64,000 bases of DNA from Kalmusia sp. IMI 367209. Taxonomy: Eukaryota > Ascomycota > Dothideomycetes > Pleosporales > Didymosphaeriaceae. Position 1 is the stretch's first letter. Every line of letters starts with the position of its first letter. Location: assembly GCA_027946365.1 (NCBI GenBank), contig JAPEUQ010000021.1:434001-498000 (forward strand). Reading direction: 5' to 3'. This document shows, one piece after another, positions 1 to 64,000 of the stretch. Under the pieces are notes generated by a model. The model was not told where the DNA came from and did no database searches. It saw only the letters and a list, made by a program, of their open reading frames with translations. A program made the position numbers and the translations under genes.

Positions 1-1316
1 GCCATTGCCCTTTGCACGCTTCTTCAGTTGCGCAAAAGGGCGGTTGTTGCATTGTTCAGCCGTCAGTGGGCAATTAGTCTCATCGCACTCGTAGGCCATG
101 ATGCGATTATGGCAGGTCTCCCCGCAACCATCCTCAGGTTCACAAGAGCACTGCGACGCGTCATCATGTTTCTCACGCTTCCACAGCGCGGACGCATCAC
201 CAATGAAGCGGTCTGGTGTATGTTAAAATCGTTCATAAAATGATGCGGGGTAAACTCACTCTTGTTGAGTTTAGTCCAATTATCGACCTTGACCTTGCGC
301 GGGAGAGGGTTGAAAACCTCATATGGCAGTTTGAAGTTACGATAGACAGTGCGCGGATCACTCTGCAGCTGTTTCTCAGTTGCAAACAGGGGAAGTGGTA
401 GAGCCTTATTCTCCTTTGCTTGGCGCGACTTCGCCCGTACTCGATTCCGGCTCTCGGTGAACCGCGCGTCGAACCCGCGTTCCTGGCCTACATACAGGCC
501 TTGTTTGAGCCACTCTTTATTTTTGGGCTTGATATACTCCTTCTCCTCTTCCTCCTCATCCTCGTCAGAATCGGCTTCACGTGCAGTCCGTGACCGCTTA
601 GTAGGTGCGGCGGCGGCTGTCTGTAGAGACGAGCGCAATCGCGAATCCGAGGCGCTGCGCTTGAGCGCGTTCTGTACCAAGCCTTTGCCTCCTGATAATG
701 TATTCGCAACAGCCTCGCCTAAACCACTGAAGTTGCCCAACGCTACGCGTCGGAGGTCGTTGACGCGCGACGACGTGCGCCGTTGCGCCGCCTGCGCCGT
801 CTCGGTGGCAAGCTGTTGCTCAGCTGGGTCTTCAACGTCGGCGGATTCGGACTTTGTCCTTCGCCTCATGGTCCGCTTCTTCGGAGGGGTAGAGTTTGCC
901 TTGATGACCTCTTGAATATCGCCGTGCACAACATTATTGTGATGTTTCTCCAGGTACTTCGTCGGCGTGTGAATGGCCGTTCCCGCGAGAATCTGCACGT
1001 TGTATGTGACGACGGACTTGCGCGAGTTGCGTACCGCTCGCCGTGGCTCACTGTCGGGAGCAGCAGGTGCTGACTGCGGCGCCGAAGGTGTTTCCGGGCG
1101 CGCCTGGGGAGTGGATACCTCCTCACGCGTCTCTATAATTTCCATCTTGCTCACCTCCGATAGTATGCTTGCCTCATCACCGAGACTCGTGGGTGGTGTG
1201 GAAGTCGGCGGCGACGCGGTCGAGGAGCTGCGCGAGCCGAGCTCCTTCCCCGCGTGTGCCGTGATAATCGAAAGAAGGGAGGCGGTCGACGTCGGCGAGG
1301 CGTCTCGGTCCGCCAT
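1..1316 (-). CDS. ash1: Ash1-type SET-domain histone methyltransferase (3' end cut by window)
   Basis: Likely a nuclear histone H3 lysine-36 methyltransferase of the Ash1 family. Two exons are visible: 260-1316 and 1-212, joined across a 47-nt intron (213-259; GTGAGT donor, CCAG acceptor), which gives the family-like junction KLNKNRFIGDAS. The N-terminal ~350 residues are low-complexity and basic/acidic (Ser/Thr/Pro-rich, with an EEEEEE-type acidic patch) but contain the conserved stretch VVTYNVQILAGTAIHTPTKY. After the intron comes a cysteine-rich AWS (pre-SET zinc) domain with CSCEP, GCGETCHNR, ECDETNCP and EQCNNRPFAQL; the SET domain itself lies beyond base 1. The start at 1316 (MADRDASPTST) is the first Met giving family-like sequence; the same frame stays open to about 1775, so a longer N-terminus is possible. 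The Ash1 assignment rests on the AWS region and NWTKLNKNRF; another K36 methyltransferase (Set2) is less likely. Confidence 0.82.
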
Positions 1317-1945
1317 GCTAAGCGCGTGCGACGTGTGTCGGGGGGGAGTGGTTGAGGGAGAGGCGCGTGAGAGCGTGGAGGTCTGGATTTGGGCGGGCGG
1401 ATCGCTCCAGGCACGCTCGGAACACTGCGACAGTGTCGCCGCGTCGAGCAAGCAGCGGCGCTGAGAGGCAGCAGAACCGTCGGGCAAAGCGATGCACCGC
1501 GAATTGGACGTGCCCGTACCCGGCAGCGATATCCCGTCTGCAAGAGGGAGGTCGTGGAGCAGCTTGGGGGTAGATGTGGTAAAGTAAACAACCGCGCTAG
1601 TAGTCATCCTGGACCAACCAATAATGTGTGCTATGCCTAATCTGCTTGTACAACCGCCCTCGTATCCCGCTCTCATTATGGCGAGATTTATGACGGGCTG
1701 CGTGGAAAGGACGCCGTCGCAAATATCATGATTCATTCGTTCGCATCCGTCTACAATACAGTGGTCGCCCAACACTTCTCCTTTCCGTACACTGCATCCA
1801 CCGATTCATTTGTTCTACATTCGAAGCAAACACTGAGCGCTTGCACGGGCTACATACATGCACGAAGGCATTAGATAAGTGATTACAATTATGTGTATCT
1901 GGGAGCTCGAATTGGCTAAAATTGCAGACTGCGTACAATCGCTGC
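1317..1945. other. Intergenic: 5' region of ash1-like gene and 3' region of erf2
   Basis: This stretch separates the start of the methyltransferase gene from the stop codon of the palmitoyltransferase gene, both on the minus strand. The methyltransferase frame continues open up to about 1775 with Ser/Thr/Pro-rich translation. I read that as leader sequence rather than protein, but an upstream in-frame start cannot be excluded. No repeat or RNA gene was seen. Confidence 0.4.
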
Positions 1946-4044
1946 CTACACTGCATGCGAACCAGCTTCATTACGCGATGCTCTGCTAGCCGGGCCCTGG
2001 AAGCCCTGTGCTGTAGTACGAACATCCTGCATTTCCAGGCCGCCACCTTGCTGCTCGGCTGACAGAGGTGCTGTGCGCTTACCCCTGCGTGGGCCAAACC
2101 TCTGATCGCCCTCCTCATATTTTCGCTTGAAATGCAGGTAGGTCGGAGGTTTTGGTCGCTGCAGTACCACCATTAGATTCTTGATGATGTTGCCCTGTGT
2201 GAAAGGACGGTGCCGGTCTTTCTTGATAAATTTGTGCGAGTTAAGATATTCGCGTGTGGTTTCTCCTCGACCCATCAAGAACAGGTGATAGAGACCTAGA
2301 CTTAATGGATAAGGTGTGCCCAGGACAGTATAGATGCACATGGCAAAGGGAACACGCCACTTGTCGATTGCTCCCCCAAATGATGCATTGTTTTGAGAAC
2401 GCCATTGCAAGATGTGTACCAGACTTGCAGCCAAAAGGTAGACGCCAAGTAGGGTTGCAGAAGTGACGAACGTGAAGAAATACCGATAATTGCGTCGGCC
2501 AATGCAGTTGTTCAGCCAAACACAATGATGATCCTGTGTCTCGACACAGTTGTCGCACACCCGGCAATGGTGAGCGCGCGGCGGCCTCCAAATGTTGCAG
2601 CTTTTGCAATATTTGGTAGGAACCTCCATGGCGGCGTTGGTACCAGTCGCGGATACGACCATGGCCCATTCAGTAGTGGGAGGGCCAATGCTAAGCGGGT
2701 CCTCATTAGGATTAGGTGGGGGAAATGGGTGCAGATTGCGGGGGAGTATCTATGAAGGTTAATGGAAACTCATGATGCATACGGGATATGGCTTACCCCA
2801 GGATCTGAAGCCGTGGCATGAACGAATGAAGAAATACAAATCAAGAATAGGTAGGCGAAGATGATGGGTATCGAAGGAGAAACATGAAGCCAGAGCCATG
2901 GTGCTCTGTAGCATTGTTAGTGAAAGAGCCTCGTTGCACAGCGTACAGGGGACACATACGAAAAGCCAAAAAAGAGGCCAGAAGGAATCACGATTAAGAG
3001 TCCCGTCGCAATGTTCACAGGCCGGTCGCGAGTGTTCTGTAGACGTCCTCCCCAGCAAAAAGCAGTGTTACCGGAAAAGTACTGATAGTTCTTGCCCAGT
3101 TCCTTCTTCACGGTTTCTTTGACAGGTTCTTTCCGTGCCATGCGTGGTGAGGATTCTGCGGACGCGAGCTTCTCGTGTCCTGTCTGCGGGCGCATCTGCG
3201 AGGGCCTACCTTCACGGCTCGGAAGTACGAAGCTGGATTTGAACGAGCGGGGCGATTTGCTGGGCGTGGGCAGCTTGCCGGAGTCGGCCTTGAGGGATTT
3301 GGAAAGGTCGAGATGCTGAGGCTTGGGTCGATGAAGGGGGGTGATGCTTTCGCCGCGGCTCCGCACTGTCTCAGCACCCGTGGGGGTGGTGTTTGCTGTG
3401 GTGCGGTCGGGCAAGTCTCGATCGGTTATGTCGGTGCCGCGCGACGGTGGAGGCTGGTCGTGGTCGTGGTGGAGGCCAAGCGGCTGTTGACCGCGGATTG
3501 TTGGGTTGGAGCCGATGCTCTGGCGGTAGGGGTTGCCTCCAAAGTCGTTCGTGCCTTCCGAGTGGAGCGAGCTGTGGCCGAGGAGGGACGTCGGGCGCTG
3601 GTTGCGCTGCTGCTGTAGGCGCTGCGAGCTCATCGGGCGGAAGAAGCCATGCGCGGCCAGCGGGACGTGAGTCCTGCTCGCCGAAGTCGTCGGCCGGCTC
3701 TGTGTCCCCATGCTCCCGGCCACGCTGGCTGTCCCTGTGCCGTTCTGCATGCCTCCGCCTCTGCGCGATGGAGGCGCCTGGGACCATCTTCGGTTGCCTC
3801 CGGATTGTGCGGTCGCGATGGATGAAGGTCGAGAGGGTGGAAGCCCGGCCTCTCCCGTAGGCCCCGTCATGCCCAACACACGGCTGCCGGTCGAGTTGCG
3901 GTTCTGCGAGGTGGGTGAGGGTGCGCCGGCGGTCGTCTGGTCGTCGTCGGGATTCGCAGGGTCGCGCGCGGGTTGGTCATCTTGTGTGACCATGGCGGGA
4001 TTCGAGTATCTATGGGATGCGGGTGGATCCCCACTTGTCGTCAT
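1946..4044 (-). CDS. erf2: DHHC palmitoyltransferase, Erf2-like
   Basis: Endoplasmic-reticulum protein S-acyltransferase; Erf2 with Erf4 palmitoylates Ras proteins in yeast (family knowledge). Three exons: 2960-4044, 2797-2905 and 1946-2749, with introns of 54 and 47 nt (GTATGT and GTAAGC donors; ACAG and ATAG acceptors), giving 665 residues. The first ~310 residues are disordered and Ser/Pro/Gln-rich. Then comes the family signature NYQYFSGNTAFCWGGRLQ, a pair of membrane segments (GLLIVIPSGLFFGFS; IPIIFAYLFLICIS), the zinc-binding Cys-rich domain with KYCKSCNIWRPPRAHHCRVC, and the catalytic tetrad in ETQDHHCVWLNNCIGRRNYR. Two more membrane segments follow, then a short acidic/basic tail. It is transcribed toward the ash1-like gene and away from the small mitochondrial gene. 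The Met at 4044 is the first in frame; a later one (MVTQDD) is possible. Confidence 0.92.
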
Positions 4045-4585
4045 GACGAAGGTGAGGCGCCTGGAGTCTCAAGGAAATTCTTCAACAGCAGCGGCATGAC
4101 ACTGGGACGGCTAGGGGCATGTCCTGGGATGTTTCGAAACTTTGAGACCTGGACTAGGCGGGAGTGAAGCGTGCGAAAAGCAAGCACCTGCAGAAGCGAA
4201 CGGCAAAAGTCAAGTGTGATCAAAGGAGCGCGAGAAGGGCAGCACGGCAGCGCGTGTGCAGAGGAAGAGCTGAAGCGAATGCTGCTGGCAACAAGCCGGC
4301 CGGCGTGCAGCGCGTCCTGTGGATGGCTATATGAGGATGTTTAAAAGGGGCGCGCGACTCGCGACAGTTGATGCGCATGGTTCCTGGGATGCAGCCCGCG
4401 ATGGCGACCTAGCCGCATGCATGCTAGCGCGCCAGCCTTTTGCTCCGACGCAACAGCGAGTGCCTGATTACATACGCGCCTTGGCCCACAGCTGCATCGA
4501 ACCACCGCAAGCTTCCTCCGCAACGTCACACCCTCACCACCGAACACTCTCCACTCCAACCCCGCAACCCTCAATTGCGCCCAAA
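4045..4585. promoter_or_regulatory. Divergent intergenic promoter region, erf2 / mitochondrial protein gene
   Basis: The 540 bp lie between two genes transcribed away from each other, so both promoters must be here. The last ~100 bp before the plus-strand gene are pyrimidine- and C/A-rich (CACCCTCACCACCGAACAC-like), as in fungal leaders. No convincing TATA box or named operator was recognised. Confidence 0.4.
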
Positions 4586-5322
4586 ATGTCGAGCATCATC
4601 GGACGCACCGCCTTCCGCGCCGCCCCGCGCCTCCGCCCGACCCAGGTCCCCCGCCGATGGAACAGCGCCAGCGCTGGAGCCGAAGAGAGGAAGGCCGGCA
4701 AGGAAGCCCTCAAGGCCGGAGCGAAGCGCGATCCTGAGCTCTACGTACGTCTGAATTCCCGATTCTGACCTGGCCCGAGAGGAATAGCACAATTGGAGAG
4801 CTTCAATGGACAGACGACACCCTACATGCCGAAGCTTTTCTGTGGTGTGACACGGCCTGAGGCACTTGCAGCATTGACACCGTGCAGAGCTGTAGCTAAC
4901 ATCGGCGTGCAGGTCCTTCTCGCTATCATGAGCGGCATCTTCGGTGTTGCGGGATGGCACTTCTGTAAGGAAACCCCCAGGCCTACATATACCTCGGCCA
5001 AATCCTTGACCCCGGACATCGCTCACAATTGCAGCTCGATCACCCACCAGCGCCTCTTCCGAACGAAATGTGGCCCAGGCAGCCAACAGCAAGCCGTGGG
5101 AGGAGGGTGGCGGCGAGGGCAAGTACCAGTACCACCCCGGCGGTGACACCAGCGCCCCCAAAAAGGACGCCCCTTCAGCATTGAACACGGTCATCATCCC
5201 CAACGTGACCCTCCCCAAGGTATATAATGCCCTACTTTCCGAGATATCTCAAGAGCATAGCTAATTTGTTTTTTCAGGAACTCCACGACGCATACAACAA
5301 GTGGGGCAAGGATGGCTACTAG
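4586..5322 (+). CDS. Small conserved mitochondrial membrane protein, function unknown
   Basis: Four exons: 4586-4744, 4913-4964, 5035-5219 and 5278-5322, encoding 146 residues. The introns (168, 70 and 58 nt) have GTACGT, GTAAGG and GTATAT donors, and all three phases agree. The N-terminus is basic, hydroxylated and Arg-rich (MSSIIGRTAFRAAPRLRPTQ ... RRWNSASA), typical of a mitochondrial presequence. A short hydrophobic segment follows (VLLAIMSGIFGVAGWHF, about residues 54-70), then a soluble tail with YQYHPGGD, NTVIIPNVTLPKELHDAYNKWGKDGY-type features and aromatic/charged C-terminus. The pattern of one membrane span and a short intermembrane- or matrix-side tail resembles small accessory subunits of respiratory complexes, but I do not recognise the subunit and make no assignment. 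The start is the first ATG after a C/A-rich leader (CCCAAAATG). Confidence 0.8.
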
Positions 5323-5648
5323 ACCGCCTGTGTTCAATGTCCGTTTCTTTGAGTCACTAGACAGTGCACATCCACCCGACAACCTTGCCTTTCCTTGCTG
5401 CGATGGCTTCGCACCCTGTAGATAAGCTCAACCAGGCTGTACCGAGTAGAAGAATTGAGTATTTGCATATGTTTTTGGTTATCTATTGATGTCTTTCCAC
5501 TCATACCATGCCTCGAGGCCAGCTACCGTAACTAAATATCTTGCGATTCCCATCCTTCTATTTGAAACATCCTTTGTTGATGCTAATATGAAGGGTATTA
5601 TGCTAAACGCCGCCAATGCAAAGAGACAAAAGGAAAGTCGAACCCGGT
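5323..5648. other. Intergenic between convergent 3' ends
   Basis: This 325-bp stretch lies between the stop codons of the small mitochondrial protein (plus) and the GPI wall protein (minus), so it holds both 3' untranslated regions. Moderately AT-rich; no ORF, repeat or RNA gene is convincing. Confidence 0.5.
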
Positions 5649-6320
5649 CTAAATCCACAAGACTACCATCCCTACGAGCATCGTAGCACCAACGTTCCAT
5701 CTGGAGACTTCGAAGCCGGCATCCCTCGTCGCCCCCGATGTAAACAGCGGCTCTTCTGGCTTCGTCGGGCTCGGCTCTCCCACTGGAGGCGCAGGCGGCG
5801 TGAGCGCACCACTGGGTGCAGGCGTAAGCGCCACCTCTGCGCTCGTTTCCACCGCCTCAGATGACGTCGTAGTCTCTGGTCCCAACTCAAAGTTTGACGC
5901 ACTCGAATTTGTCACTCCCGGCGTCGTCGTAGGCACCAGTGGTGGCGCGTGATATGTTGCATTCGTGCCGTTGGTATACGGCGCGTAGCCTGTGCCGCTC
6001 GGTATGCCGGTACCGCCTGAGGGTGGATAAAGTGTGGATGTTATTGTGGTGTTGTGGCATGTATGTGCAGGGCTGGGGGTCGAAGTCGGGTAGACCGTTA
6101 TTGTGGTTGTGGTGTTTGTGCAGGTGCGTGATGAGGATGAAGTCCGTGGGTAGAGTGGTGTTGGAGTCGATATCGCAGGTGGACTTGTAGTGGGTGGTTG
6201 GTATCCGTAGCCGTATCCATCGGTCGTTGTGGATGAGGAATTGGAGTTGCAGTTGCAGTGCGCTGATGCGCTTCCTAATAGGAGGGCGCTGAGAGAAAAG
6301 AAGATGGTGAGTGGTGCCAT
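5649..6320 (-). CDS. Secreted Ser/Thr-rich, probably GPI-anchored cell-wall protein
   Basis: A single-exon gene of 223 residues. It starts with a clear signal peptide (MAPLTIFFSLSALLLGSASA, cleavage expected after ASA). The body is dominated by Ser, Thr, Pro and Tyr with several N-glycosylation sequons (NSS, NTT, NGT, NAT), and ends in a short hydrophobic tail (VGATMLVGMVVLWI) preceded by small residues, as expected for GPI attachment. No catalytic domain is visible. The first half has repeated TTT/TST blocks with TVYPTSTPSP and TSTLYPPSGG, suggesting internal duplication of an O-glycosylated linker. The start at 6320 is chosen because the signal peptide begins there; the frame is open further upstream to 6623, but that part (Cys/Trp-rich, basic) looks unlike secreted protein. 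Its function is probably structural or adhesive at the wall (inference). Confidence 0.8.
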   Translation of the reverse strand: MAPLTIFFSLSALLLGSASAHCNCNSNSSSTTTDGYGYGYQPPTTSPPAISTPTPLYPRTSSSSRTCTNTTTTITVYPTSTPSPAHTCHNTTITSTLYPPSGGTGIPSGTGYAPYTNGTNATYHAPPLVPTTTPGVTNSSASNFELGPETTTSSEAVETSAEVALTPAPSGALTPPAPPVGEPSPTKPEEPLFTSGATRDAGFEVSRWNVGATMLVGMVVLWI

Positions 6321-7211
6321 CGTGTTTGTATCCCACCCGCTATAATGATCTTTCGCAGTAGATGGGACCAGAAGAGAAAGCTCCGCGCCGGTAGTCCAAG
6401 GAAATCCAGATAGACGAGTATGCAAGACAGTCTGCTTGGGAAGAAAGAGAAACGAAACAACAGCACATCCGTCCAACAAAAGGCAACACGACCCGCATCG
6501 CCACACAGTACAACCATCCGCCTTCTCAATGCACACTCCGTGTTTCGCATCACATACCCGTCGCAAACTCTCCGTAGCGCCTGCACAGCGCCACAGACAC
6601 AGTCCGAAAATAATCGCCGCCATTTCTTACAGGTGTCCGAGAATTGCCGTTTCGGGCCTAGGAGGGCTGTGTTGGGTTAGGACGCGTGCTTATTTTGGCT
6701 GTGGTTGGTGGTGGTGTGCAGGGGTGTGGGATGTGGGCTGGGGCTGAGCCTCATATGGTGGGTTGGGTGGGATGGGGAATATGACGTGGGAGTTTCGAGG
6801 TGTGGGTAAGATACATAGGTATGTATGGCTAGCTTTTAGTGATATCATGGAAAAGACGTTGTGTATGCAATGATAATCGAGCCTCAATTTCCACTCCAGT
6901 GTGAATGTGCATATGTGCCCAAAGTAACACATGACAAAACGCAGCATTGCCCTTCAAACTCGATTGCGCATGGAACCAACAGTCTAAGCTTTTTGCGCCC
7001 ACTCCGAAATTCAAACAAGCATTTCCCCACCATCCAAGACAACTCCAAGTCCGAACCATAGCTTCTCCTACCCTCATCTTCGCGTGTTCGGCTCTTTGCC
7101 TCCCGAGACCACCTCGGCCACGGTTTACGCCAGTTTGAAACTCCGTTTCGCACGTCGCTCCACCCATTCGTCCACTCGTTTCCTTCACGTGCACGCTCGC
7201 TGAGGCCGTGT
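6321..7211. other. Intergenic, promoter side of the GPI protein gene
   Basis: This is upstream of the GPI protein gene and downstream of the 75-residue ORF, both minus strand. It contains a G/T-rich tract around 6690-6810 (TGGTTGGTGGTGGTGTGC type). Open frames on both strands have no family resemblance and no sensible start context, so nothing further is annotated. Confidence 0.4.
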
Positions 7212-7439
7212 CTAACGGGCCTTATTGTCCGGTCCGCTGCCGATCGCTGCTTGATTGACTTTGTTCTTGTTCTGAATTTGCGTACCTGCCAGCTGGCCGG
7301 AAGTTCTTGCGAGATGCGAGGTGGAGGAAGTGGCATTCGGAGAACGGGAGGTGTGATGTGTGGCTGCGATGCCTTCGTGCAGAGTGTAAAAGAGGGTTTC
7401 GAGACCACGGGTGAGGTCGCGGGTATAGGGGGGCTGCAT
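7212..7439 (-). CDS. Small hypothetical protein, 75 residues
   Basis: A short open frame starting MQPPYTRDLTRGLETLFYTL and ending GSGPDNKAR-stop. I do not recognise a family. Support is indirect. The leader just upstream is A/C-rich with CACTCCTGAACA before the ATG, as in expressed fungal genes. The composition is ordinary (Thr/Ser/Asn/Gln-rich C-terminal half, one amphipathic segment near residues 8-25). A 14-bp element shared with the repeats upstream of the tandem-repeat gene at 8233-8427 lies about 100 bp upstream (7535-7548). There is no signal peptide or membrane span. A GTACGC inside the frame near codon 53 could be a splice donor, which would change the C-terminus. The other overlapping frame on this strand (6884-7594) is longer but starts in low-quality sequence. 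Confidence 0.4.
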   Translation of the reverse strand: MQPPYTRDLTRGLETLFYTLHEGIAATHHTSRSPNATSSTSHLARTSGQLAGTQIQNKNKVNQAAIGSGPDNKAR

Positions 7440-7534
7440 TGTTCAGGAGTGTTGTGTTTCTGATAGTAATGGTGTGTGTAGGACGTGTTGGGTGTGGGAA
7501 GGGGACCGGAGGGCGTATTGATATGTGGTATAGA

Positions 7535-7548
7535 GAACAATACTAAGG
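7535..7548 (-). promoter_or_regulatory. 14-bp element containing ATTGTT (HMG-box-like site)
   Basis: On the minus strand this reads CCTTAGTATTGTTC, followed by TC, so the core is TATTGTTCTC. It is identical over 14 bases to the repeat unit at 8679-8692 (plus strand). The core ATTGTT is the recognised site of SRY/SOX/Rox1-type HMG-box proteins. It lies 96-109 bp upstream of the 75-residue ORF. Regulatory function is an inference from the exact repetition and position. Confidence 0.4.
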
Positions 7549-7988
7549 AGTGAACAAAGCATAGGTGGCTTAAAATCACGATATAGCAACGCAAATGAGA
7601 TAGTTGCTGCGTCTAAAGCTTCTAATGATAGAGAATACGCGGAGGGTGGCCAGAAGAAGACCGAGACAAAGACGTGAACATGCACTAACTTGGATTACCA
7701 CGAAGGACATCACATCACAAATGCGAGAACAGATTATTGAACGACTAATAGATTCCGCCCAAGAATCCGAGCAATCCTACTGCTCTACAAAGGGAGTCAA
7801 CTTCTTCACCAGAACTAAGCGACCAACCCAAAATTCGGGTAAGGTATATATTAAATATTTAAAACTACAAAAGCAGACGGATCCCAATAACTAATTCATC
7901 CCCTACAACCCATGCTAACTCCTCCCAAAACCAAAGTCAATCTTGTCGAGGATGGTGTCCGAGGAAGATAGGTATGTTGTTGATGGTG

Positions 7989-8006
7989 GATGATGATGAT
8001 GATGAT
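7989..8006. repeat. GAT trinucleotide microsatellite
   Basis: Six perfect GAT units in intergenic sequence. No coding use is evident on the plus strand; on the minus strand it reads as a His run in an unsupported frame. Confidence 0.9.
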
Positions 8007-8232
8007 GTGAAGGGTCGTCTGCGCGGGTGACATCAAGGTAGGTGAGAGTCGAATTTAGACAAACCACTTGGAAGAAGACCAAGCGCACTGCCGTGCCCCC
8101 ATATAGGTAAAGTGAACTGTGACTGAAGTGAAAGTTTTCGAACGGTAGGTTGGTGTGTCTAGGCCGTGTCCCGGTCAAGGAGCCATTGGGCCGTGCAATG
8201 TCTCCTACCCTCGCTTAGGTGAGCGAAGGTAT

Positions 8233-8420
8233 TTACTGGACGATGCAGTTGGCACCAGGGGTGGCGTTCCTCATGACTGTGCAGTTGGCTCCCGGAGTGG
8301 CGTTCTTCATGACGGTACAGTTGGCTCCCGGGGTAGCATTACGCATGACAGTGCAATTAGCACCAGGAGTAGCGTTGCGCATGACGGTGCAGTTAGCTCC
8401 GGGAGTAGCGTTGCGGGCGT
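8233..8420 (-). repeat. 36-bp tandem repeat, five coding units
   Basis: Five in-frame 36-bp units (the last differs at its end) make up almost the whole coding region. Divergence is confined nearly entirely to codon third positions. The plus-strand frame Q-L-A-P-G-V-A shares these wobble positions, so silent change alone does not fix the strand. Confidence 0.95.
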
Positions 8421-8427
8421 GGACCAT
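8233..8427 (-). CDS. Five-copy tandem-repeat peptide precursor ending in a CaaX box; candidate a-factor-like mating pheromone
   Basis: A 64-residue protein without signal peptide: MVHA, then five units of [R/K]NATPGANCTVM, the last ending NCIVQ-stop. The terminal CIVQ is a valid CaaX farnesylation box and each internal CTVM has the same form. A single basic residue precedes every NATPGANC unit (R, R, R, K, R), suggesting trypsin-like release of an octapeptide ending in Cys. Among the units, all eight codons of NATPGANC vary only at third positions, so the peptide is conserved while the DNA has drifted. The basic column changes at all three codon positions (CGC, CGT, AAG, AGG) yet stays basic, which supports this strand over the opposite open frames. 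The leader is A/C-rich with CAATCAAA before ATG; a TATA-like ATAAATAA lies about 100 bp upstream. Known ascomycete a-factor precursors normally hold one copy; tandem precursors are known for rhodotorucine A. The pheromone role is inferred. Confidence 0.72.
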   Translation of the reverse strand: MVHARNATPGANCTVMRNATPGANCTVMRNATPGANCTVMKNATPGANCTVMRNATPGANCIVQ

Positions 8428-8527
8428 TTTGATTGTTTGGTTGGATGTTTAATGAGTGTTCAACTTGGTTGTAATGATTGTAGATTCTGGTGGGTTGGGG
8501 AAGTTAGGATTGCGTGACTGCAGGGTC

Positions 8528-8535
8528 TTATTTAT
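8528..8535 (-). promoter_or_regulatory. TATA-like element of the tandem-repeat gene
   Basis: Reads ATAAATAA on the minus strand, 101-108 bp upstream of the ATG at 8427. The stretch between it and the ATG is A/C-rich, as expected for a transcribed fungal leader. Confidence 0.4.
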
Positions 8536-8677
8536 GTCTTTAGAACCGCTACAGAGAGGTGAGAGGCGCTTCAATTTGAGGCAAAGATAAGACACAAAGA
8601 GAAAGGAGCTGGCGGTAAAGGGGGCTTATTGCATCGAAGCGTCCTCGTGGTGTTTACTCGTGCGGAGGGGTGGTACG

Positions 8678-8722
8678 CCCTTAGTATTGTTCCCCTTAGT
8701 ATTGTTCCCCTTAGTATTGTTG
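8678..8722 (+). repeat. Three tandem 15-bp repeats, each with ATTGTT
   Basis: Unit CCCTTAGTATTGTTC repeated three times head to tail (8678-8692, 8693-8707, 8708-8722; the third ends in G). Cores ATTGTT at 8686-8691, 8701-8706 and 8716-8721. The array is 251-295 bp upstream of the ATG of the minus-strand pheromone-like gene. ATTGTT/AACAAT is the HMG-box core; fungal MAT1-2-type mating regulators are HMG-box proteins, so a mating-type control array is plausible (inference). Confidence 0.85.
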
Positions 8723-9349
8723 TCAGCACCTAGACCCAACATCCCGGCCCAACCATCCAACCAATCTCAAGGTATCCCCAAACAGGACATTGATCGAACG
8801 CTATGTCTACCACTAGAGCATAGAAGCCTCTAAGCTATTCCAGGCCTTTCTATGAATGCTTCGATGGAGGTTTTTGCGCTGATCGTTGCCAAGCGTTTGC
8901 GAGGCTCAGCTCAAAGATGGTCATAATCGTTCTAATCATGTTCTAGAAGATTACCGCACGATAAAAGATAGCGCCGCCACTAGTACCGGTTTCAGCAATT
9001 GGTCTATCAAAATATTGCAGAGCTGGCTGTCTCCGCGTAGTGAAGGGCCCTTTTCGGGTAGGCTTGGGCATCAACAGCCATAGGTTTTGTTCCCAATAGG
9101 CTTGCGGCGGGGACGCGGGCCTCGAGTGTAACCAGGAAAGGAACCATATCGACCGAGCAACTACCGTACTCCACCTCGAAAGTTATTGAGGGCACGCTTG
9201 GGAGGCAACATGGTTTTCTGGTACAAGTTGTTCAACCCAGATTATTGCGGTGCAGGGCCCAGCGGGCAACGTGGCTGTCAAAATCCATGAAAGTGGATAT
9301 CCAATACCGCGTCCGTCACAATAGTTTCAATCCAAATTAGGCTTCCTCT

Positions 9350-11863
9350 TTAGCTATGAGCACTCGGTGGTGGTGGTGGAGCTGGAACGAAAGCCGAGGG
9401 ACCGTAGATGTTTAGCGGGTCCTGTAAATCAGTAAATCCCGCAAAACCTTCAGCAATCATGTGGTCGACATTTGAAGTGGCACCCATCCAAGATTCCATG
9501 GTAGTATTGTTTGATCCAGCCCAGTTGGTTGGTGGAAGCATGTGATCTTGGCTCATCATCGTCGAATCCCACAGAGTCTAATTCATCGTTAGTGATAGTT
9601 AGGTAGGTAGTGATGTTAGGGCGTCAGTTACCCAATCGATCTCGGAGGCTACATCGGGCATGTCGAAGGGCACGCCGTCACTTGAAGGCCAAGTTCCCCA
9701 GATTTGCGGAGGTAGCTCTTCTGGCAGAGATTCGGGTGTCATCTCCTTGGGAAGGTTGGAAATGTCTGTCAATGTTAGCTTGCAAACTTGAACGTGATCT
9801 ATCGTAACGCACTTTTCTCAAATCCATTAGGTATTGGGTCTTGCAGCTCTACTTGAGATTGCCCGGGTGAAGAGCATTTCTTCAGCATAGCCCTCAGAAT
9901 CTCAGCTCCTCGAACAGAATCTCTAAAGCGGTTTGGATGATTTGCCCAGATATCGTATGTGGCTTCTAGAATAGCAAACATCTCAGAGACTTTGTCTGAA
10001 GAATCGCCTTTGGATTGAAGATGATTCAACTCGAGGCAGAAAACCATTGCTGCGAGCAGGAAATCGTATGTTTGGAGCGACGACATGTACCACCAGACTT
10101 TGTTAAGCTGACCACCCGGCTGGCAGGCATGGAAAATCGTCTTGTGATACTGGAGGATTTCTCGCGCGGCTTCGACACATATTATCCGTGATTCAGCATA
10201 CTTGGGATCGGTCTGCCCTGCCGTCACGAAATTACGATGCAAGACTAGCTTCGTTTTCAAATATAGCAGCTCAATGTTGTACCTTCCCATGATCAAAACA
10301 GGCGCATCAGTGACACACTCTTCTACTGGACGGACACGCATTCCTTCTGGAACCTGATTGTGGGCTTCCTCGAGACGCTTCTCCAGCGAAACTATGGTTG
10401 CGTATCTCGGAGGGGTGATCCTCTGTGCTAGTTCTGCGGCCTCCGCGAATACTGCGCAGATCTTCGACTTCGCGATGGTATATGTAGCGGGCGTTAGTTC
10501 AGACGCTGGACGCTCCTTCGGCAATACTTTCATGTTGGGATATATATCAGCATCGTAAAGATTGCGGGGTGATCGTGCATCGCTCTCTATGCGACGAACG
10601 ACGGCGGGAAGACCGATGGCAAAAGAGACTAGAGTGTCCATCATGTTCAGGACGTGCCAGACTCTTCTGCGCATCTCTCCTTGGAAGGCAGACATGCCTT
10701 TAAAGTTACTGGGGTCTCTGTGATAGCCCATGCGCATCGCCACACGCATAACAACCCCATTCATCAGCCAGATTTTTGCGTGATGGTCGTCCCTTCTTAA
10801 AAACTCACATTCTCCATAGATCATCAGGGTCTCGAGGGTGAAAGGTTGGCTTTTCGTAAGATCTGCCAAGACCATAGCGGACGAAGCTAGCGACTGAAAT
10901 CTGTTCACGGAGCTGTTCAGGTAGTCGTGGTGACTATTCTGGATGGTTGTATCGTAGGGCGAACCTGACGAACGGTCGTATGCAGCCGCATGAGCATTCA
11001 TACCTGGGTTCCTGGGGCCGAGGATGATACCCAGAGCCATAGCTGAATACAGCAGCGCAATCCACATAACGGACGTACAAGAAGGGTCTTGCCAGAATTG
11101 ATTGTACTCTTCCTGGAAAGTTGGGGTGTGCATAATGAACAAGAGAGGATCAGCACTATGGTGTCATGAGCAAATTTCTCTCAAAGTTTAGACATTGTTT
11201 CACATACCTGTTGAACCACAGAGGGAGGAGGCGATCGCATTCTTCCTTGGGAGGCATCTCTTGTATAAGCTGAGTTTTGGTGATACGTTTCGGCATCCCA
11301 AAGGTCACAGTGGACCGCGCAGCATTATCATCCCACTCCTCCTCTTGATCCTCGTCTACATCATCATCGTCTATGCTGTTCTTCACTTCTTCGATCTCTT
11401 TCAACAAAGCCGACCAGTGACCAGCTCCCACATACGTCTCATTTCCCTGATTACTGATGCGCAGTTGACCAAACGTTTCCGGACTCGGCTCGTCCGCCTC
11501 TTTGGCAGCGGTTGCTTCGACGCTGGGAACAATACCAGCGGCATCCCCGCCCTCCTGCTGCTTCTGATTGATCAAGTTGACGACCAAGCTCTCCAGATTC
11601 CTGATGCGACCGCGCATGTTTTGTGCCTGCTTGTTCCGCGGCGGCGGAGGCACATACTGGCAAGCATCATGCCGTGAGCGCTTCGCACACTGATCGCATA
11701 TCGGATGTTCACGATTACATTTCAATTTTCCCTGGCGACACGGGGTGCAGCTGAGTTGCGGTCTGGCTCGCTTGATGGGCGCGCGGGCCAATAATTCGAC
11801 GCCAACCGGCGGGGAGGTGAGAGCAGCGGAATTGTTCGTTGCAGATGGGCTTGCCTCAGTCAT
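9350..11863 (-). CDS. Zn(II)2Cys6 fungal transcription factor
   Basis: A nuclear DNA-binding regulator of 786 residues in four exons: 11208-11863, 9813-11155, 9632-9765 and 9350-9577. Introns are 52, 47 and 54 nt (GTATGT, GTGCGT, GTAACT donors; CTAAC-like branch site in the last). The Gal4-type zinc cluster lies at about residues 38-70 (SCTPCRQGKLKCNREHPICD ... QCAKRSRHDACQY), followed by a short coiled-coil-like segment (MRGRIRNLESLVVNLINQKQ) and an acidic linker. The middle-homology 'Fungal_trans' domain follows, with LWFNSADPLLFIMHTPTFQE and MRMGYHRDPSNFKGMSAFQGE-type features. The C-terminus is Pro-rich (VPAPPPPPSAHS). The target is unknown. It is the next gene upstream of the pheromone-like gene on the same strand, which may be coincidence. 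Confidence 0.9.
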
Positions 11864-12454
11864 CGTGACAGCCAGGCTAGTGTGGGAAGAAGAATGATGT
11901 TGCGACGCAAGATAGCATAGAGCGCGTCACATAAATGGATGGGGGTGGCTGAGTTGACGCCCATGTTTAGGGCTGATTATTCAGCCTACGCCGCAAGGAA
12001 ATGGTCGAGCTGTCAGCCGAACGACAGCGGCAACCAGTGGCAACGAGCGGAAAGGATGGTGGGGTGCTTCTGACTTCTCACTTCTCCGCAACACGCACAT
12101 GCACTGTGGTCTTCGTAAAGAATATATATATATATACATATATAGTAAGGGAGATCTCACTACGGGTAAAGTGATGAATCGGACAGCCTCAAAGTCAGCA
12201 GATCTGAAGAGATTGAGTTGCTTGCATGGAGATTTCCTAGGGAGGAGAACACGGCCAATGATAGACGCACCAGCGGTGTATACCTTTTTTCATTTCTTCG
12301 TTCACCACCGTGGTTCATGTCTGCAAATGTGTCACTGAATGAGATGCGGCTCCTTCCATTGCGGGATGCCTAGCGCGCGATAGCTTCCAGCCACTCAAAC
12401 ATCTTCACTTGCGGACCACCGAGACAGCCCATCCACCACCAGACGGCCGCCACC
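11864..12454. promoter_or_regulatory. Divergent intergenic promoter region, Zn2Cys6 gene / HAD gene
   Basis: The 590 bp lie between a minus-strand and a plus-strand gene reading away from each other. It contains a TA-rich microsatellite (12122-12145), which could act as an AT-rich promoter element. Short open frames here are not convincing. Confidence 0.45.
12122..12145. repeat. TA dinucleotide repeat
   Basis: An AT alternating tract (ATATATATATATATACATATAT-like, one C interruption) in the divergent intergenic region. Confidence 0.85.
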
Positions 12455-13737
12455 ATGGCAGCCCTTCCATCGTTACAGCATATCTCTAGAAGAATAGCAT
12501 CACGGCATTGTTTATTCTTGCTAAAACACCCTTCAAGTCTGCCAACATGCATACACTCCACGCGCTGCTTCCAGACAGAAGCTACCCCACCACCACGCAT
12601 CCCCGAATTCGCGTTCGCTTTTGAGTAAGGCAAGCGCTTCCCTCCATATCCCCTTCCCTGCTAACATTCACCAGCATCGATGGTGTCCTTGTCCGCAGCT
12701 CCGACCCCCTCCCCCGCGCCCAGAAAGCCCTCTCCTACCTCCAATCCCACAGCATTCCCTTCATCCTGCTCACCAACGGCGGCGGCAAGCACGAATCCGA
12801 GCGCGTCGCCGACCTAAGCTCTAAGCTCAACGTTTCGCTCTCCACAAGCCTCTTCGTCCAAAGCCACACACCCTTCGAAGACATGCACGAGTACAAGGAC
12901 AAAACGGTCATGGTCGTCGGCGGCGACGAAGATAGATGCAGAGTCGTAGCCGAGAAATACGGCTTCAAGACCGTCATCACACCAGGAGACATTCTCGCCG
13001 CATATCCTGAAGTATGGCCCTTCTCGCAGCAACTACTGCCCTACTACGCGGGCTTCACACGACCGCTCCCAGCCCCCATCGACCCTTCTTCGCCATCCAC
13101 ATCGCTCAAGATCGACGCCATATTCGTGTACAACGACCCACGCGACTGGGGCCTCGACACGCAAATCATAAAAGACGTGCTGCTCTCGCGGAATGGCATT
13201 TTAGGCACGCTGTCCCCCAAGAACGGCGATGCCTCGCTGCCGAACAGAGGGTACCAGCAGGACGGACAACCACCGCTGTACTTCTCTAACCCGGATCTGC
13301 TCTGGGCAGCGAAATACCACCTCCCAAGGCTGGGCCAGGGCGGCTTCCGCGAGGCGCTCGAGGGCGTGTGGGCTGCGATCACGGGCGGGCCGCAGAAGGG
13401 CGTCACGTTGCGGAAGATAGTCATGGGGAAGCCGCATAAGCCTACCTATGAGTTCGCCGAGAAGCGGCTGATTGCGCACCGGAGACAACTGTTCAAGGAA
13501 TTCGATGGGCGGCTGGGACCCTTGAAGAGGGTGTATATGGTGGGGGATAATCCCGAGAGTGACATCTTGGGTGGCAACAGCTATTTGAGCCCGCATGGCA
13601 CGGATTGGGCGAGCGTCCTGGTGCAGACGGGTGTGTATGTCGAGGGCACCGAGCCGGCGCATAAGCCGAGGAAGATTGTGGGCGATGTGTGGGATGCGGT
13701 TGATTGGGCTGTGACGCAAGAGGGGTGGAGGGCGTGA
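12455..13737 (+). CDS. Mitochondrial HAD-superfamily (IIA, CECR5-like) hydrolase
   Basis: 410 residues, two exons: 12455-12624 and 12675-13737 (50-nt intron, GTAAGG donor, CCAG acceptor). The start at 12455 has a perfect context (GCCACCATGG) and gives a basic, Arg/Ser-rich leader without acidic residues in the first ~30 positions (MAALPSLQHISRRIASRHCL), a likely mitochondrial presequence. The catalytic loop is split by the intron: FAFAFD plus IDGVLVRS, giving DxDGV with the nucleophile Asp. Further HAD motifs are LLTNGGGKHESERVADLS (motif II Thr), a C2-type cap with IFVYNDPRDWGLD, and YMVGDNPESDILGGN (motif IV acidic pair). This matches the family of human HDHD5/CECR5 and yeast YKR070W; substrate unknown. 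Tail-to-tail with the lactonase gene. Confidence 0.88.
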
Positions 13738-14074
13738 TGTGGAATTCATGCGTGAAGCATTGTGACCGGTGTTGATATTTGTCATTCTGAGCGCGGCGTT
13801 GGATAGTCTTGCGTCAACTTGGGATGACAGCTCAGGCTGAATAGTAAATCTGGACACCTTGGCACCCTTCATCATGCGAATGTCACTATCCTGCATGTGA
13901 GTGTTATACGTCAGGAAATAAGACCATTTGAACGTGACGAATGCTTATATTGGGGAAGAAAAACTACAAGCTATACACAAGCTGCAAATTGCAGTAATTT
14001 TGCGCGGCTTCTATAACCAGCGTGTCAAAAGAAGGGTATCTCTCATCCATCATCTCTTCATCAGTTTTCCTCCT
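13738..14074. other. Intergenic between convergent 3' ends
   Basis: This 337-bp stretch lies between the stop codons of the HAD gene (plus) and the lactonase-like gene (minus). It must hold both terminators. No gene or repeat was seen. Confidence 0.5.
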
Positions 14075-15250
14075 CTACAGCCAGCGAACGTTGTTCGGGC
14101 TTCCCGGGACAGCAATGGCCGCAGCCTGGGCACCGATCTTGCCGGTAGCGACGTCACGCTTGTAGATGCGGACGTTGCCGGAGTTCTGGTTGGCAATGGC
14201 AATCTGGCTGCCATCCTTGTTGAGTTCGAAGTGACGGGGGAAAAGACCACCGGAGGGAGCAAGTTGGACGAAGCTGAGCTTGCCAGTGGAGGCGAGCTTG
14301 AAAGTAGCGATGGAGTTGCTGTCGATCTTGGTGCTGTTGTTGGGATCGACGTTGGGAACCTGGGTCAAGGTGACGTTACGGTTGGAGGCGAGGAGGAACT
14401 TGCTGTCCGGAGAGACGGCGATTTCGGCTGCGGCACCGTACTTGGTGGCCTCAGTGGCAGTGCCGTAGGTGCTGACCTCGTCAATTTGCTTGAAGGTGAG
14501 GCCACCGGAACGGACGTAGTCGACCTTGTAGCTGATGATCTTGTTCTCGAGCTCGTGGATGATGAAGAGATAGGTGGTGCTGCCAGACTTCCAGAAAGCG
14601 GCGTGGCGGGGGCCGTAGCCGGTGGGAGCCTTCAACTCAGCGTGCTCAACGAGCTTGCCTGTCGAACCGTCGATGCAGAAGACGTGGGTGACGTCCAGAC
14701 CAAGATCTGGGAAGACAACGTACTGGCCGGTCGGGTCAAGGACCGAGTGGTGAACGTGAGAGCCATCCGCTTGTTGAGGTTTGGGGCCTGGTGTCCTGTC
14801 CTCGTAGCCAATGTTCTGCAGCAGTGTGAAGCCGTTGGCACCGACCGTGTAGGTGGTGAGGCCGTGACCACCGTAGTGTGCAATGGCTAGGTTGGCATTG
14901 TTGTTGTAGAATTGAGTAGAGACTGGGCCTCCTCGGGGAATCTCCACGTATGCGGTGTGCTGCACGCTGCTGTCGGCGTTGATGGCAAAAGTATGGAGCC
15001 CAGACGAGTTGGCCGTGGCCCACGATTCGTCCACAACGACGGCCTTTCCCTTGAGGGTAAGATCTATCCATGCGGGCTGGGCGCCAGCTTCCGTGTTCTC
15101 CGATGTCTTCTTGAGGGCTCCGTTGGTGTAGTCGAGCGTATCGAGGTAGCCGTTAGGGTTGTCGCCTGTGGGGCCGTAACCGCCAACGAGGAGCTTGACC
15201 GCCGAGGCGGAGGTCGCCATACCGGCGAGGAGGAGGTTTCGGAGAGCCAT
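14075..15250 (-). CDS. Secreted lactonase-family seven-bladed beta-propeller
   Basis: A single exon of 391 residues belonging to the lactonase (6-phosphogluconolactonase-like / carboxy-cis,cis-muconate cyclase) family. It has an N-terminal signal peptide (MALRNLLLAGMATSASA) followed immediately by the propeller's first strand VKLLVGGYGPTG. Family landmarks are GSHVHHSVLDPTGQYVVFPDLGLD, YGPRHAAFW (the Gly-Pro-Arg-His motif), SPDSKFLLASNRN and FPRHFELNKDGSQIAIANQNSGNVRIYKRD-type blade repeats in the last third. Length is usual for the family. With a signal peptide it is unlikely to serve the cytosolic pentose-phosphate pathway; an extracellular lactone- or aromatic-degrading role is an inference. 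A TATATA element lies about 90 bp upstream. Confidence 0.9.
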   Translation of the reverse strand: MALRNLLLAGMATSASAVKLLVGGYGPTGDNPNGYLDTLDYTNGALKKTSENTEAGAQPAWIDLTLKGKAVVVDESWATANSSGLHTFAINADSSVQHTAYVEIPRGGPVSTQFYNNNANLAIAHYGGHGLTTYTVGANGFTLLQNIGYEDRTPGPKPQQADGSHVHHSVLDPTGQYVVFPDLGLDVTHVFCIDGSTGKLVEHAELKAPTGYGPRHAAFWKSGSTTYLFIIHELENKIISYKVDYVRSGGLTFKQIDEVSTYGTATEATKYGAAAEIAVSPDSKFLLASNRNVTLTQVPNVDPNNSTKIDSNSIATFKLASTGKLSFVQLAPSGGLFPRHFELNKDGSQIAIANQNSGNVRIYKRDVATGKIGAQAAAIAVPGSPNNVRWL

Positions 15251-18200
15251 GGTAGAATATTAGGTAAGGATAGCGAAGGTGCAGCGTACCGAAGAAAGAA
15301 TGCGGAGTAGCAGCGATGGGGAAAGGCACAATATATACAAGAGCGGCTCAAACTAGTGAAGGAACCAAGGACCGTGGGAACCCTGGAAGGGCGCGCGAAC
15401 AATGCACACAAAAAAGGTAGCCGAAGCCGCAAAGCTGGGGTGGGAAGAGGGAATGGAAGGTCCCGAACGTATGGTCGTTATGAAGACGGGTTCTAGGGAG
15501 AGATTCCGCCAATTATACGAGGAAGGATCGAGAGAAGCCCCCAGGGACGGGCTGTCAGGTTAAAGTAGTCACAGAAGAGCTGTAATTGAAGGCGCATTGA
15601 CAGGCCAGGGTGGAAGGACAGGCGGCTCAGCACAAGTCCGTACACAGCCTGCTGCTTGGCGCATAGACGCGCCCGTCAGCCAGTGAATTGCCCCGCCGCC
15701 ATGACGGATGACGGCCGGCATCTGTTTTGGCGTGCCAGCGAGTAAACACGTCGGGGGGCCGGCCTGGGGAAGGTGTGATCCGGGCGCTAGGAAGGCGTGC
15801 CTGGCGCAGCTGCCCAGATCTGCGCGAGTGGTCGCCTGTTCGGGCCGCTGAAACGGGCCCCGCGAAACAACCTGGAGATTGTGCAAATCTCCTACAAGCG
15901 ACAGGCCACCGACGCCCTATAGCCGCCGCTGCGTGCAAACAAGTGTCCTCGCGCGTTTCAACGCCCTCCTCTGCGAACATGTCCGCTGGCTGCCGAGTAT
16001 AAAGGGACGCTTGGGAGCTGGAACTCCGCTGACCAAGACTGCCACCACCGTCGCGGCCACGCGCACGCACTGCTGAGTCGCTCCACACCCAGGAATAACG
16101 CACCAAGGAAGACACCGATCCTCCAGCGCTCACCTTCAGCCTCATCACACCTCAACGAGGCACAGCAATCTCTCGCCCGGCATGCTCGAGATTGCTTGGT
16201 GGCTGACATAACAGCAAGCCCTGCATGCGGCGCTTGCCGTACATGGCACAGTGTTCTCGACCTCATCGCACAATATGGAAGCTCATTGACGGAATGGAAC
16301 CATGCATGCCGTTCGATTGCGTGCAGAGAAGCGGTTGCGCTGCCTAGTCTCCGGTCATGGCTTCCATGGCTTTTCGGTTGCAGCGCCTTCGTCTTCGACG
16401 ACCCGGACATGCCCACGCGGACGTCTGAACGGAGTGTCTTCGGCCAAGCTCACCATGCTCGACGCCCGAGAAGAGGTTTTCGTGCGTATCGCTGGGATCG
16501 CCAGGGACAGCAGTGCGTTTTCCAGCCGAGATCGGGCGACATGCCAGTTTCTGATCATGGATTGCATGGGGTACGTCAACTCCCTCCCGTTCACGACGAG
16601 GGGCGTGGGAGATCTGGCCAGTCGATCTGTTTGCCAAGCTGCCTCGGCAAGAAAGGGGCTCAACCCAGCAGACACTGCATTTCCACGTGGAAGCCAGGAT
16701 CCGTGAGTTTGATCTGGTCGAACGACTGCATGCCGGAATGGTCGTTACCAATATCGCTTACGGATTCCCCTTCATGCGCTGCGCTTACAATGCAACCTTG
16801 TGACCACCAACGCTGCCTCGAGGCATTGCCGTAGTTCGAATAGAGTCGCCTGGGTTTTCGAGCTTAGTCTCTCCATATCTCAGGTCAGTACTTGTGATAA
16901 AGCCCATCGCTTACATAGTAGTGCCACAGTCGAAAAACCAGATCAGTTCCGCAACCAAGTCTTCATCTTACCACTGCGTCCAACAGCCAGTACATCTGGT
17001 CATCCAAGCAAACTATCTAACGGAAATTCCTATATCGCAAACATTGGCGGACCTTGCGCCCATATCCCAAGATGTCTGAAACAATTGAAGCTAGATAAAA
17101 GGCTGCTTCGACCGGAGTATGAGGGAGATGCTCTAAAAGCCAAACCAAGGAAAGAAACAAGTCTTCGATGAGGAATACCTCCTTATATGGTCGATTTCAG
17201 CCTGCGTTATATTCGTTCCTCTCTCTACAGCAGGTCATAGCAGGTCTCGCGGGCATGACTTGCACACTGGAGGCCATCAGGAGTGTGGCGTTGGGCAACA
17301 AACGAACGAAAATAGTAGATCATGGATGTACTCAGCATTAGTCTAGTTTTGATTTCTGCCTCCTCTATCCTTGTATAGCTACCATTCTTCATAAGAACCT
17401 TTTTGACAAGAAGCATAGTTGCTGCTAGGTGCTTCGTGTTCTGTAGCGAATCGATGGGTTTCCAATTGAGGACGAGGTGCATGCAGCGTTGCCGCGATAG
17501 GGAAAGCGCCCGTGCGACCCAAGCTCCGTTTGCTCAACGTCTCGTCTCGTCTCGTATCGTCTTTCAGGTCACAGTTCGTCCGCCAAACGTCGTATATCAT
17601 GGCAATTGGAACATACTGCATGTTTTTGGAGGCATGGCTCAGTTCTTGAAACAGTGTGTGTGGGGCGCATAGCATGGAGTCCCACCTTCCAGCCTCTGGA
17701 CGTTGCTAAAGACGCGGTGACAGCTCAGCTTCCGCAACTCACACAGGTTATATCTCGAGTTAGGTACTGAAACAATTGGTACATGTACATGATATCGTAG
17801 GCTCTACCGTCGGCAGCTTCTTGATTAACGGTAGGATGTTCTGCCATGCGATTGCAGCGCTGCAATTGTCGGAGGCATCGGCCCTTTGTCTAGAACGCTC
17901 AGAAATATCTCGCAGATACCCGAGATCTTGGGGTGGAGCATGCATTACATGTGCATGTACTGTAGCGGTGAAAGTGAATGACAGCTCTTATAACAACACA
18001 CATTGCGTGAGGGCAACAAGCTGTCACTGTGCGAAAGAGATATGCAAGAGCATCAACGACGCGACTTCTACCTTGAAAGCAAATCAGACTGCGCACAAAA
18101 GCAACGTTGGTAGATGGGTATGAGGATGGTGAGTAAGTTCACCGCGAGACAGGGATGGCGTGCGGTGCAAGCTAGTGGCCCGCCCACAAACACAGCATCC

Positions 18201-18810
18201 GCCTTCAAACCAGAGCATCTGGCAAGGGGATTGCTACTATCAATGATTCTGCCAATCTGCCTCGCAGTCGATGGTAGACCAGGGACGAGCTGCAAGCGCC
18301 CGCCCGCTATCGCCAATGCCGCGCCGGGGGCTGCCTATCATCACCGCCTCGTCGCGGCTTCCACTTCGGACGCACACTTTCCCCCGGCAGCTGCCCGCTG
18401 CGTCAGAGCTCCCGCCACTCCAGCTCATTGGCGCAGCTGCGCGTTCTTCCCCGTCCCCGCGCCGCCAGCCGCGTCGCTTGTCGTCTCGTTGCACCAAAAG
18501 CGGCGCGCCTCTCCAGCTTCGCTCTCGTCGTCCGTCCACTCTGCCTTCACGCCGCCTCCAAACTGGCGACCAAGGCCAGGACTCGCGGCCGACGCGGTAA
18601 GTCTCCTGCCATTCTGCCTGCCTCCCTGCATCCCTGCGCTATTGGGTCGCTACTCTCACAGTCAAGACGAGGACCATCCCACGCGAGCGCCAAAAAGGAT
18701 TCCCTTACGGCCTACTTCACCTTGGCCTAATATCGACCCATACGGAGGCCTGCTTCTCCTTGTCCAGCTCAATATAAGCACGCAAGACGTCTATGACCCG
18801 CCACTAATCA
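15251..18810. other. Long intergenic stretch without a supported gene
   Basis: About 3.5 kb separate the lactonase gene from the next coding region. Both strands carry open frames of 60-350 codons in the GC-rich parts (15.6-16.8 kb and 18.1-18.8 kb), but their translations are Arg/Ser/Pro-rich shadows without motifs or splice logic. A short imperfect CGTCT repeat lies near 17539-17560. The right end must contain the promoter and at least one leader exon of the gene at 18811-21315. Confidence 0.45.
15337..15346 (-). promoter_or_regulatory. TATA-like element of the lactonase gene
   Basis: Minus-strand TTGTATATATTGTG includes TATATA about 90 bp upstream of the ATG at 15250, a usual distance for filamentous fungi. 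Confidence 0.45.
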
Positions 18811-21315
18811 GTGTCAGGTCGTCGTGCCGCTGTTGCGCAGACCGCACAAGGACGACTGCCCGCAGGCACGCCGCTTCGATCTCTCGGAGATATTTCGCAC
18901 TCGCACATTCAGGTTGTTCCGCGGTCCTTGATAGAGGGGGAATTCTACGAGGACGATACTCCCACCTGGCGGTCGCCCTCTCTCCAAGTCCCGTCCTTTC
19001 ACTTGAGCGACCAAGAGTCTCGCAGCGTTCCGAGCGAAGCTTCAACCAGCAATACCACTTTCGCACAAATGGCTCGCCGCAACGGGAAGGCGGAACTGGA
19101 GGGCATCGAGCGGCCAACATCGGGACCCGTGTCGCTCTCGAATATGATCAAGTTACAGTCAAAACGTAATTGGAAAGGGAACAAGTCCTGGCGCCCTCTG
19201 GAGCCTAGCGATCTTGGGAATAGTGATAACCTGGGGGATGCCGATAATGGAGGCTCTTCATCACCTACAGATCTTTTCGAAACCCACTTTGTAAGTACTT
19301 TCTTAGGCAGCCTGCATCTACCCTCGTCAACTTACTTGATGTCAGGCAAGTCAAGGACCTCAACCTCTATCTCGAGACAATCAGGCGAAAAACTCTCCAC
19401 TTGATCTGCCCAGGATGCAGACAAACGTTGCTGTGCTGGGAGCAGGTGTTTCCATGGACACTCCGGTCGAGACACAGCTGGTACGTATATCTCAATACCA
19501 GATGATCATGACGTAAGAACTCATCATCTATGTATTTAGGCGTCGCCAGGCCGGGGTAGTGACGATGTAAGCCTTACCGATAGTCGACCCCATGTCGTGG
19601 AGAACTACTTGCGCCTCTTCGGACAGCTTCCTGACATAATTCGTCTTCATGAGCAGACTGGCGATTTTGATGGTCAAGTCGTTTTCATAGGGCACCCTAA
19701 CCGCGACGTCTCCGCACACCAATGGCTGTCGACCTCGTTTCAATGGGTTAATATTGGCCTCTGGTCTCATACACGTAGGAGGATCGAAGGATCTCTCGCT
19801 ACGGATCGATTGGCTAAGACAGATTTCTCATACAATTCGATTGAGTACTTCAAGTTTGTGGCCGAGAATCGCGAAGCGATGATCAAAGAATACGGGCGTC
19901 CACAAGATGAAGAGGGAGCTACGGGAGCAACATCAAGCCCCACTAAAAAGGATGCAGATGACATCGAAGGAGCGCCTGGTACAAATTTTACAGCGACTAT
20001 TACTACTAGCACCATCACTAGCGAGCAGTTGGAAGACCCGTTTGTGACTACTGTCAAACCCCCACGGCCAGCTGCCCCTGTCACATTTAATTTTCGTGGA
20101 GGCGACTCGGGCAATGCGGGATCCATGGACTTCAGCTACGAGTTTCCAATGAAGCCGCCTGCAATGAACAACGATCATCATCGAGTTTATATTCAGCGAG
20201 AGCGTGAGCGCCTTGAAATACTGCGGGGAGAATCACCACACCAACGCGGAACCCAGGCCCATCTACGTGACGTCGATTTCGGCGAAGAGGCAGCTACCTC
20301 CTTCACACCTCCAGTCTTACACATTGACGCCATCCGAATGGAGACTCCGCTATCTCCTGAGAACATTCCAGACCGTCTTCAAGTCAAGAGCAGGTTGACA
20401 GAGCTCAGCCAGACGGGCCGTAGGCTTAGCATTCCAACTGAGCAGCGCGTCGCCGTTCCAGACTTTCCCATAGATAGCATCAACTTCAGGAACTCGATTC
20501 CAGCTGGTCGAACAGTAGCGAACCCTTACCGCGGGGTGTCTACGCTGAACGCTGCGGCCGCACCATACCACATGCCAAGCATGTTACAACCTTCCGATAG
20601 CTCAGACTCGTCGGCCACGGCTTACAACTTTCCAGTCCCTACGACCGATCCCGCCCTGCGCTTCAGCGATCCGGACGGTCTGCGCCAAGAAAACGTTCAA
20701 CCGATCGCGAATGGGTTCAATCAGCAGGCTCCCACTAGGCAGAGCTTCAACGGTCCGTTTTTCTCTGAGTCTATGCCGACTACGCACGATCCAACTGCAT
20801 CACTCACTGTACAGACTAATGATGAGGAAAGGCTCGTCCACTGGTACCGTGACGGCCAAAGGGTTAGTCGACAACAAGACTACGCTAAGACACTGATGGC
20901 AGCAGCGGCAAGCAACAAAGGTCGTGACTTGGGAGTCATTGGGCAAGGTTCTGTAAAAAAACATGAGCTATCGAAGTACGAGAACACACATTTCTTTGTT
21001 CGAGTCTACGAAAACTTGTTCCAATATGCAGAGGAGTCCCGTGTTGGGTCTGGATCGAAGTTCACGCGTAGATGGAAGCCTGCACCTTTGCATCTTCGAG
21101 ACCTTGGCCTGAATGGAAATGATAGCTTTTACAGCAGCGCTTCAGGCACATCACCTATGATGAATCGTGCTCCAATCCGTCCCTACCAGTCATTCCAGCG
21201 AAGCAGTAGTCCTTGGGGAACTGGTCGAGCGTTGAGTAGCCCGTTCACCGCTTCGTGGAGGCCAAGCATGGTTGCGAATAGCCCGTACGGCGGATCTGTG
21301 CCTGGAAGAATTTAA
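18811..21315 (+). CDS. Large fungal protein of unknown function (5' exon not resolved)
   Basis: Three joined exons: 18811-19290, 19346-19480 and 19540-21315. The introns are 55 and 59 nt (GTAAGT and GTACGT donors; GTCAG and TTTAG acceptors), and all phases close. No ATG begins the first exon: the frame runs back through ACTAATCAG to a stop at 18805, so a short upstream exon in phase 1 is expected (acceptor AG at 18810-18811 or 18816-18817), and I could not place it. The protein (about 797 visible residues) is mostly disordered, Ser/Pro/Thr-rich, with one ordered block near the start of exon 3 (VENYLRLFGQLPDIIRLHEQ ... QVVFIGHPNRDVSAHQW ... QWVNIGLWSHTRRRIEGSLA) and another near the C-terminus (HWYRDGQRVSRQQDYAKTLM; FVRVYENLFQYAEE). 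I do not recognise a named domain. Confidence 0.68.
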
Positions 21316-22685
21316 TCACTTGTAAGTTATATACTGTGACAGTTTTCAATTATTCAGAGTCTGCACTGATATTGCTCCTATAGTATGTTCATTCTCTCCT
21401 TGGAAAGCATAGTCTGAAGGAATGCAGACGACGGAGTTGAATTACAACATATTGTTTGGCGCGAGGATAGTTCAAGGATTGGCCTTCTTGCACCTATCAG
21501 GGCGTTTCACAGAATGACCCCAGCTTCGAGGCGTACGAGGCATATCTAGGCTTTGCCGCTGATACCTGGCTCTGTTCGTCGAGACAAAGCCTTTCTGCGC
21601 TGATCTCTCCTCTGACTGTGCTTGGTACAGCGCCAGAATATGAAGGGCGAGTAAAGTCCTCGTGCTTAATAAGCAAGAAACATTGCGATCGGCTTGTTTG
21701 TTTGCCATCGAGAATATAATTGATAAAAAAACCAGTCAAATATTCGCATGTGAATCAATGAACTGGGTCAGCCTGTCAAATGGGTCTCATCATCGTGATG
21801 CACTTGTACATTTTTACGCCTAGTACATCGGGAGCGACAGAGTGCCCATGCTTTGCCACTAGCTTGAACGTGTGGCTGTTCTGTGCCCCCTGGAAAGGCT
21901 ATATCGCTGCATAGGTAGCCAACGAGATTCTATAGAGAGTTTCATAGAAAACCGGGCAACATATCCTGGACACATGATGGGTGGTGCTAGACCAGCACAC
22001 GACAGGTAATCTATGACAGAGCACATGTCAAATGAAGAATAGGCATAAGCCGCCCGCAATGGCGCTACGCGACATGGTACATGATCATGCAAGGAGATCA
22101 TGTCCTGCGGCGGTTGTGTTGTCTATTGTACGATGTAGTGAAGCATCATTTCCGTCTGCCAGAACGTGTGCGGATATTTTCTCGTCGGTCCTCGTTGATA
22201 GGGCTTGTTTACTCATAGCAGCGGCTTCATCTTCACCACGGCAACGGCCTTCGAATCTGCTACCACACGCTGCAGTAGGGTGAAGGCGATTTTCTGCAAG
22301 TTAGTTCCTACGTCCAATTCTACTCTACTTCCACGCTTGATCTATGCCTTTTGTCTGCCTTAGAATGCGGCACCTCATCCATCTGCTCTTTGGGTATAGG
22401 ACTCACTTCAACTTACCCTATCCAGCACAATTCGAAGAATGTCAATAAGATGATTCAGTCTACAAGGTTCACAAAACGTACAATTCACCATGCCGTCTGG
22501 CAAGAGACGAGATGAAGTCGTACGGCTTTTAACGGACTTAGTGTGCCAAGCCAAACGATAAGATAGCGCGAGATGCGTCACTTCTATACCAATGTCTTGC
22601 CCCTCCAGCGAGGCCCAGATTCAACCGCACCAGTTGCTCGTACCATTGATCTTGCGCGCGGGGAAACTTGGCAGTCTCAGATAAC
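21316..22685. other. Intergenic, no supported gene
   Basis: This 1.37 kb stretch lies between two plus-strand genes. Frames of 60-83 codons on both strands lack motifs and family-like composition. The last part should hold the promoter of the F-box-like gene. No repeat was noted. Confidence 0.45.
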
Positions 22686-24048
22686 ATGGATATTTATGCT
22701 GAAGAACCGCACTTTGCAACTTACTTACCCGATGAATTATTACTCCAAGTGCTAGATTTCTTGCCGAGGACTGAAGAGAGTCAGAAGACACTGGCGAGCT
22801 TTGTACGAGTGTCAAGGTATGTAGTGGTTTGACCTTCTTATGGCAGAAGAATAGTGTTCTTGCTATGTGCATGTTATATAACACATCCGACTAAGAAATC
22901 ATAGACAATGGTATAGTGTTGGCATCTCGGCGCTCTACGCAGAACCCTTCCTAGTCGGCCACGCCTACACCCTCTTCGTCCGCACCATTTGCCCCTCAGT
23001 TATCCCTCGCATCAAGCGCTCCGAACTCGCCGGTCTCGTCAAAGCCCTCGACCTCTCGCGCATTGTCCACCAAGGCGCAAAGTCCACCACCGCGCGCCTC
23101 CTCGGCCGCACGAAAGCTTCGCTCGAACTTTTCGTGGCTCCACAAGCCTCCTTCGCGATAAACTGTTGGGCGAGTCTATCAAAATGCACAAAGCTCAAAG
23201 TACTAGACTTAGGCCTCGTCAGCGAAGCAATCAGCTACCAGAGTCTCAACCAGACCTTGCGACAGTTGGGAGAACTAGAGCAACTCTACATGCCGCGATG
23301 CAGCACCGAGTTCGGCCCCGGCACCTCCCAAATGAGCATGCGGCTCCACTGGCCGCCACACCTGCAGCATCTCTCCATGTCCGGCTCCGTACATGGCAAG
23401 TTCCTCGCCGAAATGCTGCGCCAGCCCGAGACTTTCCCTTCCTCGCTGTACAGCGTGAGTCTGTTGCACTGCCCCGGGCTCGACCAACAAGGCATCAAGC
23501 TGCTGCTTGCAAATCTCAAGGAGACGGTGACGGTGCTGGAACTGCGCGATTTGCCGGCTGTGAAGCAGGGCCGGTTTAATGGGGTGCTGGGGTGGCTGCC
23601 GCGGCTTACGCATTTGAGTATCGCGATTGATTATATTGATGAGGATTTTGGGAGAAGGCCGGATGGGTTCATGGCACAGACGCATTGGCGGCTTGCCAAA
23701 CCTTTGACGTATCTCTCTCTTGTGACGTCTGGCCAGCAGGACATCGATCCGCGGCGAGCCTTTACAATGGTGGACATGTGGGACTTGATTGATACGCGGT
23801 ATCTTGGGCGCTTGCGCAGATTGTTTGTGGCACAGAGCACGGGATGGGAGCGCATTGATGACGGCGTCATGTGGGAGACTCTGAGTGTCATGTTGTGTGA
23901 TGAATTGGATAGGGAGAATTGGGTGGAGAGGAGGTGGCATTATGAGGGGTTGAGGGCGGCGCCGAAGGGTATGACGTATGAGGAGTGGAGGGAGACGGAG
24001 ACGGGGTGGAGGATGAGACCTTGGGCCCAGATTATCGAGGGGACGTAA
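22686..24048 (+). CDS. F-box / leucine-rich-repeat-like protein
   Basis: 424 residues, two exons: 22686-22816 and 22905-24048 (88-nt intron, GTATGT donor, CATAG acceptor). The N-terminus carries an F-box-like segment, FATYLPDELLLQVLDFLPRT then LASFVRVSRQWYSVGISALY, the usual start of SCF substrate adaptors. The rest has irregular leucine-rich repeats (LKVLDLGLVSE; LEQLYMPRCS; LQHLSMSGSVHG; LYSVSLLHCPGL; VTVLELRDLPAV; LTHLSIAIDYID; LTYLSLVTSG). Hence a ubiquitin-ligase adaptor binding Skp1 is the likely role; its substrate is unknown. The ATG at 22686 is the first Met in the exon and begins just before the F-box. Confidence 0.8.
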
Positions 24049-24497
24049 GTGTAGGATGTATTGATGTCTTGTGTGTCTAGCTAGGTACTGTGGAAGGAGT
24101 CGGAGCGGTGAGGGTAACGAAGGTTGGTAGGGACGACTTCTGGTTGCTGTTCAAGATACCATGGCTGGGAGAGCCTCGTGTAAGTAGACTTGCACAATGT
24201 TAATGTTGATATTGATGTCATGCCTAAATCTACCAAAAAAGGACATCATACAATCCATGTATTGAGAAAGGAAAATAGCACAAAGACTGACCGCTCATGA
24301 ATTTCCGTCTATCTACGCCAGCTTTGCTCTCCACCATCCATCCAATATCCCTTCTGTACCAGTCGTGCGAAGCTAGACCACTAGTACCGATCCATATCTA
24401 TCATACTATCGAACCCAGAATGCCATCATTATACTCATTTCCTTTACCCATCATCTGCAAATCTACGCACTCCCATTCGCCGCCTTCCCCCCCGCTA
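24049..24497. other. Intergenic between convergent 3' ends
   Basis: These 449 bp separate the stop codons of the F-box-like gene (plus) and SSZ1 (minus). A frame running from here into SSZ1 antisense is a shadow. Nothing else was seen. Confidence 0.45.
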
Positions 24498-26338
24498 TTA
24501 TCCCCTCACACCACCCTTACCACCGACCTCCCTATAAATAGCATTCACGCCAAGATCCGTTCCGATGTTGATCTGCACCTCGACCTTCCCGCCCTTCTTG
24601 ATGCCCCTGATCGCTGCCTCGCTGAGCACATTGCTCACCTTCCACGTCTTCTCGCGCAGCTCTTCTTCTTCGTCGCTCTCATCGTCGTCGTCGCTGTCAT
24701 CATCGTCATCGTCCTCAGCCTTCTCCTTCTTAGGTTTAGGCTCCGGCTTGGTGATCTTGATGTGGCGCAGGCCCTCGGCGAGCTTGATGAGCACATCACC
24801 GCCTTCGCGGGGTGTCGAGATGATGGCTGTTCTCCGCACGGGAAGCGGCGTCTCGGCGTCAACGATGGCGTGGAAGATGCCTGAGGTCTCGTCACCCGAG
24901 ATGCACAGGACACCGACGGCGTGGGAGAGGTGCGGGGTTACGGTCACCATGGGGTGGGTGCTCTGTTCGATGTCTTCGAGCTCGAATTCCTGGATCAGAC
25001 TAGCCTGAATGGCGGCACCCCGGACGGGAAGCTCGGAGGGGTTGATGGCGGTAGGGGACGTTGAGGGTGCGAGAACAGTCGTAGTCTCTGGGAAGGCCGC
25101 AGAGATGGCGGAAGCGATCTTAGGCGTGTGGGCGTTTCCACCGGCAAGGATGACCTCGGTCACGTCGAGGGGGTCGAGCTGGGCTTTCTCAACGGCGTGG
25201 AGCACGAGCCTCGAGAAGGCGGAGAAGAGCTTGTTGCCGAGCAGGTCGTACCGGGTGCGGTTGATAGTGGCTGTGTAGTCGATGCCGCCTACTAAGCTCT
25301 CGACCGAGAAGTTGGCGCTTGTGCCTATTGACAGAGCCTTCTTGACAGCCTCGCTTTCAAGCTTGAGCTTTGCTAGGCCACGTGCATCTTCTCTGGGGTC
25401 GCCGGCAGACTTGTGCTTCTTGAGGAACTCCTTGGCGAAGTAGTCGATCAGAACCTGGTCGAGCTTCAGACCAGTGACTTCATAGTCGTGAAGCGTAGCG
25501 AGAATGGTATAGATGCCGCCTCGCGATCCAACGACAGCCACATCGGATCGAGTGCCACCAAGATCTGCCACAACGATGATCTTATCAGCCAATTTTGCAT
25601 CAGGACGAGCGTCGTATGCCAACACAGCTGCGACAGGCTCGCTGATGAACTGGAGCACTTCAATGCCCGCCTCTTTCGCAGCCTTGTTCAGCGCCGACTT
25701 CTGCGCGTCCGAGAAATTGGTGGGAACGGTGATAACAGCGGCGTTGACTTCCTTTCCGAGATAGTAAGTGGCCGAGTTTCGTAATCTCTTCAAGTGTCGC
25801 GTTGTGATGTCGCTGACGGTGACCTCATTCTCCTTCTCCTCCTCAGTGTCCCTGATCTTGAAGGCGATGGTGGATTCGTGTTGTACGGGGTGCGCGGACT
25901 CGTGGCAGGGAGTAGCATCTATCGACTTGAATCTGCGCTTTGTTAGAGAGCTGCGACGGCATGGGTGCAGGGTAGACGCACTCTTGGCCCAAGAAGTCTC
26001 GGAAGTATGCGACGGTGTTCTTCGCATTGCGCACGAACTGTGACTTGGCCTGTCCTCCGTGCAATTCTTCTCCTTCTACGTATGAGAGGATCGAAGGGAT
26101 CTGGCGGTCTAGTCGTGTATATCAGTCTAGCTCCGTCTACAAGTCTTTTAAAAAGCTGCCTTACCTCCGTCCTCGTTGGCAATAACCTCCGCTTTGCCTT
26201 CCTAAAAACTGTCAGTCAGCTGCTCGCACGGTCTGCTCGACGCAAACTTACACCAGTGGTGAATGCGATGGAGCTGTAAGAATTCCCAAAGGATATTCCG
26301 ATTGCGACCCGCTGGGCGGGGTCGTTCTCTGCACTCAT
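24498..26338 (-). CDS. ssz1: Ssz1-type Hsp70, ribosome-associated complex subunit
   Basis: An atypical cytosolic Hsp70 that with zuotin forms the ribosome-associated complex, stimulating Ssb chaperones on nascent chains (family knowledge). 561 residues, four exons: 26252-26338, 26165-26201, 25982-26108 and 24498-25932, with introns of 50, 56 and 49 nt. The start MSAENDPAQRVAIGISFGNS includes the phosphate-1 loop; the rest of the ATPase domain has IVVADLGGTRSDVAVVGSRG and EVILAGGNAHTPKI. ATPase-domain wording (GNSYSSIAF; FKSIDAT) matches Ssz1 rather than Ssa/Ssb. The peptide-binding region is short, as in Ssz1. It carries a long Asp/Glu/Ser run (about residues 492-515, KAEDDDDDDSDDDDESDEEE) before the final ELREKTWKVSNVL block. 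It shares a 245-bp divergent promoter with RRP40. Confidence 0.93.
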
Positions 26339-26583
26339 AGCGGCTCGATACTGTAATGATACCTAACAAACGAATGCGATCTCGTTGTATCAAGCAGGCG
26401 CTGCAGAAAAGTGGAAGACAGTGCGGTTTCTTAGGCTTGTGATTCTGGCTCGCCAGAAAATGTTAGAAAATTGATTCGGTCCCGCCGCTAGAAAACGTCG
26501 CGATCTCTTGGCGCCAAGAATGTACCTCACGTTCTACAGCGCGATTGTCTTGTTGCTCTCAATTACCAACATCCTTTCTGAAT
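26339..26583. promoter_or_regulatory. Short divergent promoter SSZ1 / RRP40
   Basis: Only 245 bp separate two start codons facing away from each other. The region contains GC-rich palindrome-like TTGGCGCCAAGAA near 26508-26520 and no obvious TATA box. The arrangement would allow co-expression of a ribosome-linked chaperone and an RNA-exosome subunit (inference). Confidence 0.5.
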
Positions 26584-27420
26584 ATGGCTGTTGATACCAT
26601 GGTCGTCCTTCCGGGCGATGAGCTGCCCCAGGAGGCTTTGCCAACACCCACAGGCAAGAAGAAGACGCTCACGCTCGGTCCTGGCCTGCGACATATCCCA
26701 CCGAAGACGGTCGCAACCACAATTGCAGGAGCTCTCGTCACCGACAACAAAAAGAATGCAGCTTGGATAGAGTCAAATAGCGGAAGAGTAAGTTTCTAAG
26801 TTCACTATTACATTACTCCACCTTCTCATACCCCAACGTTCAATACCCAACCCACACCCCGCAATTGCACCGCAAGTATACTGACTCTCAAGAAGTACCT
26901 CCCCACACCCGGCGACCTCGTGATAGCCACCGTCAACACCTCCACCGCTGAATCCTTCAACTGCCTCCTCACCCCACAAACACCCTACGCAACCCTCCCC
27001 CACCTCGCCTTCGAAGGCGCTACTAAAAAAACGCGTCCCCAGCTCGCCCCTCACTCCCTCGTCTATGCCCGCGTCACTAGCGCAACTAGGGACTTCGCCC
27101 CCGAACTCACCTGCGTTGATCCATCTACGGGGAAGAGCGAGGGCTTGGGCCCAATCAAAGGCGGCATGGTGTTCAAGATCAGCCTGAGTATGGCGAGACG
27201 CTTGCTTGCAGGCCGAAAGGGCGGGGTCACGCTTCTAGAGGTGCTGGGTGAGAAGGTGGGATTCGAGGTTACGGTTGGGAGGAACGGCCTGCTCCACGTT
27301 GATGGGGGAAGTTTGAAGGCGACTCTGGTGATTGGGAGGGCGGTACAGGAGGTGGATGAGGGGGCGCTGGGAGAGAAGGCGCAGAAGAAGGTGGCTGAAA
27401 GAGTGTTGAAGAGCATATGA
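26584..27420 (+). CDS. rrp40: RNA exosome cap subunit Rrp40
   Basis: An S1/KH-domain cap protein of the nuclear and cytoplasmic RNA exosome, which guides RNA to the catalytic subunits. Two exons: 26584-26787 and about 26893/26896-27420, with an intron of about 105 nt (GTAAGT donor). The acceptor is AAGAAG, so one extra Lys may or may not be present after GR. The N-terminal domain has VVLPGDELP and LGPGLRHI, followed by the S1 domain with YLPTPGDLVIATV and LAPHSLVYARV. The KH domain has the diagnostic LLEVLGEKVGFEVTVGRNGLLHVD with the GxNG motif. About 245 residues, the normal size. Confidence 0.92.
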
Positions 27421-27904
27421 GAGAGATCTGGAGACTGCATTTACGGCTCGAAGATCCTATTAAAACGGCAATTGTACTATGGACGAACTCCACTGAGGCA
27501 TGATCACTAGGGTGCGAGGACTGAGGCTTACTGGTAAAGATCCGTCTGGACAGTGTATTCACGGAACGGCATGTCGCTCCTCTCGGGTTTAGGAGCGTTA
27601 TACAATCGCCCGGCACAAAGAACAATGCCAGGCAGGACAACGTGTTATGCATCAAAATCGATCATCACGTCCCCAGGAAAATCAAATGAGAGGGAACGCG
27701 GGAGGACAAGGATTTCGCCATTGACCAGAGGAATGTGTGTAGTTGCACTCAGTATGATGCAAATAGGTATATCAATCTGGAGGTAGAAGCATTAGTGTAT
27801 TACCTGTCTTCCGTATGTGAAAGCTTGCTCGAGAAGAGAGATCAAGGCAAGGAAACACCTAGCGGCCAAATGGTCACACGAGATCAGATCATTTAGTTGA
27901 ATCA
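27421..27904. other. Intergenic, RRP40 3' side
   Basis: About 480 bp between RRP40 and the aspartyl-tRNA synthetase relic. Short open frames only; nothing supported. Confidence 0.45.
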
Positions 27905-28640
27905 TAATCTAGGGGCGAGCTTTACTATAATTTTTGATCGTCGACTATCGTGACGTATACGTCTGCTATCCATGTGAGTAGTCTCGTTGAGCTCTTTGAA
28001 GATGAAGAGCAAGAGGTCTTCGAGTACGCCCATGACTTCGTGATAGTGCTCCTGGAACTCCATTTCTAGATCTAGGCCTGTGAACTCTGTCAGGTGGCGT
28101 GCGGTATTCGAGTTCTCCACACGGAAGACAGGACCGATTTCCATGACGCGCTGGAGCCTTGAGGCGATGAGCATTTGCTTGTAGAACTGGGGAGATTGCG
28201 CGAGGTCGGGCGGTCGGACTACTTCACTTCGAAGACGTTGGCGCCGCCTTCGGACGCTGCGCCCAACATCTTGGGGGTCTGAATCGGGATGCAGCCCTTC
28301 TGTGAAAGAAACTCTTGGAAGATGGCGCAGACGCCAGATTTTATGACGTAGATGGCGTGGTTTATCTTCGCACGGAGATCGATGGTGCGGTTGTTGAGTC
28401 GAGTGTTCAAGCTGACGAGTGGTCGAGCATCGCCCTCTGCGGGTTTCTCTTCCTCTTCGCCCAGGCCCTCGCCAGGAAGTGGGCGTTCTGCGTCTTCGAC
28501 TTTGAGTGGTAGTGGGACCTCCGCCTTAGCATCGACGAACAGCTTCTGGATATGGATTTCGAAGTCCCTGATCGACGCGCTCTTGATCGGCTCCTTGACC
28601 CTCTTCACAAGACCCGTAGCCTGCTTTATCGTTCTACATG
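27905..28640 (-). pseudogene. Broken fragment of a cytosolic aspartyl-tRNA synthetase gene
   Basis: Two adjacent minus-strand frames clearly derive from a eukaryotic-type AspRS. The first (to 28219) has [40 protein letters not shown] and the motif-1 region [20 protein letters not shown], then hits a TAG (28219-28221). The second, shifted frame continues [35 protein letters not shown] (motif 2 FRxE) and [20 protein letters not shown]. It then degenerates after [11 protein letters not shown] into a stop near 27905. The N-terminal OB-fold and the last third with motif 3 are missing. No intron can remove the TAG. It is therefore a truncated, frameshifted relic, not the working enzyme. Sequence quality elsewhere in the fragment is still good, so decay is fairly recent or partly constrained (inference). 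Confidence 0.85.
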
Positions 28641-28916
28641 ATGGGGTAGCTGTATCCTCATGTCATAGGATGCACTTTAGGAACAGGGTAATCTCGAGAG
28701 TACATACATCTGGGAGGGAGTTGGCACACAAAACTGCATGCAAACAAGCCATTAGAATCACTTGAATTATCCCCATATTTCGGGTTTGCAATGCTATACA
28801 CTCTTGCCGAAGCAGCTGCAGCATCATGAAATACCTAATCGCGCCCATTCCATGTGAAGGCTTGTTCAAGCTCTTCCCTTCACCTATCGATACGCCAATA
28901 TGCCCAGCCTAATTCG
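28641..28916. other. Intergenic between AspRS relic and KOG1
   Basis: About 275 bp, no recognisable continuation of the AspRS N-terminal region and no other gene. Confidence 0.4.
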
Positions 28917-31900
28917 CTATGCCGATAAACCACAAACCTTTAGGAAATGAAGAGAAAATAACAAGGCTAAAGCCCAGGATTCCCCATGAAACCCATATCT
29001 GGCATGAACGTACCCCGTACTCGTCATGTCAGCGTCGGACTCCTCATTCAGTCCCTTCTTCTGTACGGTGTGCCTTATCCATGACGCGCCACCGTTCATA
29101 GATTCTACCACAAATTCGGGTTAGAATGAAGATGATAAAAGAATTACATGAGGTTCAAGTTGGTCAAGTATTACCATCCCAAACTTTAACGACCTTTGCC
29201 GCATTTGAGTGATGCTGCTTCGCCACATTGCACGTATGTACGCTGACGAAATTACTATGGCTTGCGCTCGCGGCGATCATCAAACGATGCGGGTGGAAGG
29301 CCGTTGCTGTGACTGGCTGGCTGCGATCCCTCAGGAATCCGGAGTACGGCTCCCACTGGCTCACAGGCTTCCCATTGTTGATATTGAAGATTTTGACCTG
29401 GTGTCGTTGCGTGCCGACGGCAAATACAGGTGCATGTTCATGCACACTCAGCGTCTTGAGATTATCGCTTGTCGCCTGGATCGTCTTGACGCTCTTATCC
29501 ATGCGGATGTCCCAGAGCTTGACTTCGCCGTCGCGACAGCCGGAGATGAGCTCGCGCTGGCCGCCACGTTGCAAATGCACGTTCGTGATCCATTGCTTAT
29601 GCTCTTTCCAGACCTTGACCATGGCCGTGGCGGGTTTCTGACGTTGGTCGTACACGCGAACGGCGCCGTCGCCAAAGCCTGCGATGAACACATTGCCTTC
29701 GACCTGATCTGAAGTGAGCGAGGTGATACAGGAGCCGGAGCGCGCAGGGATGTCCTGTTCCAGTGTTAGCTAAACATTAACTTGAGAACTGTACTATACT
29801 GACGCTTGTACAGATCTCGGTACCAGCGTTCCACACGCGAATCACTTTTCACATCGCCGGCTACCAAGATCGAACCCCTACCCTGCTGCCAGTCGAAAAC
29901 AAGACCAGCGTTCCTATTGCTAGGCACTAGATCAGTCAAGGCACGGAAGGCCGTGACGAGCTCTGTCTTGCCCCGTGCATCGTAGTTTCGGAAAATCTTG
30001 ATGACACCATCTGAAGAGCCCGTCATGAGCAGGGCCTGATCATCTTCGTTGATGAAACGCGCCTCGGTGATCCTGGAATCCGTAGGGTTGCCGTTCGAAA
30101 AGCAATTGATTCTCCGTGTCGGCCCCCCCGAGTACTCAATCACGTTGATTGTGTCTCGATTGTCAGTCACTACCATGTGCTCTTCAAACTGGTGGAAGCA
30201 AATCTTCATTGGCTGACTGAGATTGTCAAAAAGAGCGTGCTGATGACTCCACTGGTTGGTGACAGCCACCTCCTTTAATGGCTGGGTCTCTGCAATGATC
30301 TTATCATTGCGGTTCCGCCTCCAGAGTCGCCCATTATAGTCTGTGCTGCCGGGTTCGTCAGCCTCAGTGGGCTTCATCTGTGGCTCCCGGAAATATTCTA
30401 CCGACCAGTCGAATATTCTACTCTTCAAAGGAAGTTGAGGATGCGACCCGAGACTTCGAGGCAGGAAGCCCCTCGATTTGGGTTGTTCTTCGACGCTGTA
30501 TCGCTCTGGAGTATGAGGACGAGATTCGGCTTCGTCCATTTTTGTGCGACTAGGACTTTTCTGGGGAGAGGTCGAGGAGTCATGGCCAGTCCATATCGTT
30601 TTTAGCGAGGCTGCAACGCTCCCAGTTCTCCGAAGCCCCCCAAGAAGAGAAAGATAGCTCGCTTCTTTGGAAGGCGTTGGCGGTTGAGAGAGCTGTTGTA
30701 CGGGCTTTTCTTCGTATGCACGCCGTTGCGTTCGGTTCACGGGACTTCGTCGAACAAGCTCATCGAACAGTGGCCCGGCAAGCTTAGCTAACGGAGATTG
30801 AAGGAGCGCAATGAGGATGTAGTCGACAACGGCACTCGCATCCCTAGCTACCTCGGGATGGGGGTCAACTGCCATGACCATAACCTCTCGCCAGATTGCC
30901 GCATATATGGTGTTCTGCGAACACGAGGTCGAAAGAGGTGGGGCGGCTGATGCGGACGGTCGACCCTTCATATAGAGGCTATCGCCATTCTTGTCCTCTG
31001 TAGAATTATCCTTGCTGGCTTCTTCTGAGAGCTGCTCAAAAGCAGCAACCAGAAATTTGGTCTTGTACCGTATCACGAAGGTGGAGAAGAATATCAGCAA
31101 TTCTCTCCGAACCATACTGCATCCGTCCGTGGTCATCACAAGAATCATGGATGCAATCGACTCCTCAATTGTAGCAACCTGTGGTGTTACGTCTCGAATT
31201 CCCAAGAATGCAGTGAGGGCGTGCAGCATTGCAGCTCGAACCTCTGACACAGGGTCAAAGACGAGCTCGCACAGGCGCTCGTGCGCCATGCACCTGATGC
31301 CGACCCACTTAGCCTCTTCATAGTTAACCCAAAGTTTGCTTAAACATAAGCAAGACCATTGCCGTAGAAGGGGGTTCTGTAGATCCTTGAGGTGATCCAG
31401 ACAGCTTTCCACTAGTTCTGGGCTTAGCGATGCCCGCTGACCCTGGTTATAGTCTTTGCAGAACATTGCAATGATGAAGGCACACATTGCTCGATGTTCG
31501 CTAGCGTTTTGGATAGGGATACCCGAATTTGGGTTGAATATGTTGATGAAGTACTGATATCCATTATCTTTGAGAAGATCTGTCTGACACGATTGGTCGA
31601 CCGCCAGAATACGTGCCCATATGAAGACCATGACAGGTTTGAGTTCGTTGGCTTGCGATTGCAGAAGTTTGAGCACGTATGGGAATATTCCGATGCTAAG
31701 CGCTAGATTCACAGCCCAAGGTCCGTGGTCCAAAAAACTAGAGAGGAGTATGAGGGCTCGTAATCGATGGACTTGGCTGAGTAGCACTTGCAGGACGATG
31801 GGGAGCTGCTCAGGAATCTTTTGCTCGACAGCGCCCTGTTGAAGATAGACCTCGAACGCGGTGAGTTGCTCCGAAAAGAATTCAGAGTGCTTGTAAGAAT

Positions 31901-33496
31901 ATTCCTTCTCGCCGCGAGCCTCGGCCTGAAGGTCAGGAAGTTGGGCCAAAATTAATTCGACCGCCAGATCCCAGCTGCGCCACAAAGGATGGTCGTGCGT
32001 CTGTGGGATCTCAGGGTGAGATACAGGATGACAATGGTATACCCTCATAATGCGTTGTGCGAGAAGATAATTTCGAAACAGCGCTGCCACCATGAGATCT
32101 TGCCTGAACAGTTTCTTAAACAGCGGCTTAGATAGGGAATTCCATGCGATAGTGTCTGTGATGGCGGTGAATATCCAGTTTAGCTCGCCGATGGGTGTCC
32201 TTCGTTCCGAAACTTTGCCTGGGATGTTATGTGCATCACGAAGGGTGATGCTACTTGGAAGGGGGTTCTGTAGAATGAAGAATCTTACCGCCATGGTGAT
32301 GGGGTCTGTTAGACACGAAGTAAAGACGTCAGCGGGAAGCTCCGGATTGGTCGGCAAAGACTCCTTCTCTCGGCAAGCTGCAAGATGTATGCAATCGTTG
32401 AAATCTACTATCTCCACATTAGGATCTCGCCGTTGCGCCTCTTCAAACTCTAGCTGGTGCTTCTCTGCGAATCGGATGAAATTGCTGATGATCAATCCGG
32501 CATCTGAGCAGTCGTAGACGAACAGGCTCGGCGCGCCAATCCAGCTCTGCAGATCGTAAACAGATAAGGGGATATACTGCGTGTAATTCCTATTGAATAC
32601 CCAGATCTCCCCCGAAGATGTTGGCCGGGGCACGCCATGTCCATTGTAGTGAAAAAGGACCCTTTCATTGCGGGCGTTCCGTCGAAGGGTAGACGTGTAC
32701 TTGCGCGTCTCCTCGGTTGTCGGGTCTAAGAGCAGCTTGTAGCGCGTCCGCATGCTCAGTTGTTCATACTGTGTCTGCAGCGCCTTTCCAATCTGGTTCA
32801 TCGGAGTATGTCCTGGAGTCTGAGATGTGACGGTGGGATCTATCCAGCATTCTTCTTTTGCACATGGGTTTGTTTTGATGACGTCGGGAGGATCCACACC
32901 AATGTTCAGGCACAGCGCGAGCACGGCGGACACGGTTTTTAGGCGATCCCGCATGCGCCATTCTTGCAGCGGATATGCTATGGCTTCACTTTTCGGTATG
33001 CCGCCTGTCTCATGCTTCTTCTCCGTATAGTACATGAAGAAAGACTACGCTCGTCAGCTTTCAACCTGCCACGGTCCAGCTGGCAGATACCTACCGAAGT
33101 CAAAAGTTGGTTGTACTCTTCGGAATTCAGTTGGTCGTCCCAGCCGTGCCGTATCTTGAACTGGCCGTCGACGCTTCCGGCTTCGTCGGCGCTCTCTGAT
33201 GGAGATTCGAAATGGCGGGGTCCTATGTCGCTCTTTGCGCGAAGCAGAAGCGGACGTGAAGAGGGTGCGCGTACGCTGTTTGGCCGCGAGGGCACTGCAT
33301 CGGGATCGTAACCGTTCATAGCTACGAGGTTCTGGTTTGAGGCTGACGCAGTGCTAGGGCGCGCAGGTGTTGCATTCTCAGGGCTTTGTGGTTGCGATGG
33401 CGTAGACGGCGCGCCTGCGGTGCCGTTCATGTCTCCGGAAGCGGGCGCGTGCGCGGCGAGAGGGTTGATGTGCAGGTAGTCGTTGGCTGTTCTCAT
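28917..33496 (-). CDS. kog1: Kog1/raptor, TORC1 subunit; one-base frameshift in this sequence
   Basis: The scaffold of TOR complex 1 that recruits substrates to the Tor kinase, acting at the vacuole. Exons: 33095-33496, 29804-33044, 29175-29754 and a tentative last exon 28917-29104; about 1,469 residues after allowing for the shift. Order: a disordered N-terminus (134 residues); the raptor N-terminal caspase-like domain (WRMRDRLKTVSAVLALCLNI; VLFHYNGHGVPRPTSSGEIW; SLFVYDCSDAG); HEAT-type repeats (ILLSSFLDHGPWAVNLALSI; EVRAAMLHALTAFLGI); a Ser/Pro linker; and C-terminal WD40 repeats (MTGSSDGVIKIFRNYDARGK; ELISGCRDGEVKLWDIRMDK). Near 29846-29849 the run TTTT (AAAA on the coding strand) puts GDVK out of frame with the expected continuation VIRVWNAGTEICTS; one fewer base restores the family sequence up to the intron donor. 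The C-terminal exon is weakly supported. It is divergent from the Tea1-like gene. Confidence 0.9.
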
Positions 33497-34794
33497 CTTG
33501 AGCTGCTAGCTGCGGTGACGAATGTCGAGGTCATGTCGCAGGGCGTCGTCGACTTGTCTTGTTGAACGCGCGCAGAATGTGTATTGCCTGTGACAGTGAG
33601 TCGGCGCAGACAGAACGGCACGCCGGTGAGCAAAGCGAGAGTGCAGTGCAGGCCGGTTCGAGGGAGCTGCATATGCCGCCGTCAACATTCACGGTGCGTT
33701 TGTGAAGCTTGGACGGCGCTAGTCCAGATCAGGGCGGGCGGTGAGAGAGGCAGGTGTAACCCAGCACGTTCAAGATTGGAAACGCACAGCCAATGGTAGA
33801 GTGTGCTTACTGGGACGAACTACCGGTACCACGCAGCGTTGTGACAGACGGCTGGCGGCCGTATTGAAGTGTGGTGCTGCGCCTGTAGCGCGCGGGATGC
33901 CCGCTGTTCACCAGGGACAGCAGTCTATACCTACAGTACCTTCCGTGGTTCCCCAACATCGAGTGGAGCCAAGTCTGGGACGGATCGTGAACTCCCTCCA
34001 CCCAACCTGCGCTCTGGAGCTCCAACCAGTTCGGCCTGGTCGCCGCAGTCTCGGTCCCCTGCGTCGTTTCCACAGTGCATGTTGCAAACAGCCAACGGTA
34101 GGACTTCGAGGCGGCCGTCCTCTGTTCCTCTGTTCTGCGTGCTGAGGTAAATTTATACATATGCACGTCAGGAGGCCAGCCGAACCCCTGTCGGTGGCCG
34201 GATCGGACTCAGGGGCATCGGAGACGACGACCCAGCGTGCCAGGCTAGCAGACGAGTGCTGAGCGTGTGCGATGGCGCCAGTAAACAGCGAGCATGGCCG
34301 CCGCATCGCTGTGACGGGCAATTTGTCAAACGCATGCCCGAGTGCCGGTAGTCGAACATCCCGGCCTGGTCTACCAGCTGCTGCGTCTGCGTTGTCCTCT
34401 TCAACGCGTCCTCGCCAGTGCAGCAGCAGTGCACCAGTGCACCAGTGCAGATCCTCTTGGCGAATTGCTCCTGCTCAAGCCCGCGTCCCAGAAAACCGTT
34501 GTGCTCACTTCCTCCCGCTGCAACGCCCCTCGACGTCCCTCTGCCCTCTCGAACATATTGCCTGAGTGCCTGTCTTTTCGCCCTCGAAGATATGCGCGTA
34601 CCGGTTAATGCGCTATCCGCTTGAGACACGCGCTGCACGCCGACTCGCCGCCGCAGTATACCAGCCCCCCGGCTGCTTCGTTCCCGCCCACGAGCGCATC
34701 ACGCTGCCTCCCGCACACTGCGTGTGCACCTCGAATGCCTTTTTGAGGGCGCTGGAAGCCAGTTTGACGTCGCCCTCGGTGCGATACCGCCGCC
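33497..34794. promoter_or_regulatory. Divergent intergenic region KOG1 / Tea1-like gene
   Basis: The 1.3 kb must carry the promoters of two genes reading away from each other. It contains a short imperfect CAGTGCAC repeat (34416-34450) about 350 bp upstream of the kelch gene. Frames on both strands are Arg/Ser/Pro-rich shadows. A small upstream ORF in the long leaders is possible but unproven. Confidence 0.45.
34416..34450. repeat. Imperfect CAGTGCA(C/G) short tandem repeat
   Basis: CAGTGCAGCAGCAGTGCACC then AGTGCACCAGTGCAG: about four degenerate units of 8 bp in the presumed leader or promoter of the kelch gene. Confidence 0.7.
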
Positions 34795-37700
34795 ATGTCG
34801 TTCCTCTTTGGAAAGAAAAATAAGCAGCCGGGCAACGCCCTCCCGCCTGCAACCCGCGATATTGGTTCGTCGCATGGCCAGCCGGGCTCGCAAATACCTA
34901 CGGCGAACGGTGCAGGCGCGCGCGATCCTCCTGAAAAGCAGAGGAGCGGATCGGGGACGCAGGCCTCTACGCCCGGCACTGCGAGTGTGAACAACAGCCT
35001 CAGCTCTCTGCAAGGCCTGGGAAACACCGCAAGCCCCGAGCCCAAAGCCCTTCGCGACCAGGGAAACGCAGATTTCGCAGTACGTTCCGAAATGACTGGC
35101 TCCCGCGCTCTTCAACTTCAATGCGAGTCAACGCATCATGATGCCGTGTACTAATCATAATGTGCAGGGCGGTCCAAGAAACGCTCGCGGCGCCCCAGAA
35201 TCCTCGCCATACCCATGGAGCACCCGCCGGTTGAACTTCACAACGAACGCCTCCCCCTTTCCCCGATATGGAGCAGCCATCAACTCCTCGACCGGCTCGT
35301 CCGGCGTCATCTACATGATGGGCGGTCTCGTGGGGGGTGCCACGGTGAAGGGCGATCTCTGGGTTGCAGAAATGGGGAACGGGAGTATGGCTTGCTACCC
35401 TATATCGACAACTGGGGATGGGCCCGGCCCAAGAGTCGGACACTCCAGCCTTTTGGTCGGGAACGCATTCATAGTCTTCGGCGGAGACACGAAGCTGGAT
35501 GAGAATGATGACTTGGATGATACGCTCTATCTTTTGAATACCTGTAGGTCGCAAGGGAAAGCATTCACTAAGTAGACACTGACTGTGCTCAGCAACAAAG
35601 CACTGGTCCAGAGCACTCCCCCAGGGCCCCCGGCCAACAGGACGGTATGGCCACACATTAAACATCCTAGGATCCAAGATATATATCTTCGGAGGGCAGG
35701 TCGAGGGTTTCTTTTTTAATGACTTGGTTGCTTTCGACCTCAACTCGCTACAGTCCTCTGCCAGTCGGTGGGAAGTATTGCTTCCAAATCAAAAGGAGGG
35801 AACCGTATCGTCACCTCAAGGTCGCTCACCACCTGCTCGTACTAACCACTCTGTGGTCACCTGGAATGACAAGCTCTACCTCTTTGGAGGGACCGATGGC
35901 GTCACTTGGTTCAACGACGTGTGGACTTATGACCCACGCTCAAACAGCTGGAGCGAACTTGAATGCATTGGGTACATACCGGTTGCTCGAGAAGGCCACT
36001 CTGCAACGCTAGTCAATGACACCATGTATGTGTTCGGCGGTCGGACTCAAGATGGCGTTGATCTCGGCGACCTCGCTGCCTTCAGGATATCGTCCCGTCG
36101 TTGGTATATGTTTCAAAACATGGGTCATTCTCCATCCCCTCGATCAGGACATAGCATGACCGCTTTTGGGAAACATGTCATTGCCCTGGCCGGCGAACCA
36201 TCGTCTTCTGTTGCCGACAAGAACGAACTCAGCCTCGCATACATTCTAGACACGTCAAAAATAAGATACCCGCCCAACGAAGCTCCGCCATCTCAGCAGG
36301 CTCTGAATGCCCCTAGGAAAATGAGTGGCGGTGATAGAAGCAACATACCACAGGGCAAAGCTGGCTCACCCCCAATTCGGGAAAGCATGATGCCCAGTGC
36401 GCAACAACCCAGGCCGCAAGATATCATCATGAATGGCACTGGACCAGCTGGGTCTCGTTTACCACGTGCAGCTGGCCCAGCACCTTCCGGTCCGCCTCCC
36501 CTACAACAAGCTCCACAGCCGAGGGGCCCCTTAACGACTAGCGGTAGTGGTTCGCGAAGTAAGACACCGACGAAAGGCGAAAGGGGCTATGGGCCGCCGC
36601 TTGATACCCGAGCTGCATCTTTTGAAAGAGAGAACGTCTCTCTAAGCAACCGGGAGAGCCCCGCCACTTCCGAAGTGCAACCGCAGTCTCTGGCCGAGAA
36701 GGTCAACGGAACTAGGAAGCTTTCGGAGGCCAGCCAGAGCCAACCCAAAGAATCCATGGATACTTCTAGGTCTGGAAGTCTTCTATCACGCAGCGCTTCC
36801 AAGTCCCACCGGCCACAGCATTCCCTGGAAAGCATTGAGCAAGCTGCATCGCGACGATCAAACGAGAATCAGCAGCGTGCTATAAGCAGAGAAGCCGAAC
36901 GGCCACCTGATAGTGGGATCGGTTCGTCCCCTGCGCTCACCCAACAGAACACCGAATTAGCACAACAGGTGGAGACCTTGAAGAGTCGCAACGCATGGTA
37001 TGCGTCCGAGCTCGCCCTTGCTCGCAAGGCTGGATACAATCCCGGGACGGCTACCAGCCCTGTTATCGACGAACGGGCAGCTGATGCCTTTGGAGACGAG
37101 GATAAGCCCTTGTTCGAAGCACTGTTAAAGATGAAGAATGAACTTGAAAGGGTACAGAATTCGATCAAGACTCAAGGAGATGACGCAGCTCGCAGAATCG
37201 CAGAAGTTGAGAGACAACGAGATGCAGCGATCAGCGAAGCGATCTATGCTAAAGCAAAACTAGCTGCCCATGGCGGTGGCAGTCAAGCAGGTACCCCTCA
37301 ACCTGATGCTACTCGGAGTACTGCTACGCCGGATATGGATCGGGTTGCCGACATCAACCGCCGCTTGGCAGCATCGCTAGCAGCTCAAAGCGAGCTCACC
37401 GTCAAGTTAGAAAAACTTACTCACGAAGTTGATGCGGAACGTAAAGCCAAGCAGTTGGCAGATGACACTACAGAAGCTGCACAAAAGCGAGTGCAAGAGC
37501 TCGACTCTTCGCGCCAGAAGAACGCTGCTGAGCTCGAAGGCCTGCGGGCTGCATTGCATGAGGCGGAGCAGATAGCAAGAGAAGCAACAGCGAGCGCAGC
37601 TGAAGCGGAAGCGGCGGCAAAGCTCTTATCTGTCGACAAGAACGAGCTCAGCAGCAAGTTTACAAGGGCTTTGGAAGACTCTAAGAACCACTCCTCGGTT

Positions 37701-39440
37701 CTGCAATCACTCAAAGATGCCGTGTCTGCCTCTTCAGATAAGTCTTCATTGTTGGAAAAACAATTGGAAGAGGAGAGATACCAACGGGAAAGCTTGCGTC
37801 AGAAGCTAGCTCAATTGCGTGCAGAACACGAAGACCAGACAACGGAATTAGAAGCGGCTTCGCAGAAGCTTCGCGACACTGAGGAGCTTGCTGAAAAATA
37901 TGCGGCAGAAGCGCGGTTACACCAGCAAGCTGTTCTCTCGGGACTTGGTCAAATAACCAATCGTGACGAAGCGGACAATGAAGCGATGGACGAACGTGTC
38001 ACTATACTCCAACAGCAAGTTTCAGCTGCAAACGTCATGGTACGCAAGAACCAGACCGCGGCCGATGCTGCGTCCGAAAAGCTACGGCGGGCAGAAGAAA
38101 GAATAGCCGGTTTGGAGGCATATCAAGAACAATCTAGTCGTGAAGGCCTTAGCATCCGGAAGCAACTTCAGCAGGCGATGCGGGACATGCAGGCGACCGA
38201 GGCCGAGAAGGCAGAGCTTCAACAGCAACATGAACGATTACGTCTGGACAGTAATGCTTTCGAGGTTCAACTTAAGACCTTGAAGAACCTGCTTGAAGAA
38301 AGAGGCGTAAGCGCTGTCGATGCACGTCGCTCTAGAGTTTTGGACAGTCCCAGCTCGAGATTTGGAACCCCGGAGCTTAATCGTGTACGTGAATTGGAAC
38401 AGCAGATCGACTCAATGGGTAAAGCTCACGACGAACTGCGTTCTGCCTTCGAACAGCGTGAGCATGACGTCAGCCAACAATGGGAGGAGAAGTTGCAGGC
38501 GTTACATAACGATCACCAGGCCGCTGTTAAATATCTTCGAGGTACCGAAAAAATGCTCACAAAGATGAAGCAAGAGCTGGACCGCCACAAGCATGAGAAG
38601 GCTAAACTTGAGGAAGAGCTTGCACAAACACGACAAGCTTCACGAAGTCCGACCAAGGAGCAGTCCGCGGTATGGGAAGCAGAGCGCGAGGCACTACGCA
38701 CCCAACTTTCTTCTACAGAAGAAAACATGAAGACATCGGTAGCTCGACTCGAGACACAGCTCTCTACGCTGCAGTCTGAGTTAGCTTCTGCCCGGCAAGA
38801 ATCCGAGGCCGCTGCGAAGAACGCTAGGGACGCGGAGTTTTCTGTCCAACAAACCCGCACAGATCTAGAAGCCTTGCGCCTTCTGAATGCTGATCTTGAG
38901 GAGCGGGCTCGCGAAGCCGAAACTCGCGTACAAATGTTCCTCGATCAATTTGAAACCTCTGTTGACAACTACCGCCGTCAATCTCAGCCCCCGACTGGGG
39001 CCGTCAATGGCAGACCTAGCGGCCATCGTCCACATGACAGCATTGCCTCCGGTGACTCAATCTATAGTGACGACGGCACTGCTACTCCTGACGCCGGGAA
39101 CGCACCTAATTCAGCAGCTACGCGAAACTCCATGGCGCTCGACAACCTTGCTTCCGAGCTCGATGCCCTTCGGAGCAACTGGGAGACAACCAACAAGGCT
39201 TATCGATTGAGCGATCGTTTCGATTTTGAGCGCACGCCTATGAGCGAGAAAGGTGAATTTAGCGATTCCCTTTCGGAATGGAGGCAGCGGATGGACATGC
39301 ACGACGATGACGATATCAAGGATCTCAAAAAGCCGGCTGAAGCCCATGACGCTCAAACGACACCGGCACTGGCTTTGGCGCCAGCATCTGCGGCTGCTAC
39401 TACCGCACCTGCCGGTCCCGGCGGCGCGACCATGATATAA
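34795..39440 (+). CDS. teaA: Kelch-repeat cell-end marker, Tea1/TeaA-like
   Basis: A cell-polarity protein delivered on microtubule plus ends to hyphal tips, where it marks growth sites (family knowledge from Tea1 and Aspergillus TeaA). 1,502 residues, three exons: 34795-35079, 35168-35543 and 35593-39440, with introns of 88 and 49 nt. After a ~95-residue disordered N-terminus come six or so kelch repeats (YMMGGLVGGATVKGDLWVAE; RVGHSSLLVGNAFIVFGGDT; RYGHTLNILGSKIYIFGGQV; PPARTNHSVVTWNDKLYLFG; AREGHSATLVNDTMYVFGGR; PRSGHSMTAFGKHVIALAGE). A Ser/Pro-rich linker follows, then ~800 residues of heptad-rich coiled coil from about residue 600 to 1350. The start at 34795 is in good context (GCCGCCATGT) and gives MSFLFGKKNK, as in homologues. 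The C-terminus is Ala/Pro-rich. Confidence 0.93.
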
Positions 39441-40400
39441 ACGATGGGTAAGGCGTTGGTCGGATTGATTTTGGACGCCACAAGAACATTGATACAACAA
39501 GCTCAATTTACCTACACCATTTCTGCAGGATCGGCTTGCTTTCTCTTGGTTTGTTTCATTGGCGCTTGATGGGCCTCGTGGGAGCTTGGTTCTGCCGTCT
39601 TTTCATACACATCGTGCCCGCTTCAAGTTGTTTGTGAGGCTGTTCATTTCCCCGTATTATACCATTTCTTTCTGGGTCTACTGGCTTTTTTGCTTACTTG
39701 GCGTGTGCCATGCTCTAATTCCTAACTCTCCCTAATGTTCTTTTGTATTACATTCACTGCTTGTTTTGGGGTTCGGGTTGTGCGCTACGGGTGGCGTTGC
39801 TGTATGACATAGGTGTGAGGGTGAATATCTTGTGTCTAATGGCTAGCTTGAGAGAATATAGGCTTAGGGAATACCAGTACTGTTGGAAACCGAGGTTGGC
39901 TTCTGTGTGATGTTGCATTGCGCTTTTGGTGATGTTCGCATGTTATCTAGAAGGTGACGTCAAATCACTATGCTTCCATTCCTGCCATCCCAGGAATGGA
40001 TATTGACGAGTCGCCGAACATTGGGCAATTGAAGGAACAAAATCGATGTCTGCCTTATTGTAGGAGATGCGCGCAGGGTATGCAAGGCTTCCGCAGCTTA
40101 GGCGCAGCTTAGCGTGGCGCGCCGTAGGTGCCTATGGTGATCAGTAGGCAACCTCCAGTCGCGACCCTCGCGCGTAGGCAGGTGACTCCACACTCGCCAT
40201 CGCTCAGTCCCCCATTTGAAATGCCAGCGAAAAGGCCGTGGCGAAGAGGTTATGTATAAGAGCGTGCTGCACATCATTCTTGTTCGCTCGTAAAGCTTCA
40301 GCTGCGTCTCCCCGTACCCGCCTCGCCTTCTGAAACAACGACTCCAGTATAAGTCTGCTCGTTCTCCAGGTATTCTTTCTCTTCACACTCACCATAGATC
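39441..40400. other. Intergenic between tandem plus-strand genes
   Basis: 960 bp. The left part is T-rich (39500-39780), as in a 3' untranslated region; the right part, ending TCTTCACACTCACCATAGATC before the ATG, is a C/T/A-rich leader. No further gene or repeat was seen. Confidence 0.45.
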
Positions 40401-43400
40401 ATGGCTTCTTCGTCAACTCTCCCTAGTGTGCCAATGAGGCATGCCGACTTCATCTCTTACATCGAGCATCACCCAACCATGCCGCTGCCAGAACTTCTCG
40501 AACCCTACAAGCAATACGATGCCAAACTCCGCGAAGTCTTCGCACAGGAGCCGAGCCATCCCGCGCTCGCCGACTCGCATCTCAACATTGTCCCCGTTTT
40601 CGCTGGACACGAGCAAAGTCTCAAAGTGAGGGCGCGAGATCTAGACGGCGAAAGTCAAGAGGAGAAGGAGCGGTATGTCATGGCGCTTGTTGAGTCTGAG
40701 AGGCGCAAAAATGGTTCGCCAGCCATTGTGCAAGATCTGAAGGAGTTCCAGCAGAACTTTGCGCTGTTTTGCGAGTCATCGCTTGTGGATCTGGACTGGA
40801 CTAATGTTGTGGCTGCTGGATCGTCGGTGGTAACGTGTTTGTTGCCGGTGCCGGAGCAATGTAAGAGGTCGAAGAGAGCGTTGAGACAGTATTACCATGA
40901 GACTATTGCTCCGGCCTCCGACGTCGATCTCTTCATATACGGACTCAACGAGGAAGAGGCTATTAAGAAGATCATTGAGATCGAACAACGTATTAAGGAC
41001 AGCATCTTGACCGAAACTACCACAATCAGGACAAAGAATGCAATTACTATTGCAAGCCAGTATCCAACCCGTCACATCCAGATTGTGTTACGAATTTACA
41101 AATCCGTGTCAGAAATCCTGACAGGCTTCGATGTCGATTGCTCATGTGCGGCATATGATGGAAAACAGGTCTGGGCTGCGCCTCGAGCCTTGACGGCTTA
41201 CATGACTCAGACCAATACGATTGATCTGACGCGTCGTTCCCCGTCATACGAGAGCCGTTTGTCGAAGTATTCTCACCGGGGCTTCGAGGTGTATTGGCCA
41301 CTGTTGGAACGGTCTCGTGTTGACCCTACAATCTTTGAGCGTAATTTCGCTCGTACCGTTGGTCTGGCGCGATTGCTCGTTCTTGAGCGGCTTCCATCCA
41401 AGTCTGAGCGAGAAGGATATATGGATGAGCGCCGCCGAGAACGTGGGCGCCCAGCCATTAATCGTTACCATAACTTCTCGATGCGAGATAACATTAAAGA
41501 CAGGTATGAGGATGAGGTTGCGGAATGGGTCGATCAAGAAGACGTCAGTGACTATCGTGAGTTGTTAGCTTTTGCATCGCGTGATCGGCACTCAATTTTT
41601 CTATAGATACCTTTACCATCCCTTACGGTCCAAAGTACCATGCGAAGAAGATCGAAAAGCTCTTGTATACGAAAGACTTGCTACTCAACTCGGAGTGGAA
41701 TAAACCTAAAGATCGCGAAGTAAATTTACATCGGCATCCTGCCTTCTTCGGCTATGCCGAAGATATTATCAACGATTGCTGTGGATTCTGTCCTGGGCCA
41801 GTGACTCCCGAGGAACATGACGTGGCCGAAGAAGAGGCCAAGATCTATGTCTCAGGCACAATCTCTTTCATCAAGGATGACCCTGGTCGACAAGCGATAG
41901 GTTCATTCAACCCTATCACGGACGACGACTGGACTGAAATGGCTTATGTTGGAAACACTGCTCGTTTGTGCCAAGCAATTATCGATCGTGATCTTGAGCA
42001 TGTGGTGGACTGGCTGTCTCAAGAGGGATCTGATCCGAATTGCCGGGACTACAGTAAGTACTAATCGTGTATTGTTCATTCGATACAATGCTCATTAAAT
42101 GGCAGCTGGTCGCACTCCACTGCATTTGGCTGTCACGTCGTCATCGCCTGAGATTGTCAGAGCTTTGATAGATCACGGTGCGCGGCTCGTGGCCCGTCTA
42201 GCTGATGGAAGAACGGCTCTTCATCTAGCCGCTGCTCGTGGTAATGTGGAGATGGTTAAAATGATTATGCAGAAGAGCGAGGAAAATGAGGAAGAAGAGG
42301 CTAAGAAGGAAGATATTCGCAAGAAATCGAGAATGGCCGCAAGAGAGTCTAAGGAAAAACACCAATCAACCACGTCGAATGGAGACGAAAGTGATATGGA
42401 GTTAATAGACAAGGACGAGGGTGATTCCGACGATGACGCACGCACAACAACGACAGGGTCGTACGTCAAGATCAAAGAGGATGAGGGGAAGAATGGTGAT
42501 CTACTGCCCGACGAAGACGAAGACGACCCCGATGTGTACGATGTTAACGTTCTCGCGTGGGACCTTCAGGCCTCACCACTCCACCTTGCGATTTTAAATG
42601 GGCACATTGACGTCGTCAAAGAGCTTGTGCAGTCCTTTGGTGCTGACGTTCTTCTACCAATTAAGCTGTTTAACGACTACGATAAATCACCCCGCGGCGC
42701 GATTTTGACCCTTGTTTTGTCTCTTAGTCTGCCGTTGGACAAGGCGAAGGAAATGACCAAGACGCTGTTGAATCTCGGTGCTTCCTCTGCCCAAGCTGAC
42801 ACCAAGCAAGTTACTGCACTTCATTATATCTCTGGCCAAGAACCTGCGCTGCTCGAGACGTTGATCCAGGATGACGAACCGGCCGCCAAGAGAGCAATCA
42901 ACCATCTTGCAATCACTGGAAATATCTGGAATCCAACAGCGCAAAGCCCTCTCATGAGTGCAATTCGTCAAGTCAACGCACTTGCAGCTCTTAAGCTGCT
43001 TGAAACAGGCGCCAGTCCCACCATAACATTTCAAGATTGGATGAAGTCGGCGCAGTCTCAGCATAGTAGCATAGCTCAGAACGACTCTGAGCAGAACACC
43101 AAAATGTTCAATAAAGATGTCGAGCAACCTATCATACTAGCGGTAGAAAGCGAGCTTCCAGAGGTTGCGCTTCGCCTTCTTGAAATGGGCGTCGATCATA
43201 ACGTTCTCACGAGACAAACTCAGCAGTCTCTTGAGTACTCGTGGAACCACTATAATATGGAGTCACTGCTAGACGTGATCCGAAAGAAAATCAGTGATCT
43301 CCGTGGCTTCAAGGAATCGAATGTGCCAACAGAACCTCAAATCAAGCTAAAGGATGGAGTCGACTATCTCAAGGGTATCGAACAGGGAACATACAAGCAC

Positions 43401-45933
43401 TTCATTGCTCAGACCCAATTAGCACGCGCAAGGGAATCCGACAAAGCGAGCATGGAAAACTACGAGAATGAAATCAAGTACTTCAACGAGCGCAAGAAGA
43501 CTGTAAAAGAGAAAGAACATGCTGTTGAAGCGTTAGCAAAAAATTTTGAGGAAGTGGAGCAAGTTTTGATCGGGAAGGGAGCGAAGACGTTCAAGGAGCT
43601 TCATCCGGATTTCAACCTCCAAGAGCAGAGCAGGTACCACAGCTATGTTTCGCCACCTCCCAAGCCTTTTGAAATCACCTTTGACTTCTTGGTGGGTGAT
43701 TTGACTGATGAGAAACGAGATGCCTACAACAAATTGTGAGTATGCAATATTTAAATATCTCAATTAGCGTCTAACGCAATCGCAGATTTGAGGCCGCTTG
43801 GCATGGAAATCTTGAGGTGATCAAGAAACTCACTCTGGCACCATGGGGAGAGTCTAACCATACTCCGCTCAAAATCAGTGTGCAAGATAGAGACAGAAAC
43901 AGTGTCTTCGGCATCGCGGTTCTACGTGGTCATTTCAACCTTGCACGAGCAATTGTTGAGATTTGCTTTGCGCAATATCAACCACGAGACGATGAGGAGC
44001 TCAAGTCAAGGTACCGACTCGGAAACGAGGTCGAGGACGATGACAGCGATATGAGCGATAATAGCGATGAGAGCAATATTCCTGTCTATGCGCAAATCAT
44101 CGACGAGAAGTTCACAATCGACAACATCGGCGAACTTGCGACACAGGTCAAGAGTGATGTTTCACCGCTTCAGTTCATGTCGACAGAGTGCCCGACCTGG
44201 AAGTATACGAAGTTCTGTACTCCGGAGAAGCAGATCACTTGTGGTGTGGATAATCGAGCTATTGACATTGGTGGCAAGGGAGATGCAACATGTCCCCTCC
44301 AATCATGGGCCCTCATCACCAATGACAAGTCTTTGTTCGCTTTCCTCCTCGATCTGGACGTCGAGTGGACCGACAGGTTGGCCAAGAAGCTGGATGGCTC
44401 TTCTGGTATTCCATCGTTCTCTGGGTTTGACTTCCATTTGGGGATTGAATACGGCCGTGTCGAATTGTTGGAAGAAATGATCAAGCATTCAGGCGCTGGG
44501 ATCGAGCTGGAATCGCTGGTCAAGAAGTCTGGAGTCAAGTACCGCGAGAAGCCAAAATACTATCAGGGCCTTAGTGTAAGTCAACTCTACCTCCCTATTA
44601 TTGAGTTTACTTTTGACGGATTTTCAGGTGCATGGCAAGAAACGTCCAGCTTGGATCGATGCGGCTCGCGGTACATATTCAAAAGGCGTTACAGATAGCG
44701 ATCCACCACTCCTACAAGCTGCTTTTAAAGGTAGTCTGCAGAGCGTGGAATGGTTCTTGAGCGATGCTCCAGCCCGACACTATCTTGACTTCGCCGAAGC
44801 ATACAAACACGACAAGTACATCGAGCATCTCAATAAGAACGCTGGGGGGTTTGAAAAGCTGCTCAGGAAATGGCTAGGCACTCGACGTGGGTCATCAATT
44901 GCTTATGAAGCGCTAATGCTAACATACATCAGGTGAGCTAGCTCTGCACTGCGCAGTAATGGCAGAACCACGTGCAGAATCTTCAAAGCTCATTAAGTAT
45001 CTTATCGAAACGATGCCCGAGTCGCTGGAAACAAAATCTGCAGACGGCTATACACCTCTAGCACTCGCATTTTCACTCCATCGTCTCGACGCTGCGAAAA
45101 TTCTCATCGACGCTGGTGCCGACCAAACAGCTCGCGACTCTAGCGGTGCAAATATCATAGATCTTTTCCTCGTCTCCGCCTACCAGAATCACTATGTCAG
45201 CGACAAGGAGTATATTAAATGCTTCTTCTCCCTCATCGATAAACGTCTCATCTCCTCCTTCCTCACAGAACGAACCACTGCGTTTCCCGGCTCCCTGACA
45301 CCAATCGCCCACTGGATGCACAGAGTCCCATACTGGAATTACAATGAGAATACTGACGACCAAGTTCTCCGCACCCTCCTCGATTTCGCATCTCCCACAA
45401 ACTATAAGTTCCTCGAACTGCTTGATGGCTCAGGCGACACGCCGTTACACTGGTGTGTCAACAACCTGCGCTGCAAATGGCTCACTACAATCCTCGAGTA
45501 TCGACCCGATCTACTCTTCCACGAGAACTCGGTCGGCCGCACGCCCTTCGAGGTCGCAGAGGACGCGTGTCTCGCCGCTCGAGTGCGCTATGCGCCTGAT
45601 CTGCCTCACGGAGCTGGACAATCCATCACATCCCGTCCTGCCGAGAGTTTCGTGAAGGACTATGTTGGTCCCCGTACGAACTCGAAGGAGGATATTTTTC
45701 GTGTGTGCAGGGAGTTCGCTGCGAAAAAGCCGGGGAAGAGGAAGCTGGTCAGCTTGCTGGATGCAAACGAGGTGGCAAATCGGTTGGCGAAGAGGCATAT
45801 GGATAGAAGGGGTGCGCATGTTGCAAAGGAAGAGGACGATGAAGAAGATGTGGACATGGAAGAGAATGTCGATGAGGTACGGGACTGGTATAGGCTCGCT
45901 GTTAGGGGGCAGGGTATGGATGAGAGTGTTTGA
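40401..45933 (+). CDS. Very large ankyrin-repeat protein with nucleotidyltransferase-like N-terminus
   Basis: 1,760 residues in six exons: 40401-41556, 41607-42053, 42106-43735, 43786-44575, 44628-44886 and 44933-45933. All five introns are 46-52 nt and every phase closes. The N-terminal ~380 residues have AAGSSVVTCLLPVPE (residues ~138) followed ~35 residues later by SDVDLFIYGLNEEEAIKKII (Asp174-x-Asp176), the G-S...DxD arrangement of polymerase-beta-type nucleotidyltransferases. Ankyrin repeats start near residue 534 (GRTPLHLAVTSSSPEIVRAL; GRTALHLAAARGNVEMVKMI). They recur after an acidic/Lys-rich insert (SPLHLAILNGHIDVVKELVQ) and again in exons 4-6 (GYTPLALAFSLHRLDAAKIL; GDTPLHWCVNNLRCKWLTTI). 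A coiled-coil stretch is present near residues 970-1030. It ends acidic. The function is unknown; enzymatic activity is inferred from motif spacing only. Similar fungal proteins exist as uncharacterised ankyrin proteins. Confidence 0.88.
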
Positions 45934-47698
45934 GATCCCTGTTTAGGAATGTGCTGAAGTGTCGTAGGGAATGTTGTCGTTCCTAGAATAGAGAAGGCAG
46001 AGGGAGGAGAGCATTTGTTGGCGGGTTTTGAGGTGCAGTTGAGGGGTTTAGAAGGGCATAATCGGGCGAGGAAGGGGCAGGTTGATCTTTTGGGCTGAGA
46101 AGCTGCGGTGTAAGGAGATGGATTTACATCCAAAATTAGTGGGAGTAGATTTTGTCCTGGTATAGCTGGGTGTGTACACCGATTACATTGCATTTTACTA
46201 TAGGTTTTCCTGTGGCATAAACAAAAAAAAACATACGATGAGTATAGCTAAGTTGGTTTAATCTTTCACTGTCTGCTTCGTCCCCACTCGTATCTAAGAA
46301 ATGATCAACCCGAGCCCACCAAGCATATCTGTCGCCTAGTGGCAATTTTTTAAATGTGCATAATTATGTGCTGCGTTTGTTGGCTTGCTATCCCGCATTG
46401 CCAGGATATGGCTAAGTCAAAGAACTTCTCATAATTGTTTCGACAGCGGCGATAGTGATAATATGCGCTATTTGGAGCTTAGCGATGGTTTCGTGTTTGC
46501 TTCATCGGTTCCTTGCCGTTCGCCGACAGTCCAATTAACCTGAAAGCGCTGCGCACTAGACAGGGATAAATAGAGAGTCAAGATGAAACAAGTGGTCAAA
46601 AAGTGGTGACTGAGTGTTGTCTAGTATGCTGGAATGTCAAATGCATCAGAAAATTTCCAGGGATGCAGAGGTGGGAAACGGTATTGCGTCCCAGACTATG
46701 ATCTCACCAGTCGAAAACTTGGATGTCTATTTAAATATCCACTACTTCTTTGGCTGCTGGCAACTCTGAGATCTTGGACTTTATGCCGATAACTGCCACA
46801 GGTTTCGTCGCTGACAATGTCGTCCTAGAGGTTCATCTTATGCTCTTACAGATCCTAGTCATCTAACCTCCGCCTATGGGATACGGTGACGCCTACAGGA
46901 ATTATTTGTATGTTGCTGGCGCCGGAAGCAGACGTAACAGGGAGTCATCCTGATGGTAAGGCGTAAGAAGAGAATACTTGATGGCCGATGACACACAAGC
47001 ACAATGAAAACTTTGAAAAGATGGAGCATTCTGACTAGAACAGCGAGGAGAACTAACCTACAAATATCAAAAATTACAAGTCGACAGGACTGAATGAAAA
47101 CTGTGTGATGGATGATGAGGAGTATATTGAGGAAATTTCTAAGACCATAAACGTAGATGCATCTATTCGAGAGTGTGTATGTGACATCATCGAGAAATAT
47201 GTCCTCAGGAAGGAGTATGGTTACTGATACTCGCGTAAACTAGATGGAAGACCTTGGAGACCGTGAAAATAATGCATTCAGGTTCAAAAATCTCCTATTC
47301 TGGATTCCACTCCCACGGGAGATGAAACATTCTCCGCGAAGTCTACATGAGACGACGTCGAGAAGAATGTCTACATGTCAACGACCAATGTCATTTTCGA
47401 CCGGCTCCTAATCTATAGACACACATATCCAATCAATGCCCAAATCGTTCAGACCATGTGCCGTAAAATGGTGATTCCAGAGCATATTCGCACTGTTCAA
47501 GTGATCTGACTGCTCCCAGAAAGGCCACGAACTGCTGTTGCGTCTCTACACCAAGATCTTAAGCCGCTTGCACGCGACATATAGGTCCATTGGGAATACG
47601 AAGCCTCTACGAAGATCAGCAATCCATAGCGTATTGTTGTCAGGTGCACTGTTGATGCTCTCGAGGACATTGTGCATGAATTGGTGCTTAACTTCAGA
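45934..47698. other. Gene-poor, AT-rich intergenic stretch
   Basis: About 1.76 kb with no coherent coding sequence. Composition is more AT-rich than the surrounding genes from about 46.1 kb on, which fits decayed or non-coding DNA. No terminal repeats or transposase fragments were recognised. Confidence 0.4.
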
Positions 47699-48640
47699 TC
47701 AAGCCTGCTGATTCTCGCACAGTGTCGGGTCGTTTCCGTACGTTCGATGGCCGCATTGCTGGCTCGTGTAGCAGAGCCAGTTGGGTACGCGTTCTTTGAT
47801 CGTGGGACAAGCTTTGAACGCGGAGGCTTCGAATATGATGTGAGTGCTGGGATGGCATCCTCGAAACTGGAGGAAAGGTATGAGCGTCAATCTATCACGT
47901 CTCTTCTCAACGCCAAAGTCGTAGTGAAGCCATGACACCCGCAGCAATTTTGGATTAAGTGCTTTCTCGTAATCGGCCGCTGGATAGAGAGACTGGACAG
48001 TCTGCATGAAGGAAGCGAAGTGATGATAATGGATCCGAAGGTCTCTACTGTGCGGAGCCTGATCGGCCCAAATTCAGCATGCACTTGTCGAGATACTTGG
48101 GCTAGCCCCATTAACTTGTGAGATGATCGCTTCTTGAAGCGGTTCGTTGATCATCGAGTTATTAATAGAAGGCAGTTATCGAGAGAGGCATGGGGGGCCT
48201 CATTTGTGAAGTGGTAGATGCGGTTGTGGATCTATGTCAAGTCGTCAGCATGGTTTTCGGACTGATGTATATGACGTACTTGCGGGAAAATCCAAGAATT
48301 CAAGAGAAAATTCTTTGTTGCAGGCGGTTGATTTGGATTCTTCGTCGTGGTTGTCTTATTTGCTGTTGTTGTCTTGACCGTGATTGTCTTCTTCGTCGTG
48401 GTCATCTTCCTCTTCTTATTGTGCGGAGGTGCCTGATCAGCTTGATCAGCGGTCCGGTCATCCCTAAGGTGGCGCCTGGAGCGAAGAATCCTGTGAGGGT
48501 CAGATTTTGTTACTCTATCGATCGGTGCGTTGCTTACGTCGTGAGCTGCCCAGTGGGAATCGAATGCGTCCGGCGTGGTGCTGGAGGATGGGGGCGAGGA
48601 GGGCGGGGGCCTCGATCGCGAGGATGAGGTTTGTGGCAGG
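47699..48640 (-). pseudogene. Decayed F-box/2EXR-like gene
   Basis: Minus-strand sequence retains gene structure. Two plausible introns are present (48491-48537, GTAAGC donor and CACAG acceptor; 48232-48279, GTACGT donor and CATAG acceptor), with a Lys/Thr-rich low-complexity exon between them. After the second intron comes IHNRIYHFTNEAP, then MGLAQVSRQVHAEFGPIR, then in another frame RDLRIHYHHFASFMQTVQSL and LRVSWLHYDFGVEKRRDRLT. The short core resembles fungal F-box/2EXR proteins (LPAEIRNRIY ... LLQVSRQIHAE pattern). An in-frame TGA lies at 48151-48153 and a one-base shift near 48058-48064, so the frame is broken unless unusual splicing removes both. Function of the parent gene is unknown. 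Confidence 0.45.
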
Positions 48641-49100
48641 CGTAGGGTGCTTATAGCCGACAGTCCAGTGGTGTCTAAAGAACCTACATCCCGGCTAAAG
48701 TTTCCCTGGCTCTGTGAAAGTCTACCAGGTGATCATGGAGATGCCAAGCCTGACCACAATAAAAGTACACTACTGGCAATGGCAATGGTGGTGCAGGTGC
48801 CTCTGCCGATGACACAACAGCCAGTGCTACATGAAGGCGTAGCCGCCCGCCTCTATCATGTGTTGTATTTGCTTAGCGAGGAAAGGGGCCAAAGAAGTTG
48901 ATTTACGTCCTTGTTTGTTGATCGGAAATCTGCCGACCAATTCTTCGCGGTGAGAATCTCAATTAGGTCCGGTTTACCAGACGCATTATTATCTCATGAA
49001 TTTCGCTCCGCACACGCTGATCGAGGTCTTACGTCGCTTTTATGAGCAAAGCACTCCGTAACTTGAACGCATCGTAAATTCATTGAGCGCCAACCGACTT
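48641..49100. other. Intergenic, downstream of HET gene
   Basis: 460 bp between the F-box-like relic and the HET gene stop. It may hold the first exon of the relic (Pro-rich minus-strand reading near 48540-48670). Nothing else is supported. Confidence 0.35.
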
Positions 49101-51232
49101 TCAACAGAGCGTAAATTCCTCATGTTGACCCTTGATCGATGGTTCCCTCATTAATTGATGCATCCAAGCCATAGATATTAACCGATACTTGCCATCTTCG
49201 ACTGGTCTCACGATGAAATGTACGCAGTCGTCGATGTCAAATCGAACTATCAGGTCTCCTGCTTGAACTGTATCCCGTGTCACGCCTAGGTAGTTGTTAT
49301 CTGTTCGGATGATTGTGTTCTCTAGCCGTGCTTCGTTGATTGTGAAATAGAGCGAATCCAATAGGATCGAAGGTATCTTTGACGGCTTGCCCTGGAATTC
49401 CTTGTTGTTTGACGACTCTAATATGCTGAGCATGGCGTCCGAAAATTGGAGAATCTCCTTGGAAGCCCGAATATGGTACGCGTTTTCTGCTCGGTTCTCG
49501 TCTCTATATGTTAAGTGCTCCATGTAAGCGAATTTTCTGAGCCTTGAGACTAATAAGAGTGCTATTGTGATGCACTCATCCCGAATGAGCCATGTCGGTG
49601 GACTAGTGGTTTGCACTTGTTTCCAAATAGAATCATGTAGCGCGTGGAGACAGTCCGTGAAATCTTTTGAAATCGAGTCATGGTCGAAGCTATGGAAAGG
49701 AATTGTTTTGTAACGTCGCAAGGCATTAAGTGGCGTGTCCAACATCTGTATCGACCCATATACACGTCCAGTAATTGTAAGCAGGTGTTGTCCATTGTCT
49801 ACCATCTGATAACTCAGTGTTTGTCTTATTTCGTTGTAAGTGTTGATTTCTCCGTAATTGTCATCGTCCCATTCCAACGACCAATCAGGCACCCAAGATG
49901 GAAGACTAGCAACTGCCTTGGGAAAGGTCGACATTCTAAGTATACTTTTTATTCTGGTAGCCGTTGTTTCTAGTATAGTAACGGTGACTCTCGCGGAGAC
50001 CTCGATATAGTCCATAGAGTAATCTGGTAATATGGGACTGCGACTTGCTGGCCAGTGCTTTACTAAGCCTAGCACACCATATATTTGATCTACCGGTTCC
50101 GATGTCTGCAGAAGTCTTCCGTAGGTCCTTATGTACGTAACTACGGAGCCCAGCGACCACCAATAAAGGAGACCGTTTTTTTTTTCATGGTAGAGGCGCA
50201 TTGCTGGAGCATCAAAGAGATAGGGATCCATCTCACAGAGTACGTCCACGAATCCAGATAGTTTCGGTATTCTTATCTTTAGTTGCCGAAGTTCTGCAAA
50301 ATAAAGTCCAATGCTGTCAAGAAATTGACAAGTGGCAGCAACACGCTCCGCGGCAACGATCTCATCGCCCCATACGAACCACGGCGAGTGAGAGAGGATC
50401 AATTCCTGAAGAACCCAAACACGACTCCACCATTGTTGTTCCATCATGGTTCGAAGATGTGCTGTCGATATGTTCTGAAGCTCCTTTTTTGAAACAGAGC
50501 GAAAGACATGTTTGATTTGATGGTAAGCAGAGTGCCTACGATATCGCTCTCGTAGTATTCGAAGTGTGCCTTTGAATCCAGAAGATTTTGATACACCATG
50601 GAAAACTATAGCGTTTTCGTAAAGTTTATCTGTTCTCCTCTCCCACTCCAGATATTCTCCTCCACTACTCTTGATGACTCTCTCCCCAACGGCATCTAAG
50701 AAGTTCATGGTTTGGTTGGAACCTTCACTTGCTGTCCCCAAGAATATCAAGGTCTTTTCTGCCATTGAATATATGCTGGCCATTTGCGTTACTTGCGAGC
50801 TCTTCTCTGTGTCATCGTGTTGGTTTATGCATGCCGCATCGACCCAGATAGGCACACCAATCTATGAGCGGTCAGTGACAAATGTTGCGAGCAGGAGAGT
50901 AGTAGTAGTAGTCACTCGAGGAAAGGCTCTGGACGCACTGGTAGAAAGTCATTTCTGCGCAAATGTTGAAGCGCGACAAGAAGATTCTGAGCTATGGGAA
51001 TACGTGCACCAATGTCGAGAATAATCGCTGAGACAGGTGTTGGATCTCCCCAAACGTAGGACAGTGCATAATATGGCTTGTGTTCCTCGTCAAGCCTGAA
51101 GTGCGTCAACTTTCCAGTAAGGCATTGCTCCTCATAGCCGTGCGGTGACCCGGGAACGAAGTCGTTGATATAGAGAACCCGGATCTCTTTCTTTCCTGTG
51201 CTAAGTGGTCCGTAGGCCGAGATTGATGACAT
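49101..51232 (-). CDS. HET-domain protein (heterokaryon incompatibility type)
   Basis: 684 residues, two exons: 50939-51232 and 49101-50861 (77-nt intron, GTGCGT donor, CATAG acceptor). The HET domain spans the junction, with its three blocks visible: YYALSYVWGDPTPV, then NLLVALQHLRRNDFLPIGVP, then IWVDAACINQHDDTEKSSQV; the third block's W-[IV]-D-A-[IL/A]-C-I-N-Q is diagnostic. The rest carries the usual long C-terminal region of fungal HET proteins (WWSRVWVLQELILS; DQIYGVLGL; PSWVPDWSLEWDDD) without an added NACHT or ankyrin module. HET proteins mediate programmed cell death after fusion of unlike strains and related defence (family knowledge); the partner and trigger are unknown here. Length and frame are intact. 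It borders a gene-poor, relic-containing tract, typical for such fast-evolving loci. Confidence 0.9.
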
Positions 51233-51788
51233 TTCGCGGGGCCAAAATTCACGCTGTCGAGGCTGAGGGCGGCTGGTAATTTATACGGTCTTCGCGAGGC
51301 TGAGATTTGATGTGACGAATCATGTGCCATGGGGGCGGTGTTTTCAGCCACTCCGATGCGAACTGCGGCCTCGCAGGTTGGCCGCGACAGCTGCGTACAG
51401 CCAACTCAGGCCAAAATGTGGCTGAGGTGGCGCAGGGGAATTGGTGGGTGCTCGAACGAAATTCCAAAGAACCTGGGTGGGATGGAAGCATTTCCTAGAG
51501 AAGCTTGAACTCGAGGCGAAAAGGACAGAGGAAAGCGCAAGGGAAATGTCAAACAAGTAACAACTAGTTTTACGAATTTGCGAAAATACACGTGATCACA
51601 AGCATAAGGAAGGGTATATTCTTACCAACAATTCAAGGCCACCAAAAACCCACCAAGCCCATTTACGCTGCGAAAGCCCAAATTCCCCATCATACCTCCT
51701 CCGCAACACTTATGAATCTTGACCGCTTTGCCGGTCCCGCCTTGCACAACGTCTAGATTCCAAACCTCTGTCCAATCGTACGCGCCGC
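51233..51788. other. Intergenic, HET promoter and 3' side of the phosphotransferase
   Basis: 556 bp; both neighbours are on the minus strand. Short minus-strand frames (Ser/Phe/Pro-rich) have no motif. No repeat was seen. Confidence 0.45.
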
Positions 51789-53279
51789 TCACTGTCCCTT
51801 CTTCTCCTTTTCCTCGTTCTCCTCAGGCTGATAAGGATATTTAATCGTCAGGCACCAAATATCCAAATAATCGCAAATAGTCCAAATGACGTCGATCACG
51901 AAGCTACCGTGAACGCCAATCGCTAGACCTAGACACATAAACACGAATGCAACCTGATACACATCATTACCCAGTGCGCTGGGCCAGCCAAAGCCTAAAT
52001 GCTCTTGCAGAAACGGGCCGAGCGAGTCCGCGACGCCGTAAATGAGTGGGTAGATTAGCACGTTCCCACGCGGGAAGCGGGACTTGGTCAGGTGCGAGAT
52101 GATGATGCGGCCTACGGAGTATGCGTTGACGAGGCCAGCGTAGAAGACGAATGGGACGAGATGGTGATGCAGGATAACGGGTTGGAGGTAGAGGTATGCG
52201 GGGATAAGAGTCCAGGCTGCGGCGAAGGTAAGGAGACCGAGGAGAGCGACGCGAGTGCGTTGGCCGCGGGCTCGGCGGGCTTTCATAACGTTTAGAGCAC
52301 TACAACGATTGTTAGATGGCTACACCTTGAGAGAGAGCCCATCGAGGTGGGGTCGTACCTGCTGATTGTGTTGAAAACGAGCACAATACTGCCGTATACC
52401 ATGTACCATTCATTCCAAGCCAGCTGGTAGACCGCGTCTGGAATGAAATCGTAGTTTTCTACGCCAACACTTGCGAGTAGAGACTTCTGCCAGAAGCTTC
52501 CACCGCCCAAGATTGCCGTAGCTGCGTAAACGAAGCAAAGTGTAAGGATGCCTTCGACGGGTCCGGAGATGATGCCGAGAGTAAGCGTATGCGTGTGGTA
52601 CTCATCCCAAGTCTGGACGTAAAACGTCAAGAGTGCTATAATAACGTTAGAAACAACATGAGCTCGATCTGAACTTAACTGACAGGCAAAGAGCGTAAGC
52701 ACCGTCTTCCATCCTTGACCCAGATTCATTGTCGCTGAGAAAAGCAAGACTTCTAACGTCGTATTGACCGCATCGACGCCATGATCGAACAGTTCTCCTA
52801 ATGGTCCACTCTGGTGTGTCCTCCTCGCTTGGCTGCCATCGACAGCATCGAATGTCTGGTATAGGAAAAGTCCGATCGCCCAACTGGCGTATACCCACGT
52901 CGGGCAGTCTTGGTCGAGTGTAGGTGTATACCATAACATCGTCAGGAAGTTTGCAACGACGAATCCGAATCCTGACAGTGTGATCTGTACGCATCCATCA
53001 GCATCCGTTTATTTGACGCGTCTACGTGTGCGGGGCTGGTCTCATGCGGCGGAGTACGGTAGATTCGAGAAAACTCACAAGATTCGGTCTACACACGCGT
53101 TAGCGGGATCTCTTTAGACAGAAACCATGCTTCACTTACGCCATCCACATAGGGAAGCAGTTGATCACCACGTGGGTGTAGAACGGCTTCAAGACATAAC
53201 GCGAAACCAAACTGTGGTCGACGCCAGAGTACTTGTACTCCTTAAGCTTTGGGAGCTTGTCTTGCCGTATGTATACCAT
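51789..53279 (-). CDS. CDP-alcohol phosphotransferase (choline/ethanolamine phosphotransferase)
   Basis: A membrane enzyme of the Kennedy pathway that transfers phosphocholine or phosphoethanolamine from CDP-alcohol to diacylglycerol in the ER/Golgi; the family resembles yeast Cpt1/Ept1. 412 residues, five exons: 53140-53279, 53079-53088 (only 10 nt), 52684-52984, 52359-52635 and 51789-52299. Introns are 51, 94, 48 and 59 nt, all with GT-AG ends and closing phases; the micro-exon supplies APNL in WMAPNLITLSGFGF, a conserved stretch. The catalytic signature DG-x2-AR-x8-G-x3-D-x3-D is complete in DAVDGSQARRTHQSG and PLGELFDHGVD. About eight to ten hydrophobic segments follow, plus the family block TWDEYHTHTLTLGIISGPVE. 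The start MVYIRQDKLPKLKEYKYSGV is the standard N-terminus. Choline or ethanolamine preference cannot be told. Confidence 0.92.
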
Positions 53280-53756
53280 CGCGACGAGGTATATCTCTTC
53301 CGCGTTGAGACCGTACGTAGGAGGAGAAGGGACTACGGAAGGAAGGAGATGTGACGGTGCACACGACAAATCCAGCAGGGTTTTGGGCTTGGTTTCGCGT
53401 TTAGCTTGTGATTGGGGACGATGACGTGGGGTGGGGGTCTCGCCAAAAAACACAGGTCGCTTGAGCCATGGAACGCGCCCACGTGCCGACCGCACCTTCA
53501 ACAATGAGATGACAGCTGCGGATCGCGTTCAATAATGTTCCATCTCGAGTTGGACATGCCTGATCAATTTGACTACCGCACAATTAACGCCGGACGCTTC
53601 AGTGCCCTCGCCAAGCTATTGCCCCTAGAGGATATTATACTACAATAGAATTTGTCCCTTCCAAATTCTGCGCCTGAACATGCTTTGTTCACCGTGAGCG
53701 GTGTTTGCCCCTTCTTCTGCCAAAAGCTTAAAGAATCACGAGTGTGTGCATCGCTC
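53280..53756. other. Intergenic, promoter of phosphotransferase gene
   Basis: 477 bp between the phosphotransferase start and the NIPSNAP stop, both minus strand. No gene, repeat or TATA box was recognised. Confidence 0.4.
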
Positions 53757-54926
53757 TTATGCCACCGGGCTCCACGGGCAGGGAATCAAGATCCTGCTCT
53801 TCATTTCCTGGATGAGCGGCACGGTCTTGTGCACCGTCTCGCCCCAGCCCTCGACGCTCCAGCTCTGTTCACGGCGAACCTTGCGCTCCTCAAGATTCGC
53901 GAACTGCCACAGGTGGTGAACCGTGTTCAGCTCGCCGATCTGCACGAACCAAGCACCCACACCTTCCATGACCTCTCGGCGCGCTTTGAGACCGCGCCTC
54001 CAATGTGTCTCCCACTCGAGTAGGTTTCCGGGGTGCAGAGTATACGATCGGAGTTCAAACAGACCTCCGAGCTGGCGTGGGGGGGTCGTTGGCCAGAAGG
54101 AGAACTCCTGCATAAGCGAAGAGCGCTTTGCGTTGATCAATGTTTTGAGCTTGGCATCGAATTCGGGAAACTCGGGGTGGTGTTGGATGGCGTTGAGTGA
54201 GGCATGGTAACCTTCGTACCGCTGATACTCCCAGATATGTACTGTTGGCAGATTATGTTAGAAGGCTGTGGGGTGGGGAGGATTGTTTTTGCTAGCCTCA
54301 CCGAATGTATCACAGTCGCCCACCTCGGTTCTCCAGCTGCCGACCAAGTGCACCTTGTTATCGGGGTTTGCCGCCGTCTTGGGATACCAATTGCCGACCA
54401 ACTCGGTGTATTCGTCGACCTTGTCTGGCTTGACCTCGTGGAACACGATGGAGTGGACGTACTTTCCTCGGGCGAGGACCTGCGAGAAGCTCCTCTCGAT
54501 GTCCTTGTCGAGCTCGCGTCCCTCTGGGGTGCCGTAGATGAGCGACTTCAAGGCGCCTGCCTTCTTCTTGTCGCCATCTTGGTCTTGTGCTCGAGCTTCT
54601 TCTGCATTGGACGATGTCAGTGATCCCAGGGCCTTTCCCAGAACAGACCTCTCGCCAGCAGAGGCACCAGACGCAGACAGATCACCAGAGGAAAATGACT
54701 GACTTTCTTTCTGCTCCTTCTTCTTCTGAGCAGCTACGAGGCTCTCACGGTACTCCTTCTGGCGTGCATTGAATTCGGCAGCGCCGTCGGCCTGGACGTC
54801 TGCGAGGGCAGGCGTCTTGTGGCTCTGGGTTGCGGCGTAAGCTGCGAAGCCGCGCGAATTGATGGCGGTCGTGTGCTGTGCGGGGAGCGCGCTACGCACG
54901 CTGGCCCCAACACGACGAGCGAACAT
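53757..54926 (-). CDS. NIPSNAP-family mitochondrial protein
   Basis: 369 residues, two exons: 54302-54926 and 53757-54241 (60-nt intron, GTGAGG donor, CAACAG acceptor). The N-terminus MFARRVGASVRSALPAQHTT is an Arg-rich mitochondrial targeting sequence. A charged, Ala/Lys/Glu-rich linker follows, then two ferredoxin-like NIPSNAP modules: KYVHSIVFHEVKPDKVDEYT with LVGSWRTEVGDCDTFVHIWE in the first, and LGGLFELRSYTLHPGNLLEW with WFVQIGELNTVHHLWQFANL in the second. Family members locate to mitochondria and in animals act in mitophagy signalling; the fungal role is not established. The start at 54926 is the first ATG; the frame is open a little further upstream. Confidence 0.9.
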
Positions 54927-55665
54927 GGCGAGGGTGTATAGCTGCGGAATCAATGGACGGACGTCAGAGGCAAGGACAGCTCAGGCGAGCTGCTGCGGGT
55001 TGTGGATTGGGGGATGGGTGAGCGTGTTGCGGACGACGGCGGTCGCGCGGAAGCGGTAGGGAAGACGGTTCGTCTGCTGCGTCTGCTCGGTCCGGCCCTT
55101 GAGTGCTGCTTTGTGTAACCTTGCAACCAACCTACATATGCGAGGACATGCGAGGACAGTCAGTGAGGGGAAGGTGCAGCTGGGCAGAGAGCTTCCTTCC
55201 TGGCGGATGGCCCGAGCGCCCCTAGTGCGCCTGCTGGAACGGGGGGAAAGCTGGGGAAGTCGGCCCATCCAGGACCCACACGCCATCATAGCCATCAGCT
55301 GCTGCCGCCTGCTCTCCGACGCTGGCCAATTCCACTCTGCCTGGGCTTGCCCGGGCTCCACTGTGCCCTCAATTGCTCGGCCCTCTGCCCTTCGTCGACC
55401 TTCTCCCATCGACGTCATGGGCTTCGCCCTGGCGATCCGCCGGTGCATTGACCTGCATGCGAACCGCATCCGCGGCCGAGAGGCTCTGGCTGATCGTTCG
55501 ACCTCGCTCGAGGACACACGTGCTGGGGCATGGGACGAGAATGGAAGCTTCACGAGGCTGAACGTCGTCAGAGCAAGCACTATCGGTTCGCCGGCGCATC
55601 GTAACTTCTATTCTGTACCAGCACACTTGACACTTGCCCCCTCTGCATCAAAACACGACTCCCTG
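54927..55665. other. Intergenic, NIPSNAP promoter and 3' side of peroxiredoxin-like gene
   Basis: About 740 bp with GC-rich open frames on both strands (Arg/Ser/Ala-rich, no motif), taken as shadows. No repeat was noted. Confidence 0.4.
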
Positions 55666-56381
55666 TCATCTCAACTGCGCGATCCATTCCATCAACGTCG
55701 CCGGCTCGACCCTCTTCCTGTAGTCCCCCTCAATGTACCGGTTCCTCACAATGCCGTCCCTGTCTAACAAGAAGGTAGCCGGTACAGGCACTTCAAAGGA
55801 ATCATCGCCGTTCTGTTTCTGCAGGTCCTGGAGGTAGAATGCGATTAGCACCACTTTGCCATCTTCTGCGGAGGCTCCTGTTGACTTACCAGACCAAATT
55901 GCTGGAACAATGGCTTTAAACTCTCCGGTTGCTTCCAAACAACGCCAAGTTCACGAGCGAGCTTATTACCTTCATCCGAAAGCACTGGGTATTTCAGATC
56001 GTTCTTCTCCTGCGTGGACAATGAAGAGTCGGGGACTTCGGGTGAGATGGCCACCAGCTCAACTCCCCGTGCATGCATCTCGTCGAGCCGCTCCCCAAGG
56101 CTGTGGAGAGCAACGTTGCAGTAGGGGCACCAGTTGCCTCGGTAGAAGGTGACGAGGAGAGGACCTTTGGCCAGCAGCTCGCTGCTCGAAACCGAGACAC
56201 CGGTTGCGCTGGGCAAAGCGAAGGCCGGGAACTTTGAACCGACTGGGATTGCATTGACTGGATCTGCGAACTTCATCTCCGCATCAGTGATTGTGCGGTC
56301 AATTGTCTCAGAGACCGTGGCTGGGACGCTAGCGGTGAAGTTGGTGTAAACCGCCTCCAGCTTGGATGCAAGGGTTGTCAT
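55666..56381 (-). CDS. Peroxiredoxin-like (AhpC/TSA, thioredoxin-fold) protein
   Basis: 217 residues, two exons: 55890-56381 and 55666-55827 (62-nt intron, GTAAGT donor, CTCCAG acceptor). The thioredoxin-fold region has VGSKFPAFALPSATGVSVSS, the active-site loop LLVTFYRGNWCPYCNVALHS with a CPYC pair, and VELVAISPEVPDSSLSTQEK. The second exon gives VPVPATFLLDRDGIVRNRYI, the typical cis-Pro and following strands. The F-Y-R-G-x-W-C-P-Y-C loop is characteristic of the AhpC/TSA family of peroxiredoxin-like proteins that reduce peroxides; the exact substrate and reductant are unknown. There is no signal peptide, so cytosolic. Without splicing, exon 1 would run into a stop after ~15 odd residues. 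Confidence 0.9.
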
Positions 56382-58027
56382 TTTGAAAAGGTTATGTGCT
56401 CAAAGAGATGCGGATTCCAAGGTAGGCTGACGGATTTGTTGCTTCGATTTCTCAATGGATATTGATAGTCTTCAACATTGACCTTATATGCATTCAGCAA
56501 TGGTATAGAGGTGATTGCTAGCGTTAGCATTGGTCGGGAGTACATTTTGCGCGTGCCGCGTGCGGAGTGAAGATTTGGCCGAAAGAAACAGATCACTATA
56601 CAACAAGGTGTAATGCTACCCATACCATCTCGGCTGAGTAATCCCTTTACGGGCGTGGGCCCTTGACCGAATTGCCGAGCACCCTCCACTTCAGCAACAA
56701 TTTCCAATCAATTGGTCCCAATCCGGACATAACCCCTATAGTCTACTTTGAAAATTATACAATTATAAACGCGGCAGCCAAGGCGGTCAGGTAAACTATG
56801 AAACAATACGAGCGACGACATGGCAATTTTCGTGTAAACGACCGGAACGGAAAACTCACTAAAATCCGCTTCCGCAAGCCTGCGGTAATCTTTCATCAGA
56901 TGGTCCACCTATTACCTGGAACAGCTGGAGAAAAGACCGAAGGGCGCGAGCGGTACAAGTGGGACCGGTATCAGGATCATAGATATCGAAAAGGGACACG
57001 GCCAACGAAGGTATGGATCGCATTTTCTGAATTGGGACTACATCTCGGAAAAGCAGCTGCTATAAGTGATCGGTTTTCTCAATATGACGAAGCTCTTCAA
57101 GATCACAAAGATAGCTTACCGAGAGTGCGGCGTTGCCATTCGATATACTACTCCTTTTATACTTCTGTTGTTGGAGTGTTACACGAAAACTTATGTGAGC
57201 ACTCGAGAACTCGGGATCTTGTTTGCATACCCTGTCGCAACTTGCGGTATGGGCACTCTTGATGAGATGAGATCGAGCAGAGTGCCTCCACAGGGCAACC
57301 TCGTACGTTTCGTTCAAAAGGACCTTGCTTTATTTCTCCCCAAGGAGGGGCATTCGACTGCGACGCTGGTAAGATGGACACACGATGGACCATACTCCGA
57401 TATAAGACGAGGTCAAGACACGCCCACGGAGCCAAGTCAGGACACGGGCACGAAACGAGTCCGGCGAGTAGACACACAAAAAGCGCCTTAATCCGGTAGC
57501 GAAAAGGTCCTGAATGCCGGATGCTACTCCAAAGAAGCGAGCTGAAGGCACATTTACACACAGGCAACTCACATTCTAGCCACCTGTCATGTGGGATCCC
57601 ACTCGAAGCCCACTTCCATACAAGGAGTTAACGTAAGTTCCCTCCCCAAGCCTACAGCAGTAAGACAAAAGCCTCGAGATGAATTGTGAGCTACTTACCT
57701 CACACTAGTTAGAACGTACGAGGACTGTCTCCAGACTCCTAACACATGGGAGATTCGCACTAGCTGTCTTCAGCGAAGAGTAACCCGAGTGTAGCGGTAT
57801 CGGCCACTACCTCCTCAACCCTAAGTAGGCTAAACCTTTCAGCCCTCTTGATGCGTAGGTGAATAGTGTGCAGAAATTCTTTGTCTTCTACCGTAGTTCT
57901 ACTGTAGAGATCTCGTGAAGAAACTGAGTGACTGACCAGGTTCTTCCTTTATCTAGTCTCACCTATATATCAAGCTTCAGGACTTTGCGAGGGTGAATGG
58001 CGCTGGTCACGAGCCAAGTGGTAGCCT
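56382..58027. other. Intergenic, promoters of two divergent genes
   Basis: About 1.65 kb between the peroxiredoxin-like gene (minus) and the Gemin2-like gene (plus). Several frames of 60-150 codons overlap in 56.8-57.6 kb on both strands, but their translations lack motifs and disagree with splice logic. No repeat or RNA gene was recognised. Confidence 0.4.
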
Positions 58028-60232
58028 ATGCGCACGGACCATATTGATCTGCAGGGACCCACTAAAACTATTAGCTCCAGCATTTTGACCTCATTCTCAA
58101 CCACCACAGCCGATACCTATCAAAGCAACGTCGGAGCATCTGGTGCCATGTCCCACGCGGGCGTGAACATGGCTATCACACAAGATGGTGAAGCCTACAA
58201 CAAGCTGCGTAGACCGGACGATTATCTAGCCTCATTAAAGGCGGACCCCCCTCCGAAAAGTGAGCTCCTGCTTGTGAAGCGAAAGTTTGAGGACGTGGAT
58301 GCTGCAGCTGTGGACAGCAATCAGCAGCCAGCAATCAAGAGATTCAGAGAAGAGCGTGCCCCCAAATCAAGTGCGAGCGACGGGAAAGGCTTAGCAGGCG
58401 ACACGCGTCGCATATTCAGGCCGATCAAAGAGAACGGGATGCAGACTATGTTTCCGGGCTTGGACGACGATGATTCCTCGGATGAGATGACACGCGATGC
58501 CCTCGCGTATCTCCGCAGCGTCAGGTAAGTGCGACACGCGATTGTACCTTCCAGCACCCAAGTTGACATGAAGCGCACAGCTTACCTATGTGATAGGTCT
58601 GAAGCTTCGAACATACCCACCCTTCTTGTTGCACCGCCTAACGTGCCCGAAAATGGCGAGCGCGACCGATTCATGTATAACAATGGGGTTGGAGACCATC
58701 GAGCTGTATACCACGATGGCACATGGGTCGCCGTGGACGACGATGGCGCAGGAGGCTACTACGACGATTGCGACGACTGGTCACAAACTTCGGTAGATCT
58801 TGATCCGCAAGTCGCATACTATCAATCGCTTCTCGCACGCTACGAAGCTCTCCGCCAGACCTTAGCCAAAGCTGATCCCAAAGAACTCGCTGCGTTAGTC
58901 GAAGCTAACCCGGAGAAATATACCGACGTGACGCCCCCATTCCATAAGCCTCACTGGCGATGGGAGTTTGACAACAAATACCCCACACCAGCATGTGTTG
59001 CTCAGATCGATGAGAGGAACCTCTACCGGGCGCTGGAATTTGTTGCTGAAGTGTTAGCTCGCAACGACACGATTTCGAAGCAAAAGAGTTGTTGGATATG
59101 GACCTTATTATCCATGGCTGGTGATGTGGGTACCTTGGACTACTATAAAGTAGGACGCATTAGGGAGCTAGGACATAAGGCAGGCCAGCTCAGCATCCGT
59201 CTGCGCAGCGGGAAAGGTCGAAATTTGTTCAAGGATGACAATGAAGAGGATGTGGAAAATTGGAATGTTGACGGGGAAGGCACTGATGGCCAATATGATG
59301 GCAGCGATGAACACCAGCTGTGCCACGGGGCTATAGTACAAGATGAGATGCTTGCGCAGGAGGAGAAAGAACCAGGTGCCGCAAAGGAAGTTGAGAATAT
59401 CAACCGTGGCGTTCAAGTTGTAGCTACACAAAACGGCGCACAATATGACGGATCCGTCGAACAAGCGGCTATTCCCCGGACGCCAGAGAAGGTCAACAAC
59501 AGTGACGTTACCGAGGACGTCACCTCCGGTTCTGAGGATGAGGGTGAAATTGAAGACGACGGGCCTCAAAGTGAAGATGGACCGGTCGACATGGAAGCAG
59601 CACGTGCCCGTCTGCTAGCACAGCTCGGCGATCGACTCGTCACGACATCCATTCCTGACCCTATCATACCGCCTCACCAATTGAAGCCAAACCAACAAAC
59701 TCACGGCGAGCCGCGCCAGGGCGGACGGCATCGGCATAACGGCAAGGTCTGCAAAGACCTATCTTGTCAAGTGAACAAACGACGCCAAGAGACCCATCGG
59801 AAGGCAGGGCTGCGCGCAGCACAGAGCAAAGCGACAAATGCGCGTAACCCTGCGAGTCCGAGGAAAACCTCAGAAGCTGGTCAGCCAGAAGCGAACGAGC
59901 AGTATCGAGAAGCACGAGGAGCAAAACTTGGCGCAGGTGAAGAAGTCCGTTGTGCGTACGATGAGCCTCCAGAAGGGTCAAAGTCACTACCTTCGGGAGG
60001 CATAAAAGCCGAAGGAGTAGTCTTATTAAATCAGGTACAACATGTTGAAGCGACAGGTGCGGTCAGCAAAGAGATCGATACAAAGCAAGACACAGACAAG
60101 GATTTGAATCCGGAAAGTGGATCTGCTCACACGATAGACCTGAACACCAGGGTGACGATCGATATGATTTTGACCGTGGTCGGTGAGTGCTATGGCCAAA
60201 AAGACCTCTTGCGATTCCGTGAGGTATGGTGA
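58028..60232 (+). CDS. Gemin2/SIP1-like snRNP assembly protein (probable)
   Basis: 710 residues, two exons: 58028-58524 and 58597-60232 (72-nt intron, GTAAGT donor, GATAG acceptor). The ordered parts resemble fungal SIP1/Gemin2 (yeast Brr1) proteins. They include MQTMFPGLDDDDSSDEMTRD, ALAYLRSVRSEASNIPTLLV, the helical block YQSLLARYEALRQTLAKADP, then RALEFVAEVLARNDTISKQK, WIWTLLSMAGDVGTLDYYKV and GRIRELGHKAGQLSIRLRSG. After a ~300-residue acidic, then basic disordered insert the C-terminal helix TRVTIDMILTVVGECYGQKD returns and the protein ends FREVW. Gemin2 joins Sm proteins during spliceosomal snRNP assembly; that role here is inferred from the spaced motifs. A start at 58147 (MSHAGVNMAI) is an alternative. 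Confidence 0.65.
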
Positions 60233-61406
60233 GCCCGCTATGAGGAAGATACCCAGACTGCCATGATAATGGTAACTCTTGCCCACAGTGCAGGATGAGC
60301 TCGTAGCAGTAAGGTAGAGACACACAGCGCGCATGCTCGCACATTGATAATATAGTGAATATCAACACTAGGCCCTTTCTGTCAAATGGTCCTACGAAAT
60401 GATCTGGGTGATTTTCGGACTGCGGAATCCGCGGTCTCTGCGCCTTGGTAGCCATTTTTGCTCGTTCCATTTCCCACCATCCACGCTCAGCCCCAGACAA
60501 GGCGATACACTCTTATCAAACTACCACTCAACAACTCTATACTCCTCGTACAATTAATCTACCCATTGGACTTCACAGTCGCGCCGAAGTCCTTCCGCGT
60601 AATCCAAGCCATCTGATTGGCCCGCTGACATTCCCATCGCACCTCATTAGACGGCCCACGAATCCACCACCCGTGGTCCGAGCAACTCACATACCACACA
60701 ATTGTCATCAGGGCGATGCGATTGCGTCAAGAGCCAACCTCCCTAGAACGGTAGTTTGAGTTGGGTGCGGGATGTGTGGATTGCAGGCGGGTCGGGGACA
60801 TAATCAGCTGGGTTTTCATTGGGTGCGTTGGAGCTTGGGAATTTGAGGCTCTGCGGGGGGTGATGTGCCGAGGGAACCATGGTTTGGCGATGGATGGGTG
60901 GTCGGTTGACGTGTAGTCTGAGGTTTTGGGGAAAGCGCACGTGGGAAATACAGAGGCGCGGCATGTCACCACGGAGAGCCGCTCGGAGGCGAAGATTGGA
61001 TCGCCGGCCCCGTGACAAAAGGTGGTAGCGAGGGCATTGAGTAGCCTGTGTTCGATCAGATGTAGCGAGAGAACTCCTGTAAGCCATGGGTGAGAGGCGG
61101 GCCGTATCCATTGTAGCCCTGACTAAGCCGCTTACGAGTCTACGTATCTTGTGCCGTTTTATCAGAGATTCTAAACTGCAGATCTCATGATAGTTAAAGG
61201 CGATGATACGACACAGTTTGCTAAAGCGGGCTTTGCGAGCATTCTTACGGCATAGTCCTTTCAGCGGTGGTGATGAGGATAGCAGATATTGGCATGCACA
61301 CTATTGAAATGGGAAGAAATAGCATATGAGACAATTCTCGGTTAAGGACTTATGGTGCTACGGGAGTGATATCTATGCGCCTTGTCGAGGTTCTCGACGC
61401 TGCTCA
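60233..61406. other. Intergenic between convergent genes
   Basis: About 1.17 kb between the stop codons of the Gemin2-like gene (plus) and the ADP-ribosylglycohydrolase gene (minus). Frames up to ~145 codons are present but lack motifs. No repeat was seen. Confidence 0.4.
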
Positions 61407-62420
61407 CTAGGCTGAGGAATTTGTATTGGACAGTATACTCTTAGCTAGCTCTTCAAACTCTAGTCTGAATTGAAGAGCAGTCAGCCATCGTTCAGGTATA
61501 GCCTCGATCCCATATCGAGCTCCTAAAAGGCCACCTGCAATTGCGCCGTTGGTGTCGGTGTCTCCTCCTATCCTCACTACGTCTACTAGAATATCTTCTA
61601 AAGAACGTGGATCCAGTAGCGCCGCGATAGCCACACTCAAGCTTTGAAGAACAAATCCGGAAGTACGGTCAGGCAGCTCGTCACCCGGTCCAACGCTCGC
61701 AATTCTCGATATTGACAATCCCATGCCACGTTCGATTGCGCTACCAACGGCGGGACAATCTAACTTTTGTGCCGCCTGGAGCCCAGCAGTCACTGCTGCT
61801 TGCACAGATGTACCATCAACGAGGGCAGCGACGATCTCATTATACGCGGCACAGGAAACGGTGCAGCGCGAATCAGTATGCGTGAAGGCACTAATCTCCA
61901 TAGACTCCTTGATTCGATCCTCCCGAGAGCTACAAAAGAGGCCAGTTGGAATACACCGCATTAGACTCCCGTTTCCAGCGCTCCCTTGGCCAGCTCCACA
62001 GTTGCGTGGATCGCGCGATGAGGCATAACTGGAGAGGCCGGTGTACGTTGCACCTCCAATATCGACGGGATCTTCGCCCTTGCTACGTTCGGGCCAGTCT
62101 CCTTGAAACCACTTCAGGGACCAATTTGCCGCACACCGTGTAATGTCGAAATCTTTTGCCGTACCATTGTGCTTCTTGTAGTTTTCCCGGTCGTGGTACG
62201 CGAGTAGAACAGCGCGCGTCAAGTCGGTATCGTCTGTCGCGTAACCGGCTGGCCATCCAAAGGGTCCGCCTCCCACGATGTCTCGTAAGCCATTTGGATA
62301 GCGACTCTTTATTTTACTGAAAGTCATGAATTCGAGTGTTGCGCCGAGCGAATCACCAGCGTGGACTCCCAGGAGAGCGCCCAACGTTCTAGAGAGTCGA
62401 AGCTCCATTGCGGTGGACAT
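61407..62420 (-). CDS. ADP-ribosylglycohydrolase (DraG/ARH) family enzyme
   Basis: A single exon of 337 residues. Both metal-binding signatures are present: the N-terminal GYATDDTDLTRAVLLAY (Thr-Asp-Asp-x-Asp) and the C-terminal VVRIGGDTDTNGAIAGGLLG (Gly-Gly-Asp-Thr-Asp-x-Asn/Gly), which hold the binuclear Mg site. The start has the family phosphate-loop-like GALLGVHAGDSLGATLEFM; the middle has GAGQGSAGNGSLMRCIP (G-N-G-S/A-x-M-R). Such enzymes remove ADP-ribose from arginine or other acceptors; the substrate here is unknown. No targeting signal. Length is normal. Codon use and composition match the neighbours. Confidence 0.92.
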   Translation of the reverse strand: MSTAMELRLSRTLGALLGVHAGDSLGATLEFMTFSKIKSRYPNGLRDIVGGGPFGWPAGYATDDTDLTRAVLLAYHDRENYKKHNGTAKDFDITRCAANWSLKWFQGDWPERSKGEDPVDIGGATYTGLSSYASSRDPRNCGAGQGSAGNGSLMRCIPTGLFCSSREDRIKESMEISAFTHTDSRCTVSCAAYNEIVAALVDGTSVQAAVTAGLQAAQKLDCPAVGSAIERGMGLSISRIASVGPGDELPDRTSGFVLQSLSVAIAALLDPRSLEDILVDVVRIGGDTDTNGAIAGGLLGARYGIEAIPERWLTALQFRLEFEELAKSILSNTNSSA

Positions 62421-63734
62421 GTTATGAAAGTGACAATGAAAAGAGTATGTATGTGCTGTGTCGGTGTTTCAAGGACGTACAAAGTGCGAGGGCATATGTC
62501 GTGTCTTGGAGGCCTGCCGTGCACAGCCACGCCCAGAAATGGGTGCCTAGCCTGGCGCCGCTAGTAGTATGTTGGCTAGTCTACCTGGCTGTTTGTCCAA
62601 AGCAATGTGCTGGAGAAAGTGAATTACGGTCCTAAGAAGCGATGTCGACGAAGGAGACAGGTCTATAGGTCGGAGAGGCTCACGTGAGACCGTATCAGCC
62701 TCCTCGGGGTATACGACAGTACGCTAATCTTCTCGGACTCCTCGCTTTCCCTAGTGCAAGATTTCCTTCTTTCATCAAATCGCCTCAGTCTTCTCCTGAG
62801 ATCTACGTAACATCATTGCTATCTATGCTATAGTTCCTTCAATGTCAAATGATTATGTGTGAAAGCAAAACCATCGCCGGTCCCGTATCCTGATACAGAT
62901 CTACCTCTCGCTTACATGCTGATTGGCGTCAGCCTCCGATATACGAGCTCAGCCTCCAGTCTATCATACCTCTTCCGCCAACCGTCCCCGCGTTCCAGCC
63001 CTACGTTGTATACGCTGGGTATTGCTGCTACAAGACTGAGCCGCGTACTGAAAGCTTGGTAAGCTTATTCCACTGCCTCATTCATCAATTCTATCGACGA
63101 TCATCTGATTCCGCGCGAGTAGAATGTCGGTCAAGTACCATGTGACTAGAAGAATTGATCAAAATGCAGGAACTAGGTTAGATAGTCGCTGGATGCGAAA
63201 TAGATTCGAGCTGCAATGTCTCGCCGGTCAATGTACCCGCATAGACTTGAGCTGCAGAGTCGGATGTCCAACCTCGTGTTCGCGGACTTTACTTAGGATA
63301 TGTTGTAAGTATTGATCTGCTACTTCTTGTTGGAGACATGAATCTGTCAATCCCAATCGCATTCTTCGTCTTCTATCTTACACACTTTAGTGCTCGACAT
63401 ACGATATACTTGTTACAGAACCAGATAAACTTCTCGAGTGGAGATCGATGTACCAGGTCCACCATCCAGGAATGACATGATGTCTCTATAGCTACTCAGA
63501 TCGGCCGAAACTACATACACTTACAAAGTCCGTCCTCCAAGCTATCGTCGATTGCCAGCGATGTCCAGCAAACACATTATAAGACGGAAAAGAAGTCTTG
63601 GAAGCAGTAAATGTATAAGTAGGACCGTTTTCACCCCTTTTAAATCATCACCACAACATCTTTTCTTTCACAGCAATTACAGCTGAACAATCGATACTAA
63701 CTCGAGTCTTCGCCGACCATTTCCATCATTCTTC
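62421..63734. other. Intergenic, divergent promoter region at right side
   Basis: About 1.3 kb between two genes reading away from each other. A TATA-like TTTTAAAT near 63638-63646 lies about 90-100 bp upstream of the last gene's ATG, followed by a C/A-rich leader. Other open frames here are unsupported. Confidence 0.45.
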
Positions 63735-64000
63735 ATGTATACTTCCACCATGATCTCCGCCTTCCTCACCACAGCCGCCATCGCTGCGCCCGTCGCAAAC
63801 GTTGTCATCAATGCTCGCAATCCTGCTGAAGCTCAGGTCCAAGCTGCCCAAGTCCGGCTTGACGCATTGGTTGTGAAAGGATGCAATGTACTCGGTATGT
63901 ACCAATCAAAGCATCAAACTGATTCTCTTATGACTTACTTCGCACAGGTTGCAGTAACGCCAATCTCAGCTACCTGTGCTGCCGCTCTTGCGGAAGGCGG
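63735..64000 (+). CDS. Small secreted cysteine-rich protein (3' end cut by window)
   Basis: Two exons visible: 63735-63894 and 63948 to the edge, joined over a 53-nt intron (GTATGT donor, CACAG acceptor). The alternative start at 63750 gives MISAFLTTAAIAAPVANVVI, a signal peptide; the start at 63735 adds five residues. The mature part seen so far is Ala/Val/Gln-rich, then cysteine-rich: VKGCNVLGCSNANLSYLCCR followed by SCGRR at the edge, that is Cys spaced C-x4-C-x8-CC-x2-C. It resembles small secreted, disulphide-bonded fungal proteins in general; no family is named and no activity is claimed. The remaining sequence is outside the window. Confidence 0.7.
   Translation, partial: MYTSTMISAFLTTAAIAAPVANVVINARNPAEAQVQAAQVRLDALVVKGCNVLGMYQSKHQTDSLMTYFAQVAVTPISATCAAALAEG

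Follow-up and report, generated by a model that had tools for sequence, protein, structure and literature searches.

We found a gene on the minus strand, at positions 8233 to 8427, that very probably encodes the precursor of an a-factor (the MAT1-2-type lipopeptide mating pheromone) in cf. Kalmusia sp. IMI 367209, judging from its sequence. We identify it as an a-factor gene because the variation in its repeated core is all synonymous, because each repeat unit has a CaaX box, because the product has no signal peptide, because its promoter shares an element with the promoter of STE2, and because both STE2 and STE3 are present in the genome. The strain, an endophyte kept in a culture collection, belongs to the Didymosphaeriaceae (Pleosporales, Dothideomycetes), with its genus given as uncertain (PMC10027605). 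The original prediction, which was made from the DNA alone, had proposed a check that assumed a host from the Dothideomycetes, and this is the class that Kalmusia belongs to. The assembly has 42,784,582 bases in 30 contigs. "The window" refers to the whole 64-kb stretch that we analyzed, which is C14:434001-498000. The gene and its parts, with the leader and the units read codon by codon, are as follows:

8233..8427, minus strand: putative a-factor-type pheromone precursor gene, 64 amino acids, with the stop codon TAA at 8233-8235
8416..8427, minus strand: leader MVHA
8380..8415, minus strand: unit 1, RNATPGANC-TVM
8344..8379, minus strand: unit 2, RNATPGANC-TVM
8308..8343, minus strand: unit 3, RNATPGANC-TVM
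8272..8307, minus strand: unit 4, KNATPGANC-TVM
8236..8271, minus strand: unit 5, RNATPGANC-IVQ, with the true C-terminal CaaX box

The precursor is laid out as MVHA, three copies of RNATPGANCTVM, then KNATPGANCTVM and RNATPGANCIVQ, and the stop codon. The units are 12 residues each ((R/K)NATPGANC-TVM, n = 5), and all five include a CaaX-like box, which is CTVM after units 1 to 4 and CIVQ, followed by the stop, after unit 5. Only single basic residues separate the units. Comparison of the five units shows differences in each of the eight NATPGANC codons, solely at synonymous third positions, and the leading residue (R, R, R, K, and R in units 1 to 5) is encoded by CGC, CGC, CGT, AAG, and AGG. 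When the observed differences from unit 1 were placed at random (4, 5, and 4 differences over 33 nucleotides for units 2 to 4, and 5 over 24 nucleotides for unit 5), they were all synonymous with a probability of 0.0018, 0.0003, 0.0019, and 0.0002 for units 2, 3, 4, and 5. The 36-bp array also scores best among the four tandem-repeat rows in the window.

No hydrophobic stretch was found in the precursor, and the highest mean Kyte-Doolittle value over 15 residues is 0.57 anywhere in the protein; judged from this hydrophobicity, the precursor is without a signal peptide. The hydrophobic N terminus that serves as a criterion in one study of Ceratocystidaceae, and which is not a criterion of function (PMC13037118), was not seen either: the mean Kyte-Doolittle value of the first 20 residues is -0.24. 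An a-factor-type precursor is expected to be short (under about 100 amino acids) and to end in a CaaX or CpaX motif; the product has 64 amino acids and ends with CIVQ and the stop. Thus, our reading bears out the structure that the original prediction had described, namely a 64-residue minus-strand ORF of five 12-residue units with a terminal CaaX box, core codons that differ only at third positions, a basic residue that is kept despite changes in its codon, and no signal peptide.

Besides the gene, the genome contains other parts of a mating system. The STE3 gene, whose product would be the cognate receptor, is on contig C12 (PF02076, E = 1.4e-53 and 5.3e-23 for two exons). STE2 is on C1, and a MAT1-1-1 alpha-box gene is on C13. 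The HMG box was found in six stretches of the genome, and none of them is on C13, the MAT contig. Because MAT1-1-1 is present and no HMG box was found on C13, the strain appears to be a MAT1-1 isolate. In ascomycetes, a-factor is generally expressed by MAT1-2 isolates and is sensed by STE3 on their MAT1-1 partners (PMC10182648). A search of the genome for alpha-factor precursors with the pattern WCxxxGQxC gave four matches, as compared to five in the control, and none of them was precursor-like, even though STE2 is present. Beside MAT1-1-1 lies an ORF of 677 amino acids (C13, stretch L026 1873-3906, minus strand) with many near-identical repeats (GGQGSSQGDFKYPLHEQV); the part that adjoins these repeats resembles DNA lyase by eye.

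Evidence from outside the coding sequence comes from a promoter element. The relevant features around the gene are as follows:

8432..8437, minus strand: single AACAAT immediately upstream of the ATG, from a motif scan
8527..8536, minus strand: TATA-like box CATAAATAAG, identified by eye about 100 bp before the ATG
8678..8721, minus strand: promoter array, 253-294 bp upstream of the ATG, of three tandem 15-bp copies that each contain AACAATACTAAG
7536..7559, plus strand: an extra AACAATACTAAG with AACAAAG after it, located downstream of the pheromone gene at about 690 bp from its stop codon

The exact 12-mer AACAATACTAAG occurs three times upstream of the pheromone gene, once at 7536, and twice upstream of STE2, at 484 and 649 bp from the assigned STE2 ATG, with the second copy in the opposite orientation. 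There were no other exact copies in the 163.5 kb that we checked (the window and ten other stretches), and none with up to one mismatch in the stretches around STE3, MAT, and the C25 ORF that is discussed below. Sharing this 12-mer with STE2 is expected of an a-factor gene and not of an unrelated repeat gene. We spotted the shared element by inspection and not by a preset test, and we compared it to several backgrounds. The longest word that is common to the promoters of the pheromone gene and of STE2 is 14 bases. Among 299 background windows of 1 kb (half-overlapping, with window starts at 6500-9600 left out), none shared 14 bases with the pheromone-gene promoter and 10 shared 13, while two shared 14 bases with the STE2 promoter. 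None of the 299 carried any 12-mer of the pheromone-gene promoter twice, as the STE2 promoter does. When the STE2 promoter was simulated 20,000 times with a Markov model, a single copy appeared in three runs and two copies in none. Across the genome, AACAATACTAAGGG with up to one mismatch had 13 matches, as compared to 8 in the reversed control, in a scan that misses any 12-mer whose final two bases are both mismatched, the second STE2 copy being one such case. These 13 matches comprise three in the array, one at 7536, one upstream of STE2, and eight elsewhere, which is about the number expected by chance; of these eight, the one that we inspected (C23:1579584) falls within a long ORF.

The element includes AACAAT, which occurs four times in the 500 bp upstream of the pheromone gene, the highest count for any 500-bp stretch in the window. 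Pairs of AACAAT that are 15 bp apart are common across the genome (25, versus 8 in the control); two of these 25 pairs are in the pheromone-gene array, and six are in one other tandem array on C25. The other tandem 15-bp array that we noticed, with AACAAT in each copy (AACAATGTCCCTCCA), is at C25:3606901-3606996. In Verticillium dahliae, both MAT proteins are reported to bind AACAAT in the promoters of VdPpg2 (the a-pheromone gene) and VdPre1, and ATTGA is the other MAT-bound motif (PMC11077750). Neither ATTGA nor CTTTG was enriched at the pheromone gene. Within the 1 kb upstream of STE3 (stretch L003), AACAAT is absent and ATTGA occurs eight times, as compared to a density of 2.1 per kb across the window. 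AACAAT is shared with VdPre1 in V. dahliae, whereas in Kalmusia the element is common to the pheromone gene and STE2 and is missing at STE3. The V. dahliae case supports the presence of AACAAT at an a-pheromone gene, not necessarily with the same receptor as its partner.

Fission yeast offers another parallel. In Schizosaccharomyces pombe, the M-factor genes, which encode a farnesylated pheromone, and mam2, which encodes a Ste2-like receptor, are both M-specific, and both are described as being controlled by the HMG protein Mat1-Mc via M-boxes and imperfect Ste11 boxes (PMC1693924). ACAAAG, which is the partner motif in M-specific promoters of S. pombe, is absent from the STE2 promoter and from the pheromone-gene array. 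We give little weight to the pair of M-box and ACAAAG at 7536, because it is one of six such pairs in the 13 sources that we scanned. The copy of AACAATACTAAG at 7536 lies upstream of a small ORF on the minus strand (7212-7439; 75 amino acids, no match in Pfam), at a distance of 97 bp from its ATG; this ORF may be another a-type gene or not a gene at all. Overall, the sequences suggest that the pheromone gene is under common control with MAT1-2-type (a-type) genes. The original proposal of a multi-copy a-factor-type (CaaX) precursor in an ascomycete is thus backed by the structure of the ORF and by independent evidence from the promoter.

The shared element also bears on two other interpretations of this locus. 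First, the plus strand might be the coding strand, or there might be no gene at 8233-8427. A plus-strand ORF of 69 amino acids (8243-8452) overlaps the gene and is likewise open and repetitive, and because its third codon positions are the same bases, variation at third positions cannot by itself pick the strand. However, the plus-strand product varies (FL, FF, LR) where the basic residue of the minus-strand product is conserved. We favor the minus strand because of this conserved residue, the terminal CaaX box, the context of the start codon (ATCAAAATGG), and the promoter, in which the TATA-like box and the array shared with STE2 both match the minus strand. We regard it as extremely improbable that the plus strand codes or that no gene exists here. 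Second, the repeat might be a genuine lipopeptide gene with a signal other than mating, such as in development or interaction. Roles of a-factor outside of mating have been described in Neurospora and Fusarium, so this idea has precedent; however, the promoter element in common with STE2 argues against it, and we consider a non-mating lipopeptide to be very unlikely.

Small ORFs with a CaaX end are rare in the regions that we examined. The pheromone gene is the only one with the ending C[AVILSTN][VIL][MQSA] among the 629 ATG-initiated ORFs of 18-110 amino acids in the window. Of the 1,609 small ORFs in the window plus ten stretches of 9.5-10 kb, two passed the same filter: the pheromone gene and an ORF on C25, whose stretch was included precisely because of its CaaX ORF. 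The C25 ORF (L027 4720-4848, with a CTVM-stop match at 1452334-1452348) has 42 amino acids, MPASTKGS...CCIPCTVM, and a good start context. It might be the true a-factor gene, in which case the gene in the window would encode a second lipopeptide with another role. Our genome-wide CaaX scan covered M-ending boxes of two forms, CTVM-stop and YC..M-stop. CTVM-stop had 12 matches, versus 9 in the control; 10 of the 12 have a real stop, and the C25 ORF is the only one that we judged to be a plausible small gene. Another of the 12 (stretch L012) is presumably the end of a Rho-type GTPase. YC..M-stop had four matches, versus one in the control, and none was plausible. With its Ser/Thr-rich N terminus and terminal CTVM, the C25 ORF resembles the a-factors described from Leotiomycetes (PMC10569646), and Fusarium solani (Nectria haematococca) has been reported to have an h-type gene plus a second small CaaX ORF. 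However, the C25 ORF has six cysteines and no GY motif, we found no homologue of it, and its 9.5-kb stretch does not contain AACAATACTAAG, even with two mismatches allowed. There are two AACAAT in the 1 kb upstream of it. It therefore seems quite unlikely that the C25 ORF is the a-factor gene in place of the gene in the window. The C25 ORF might also encode a second prenylated small protein or a single-copy a-factor.

We did not find relatives of the pheromone gene. A search for paralogues in the 42.78-Mb genome gave just two matches, the gene itself and an unrelated ORF at E = 0.14. No homologue of the 64-residue ORF was found among 5.8 billion proteins: of 663 candidates, one had E ≤ 1, and it was a FeoA-domain protein with TPGANC in common. 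Small fungal ORFs are often left unannotated. Since the strain's STE3 is in the protein database and the 64-residue ORF is not, the pheromone gene is probably unannotated. In Pfam, the ORF matched nine families at E ≤ 10, all of them under the curated cutoffs, and we took these to be noise from the repeats. Among viral contigs, seven stretches fit a pattern and none was confirmed, and there was no match to the ORF in a collection of plasmids. Among the matches listed for the unit strings in the text of the literature, there was no pheromone paper, and neither TPGANC nor NCTVM. In several Sordariomycetes, the a-factor locus is near EBP2 and cyanate lyase (PMC3068285). In Kalmusia, these genes are at C5:406745-407504 and C1:3881319-3881507, respectively, and neither is near the pheromone gene; nor did we find a strict small-CaaX ORF in the 20 kb around either of them. 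The gene order at the a-factor locus is variable even within the Sordariomycetes. In the window, the pheromone gene lies between a Ser/Thr-rich ORF (5649-6623) and a Zn2Cys6 gene (9799-11926).

How might five pheromone units be released from one chain? In MAT1-2 cells, a mating-type protein of the HMG type would act on the AACAATACTAAG array. The precursor would be made in the cytosol, and cutting at the basic residue would free each unit. Were the cut to fall between Met and Arg/Lys, a new ...NCTVM end would be exposed every time and the peptides would start with R/K; with a cut on the other side of the basic residue, a basic residue would stay behind and need trimming. Each Cys would be farnesylated, the last three residues would be removed, and the Cys would be carboxymethylated. 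An exporter of the STE6 type would then release (R)NATPGANC(farnesyl)-OMe, to be sensed by STE3 on MAT1-1 cells. The mature peptide may be the octapeptide NATPGANC or a form that keeps the basic residue, as the authors of the Huntiella work write their units.

CaaX enzymes require a free C terminus, and farnesyltransferase favors Met or Gln as X; each of the five boxes ends with one of these two residues. Because of the requirement for a free C terminus, the internal boxes would be usable only if the chain were cut first, and we infer that cutting precedes the farnesylation of these boxes. The same requirement could instead mean that only the last copy is lipidated, with the internal boxes as relics or spacers and one pheromone per chain. 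This would also fit with a report that the internal Kex2 sites of the HPP1 precursor are dispensable, in that their removal does not abolish mating (PMC3068285). However, a relic could change freely, and the five cores are identical with only synonymous changes, while the four internal boxes are all CTVM. Furthermore, in the Ceratocystidaceae, conserved repeats each have their own CaaX or CpaX motif (PMC13037118). We consider lipidation of just the last copy to be unlikely; in any case, this is purely a matter of processing and would not conflict with the identification as an a-factor gene, and the number of copies that mature is a separate question. For comparison, the enzymes that mature rhodotorucine A are described as unknown by the authors of the HPP1 study (PMC3068285).

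Taken jointly, the broader proposal is that this is the first a-factor gene from the Dothideomycetes, that each cut of its precursor regenerates a CaaX end, so that farnesyltransferase can act five times on one chain, and that AACAATACTAAG serves this lineage as its MAT1-2 cell-type site; we advance this combination tentatively, as it is somewhat more likely to fail in one of its parts than to hold in all. If it is true, AACAATACTAAG as a MAT1-2 site could be used to locate other a-type genes across the Pleosporales. The gene has a known multi-copy design and is apparently the first a-factor gene from the Dothideomycetes. We found no report of an a-factor from this class in the open-licence literature, and an a-factor from Leotiomycetes was reported in 2023 as the first in Pezizomycotina outside of the Sordariomycetes (PMC10569646). 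A candidate gene whose peptide unit, promoter element, and receptor are all defined makes mate signaling testable in the Dothideomycetes, and the regular five-unit precursor is suited to a direct test of the prenylation of internal cysteines. If multi-copy a-pheromones are present in both Sordariomycetes and Dothideomycetes, then the design is old or has arisen more than once.

The original prediction had also held that ascomycete precursors normally have a single copy, which would make this an unusual case that is convergent with Rhodosporidium. This part did not survive comparison to the literature, as the same design has been published for several ascomycetes, in Trichoderma, Fusarium, Verticillium, Huntiella, and other Ceratocystidaceae. 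Rhodosporidium toruloides is a basidiomycete, and its rhodotorucine A is another peptide with no detectable relation to the Kalmusia gene. In the precursors of rhodotorucine A, a basic residue follows each spacer. As in Kalmusia, these precursors have tandem copies with CaaX-like spacers (PMC3068285). The single-copy a-factors of Leotiomycetes (of the Botrytis cinerea BCIN_13g03330 type) are small and have a terminal CaaX box that is mostly CTVM; they are described as having a Ser/Thr-rich N terminus and mostly a GY motif, and the Kalmusia gene has neither (PMC10569646).

Multi-copy a-pheromones have been published for Trichoderma and Fusarium, as the h-type HPP1, which is required for male fertility in Trichoderma reesei (PMC3068285). 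HPP1 of T. reesei and of Fusarium relatives resembles the Kalmusia precursor in that it carries several CaaX motifs, CTVM-like at their ends and including one at the C terminus, and is described as being without a signal sequence (PMC3068285). However, the strict h-type pattern, with at least three (LI)GC(TS)VM and one of these at the C terminus, was not found in Kalmusia, whose units have ANCTVM and whose final box is CIVQ. Dibasic Kex2 sites, of which T. reesei HPP1 has two, were not found either, as the Kalmusia precursor has only single basic residues. Judged by sequence, the Kalmusia precursor is laid out like an h-type precursor, and we do not classify it as h-type in the strict sense.

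Further parallels are in other Sordariomycetes. VdPpg2 of V. dahliae has 66 amino acids, with five repeats, a terminal CaaX box, and internal CaaX-like motifs, and its promoter also has AACAAT (PMC11077750). Its putative processing residues are Lys and Asn, and the Kalmusia counterpart is R/K followed by N; its repeats are 11 residues long, whereas those of Kalmusia are 12 (PMC11077750). The units of Huntiella are 12 residues long, like those of Kalmusia; they always start with Arg and have CpaX ends (PMC10182648, PMC13037118). In these fungi and other Ceratocystidaceae, there are up to five copies and no signal peptide is described; across the other Ceratocystidaceae, a gene has one to five pheromone copies, and the repeats are conserved with their own CaaX or CpaX motif (PMC13037118). 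The Huntiella core differs from NATPGANC (RSINQSSP, for example), and the CpaX motif varies between Huntiella repeats, whereas four of the five boxes in Kalmusia are identical. Huntiella genomes also have several a-factor gene copies, while Kalmusia has one. Overall, the Kalmusia gene fits with the published multi-copy precursors in its size, copy number, unit length, junction residues, and CaaX box in each unit.
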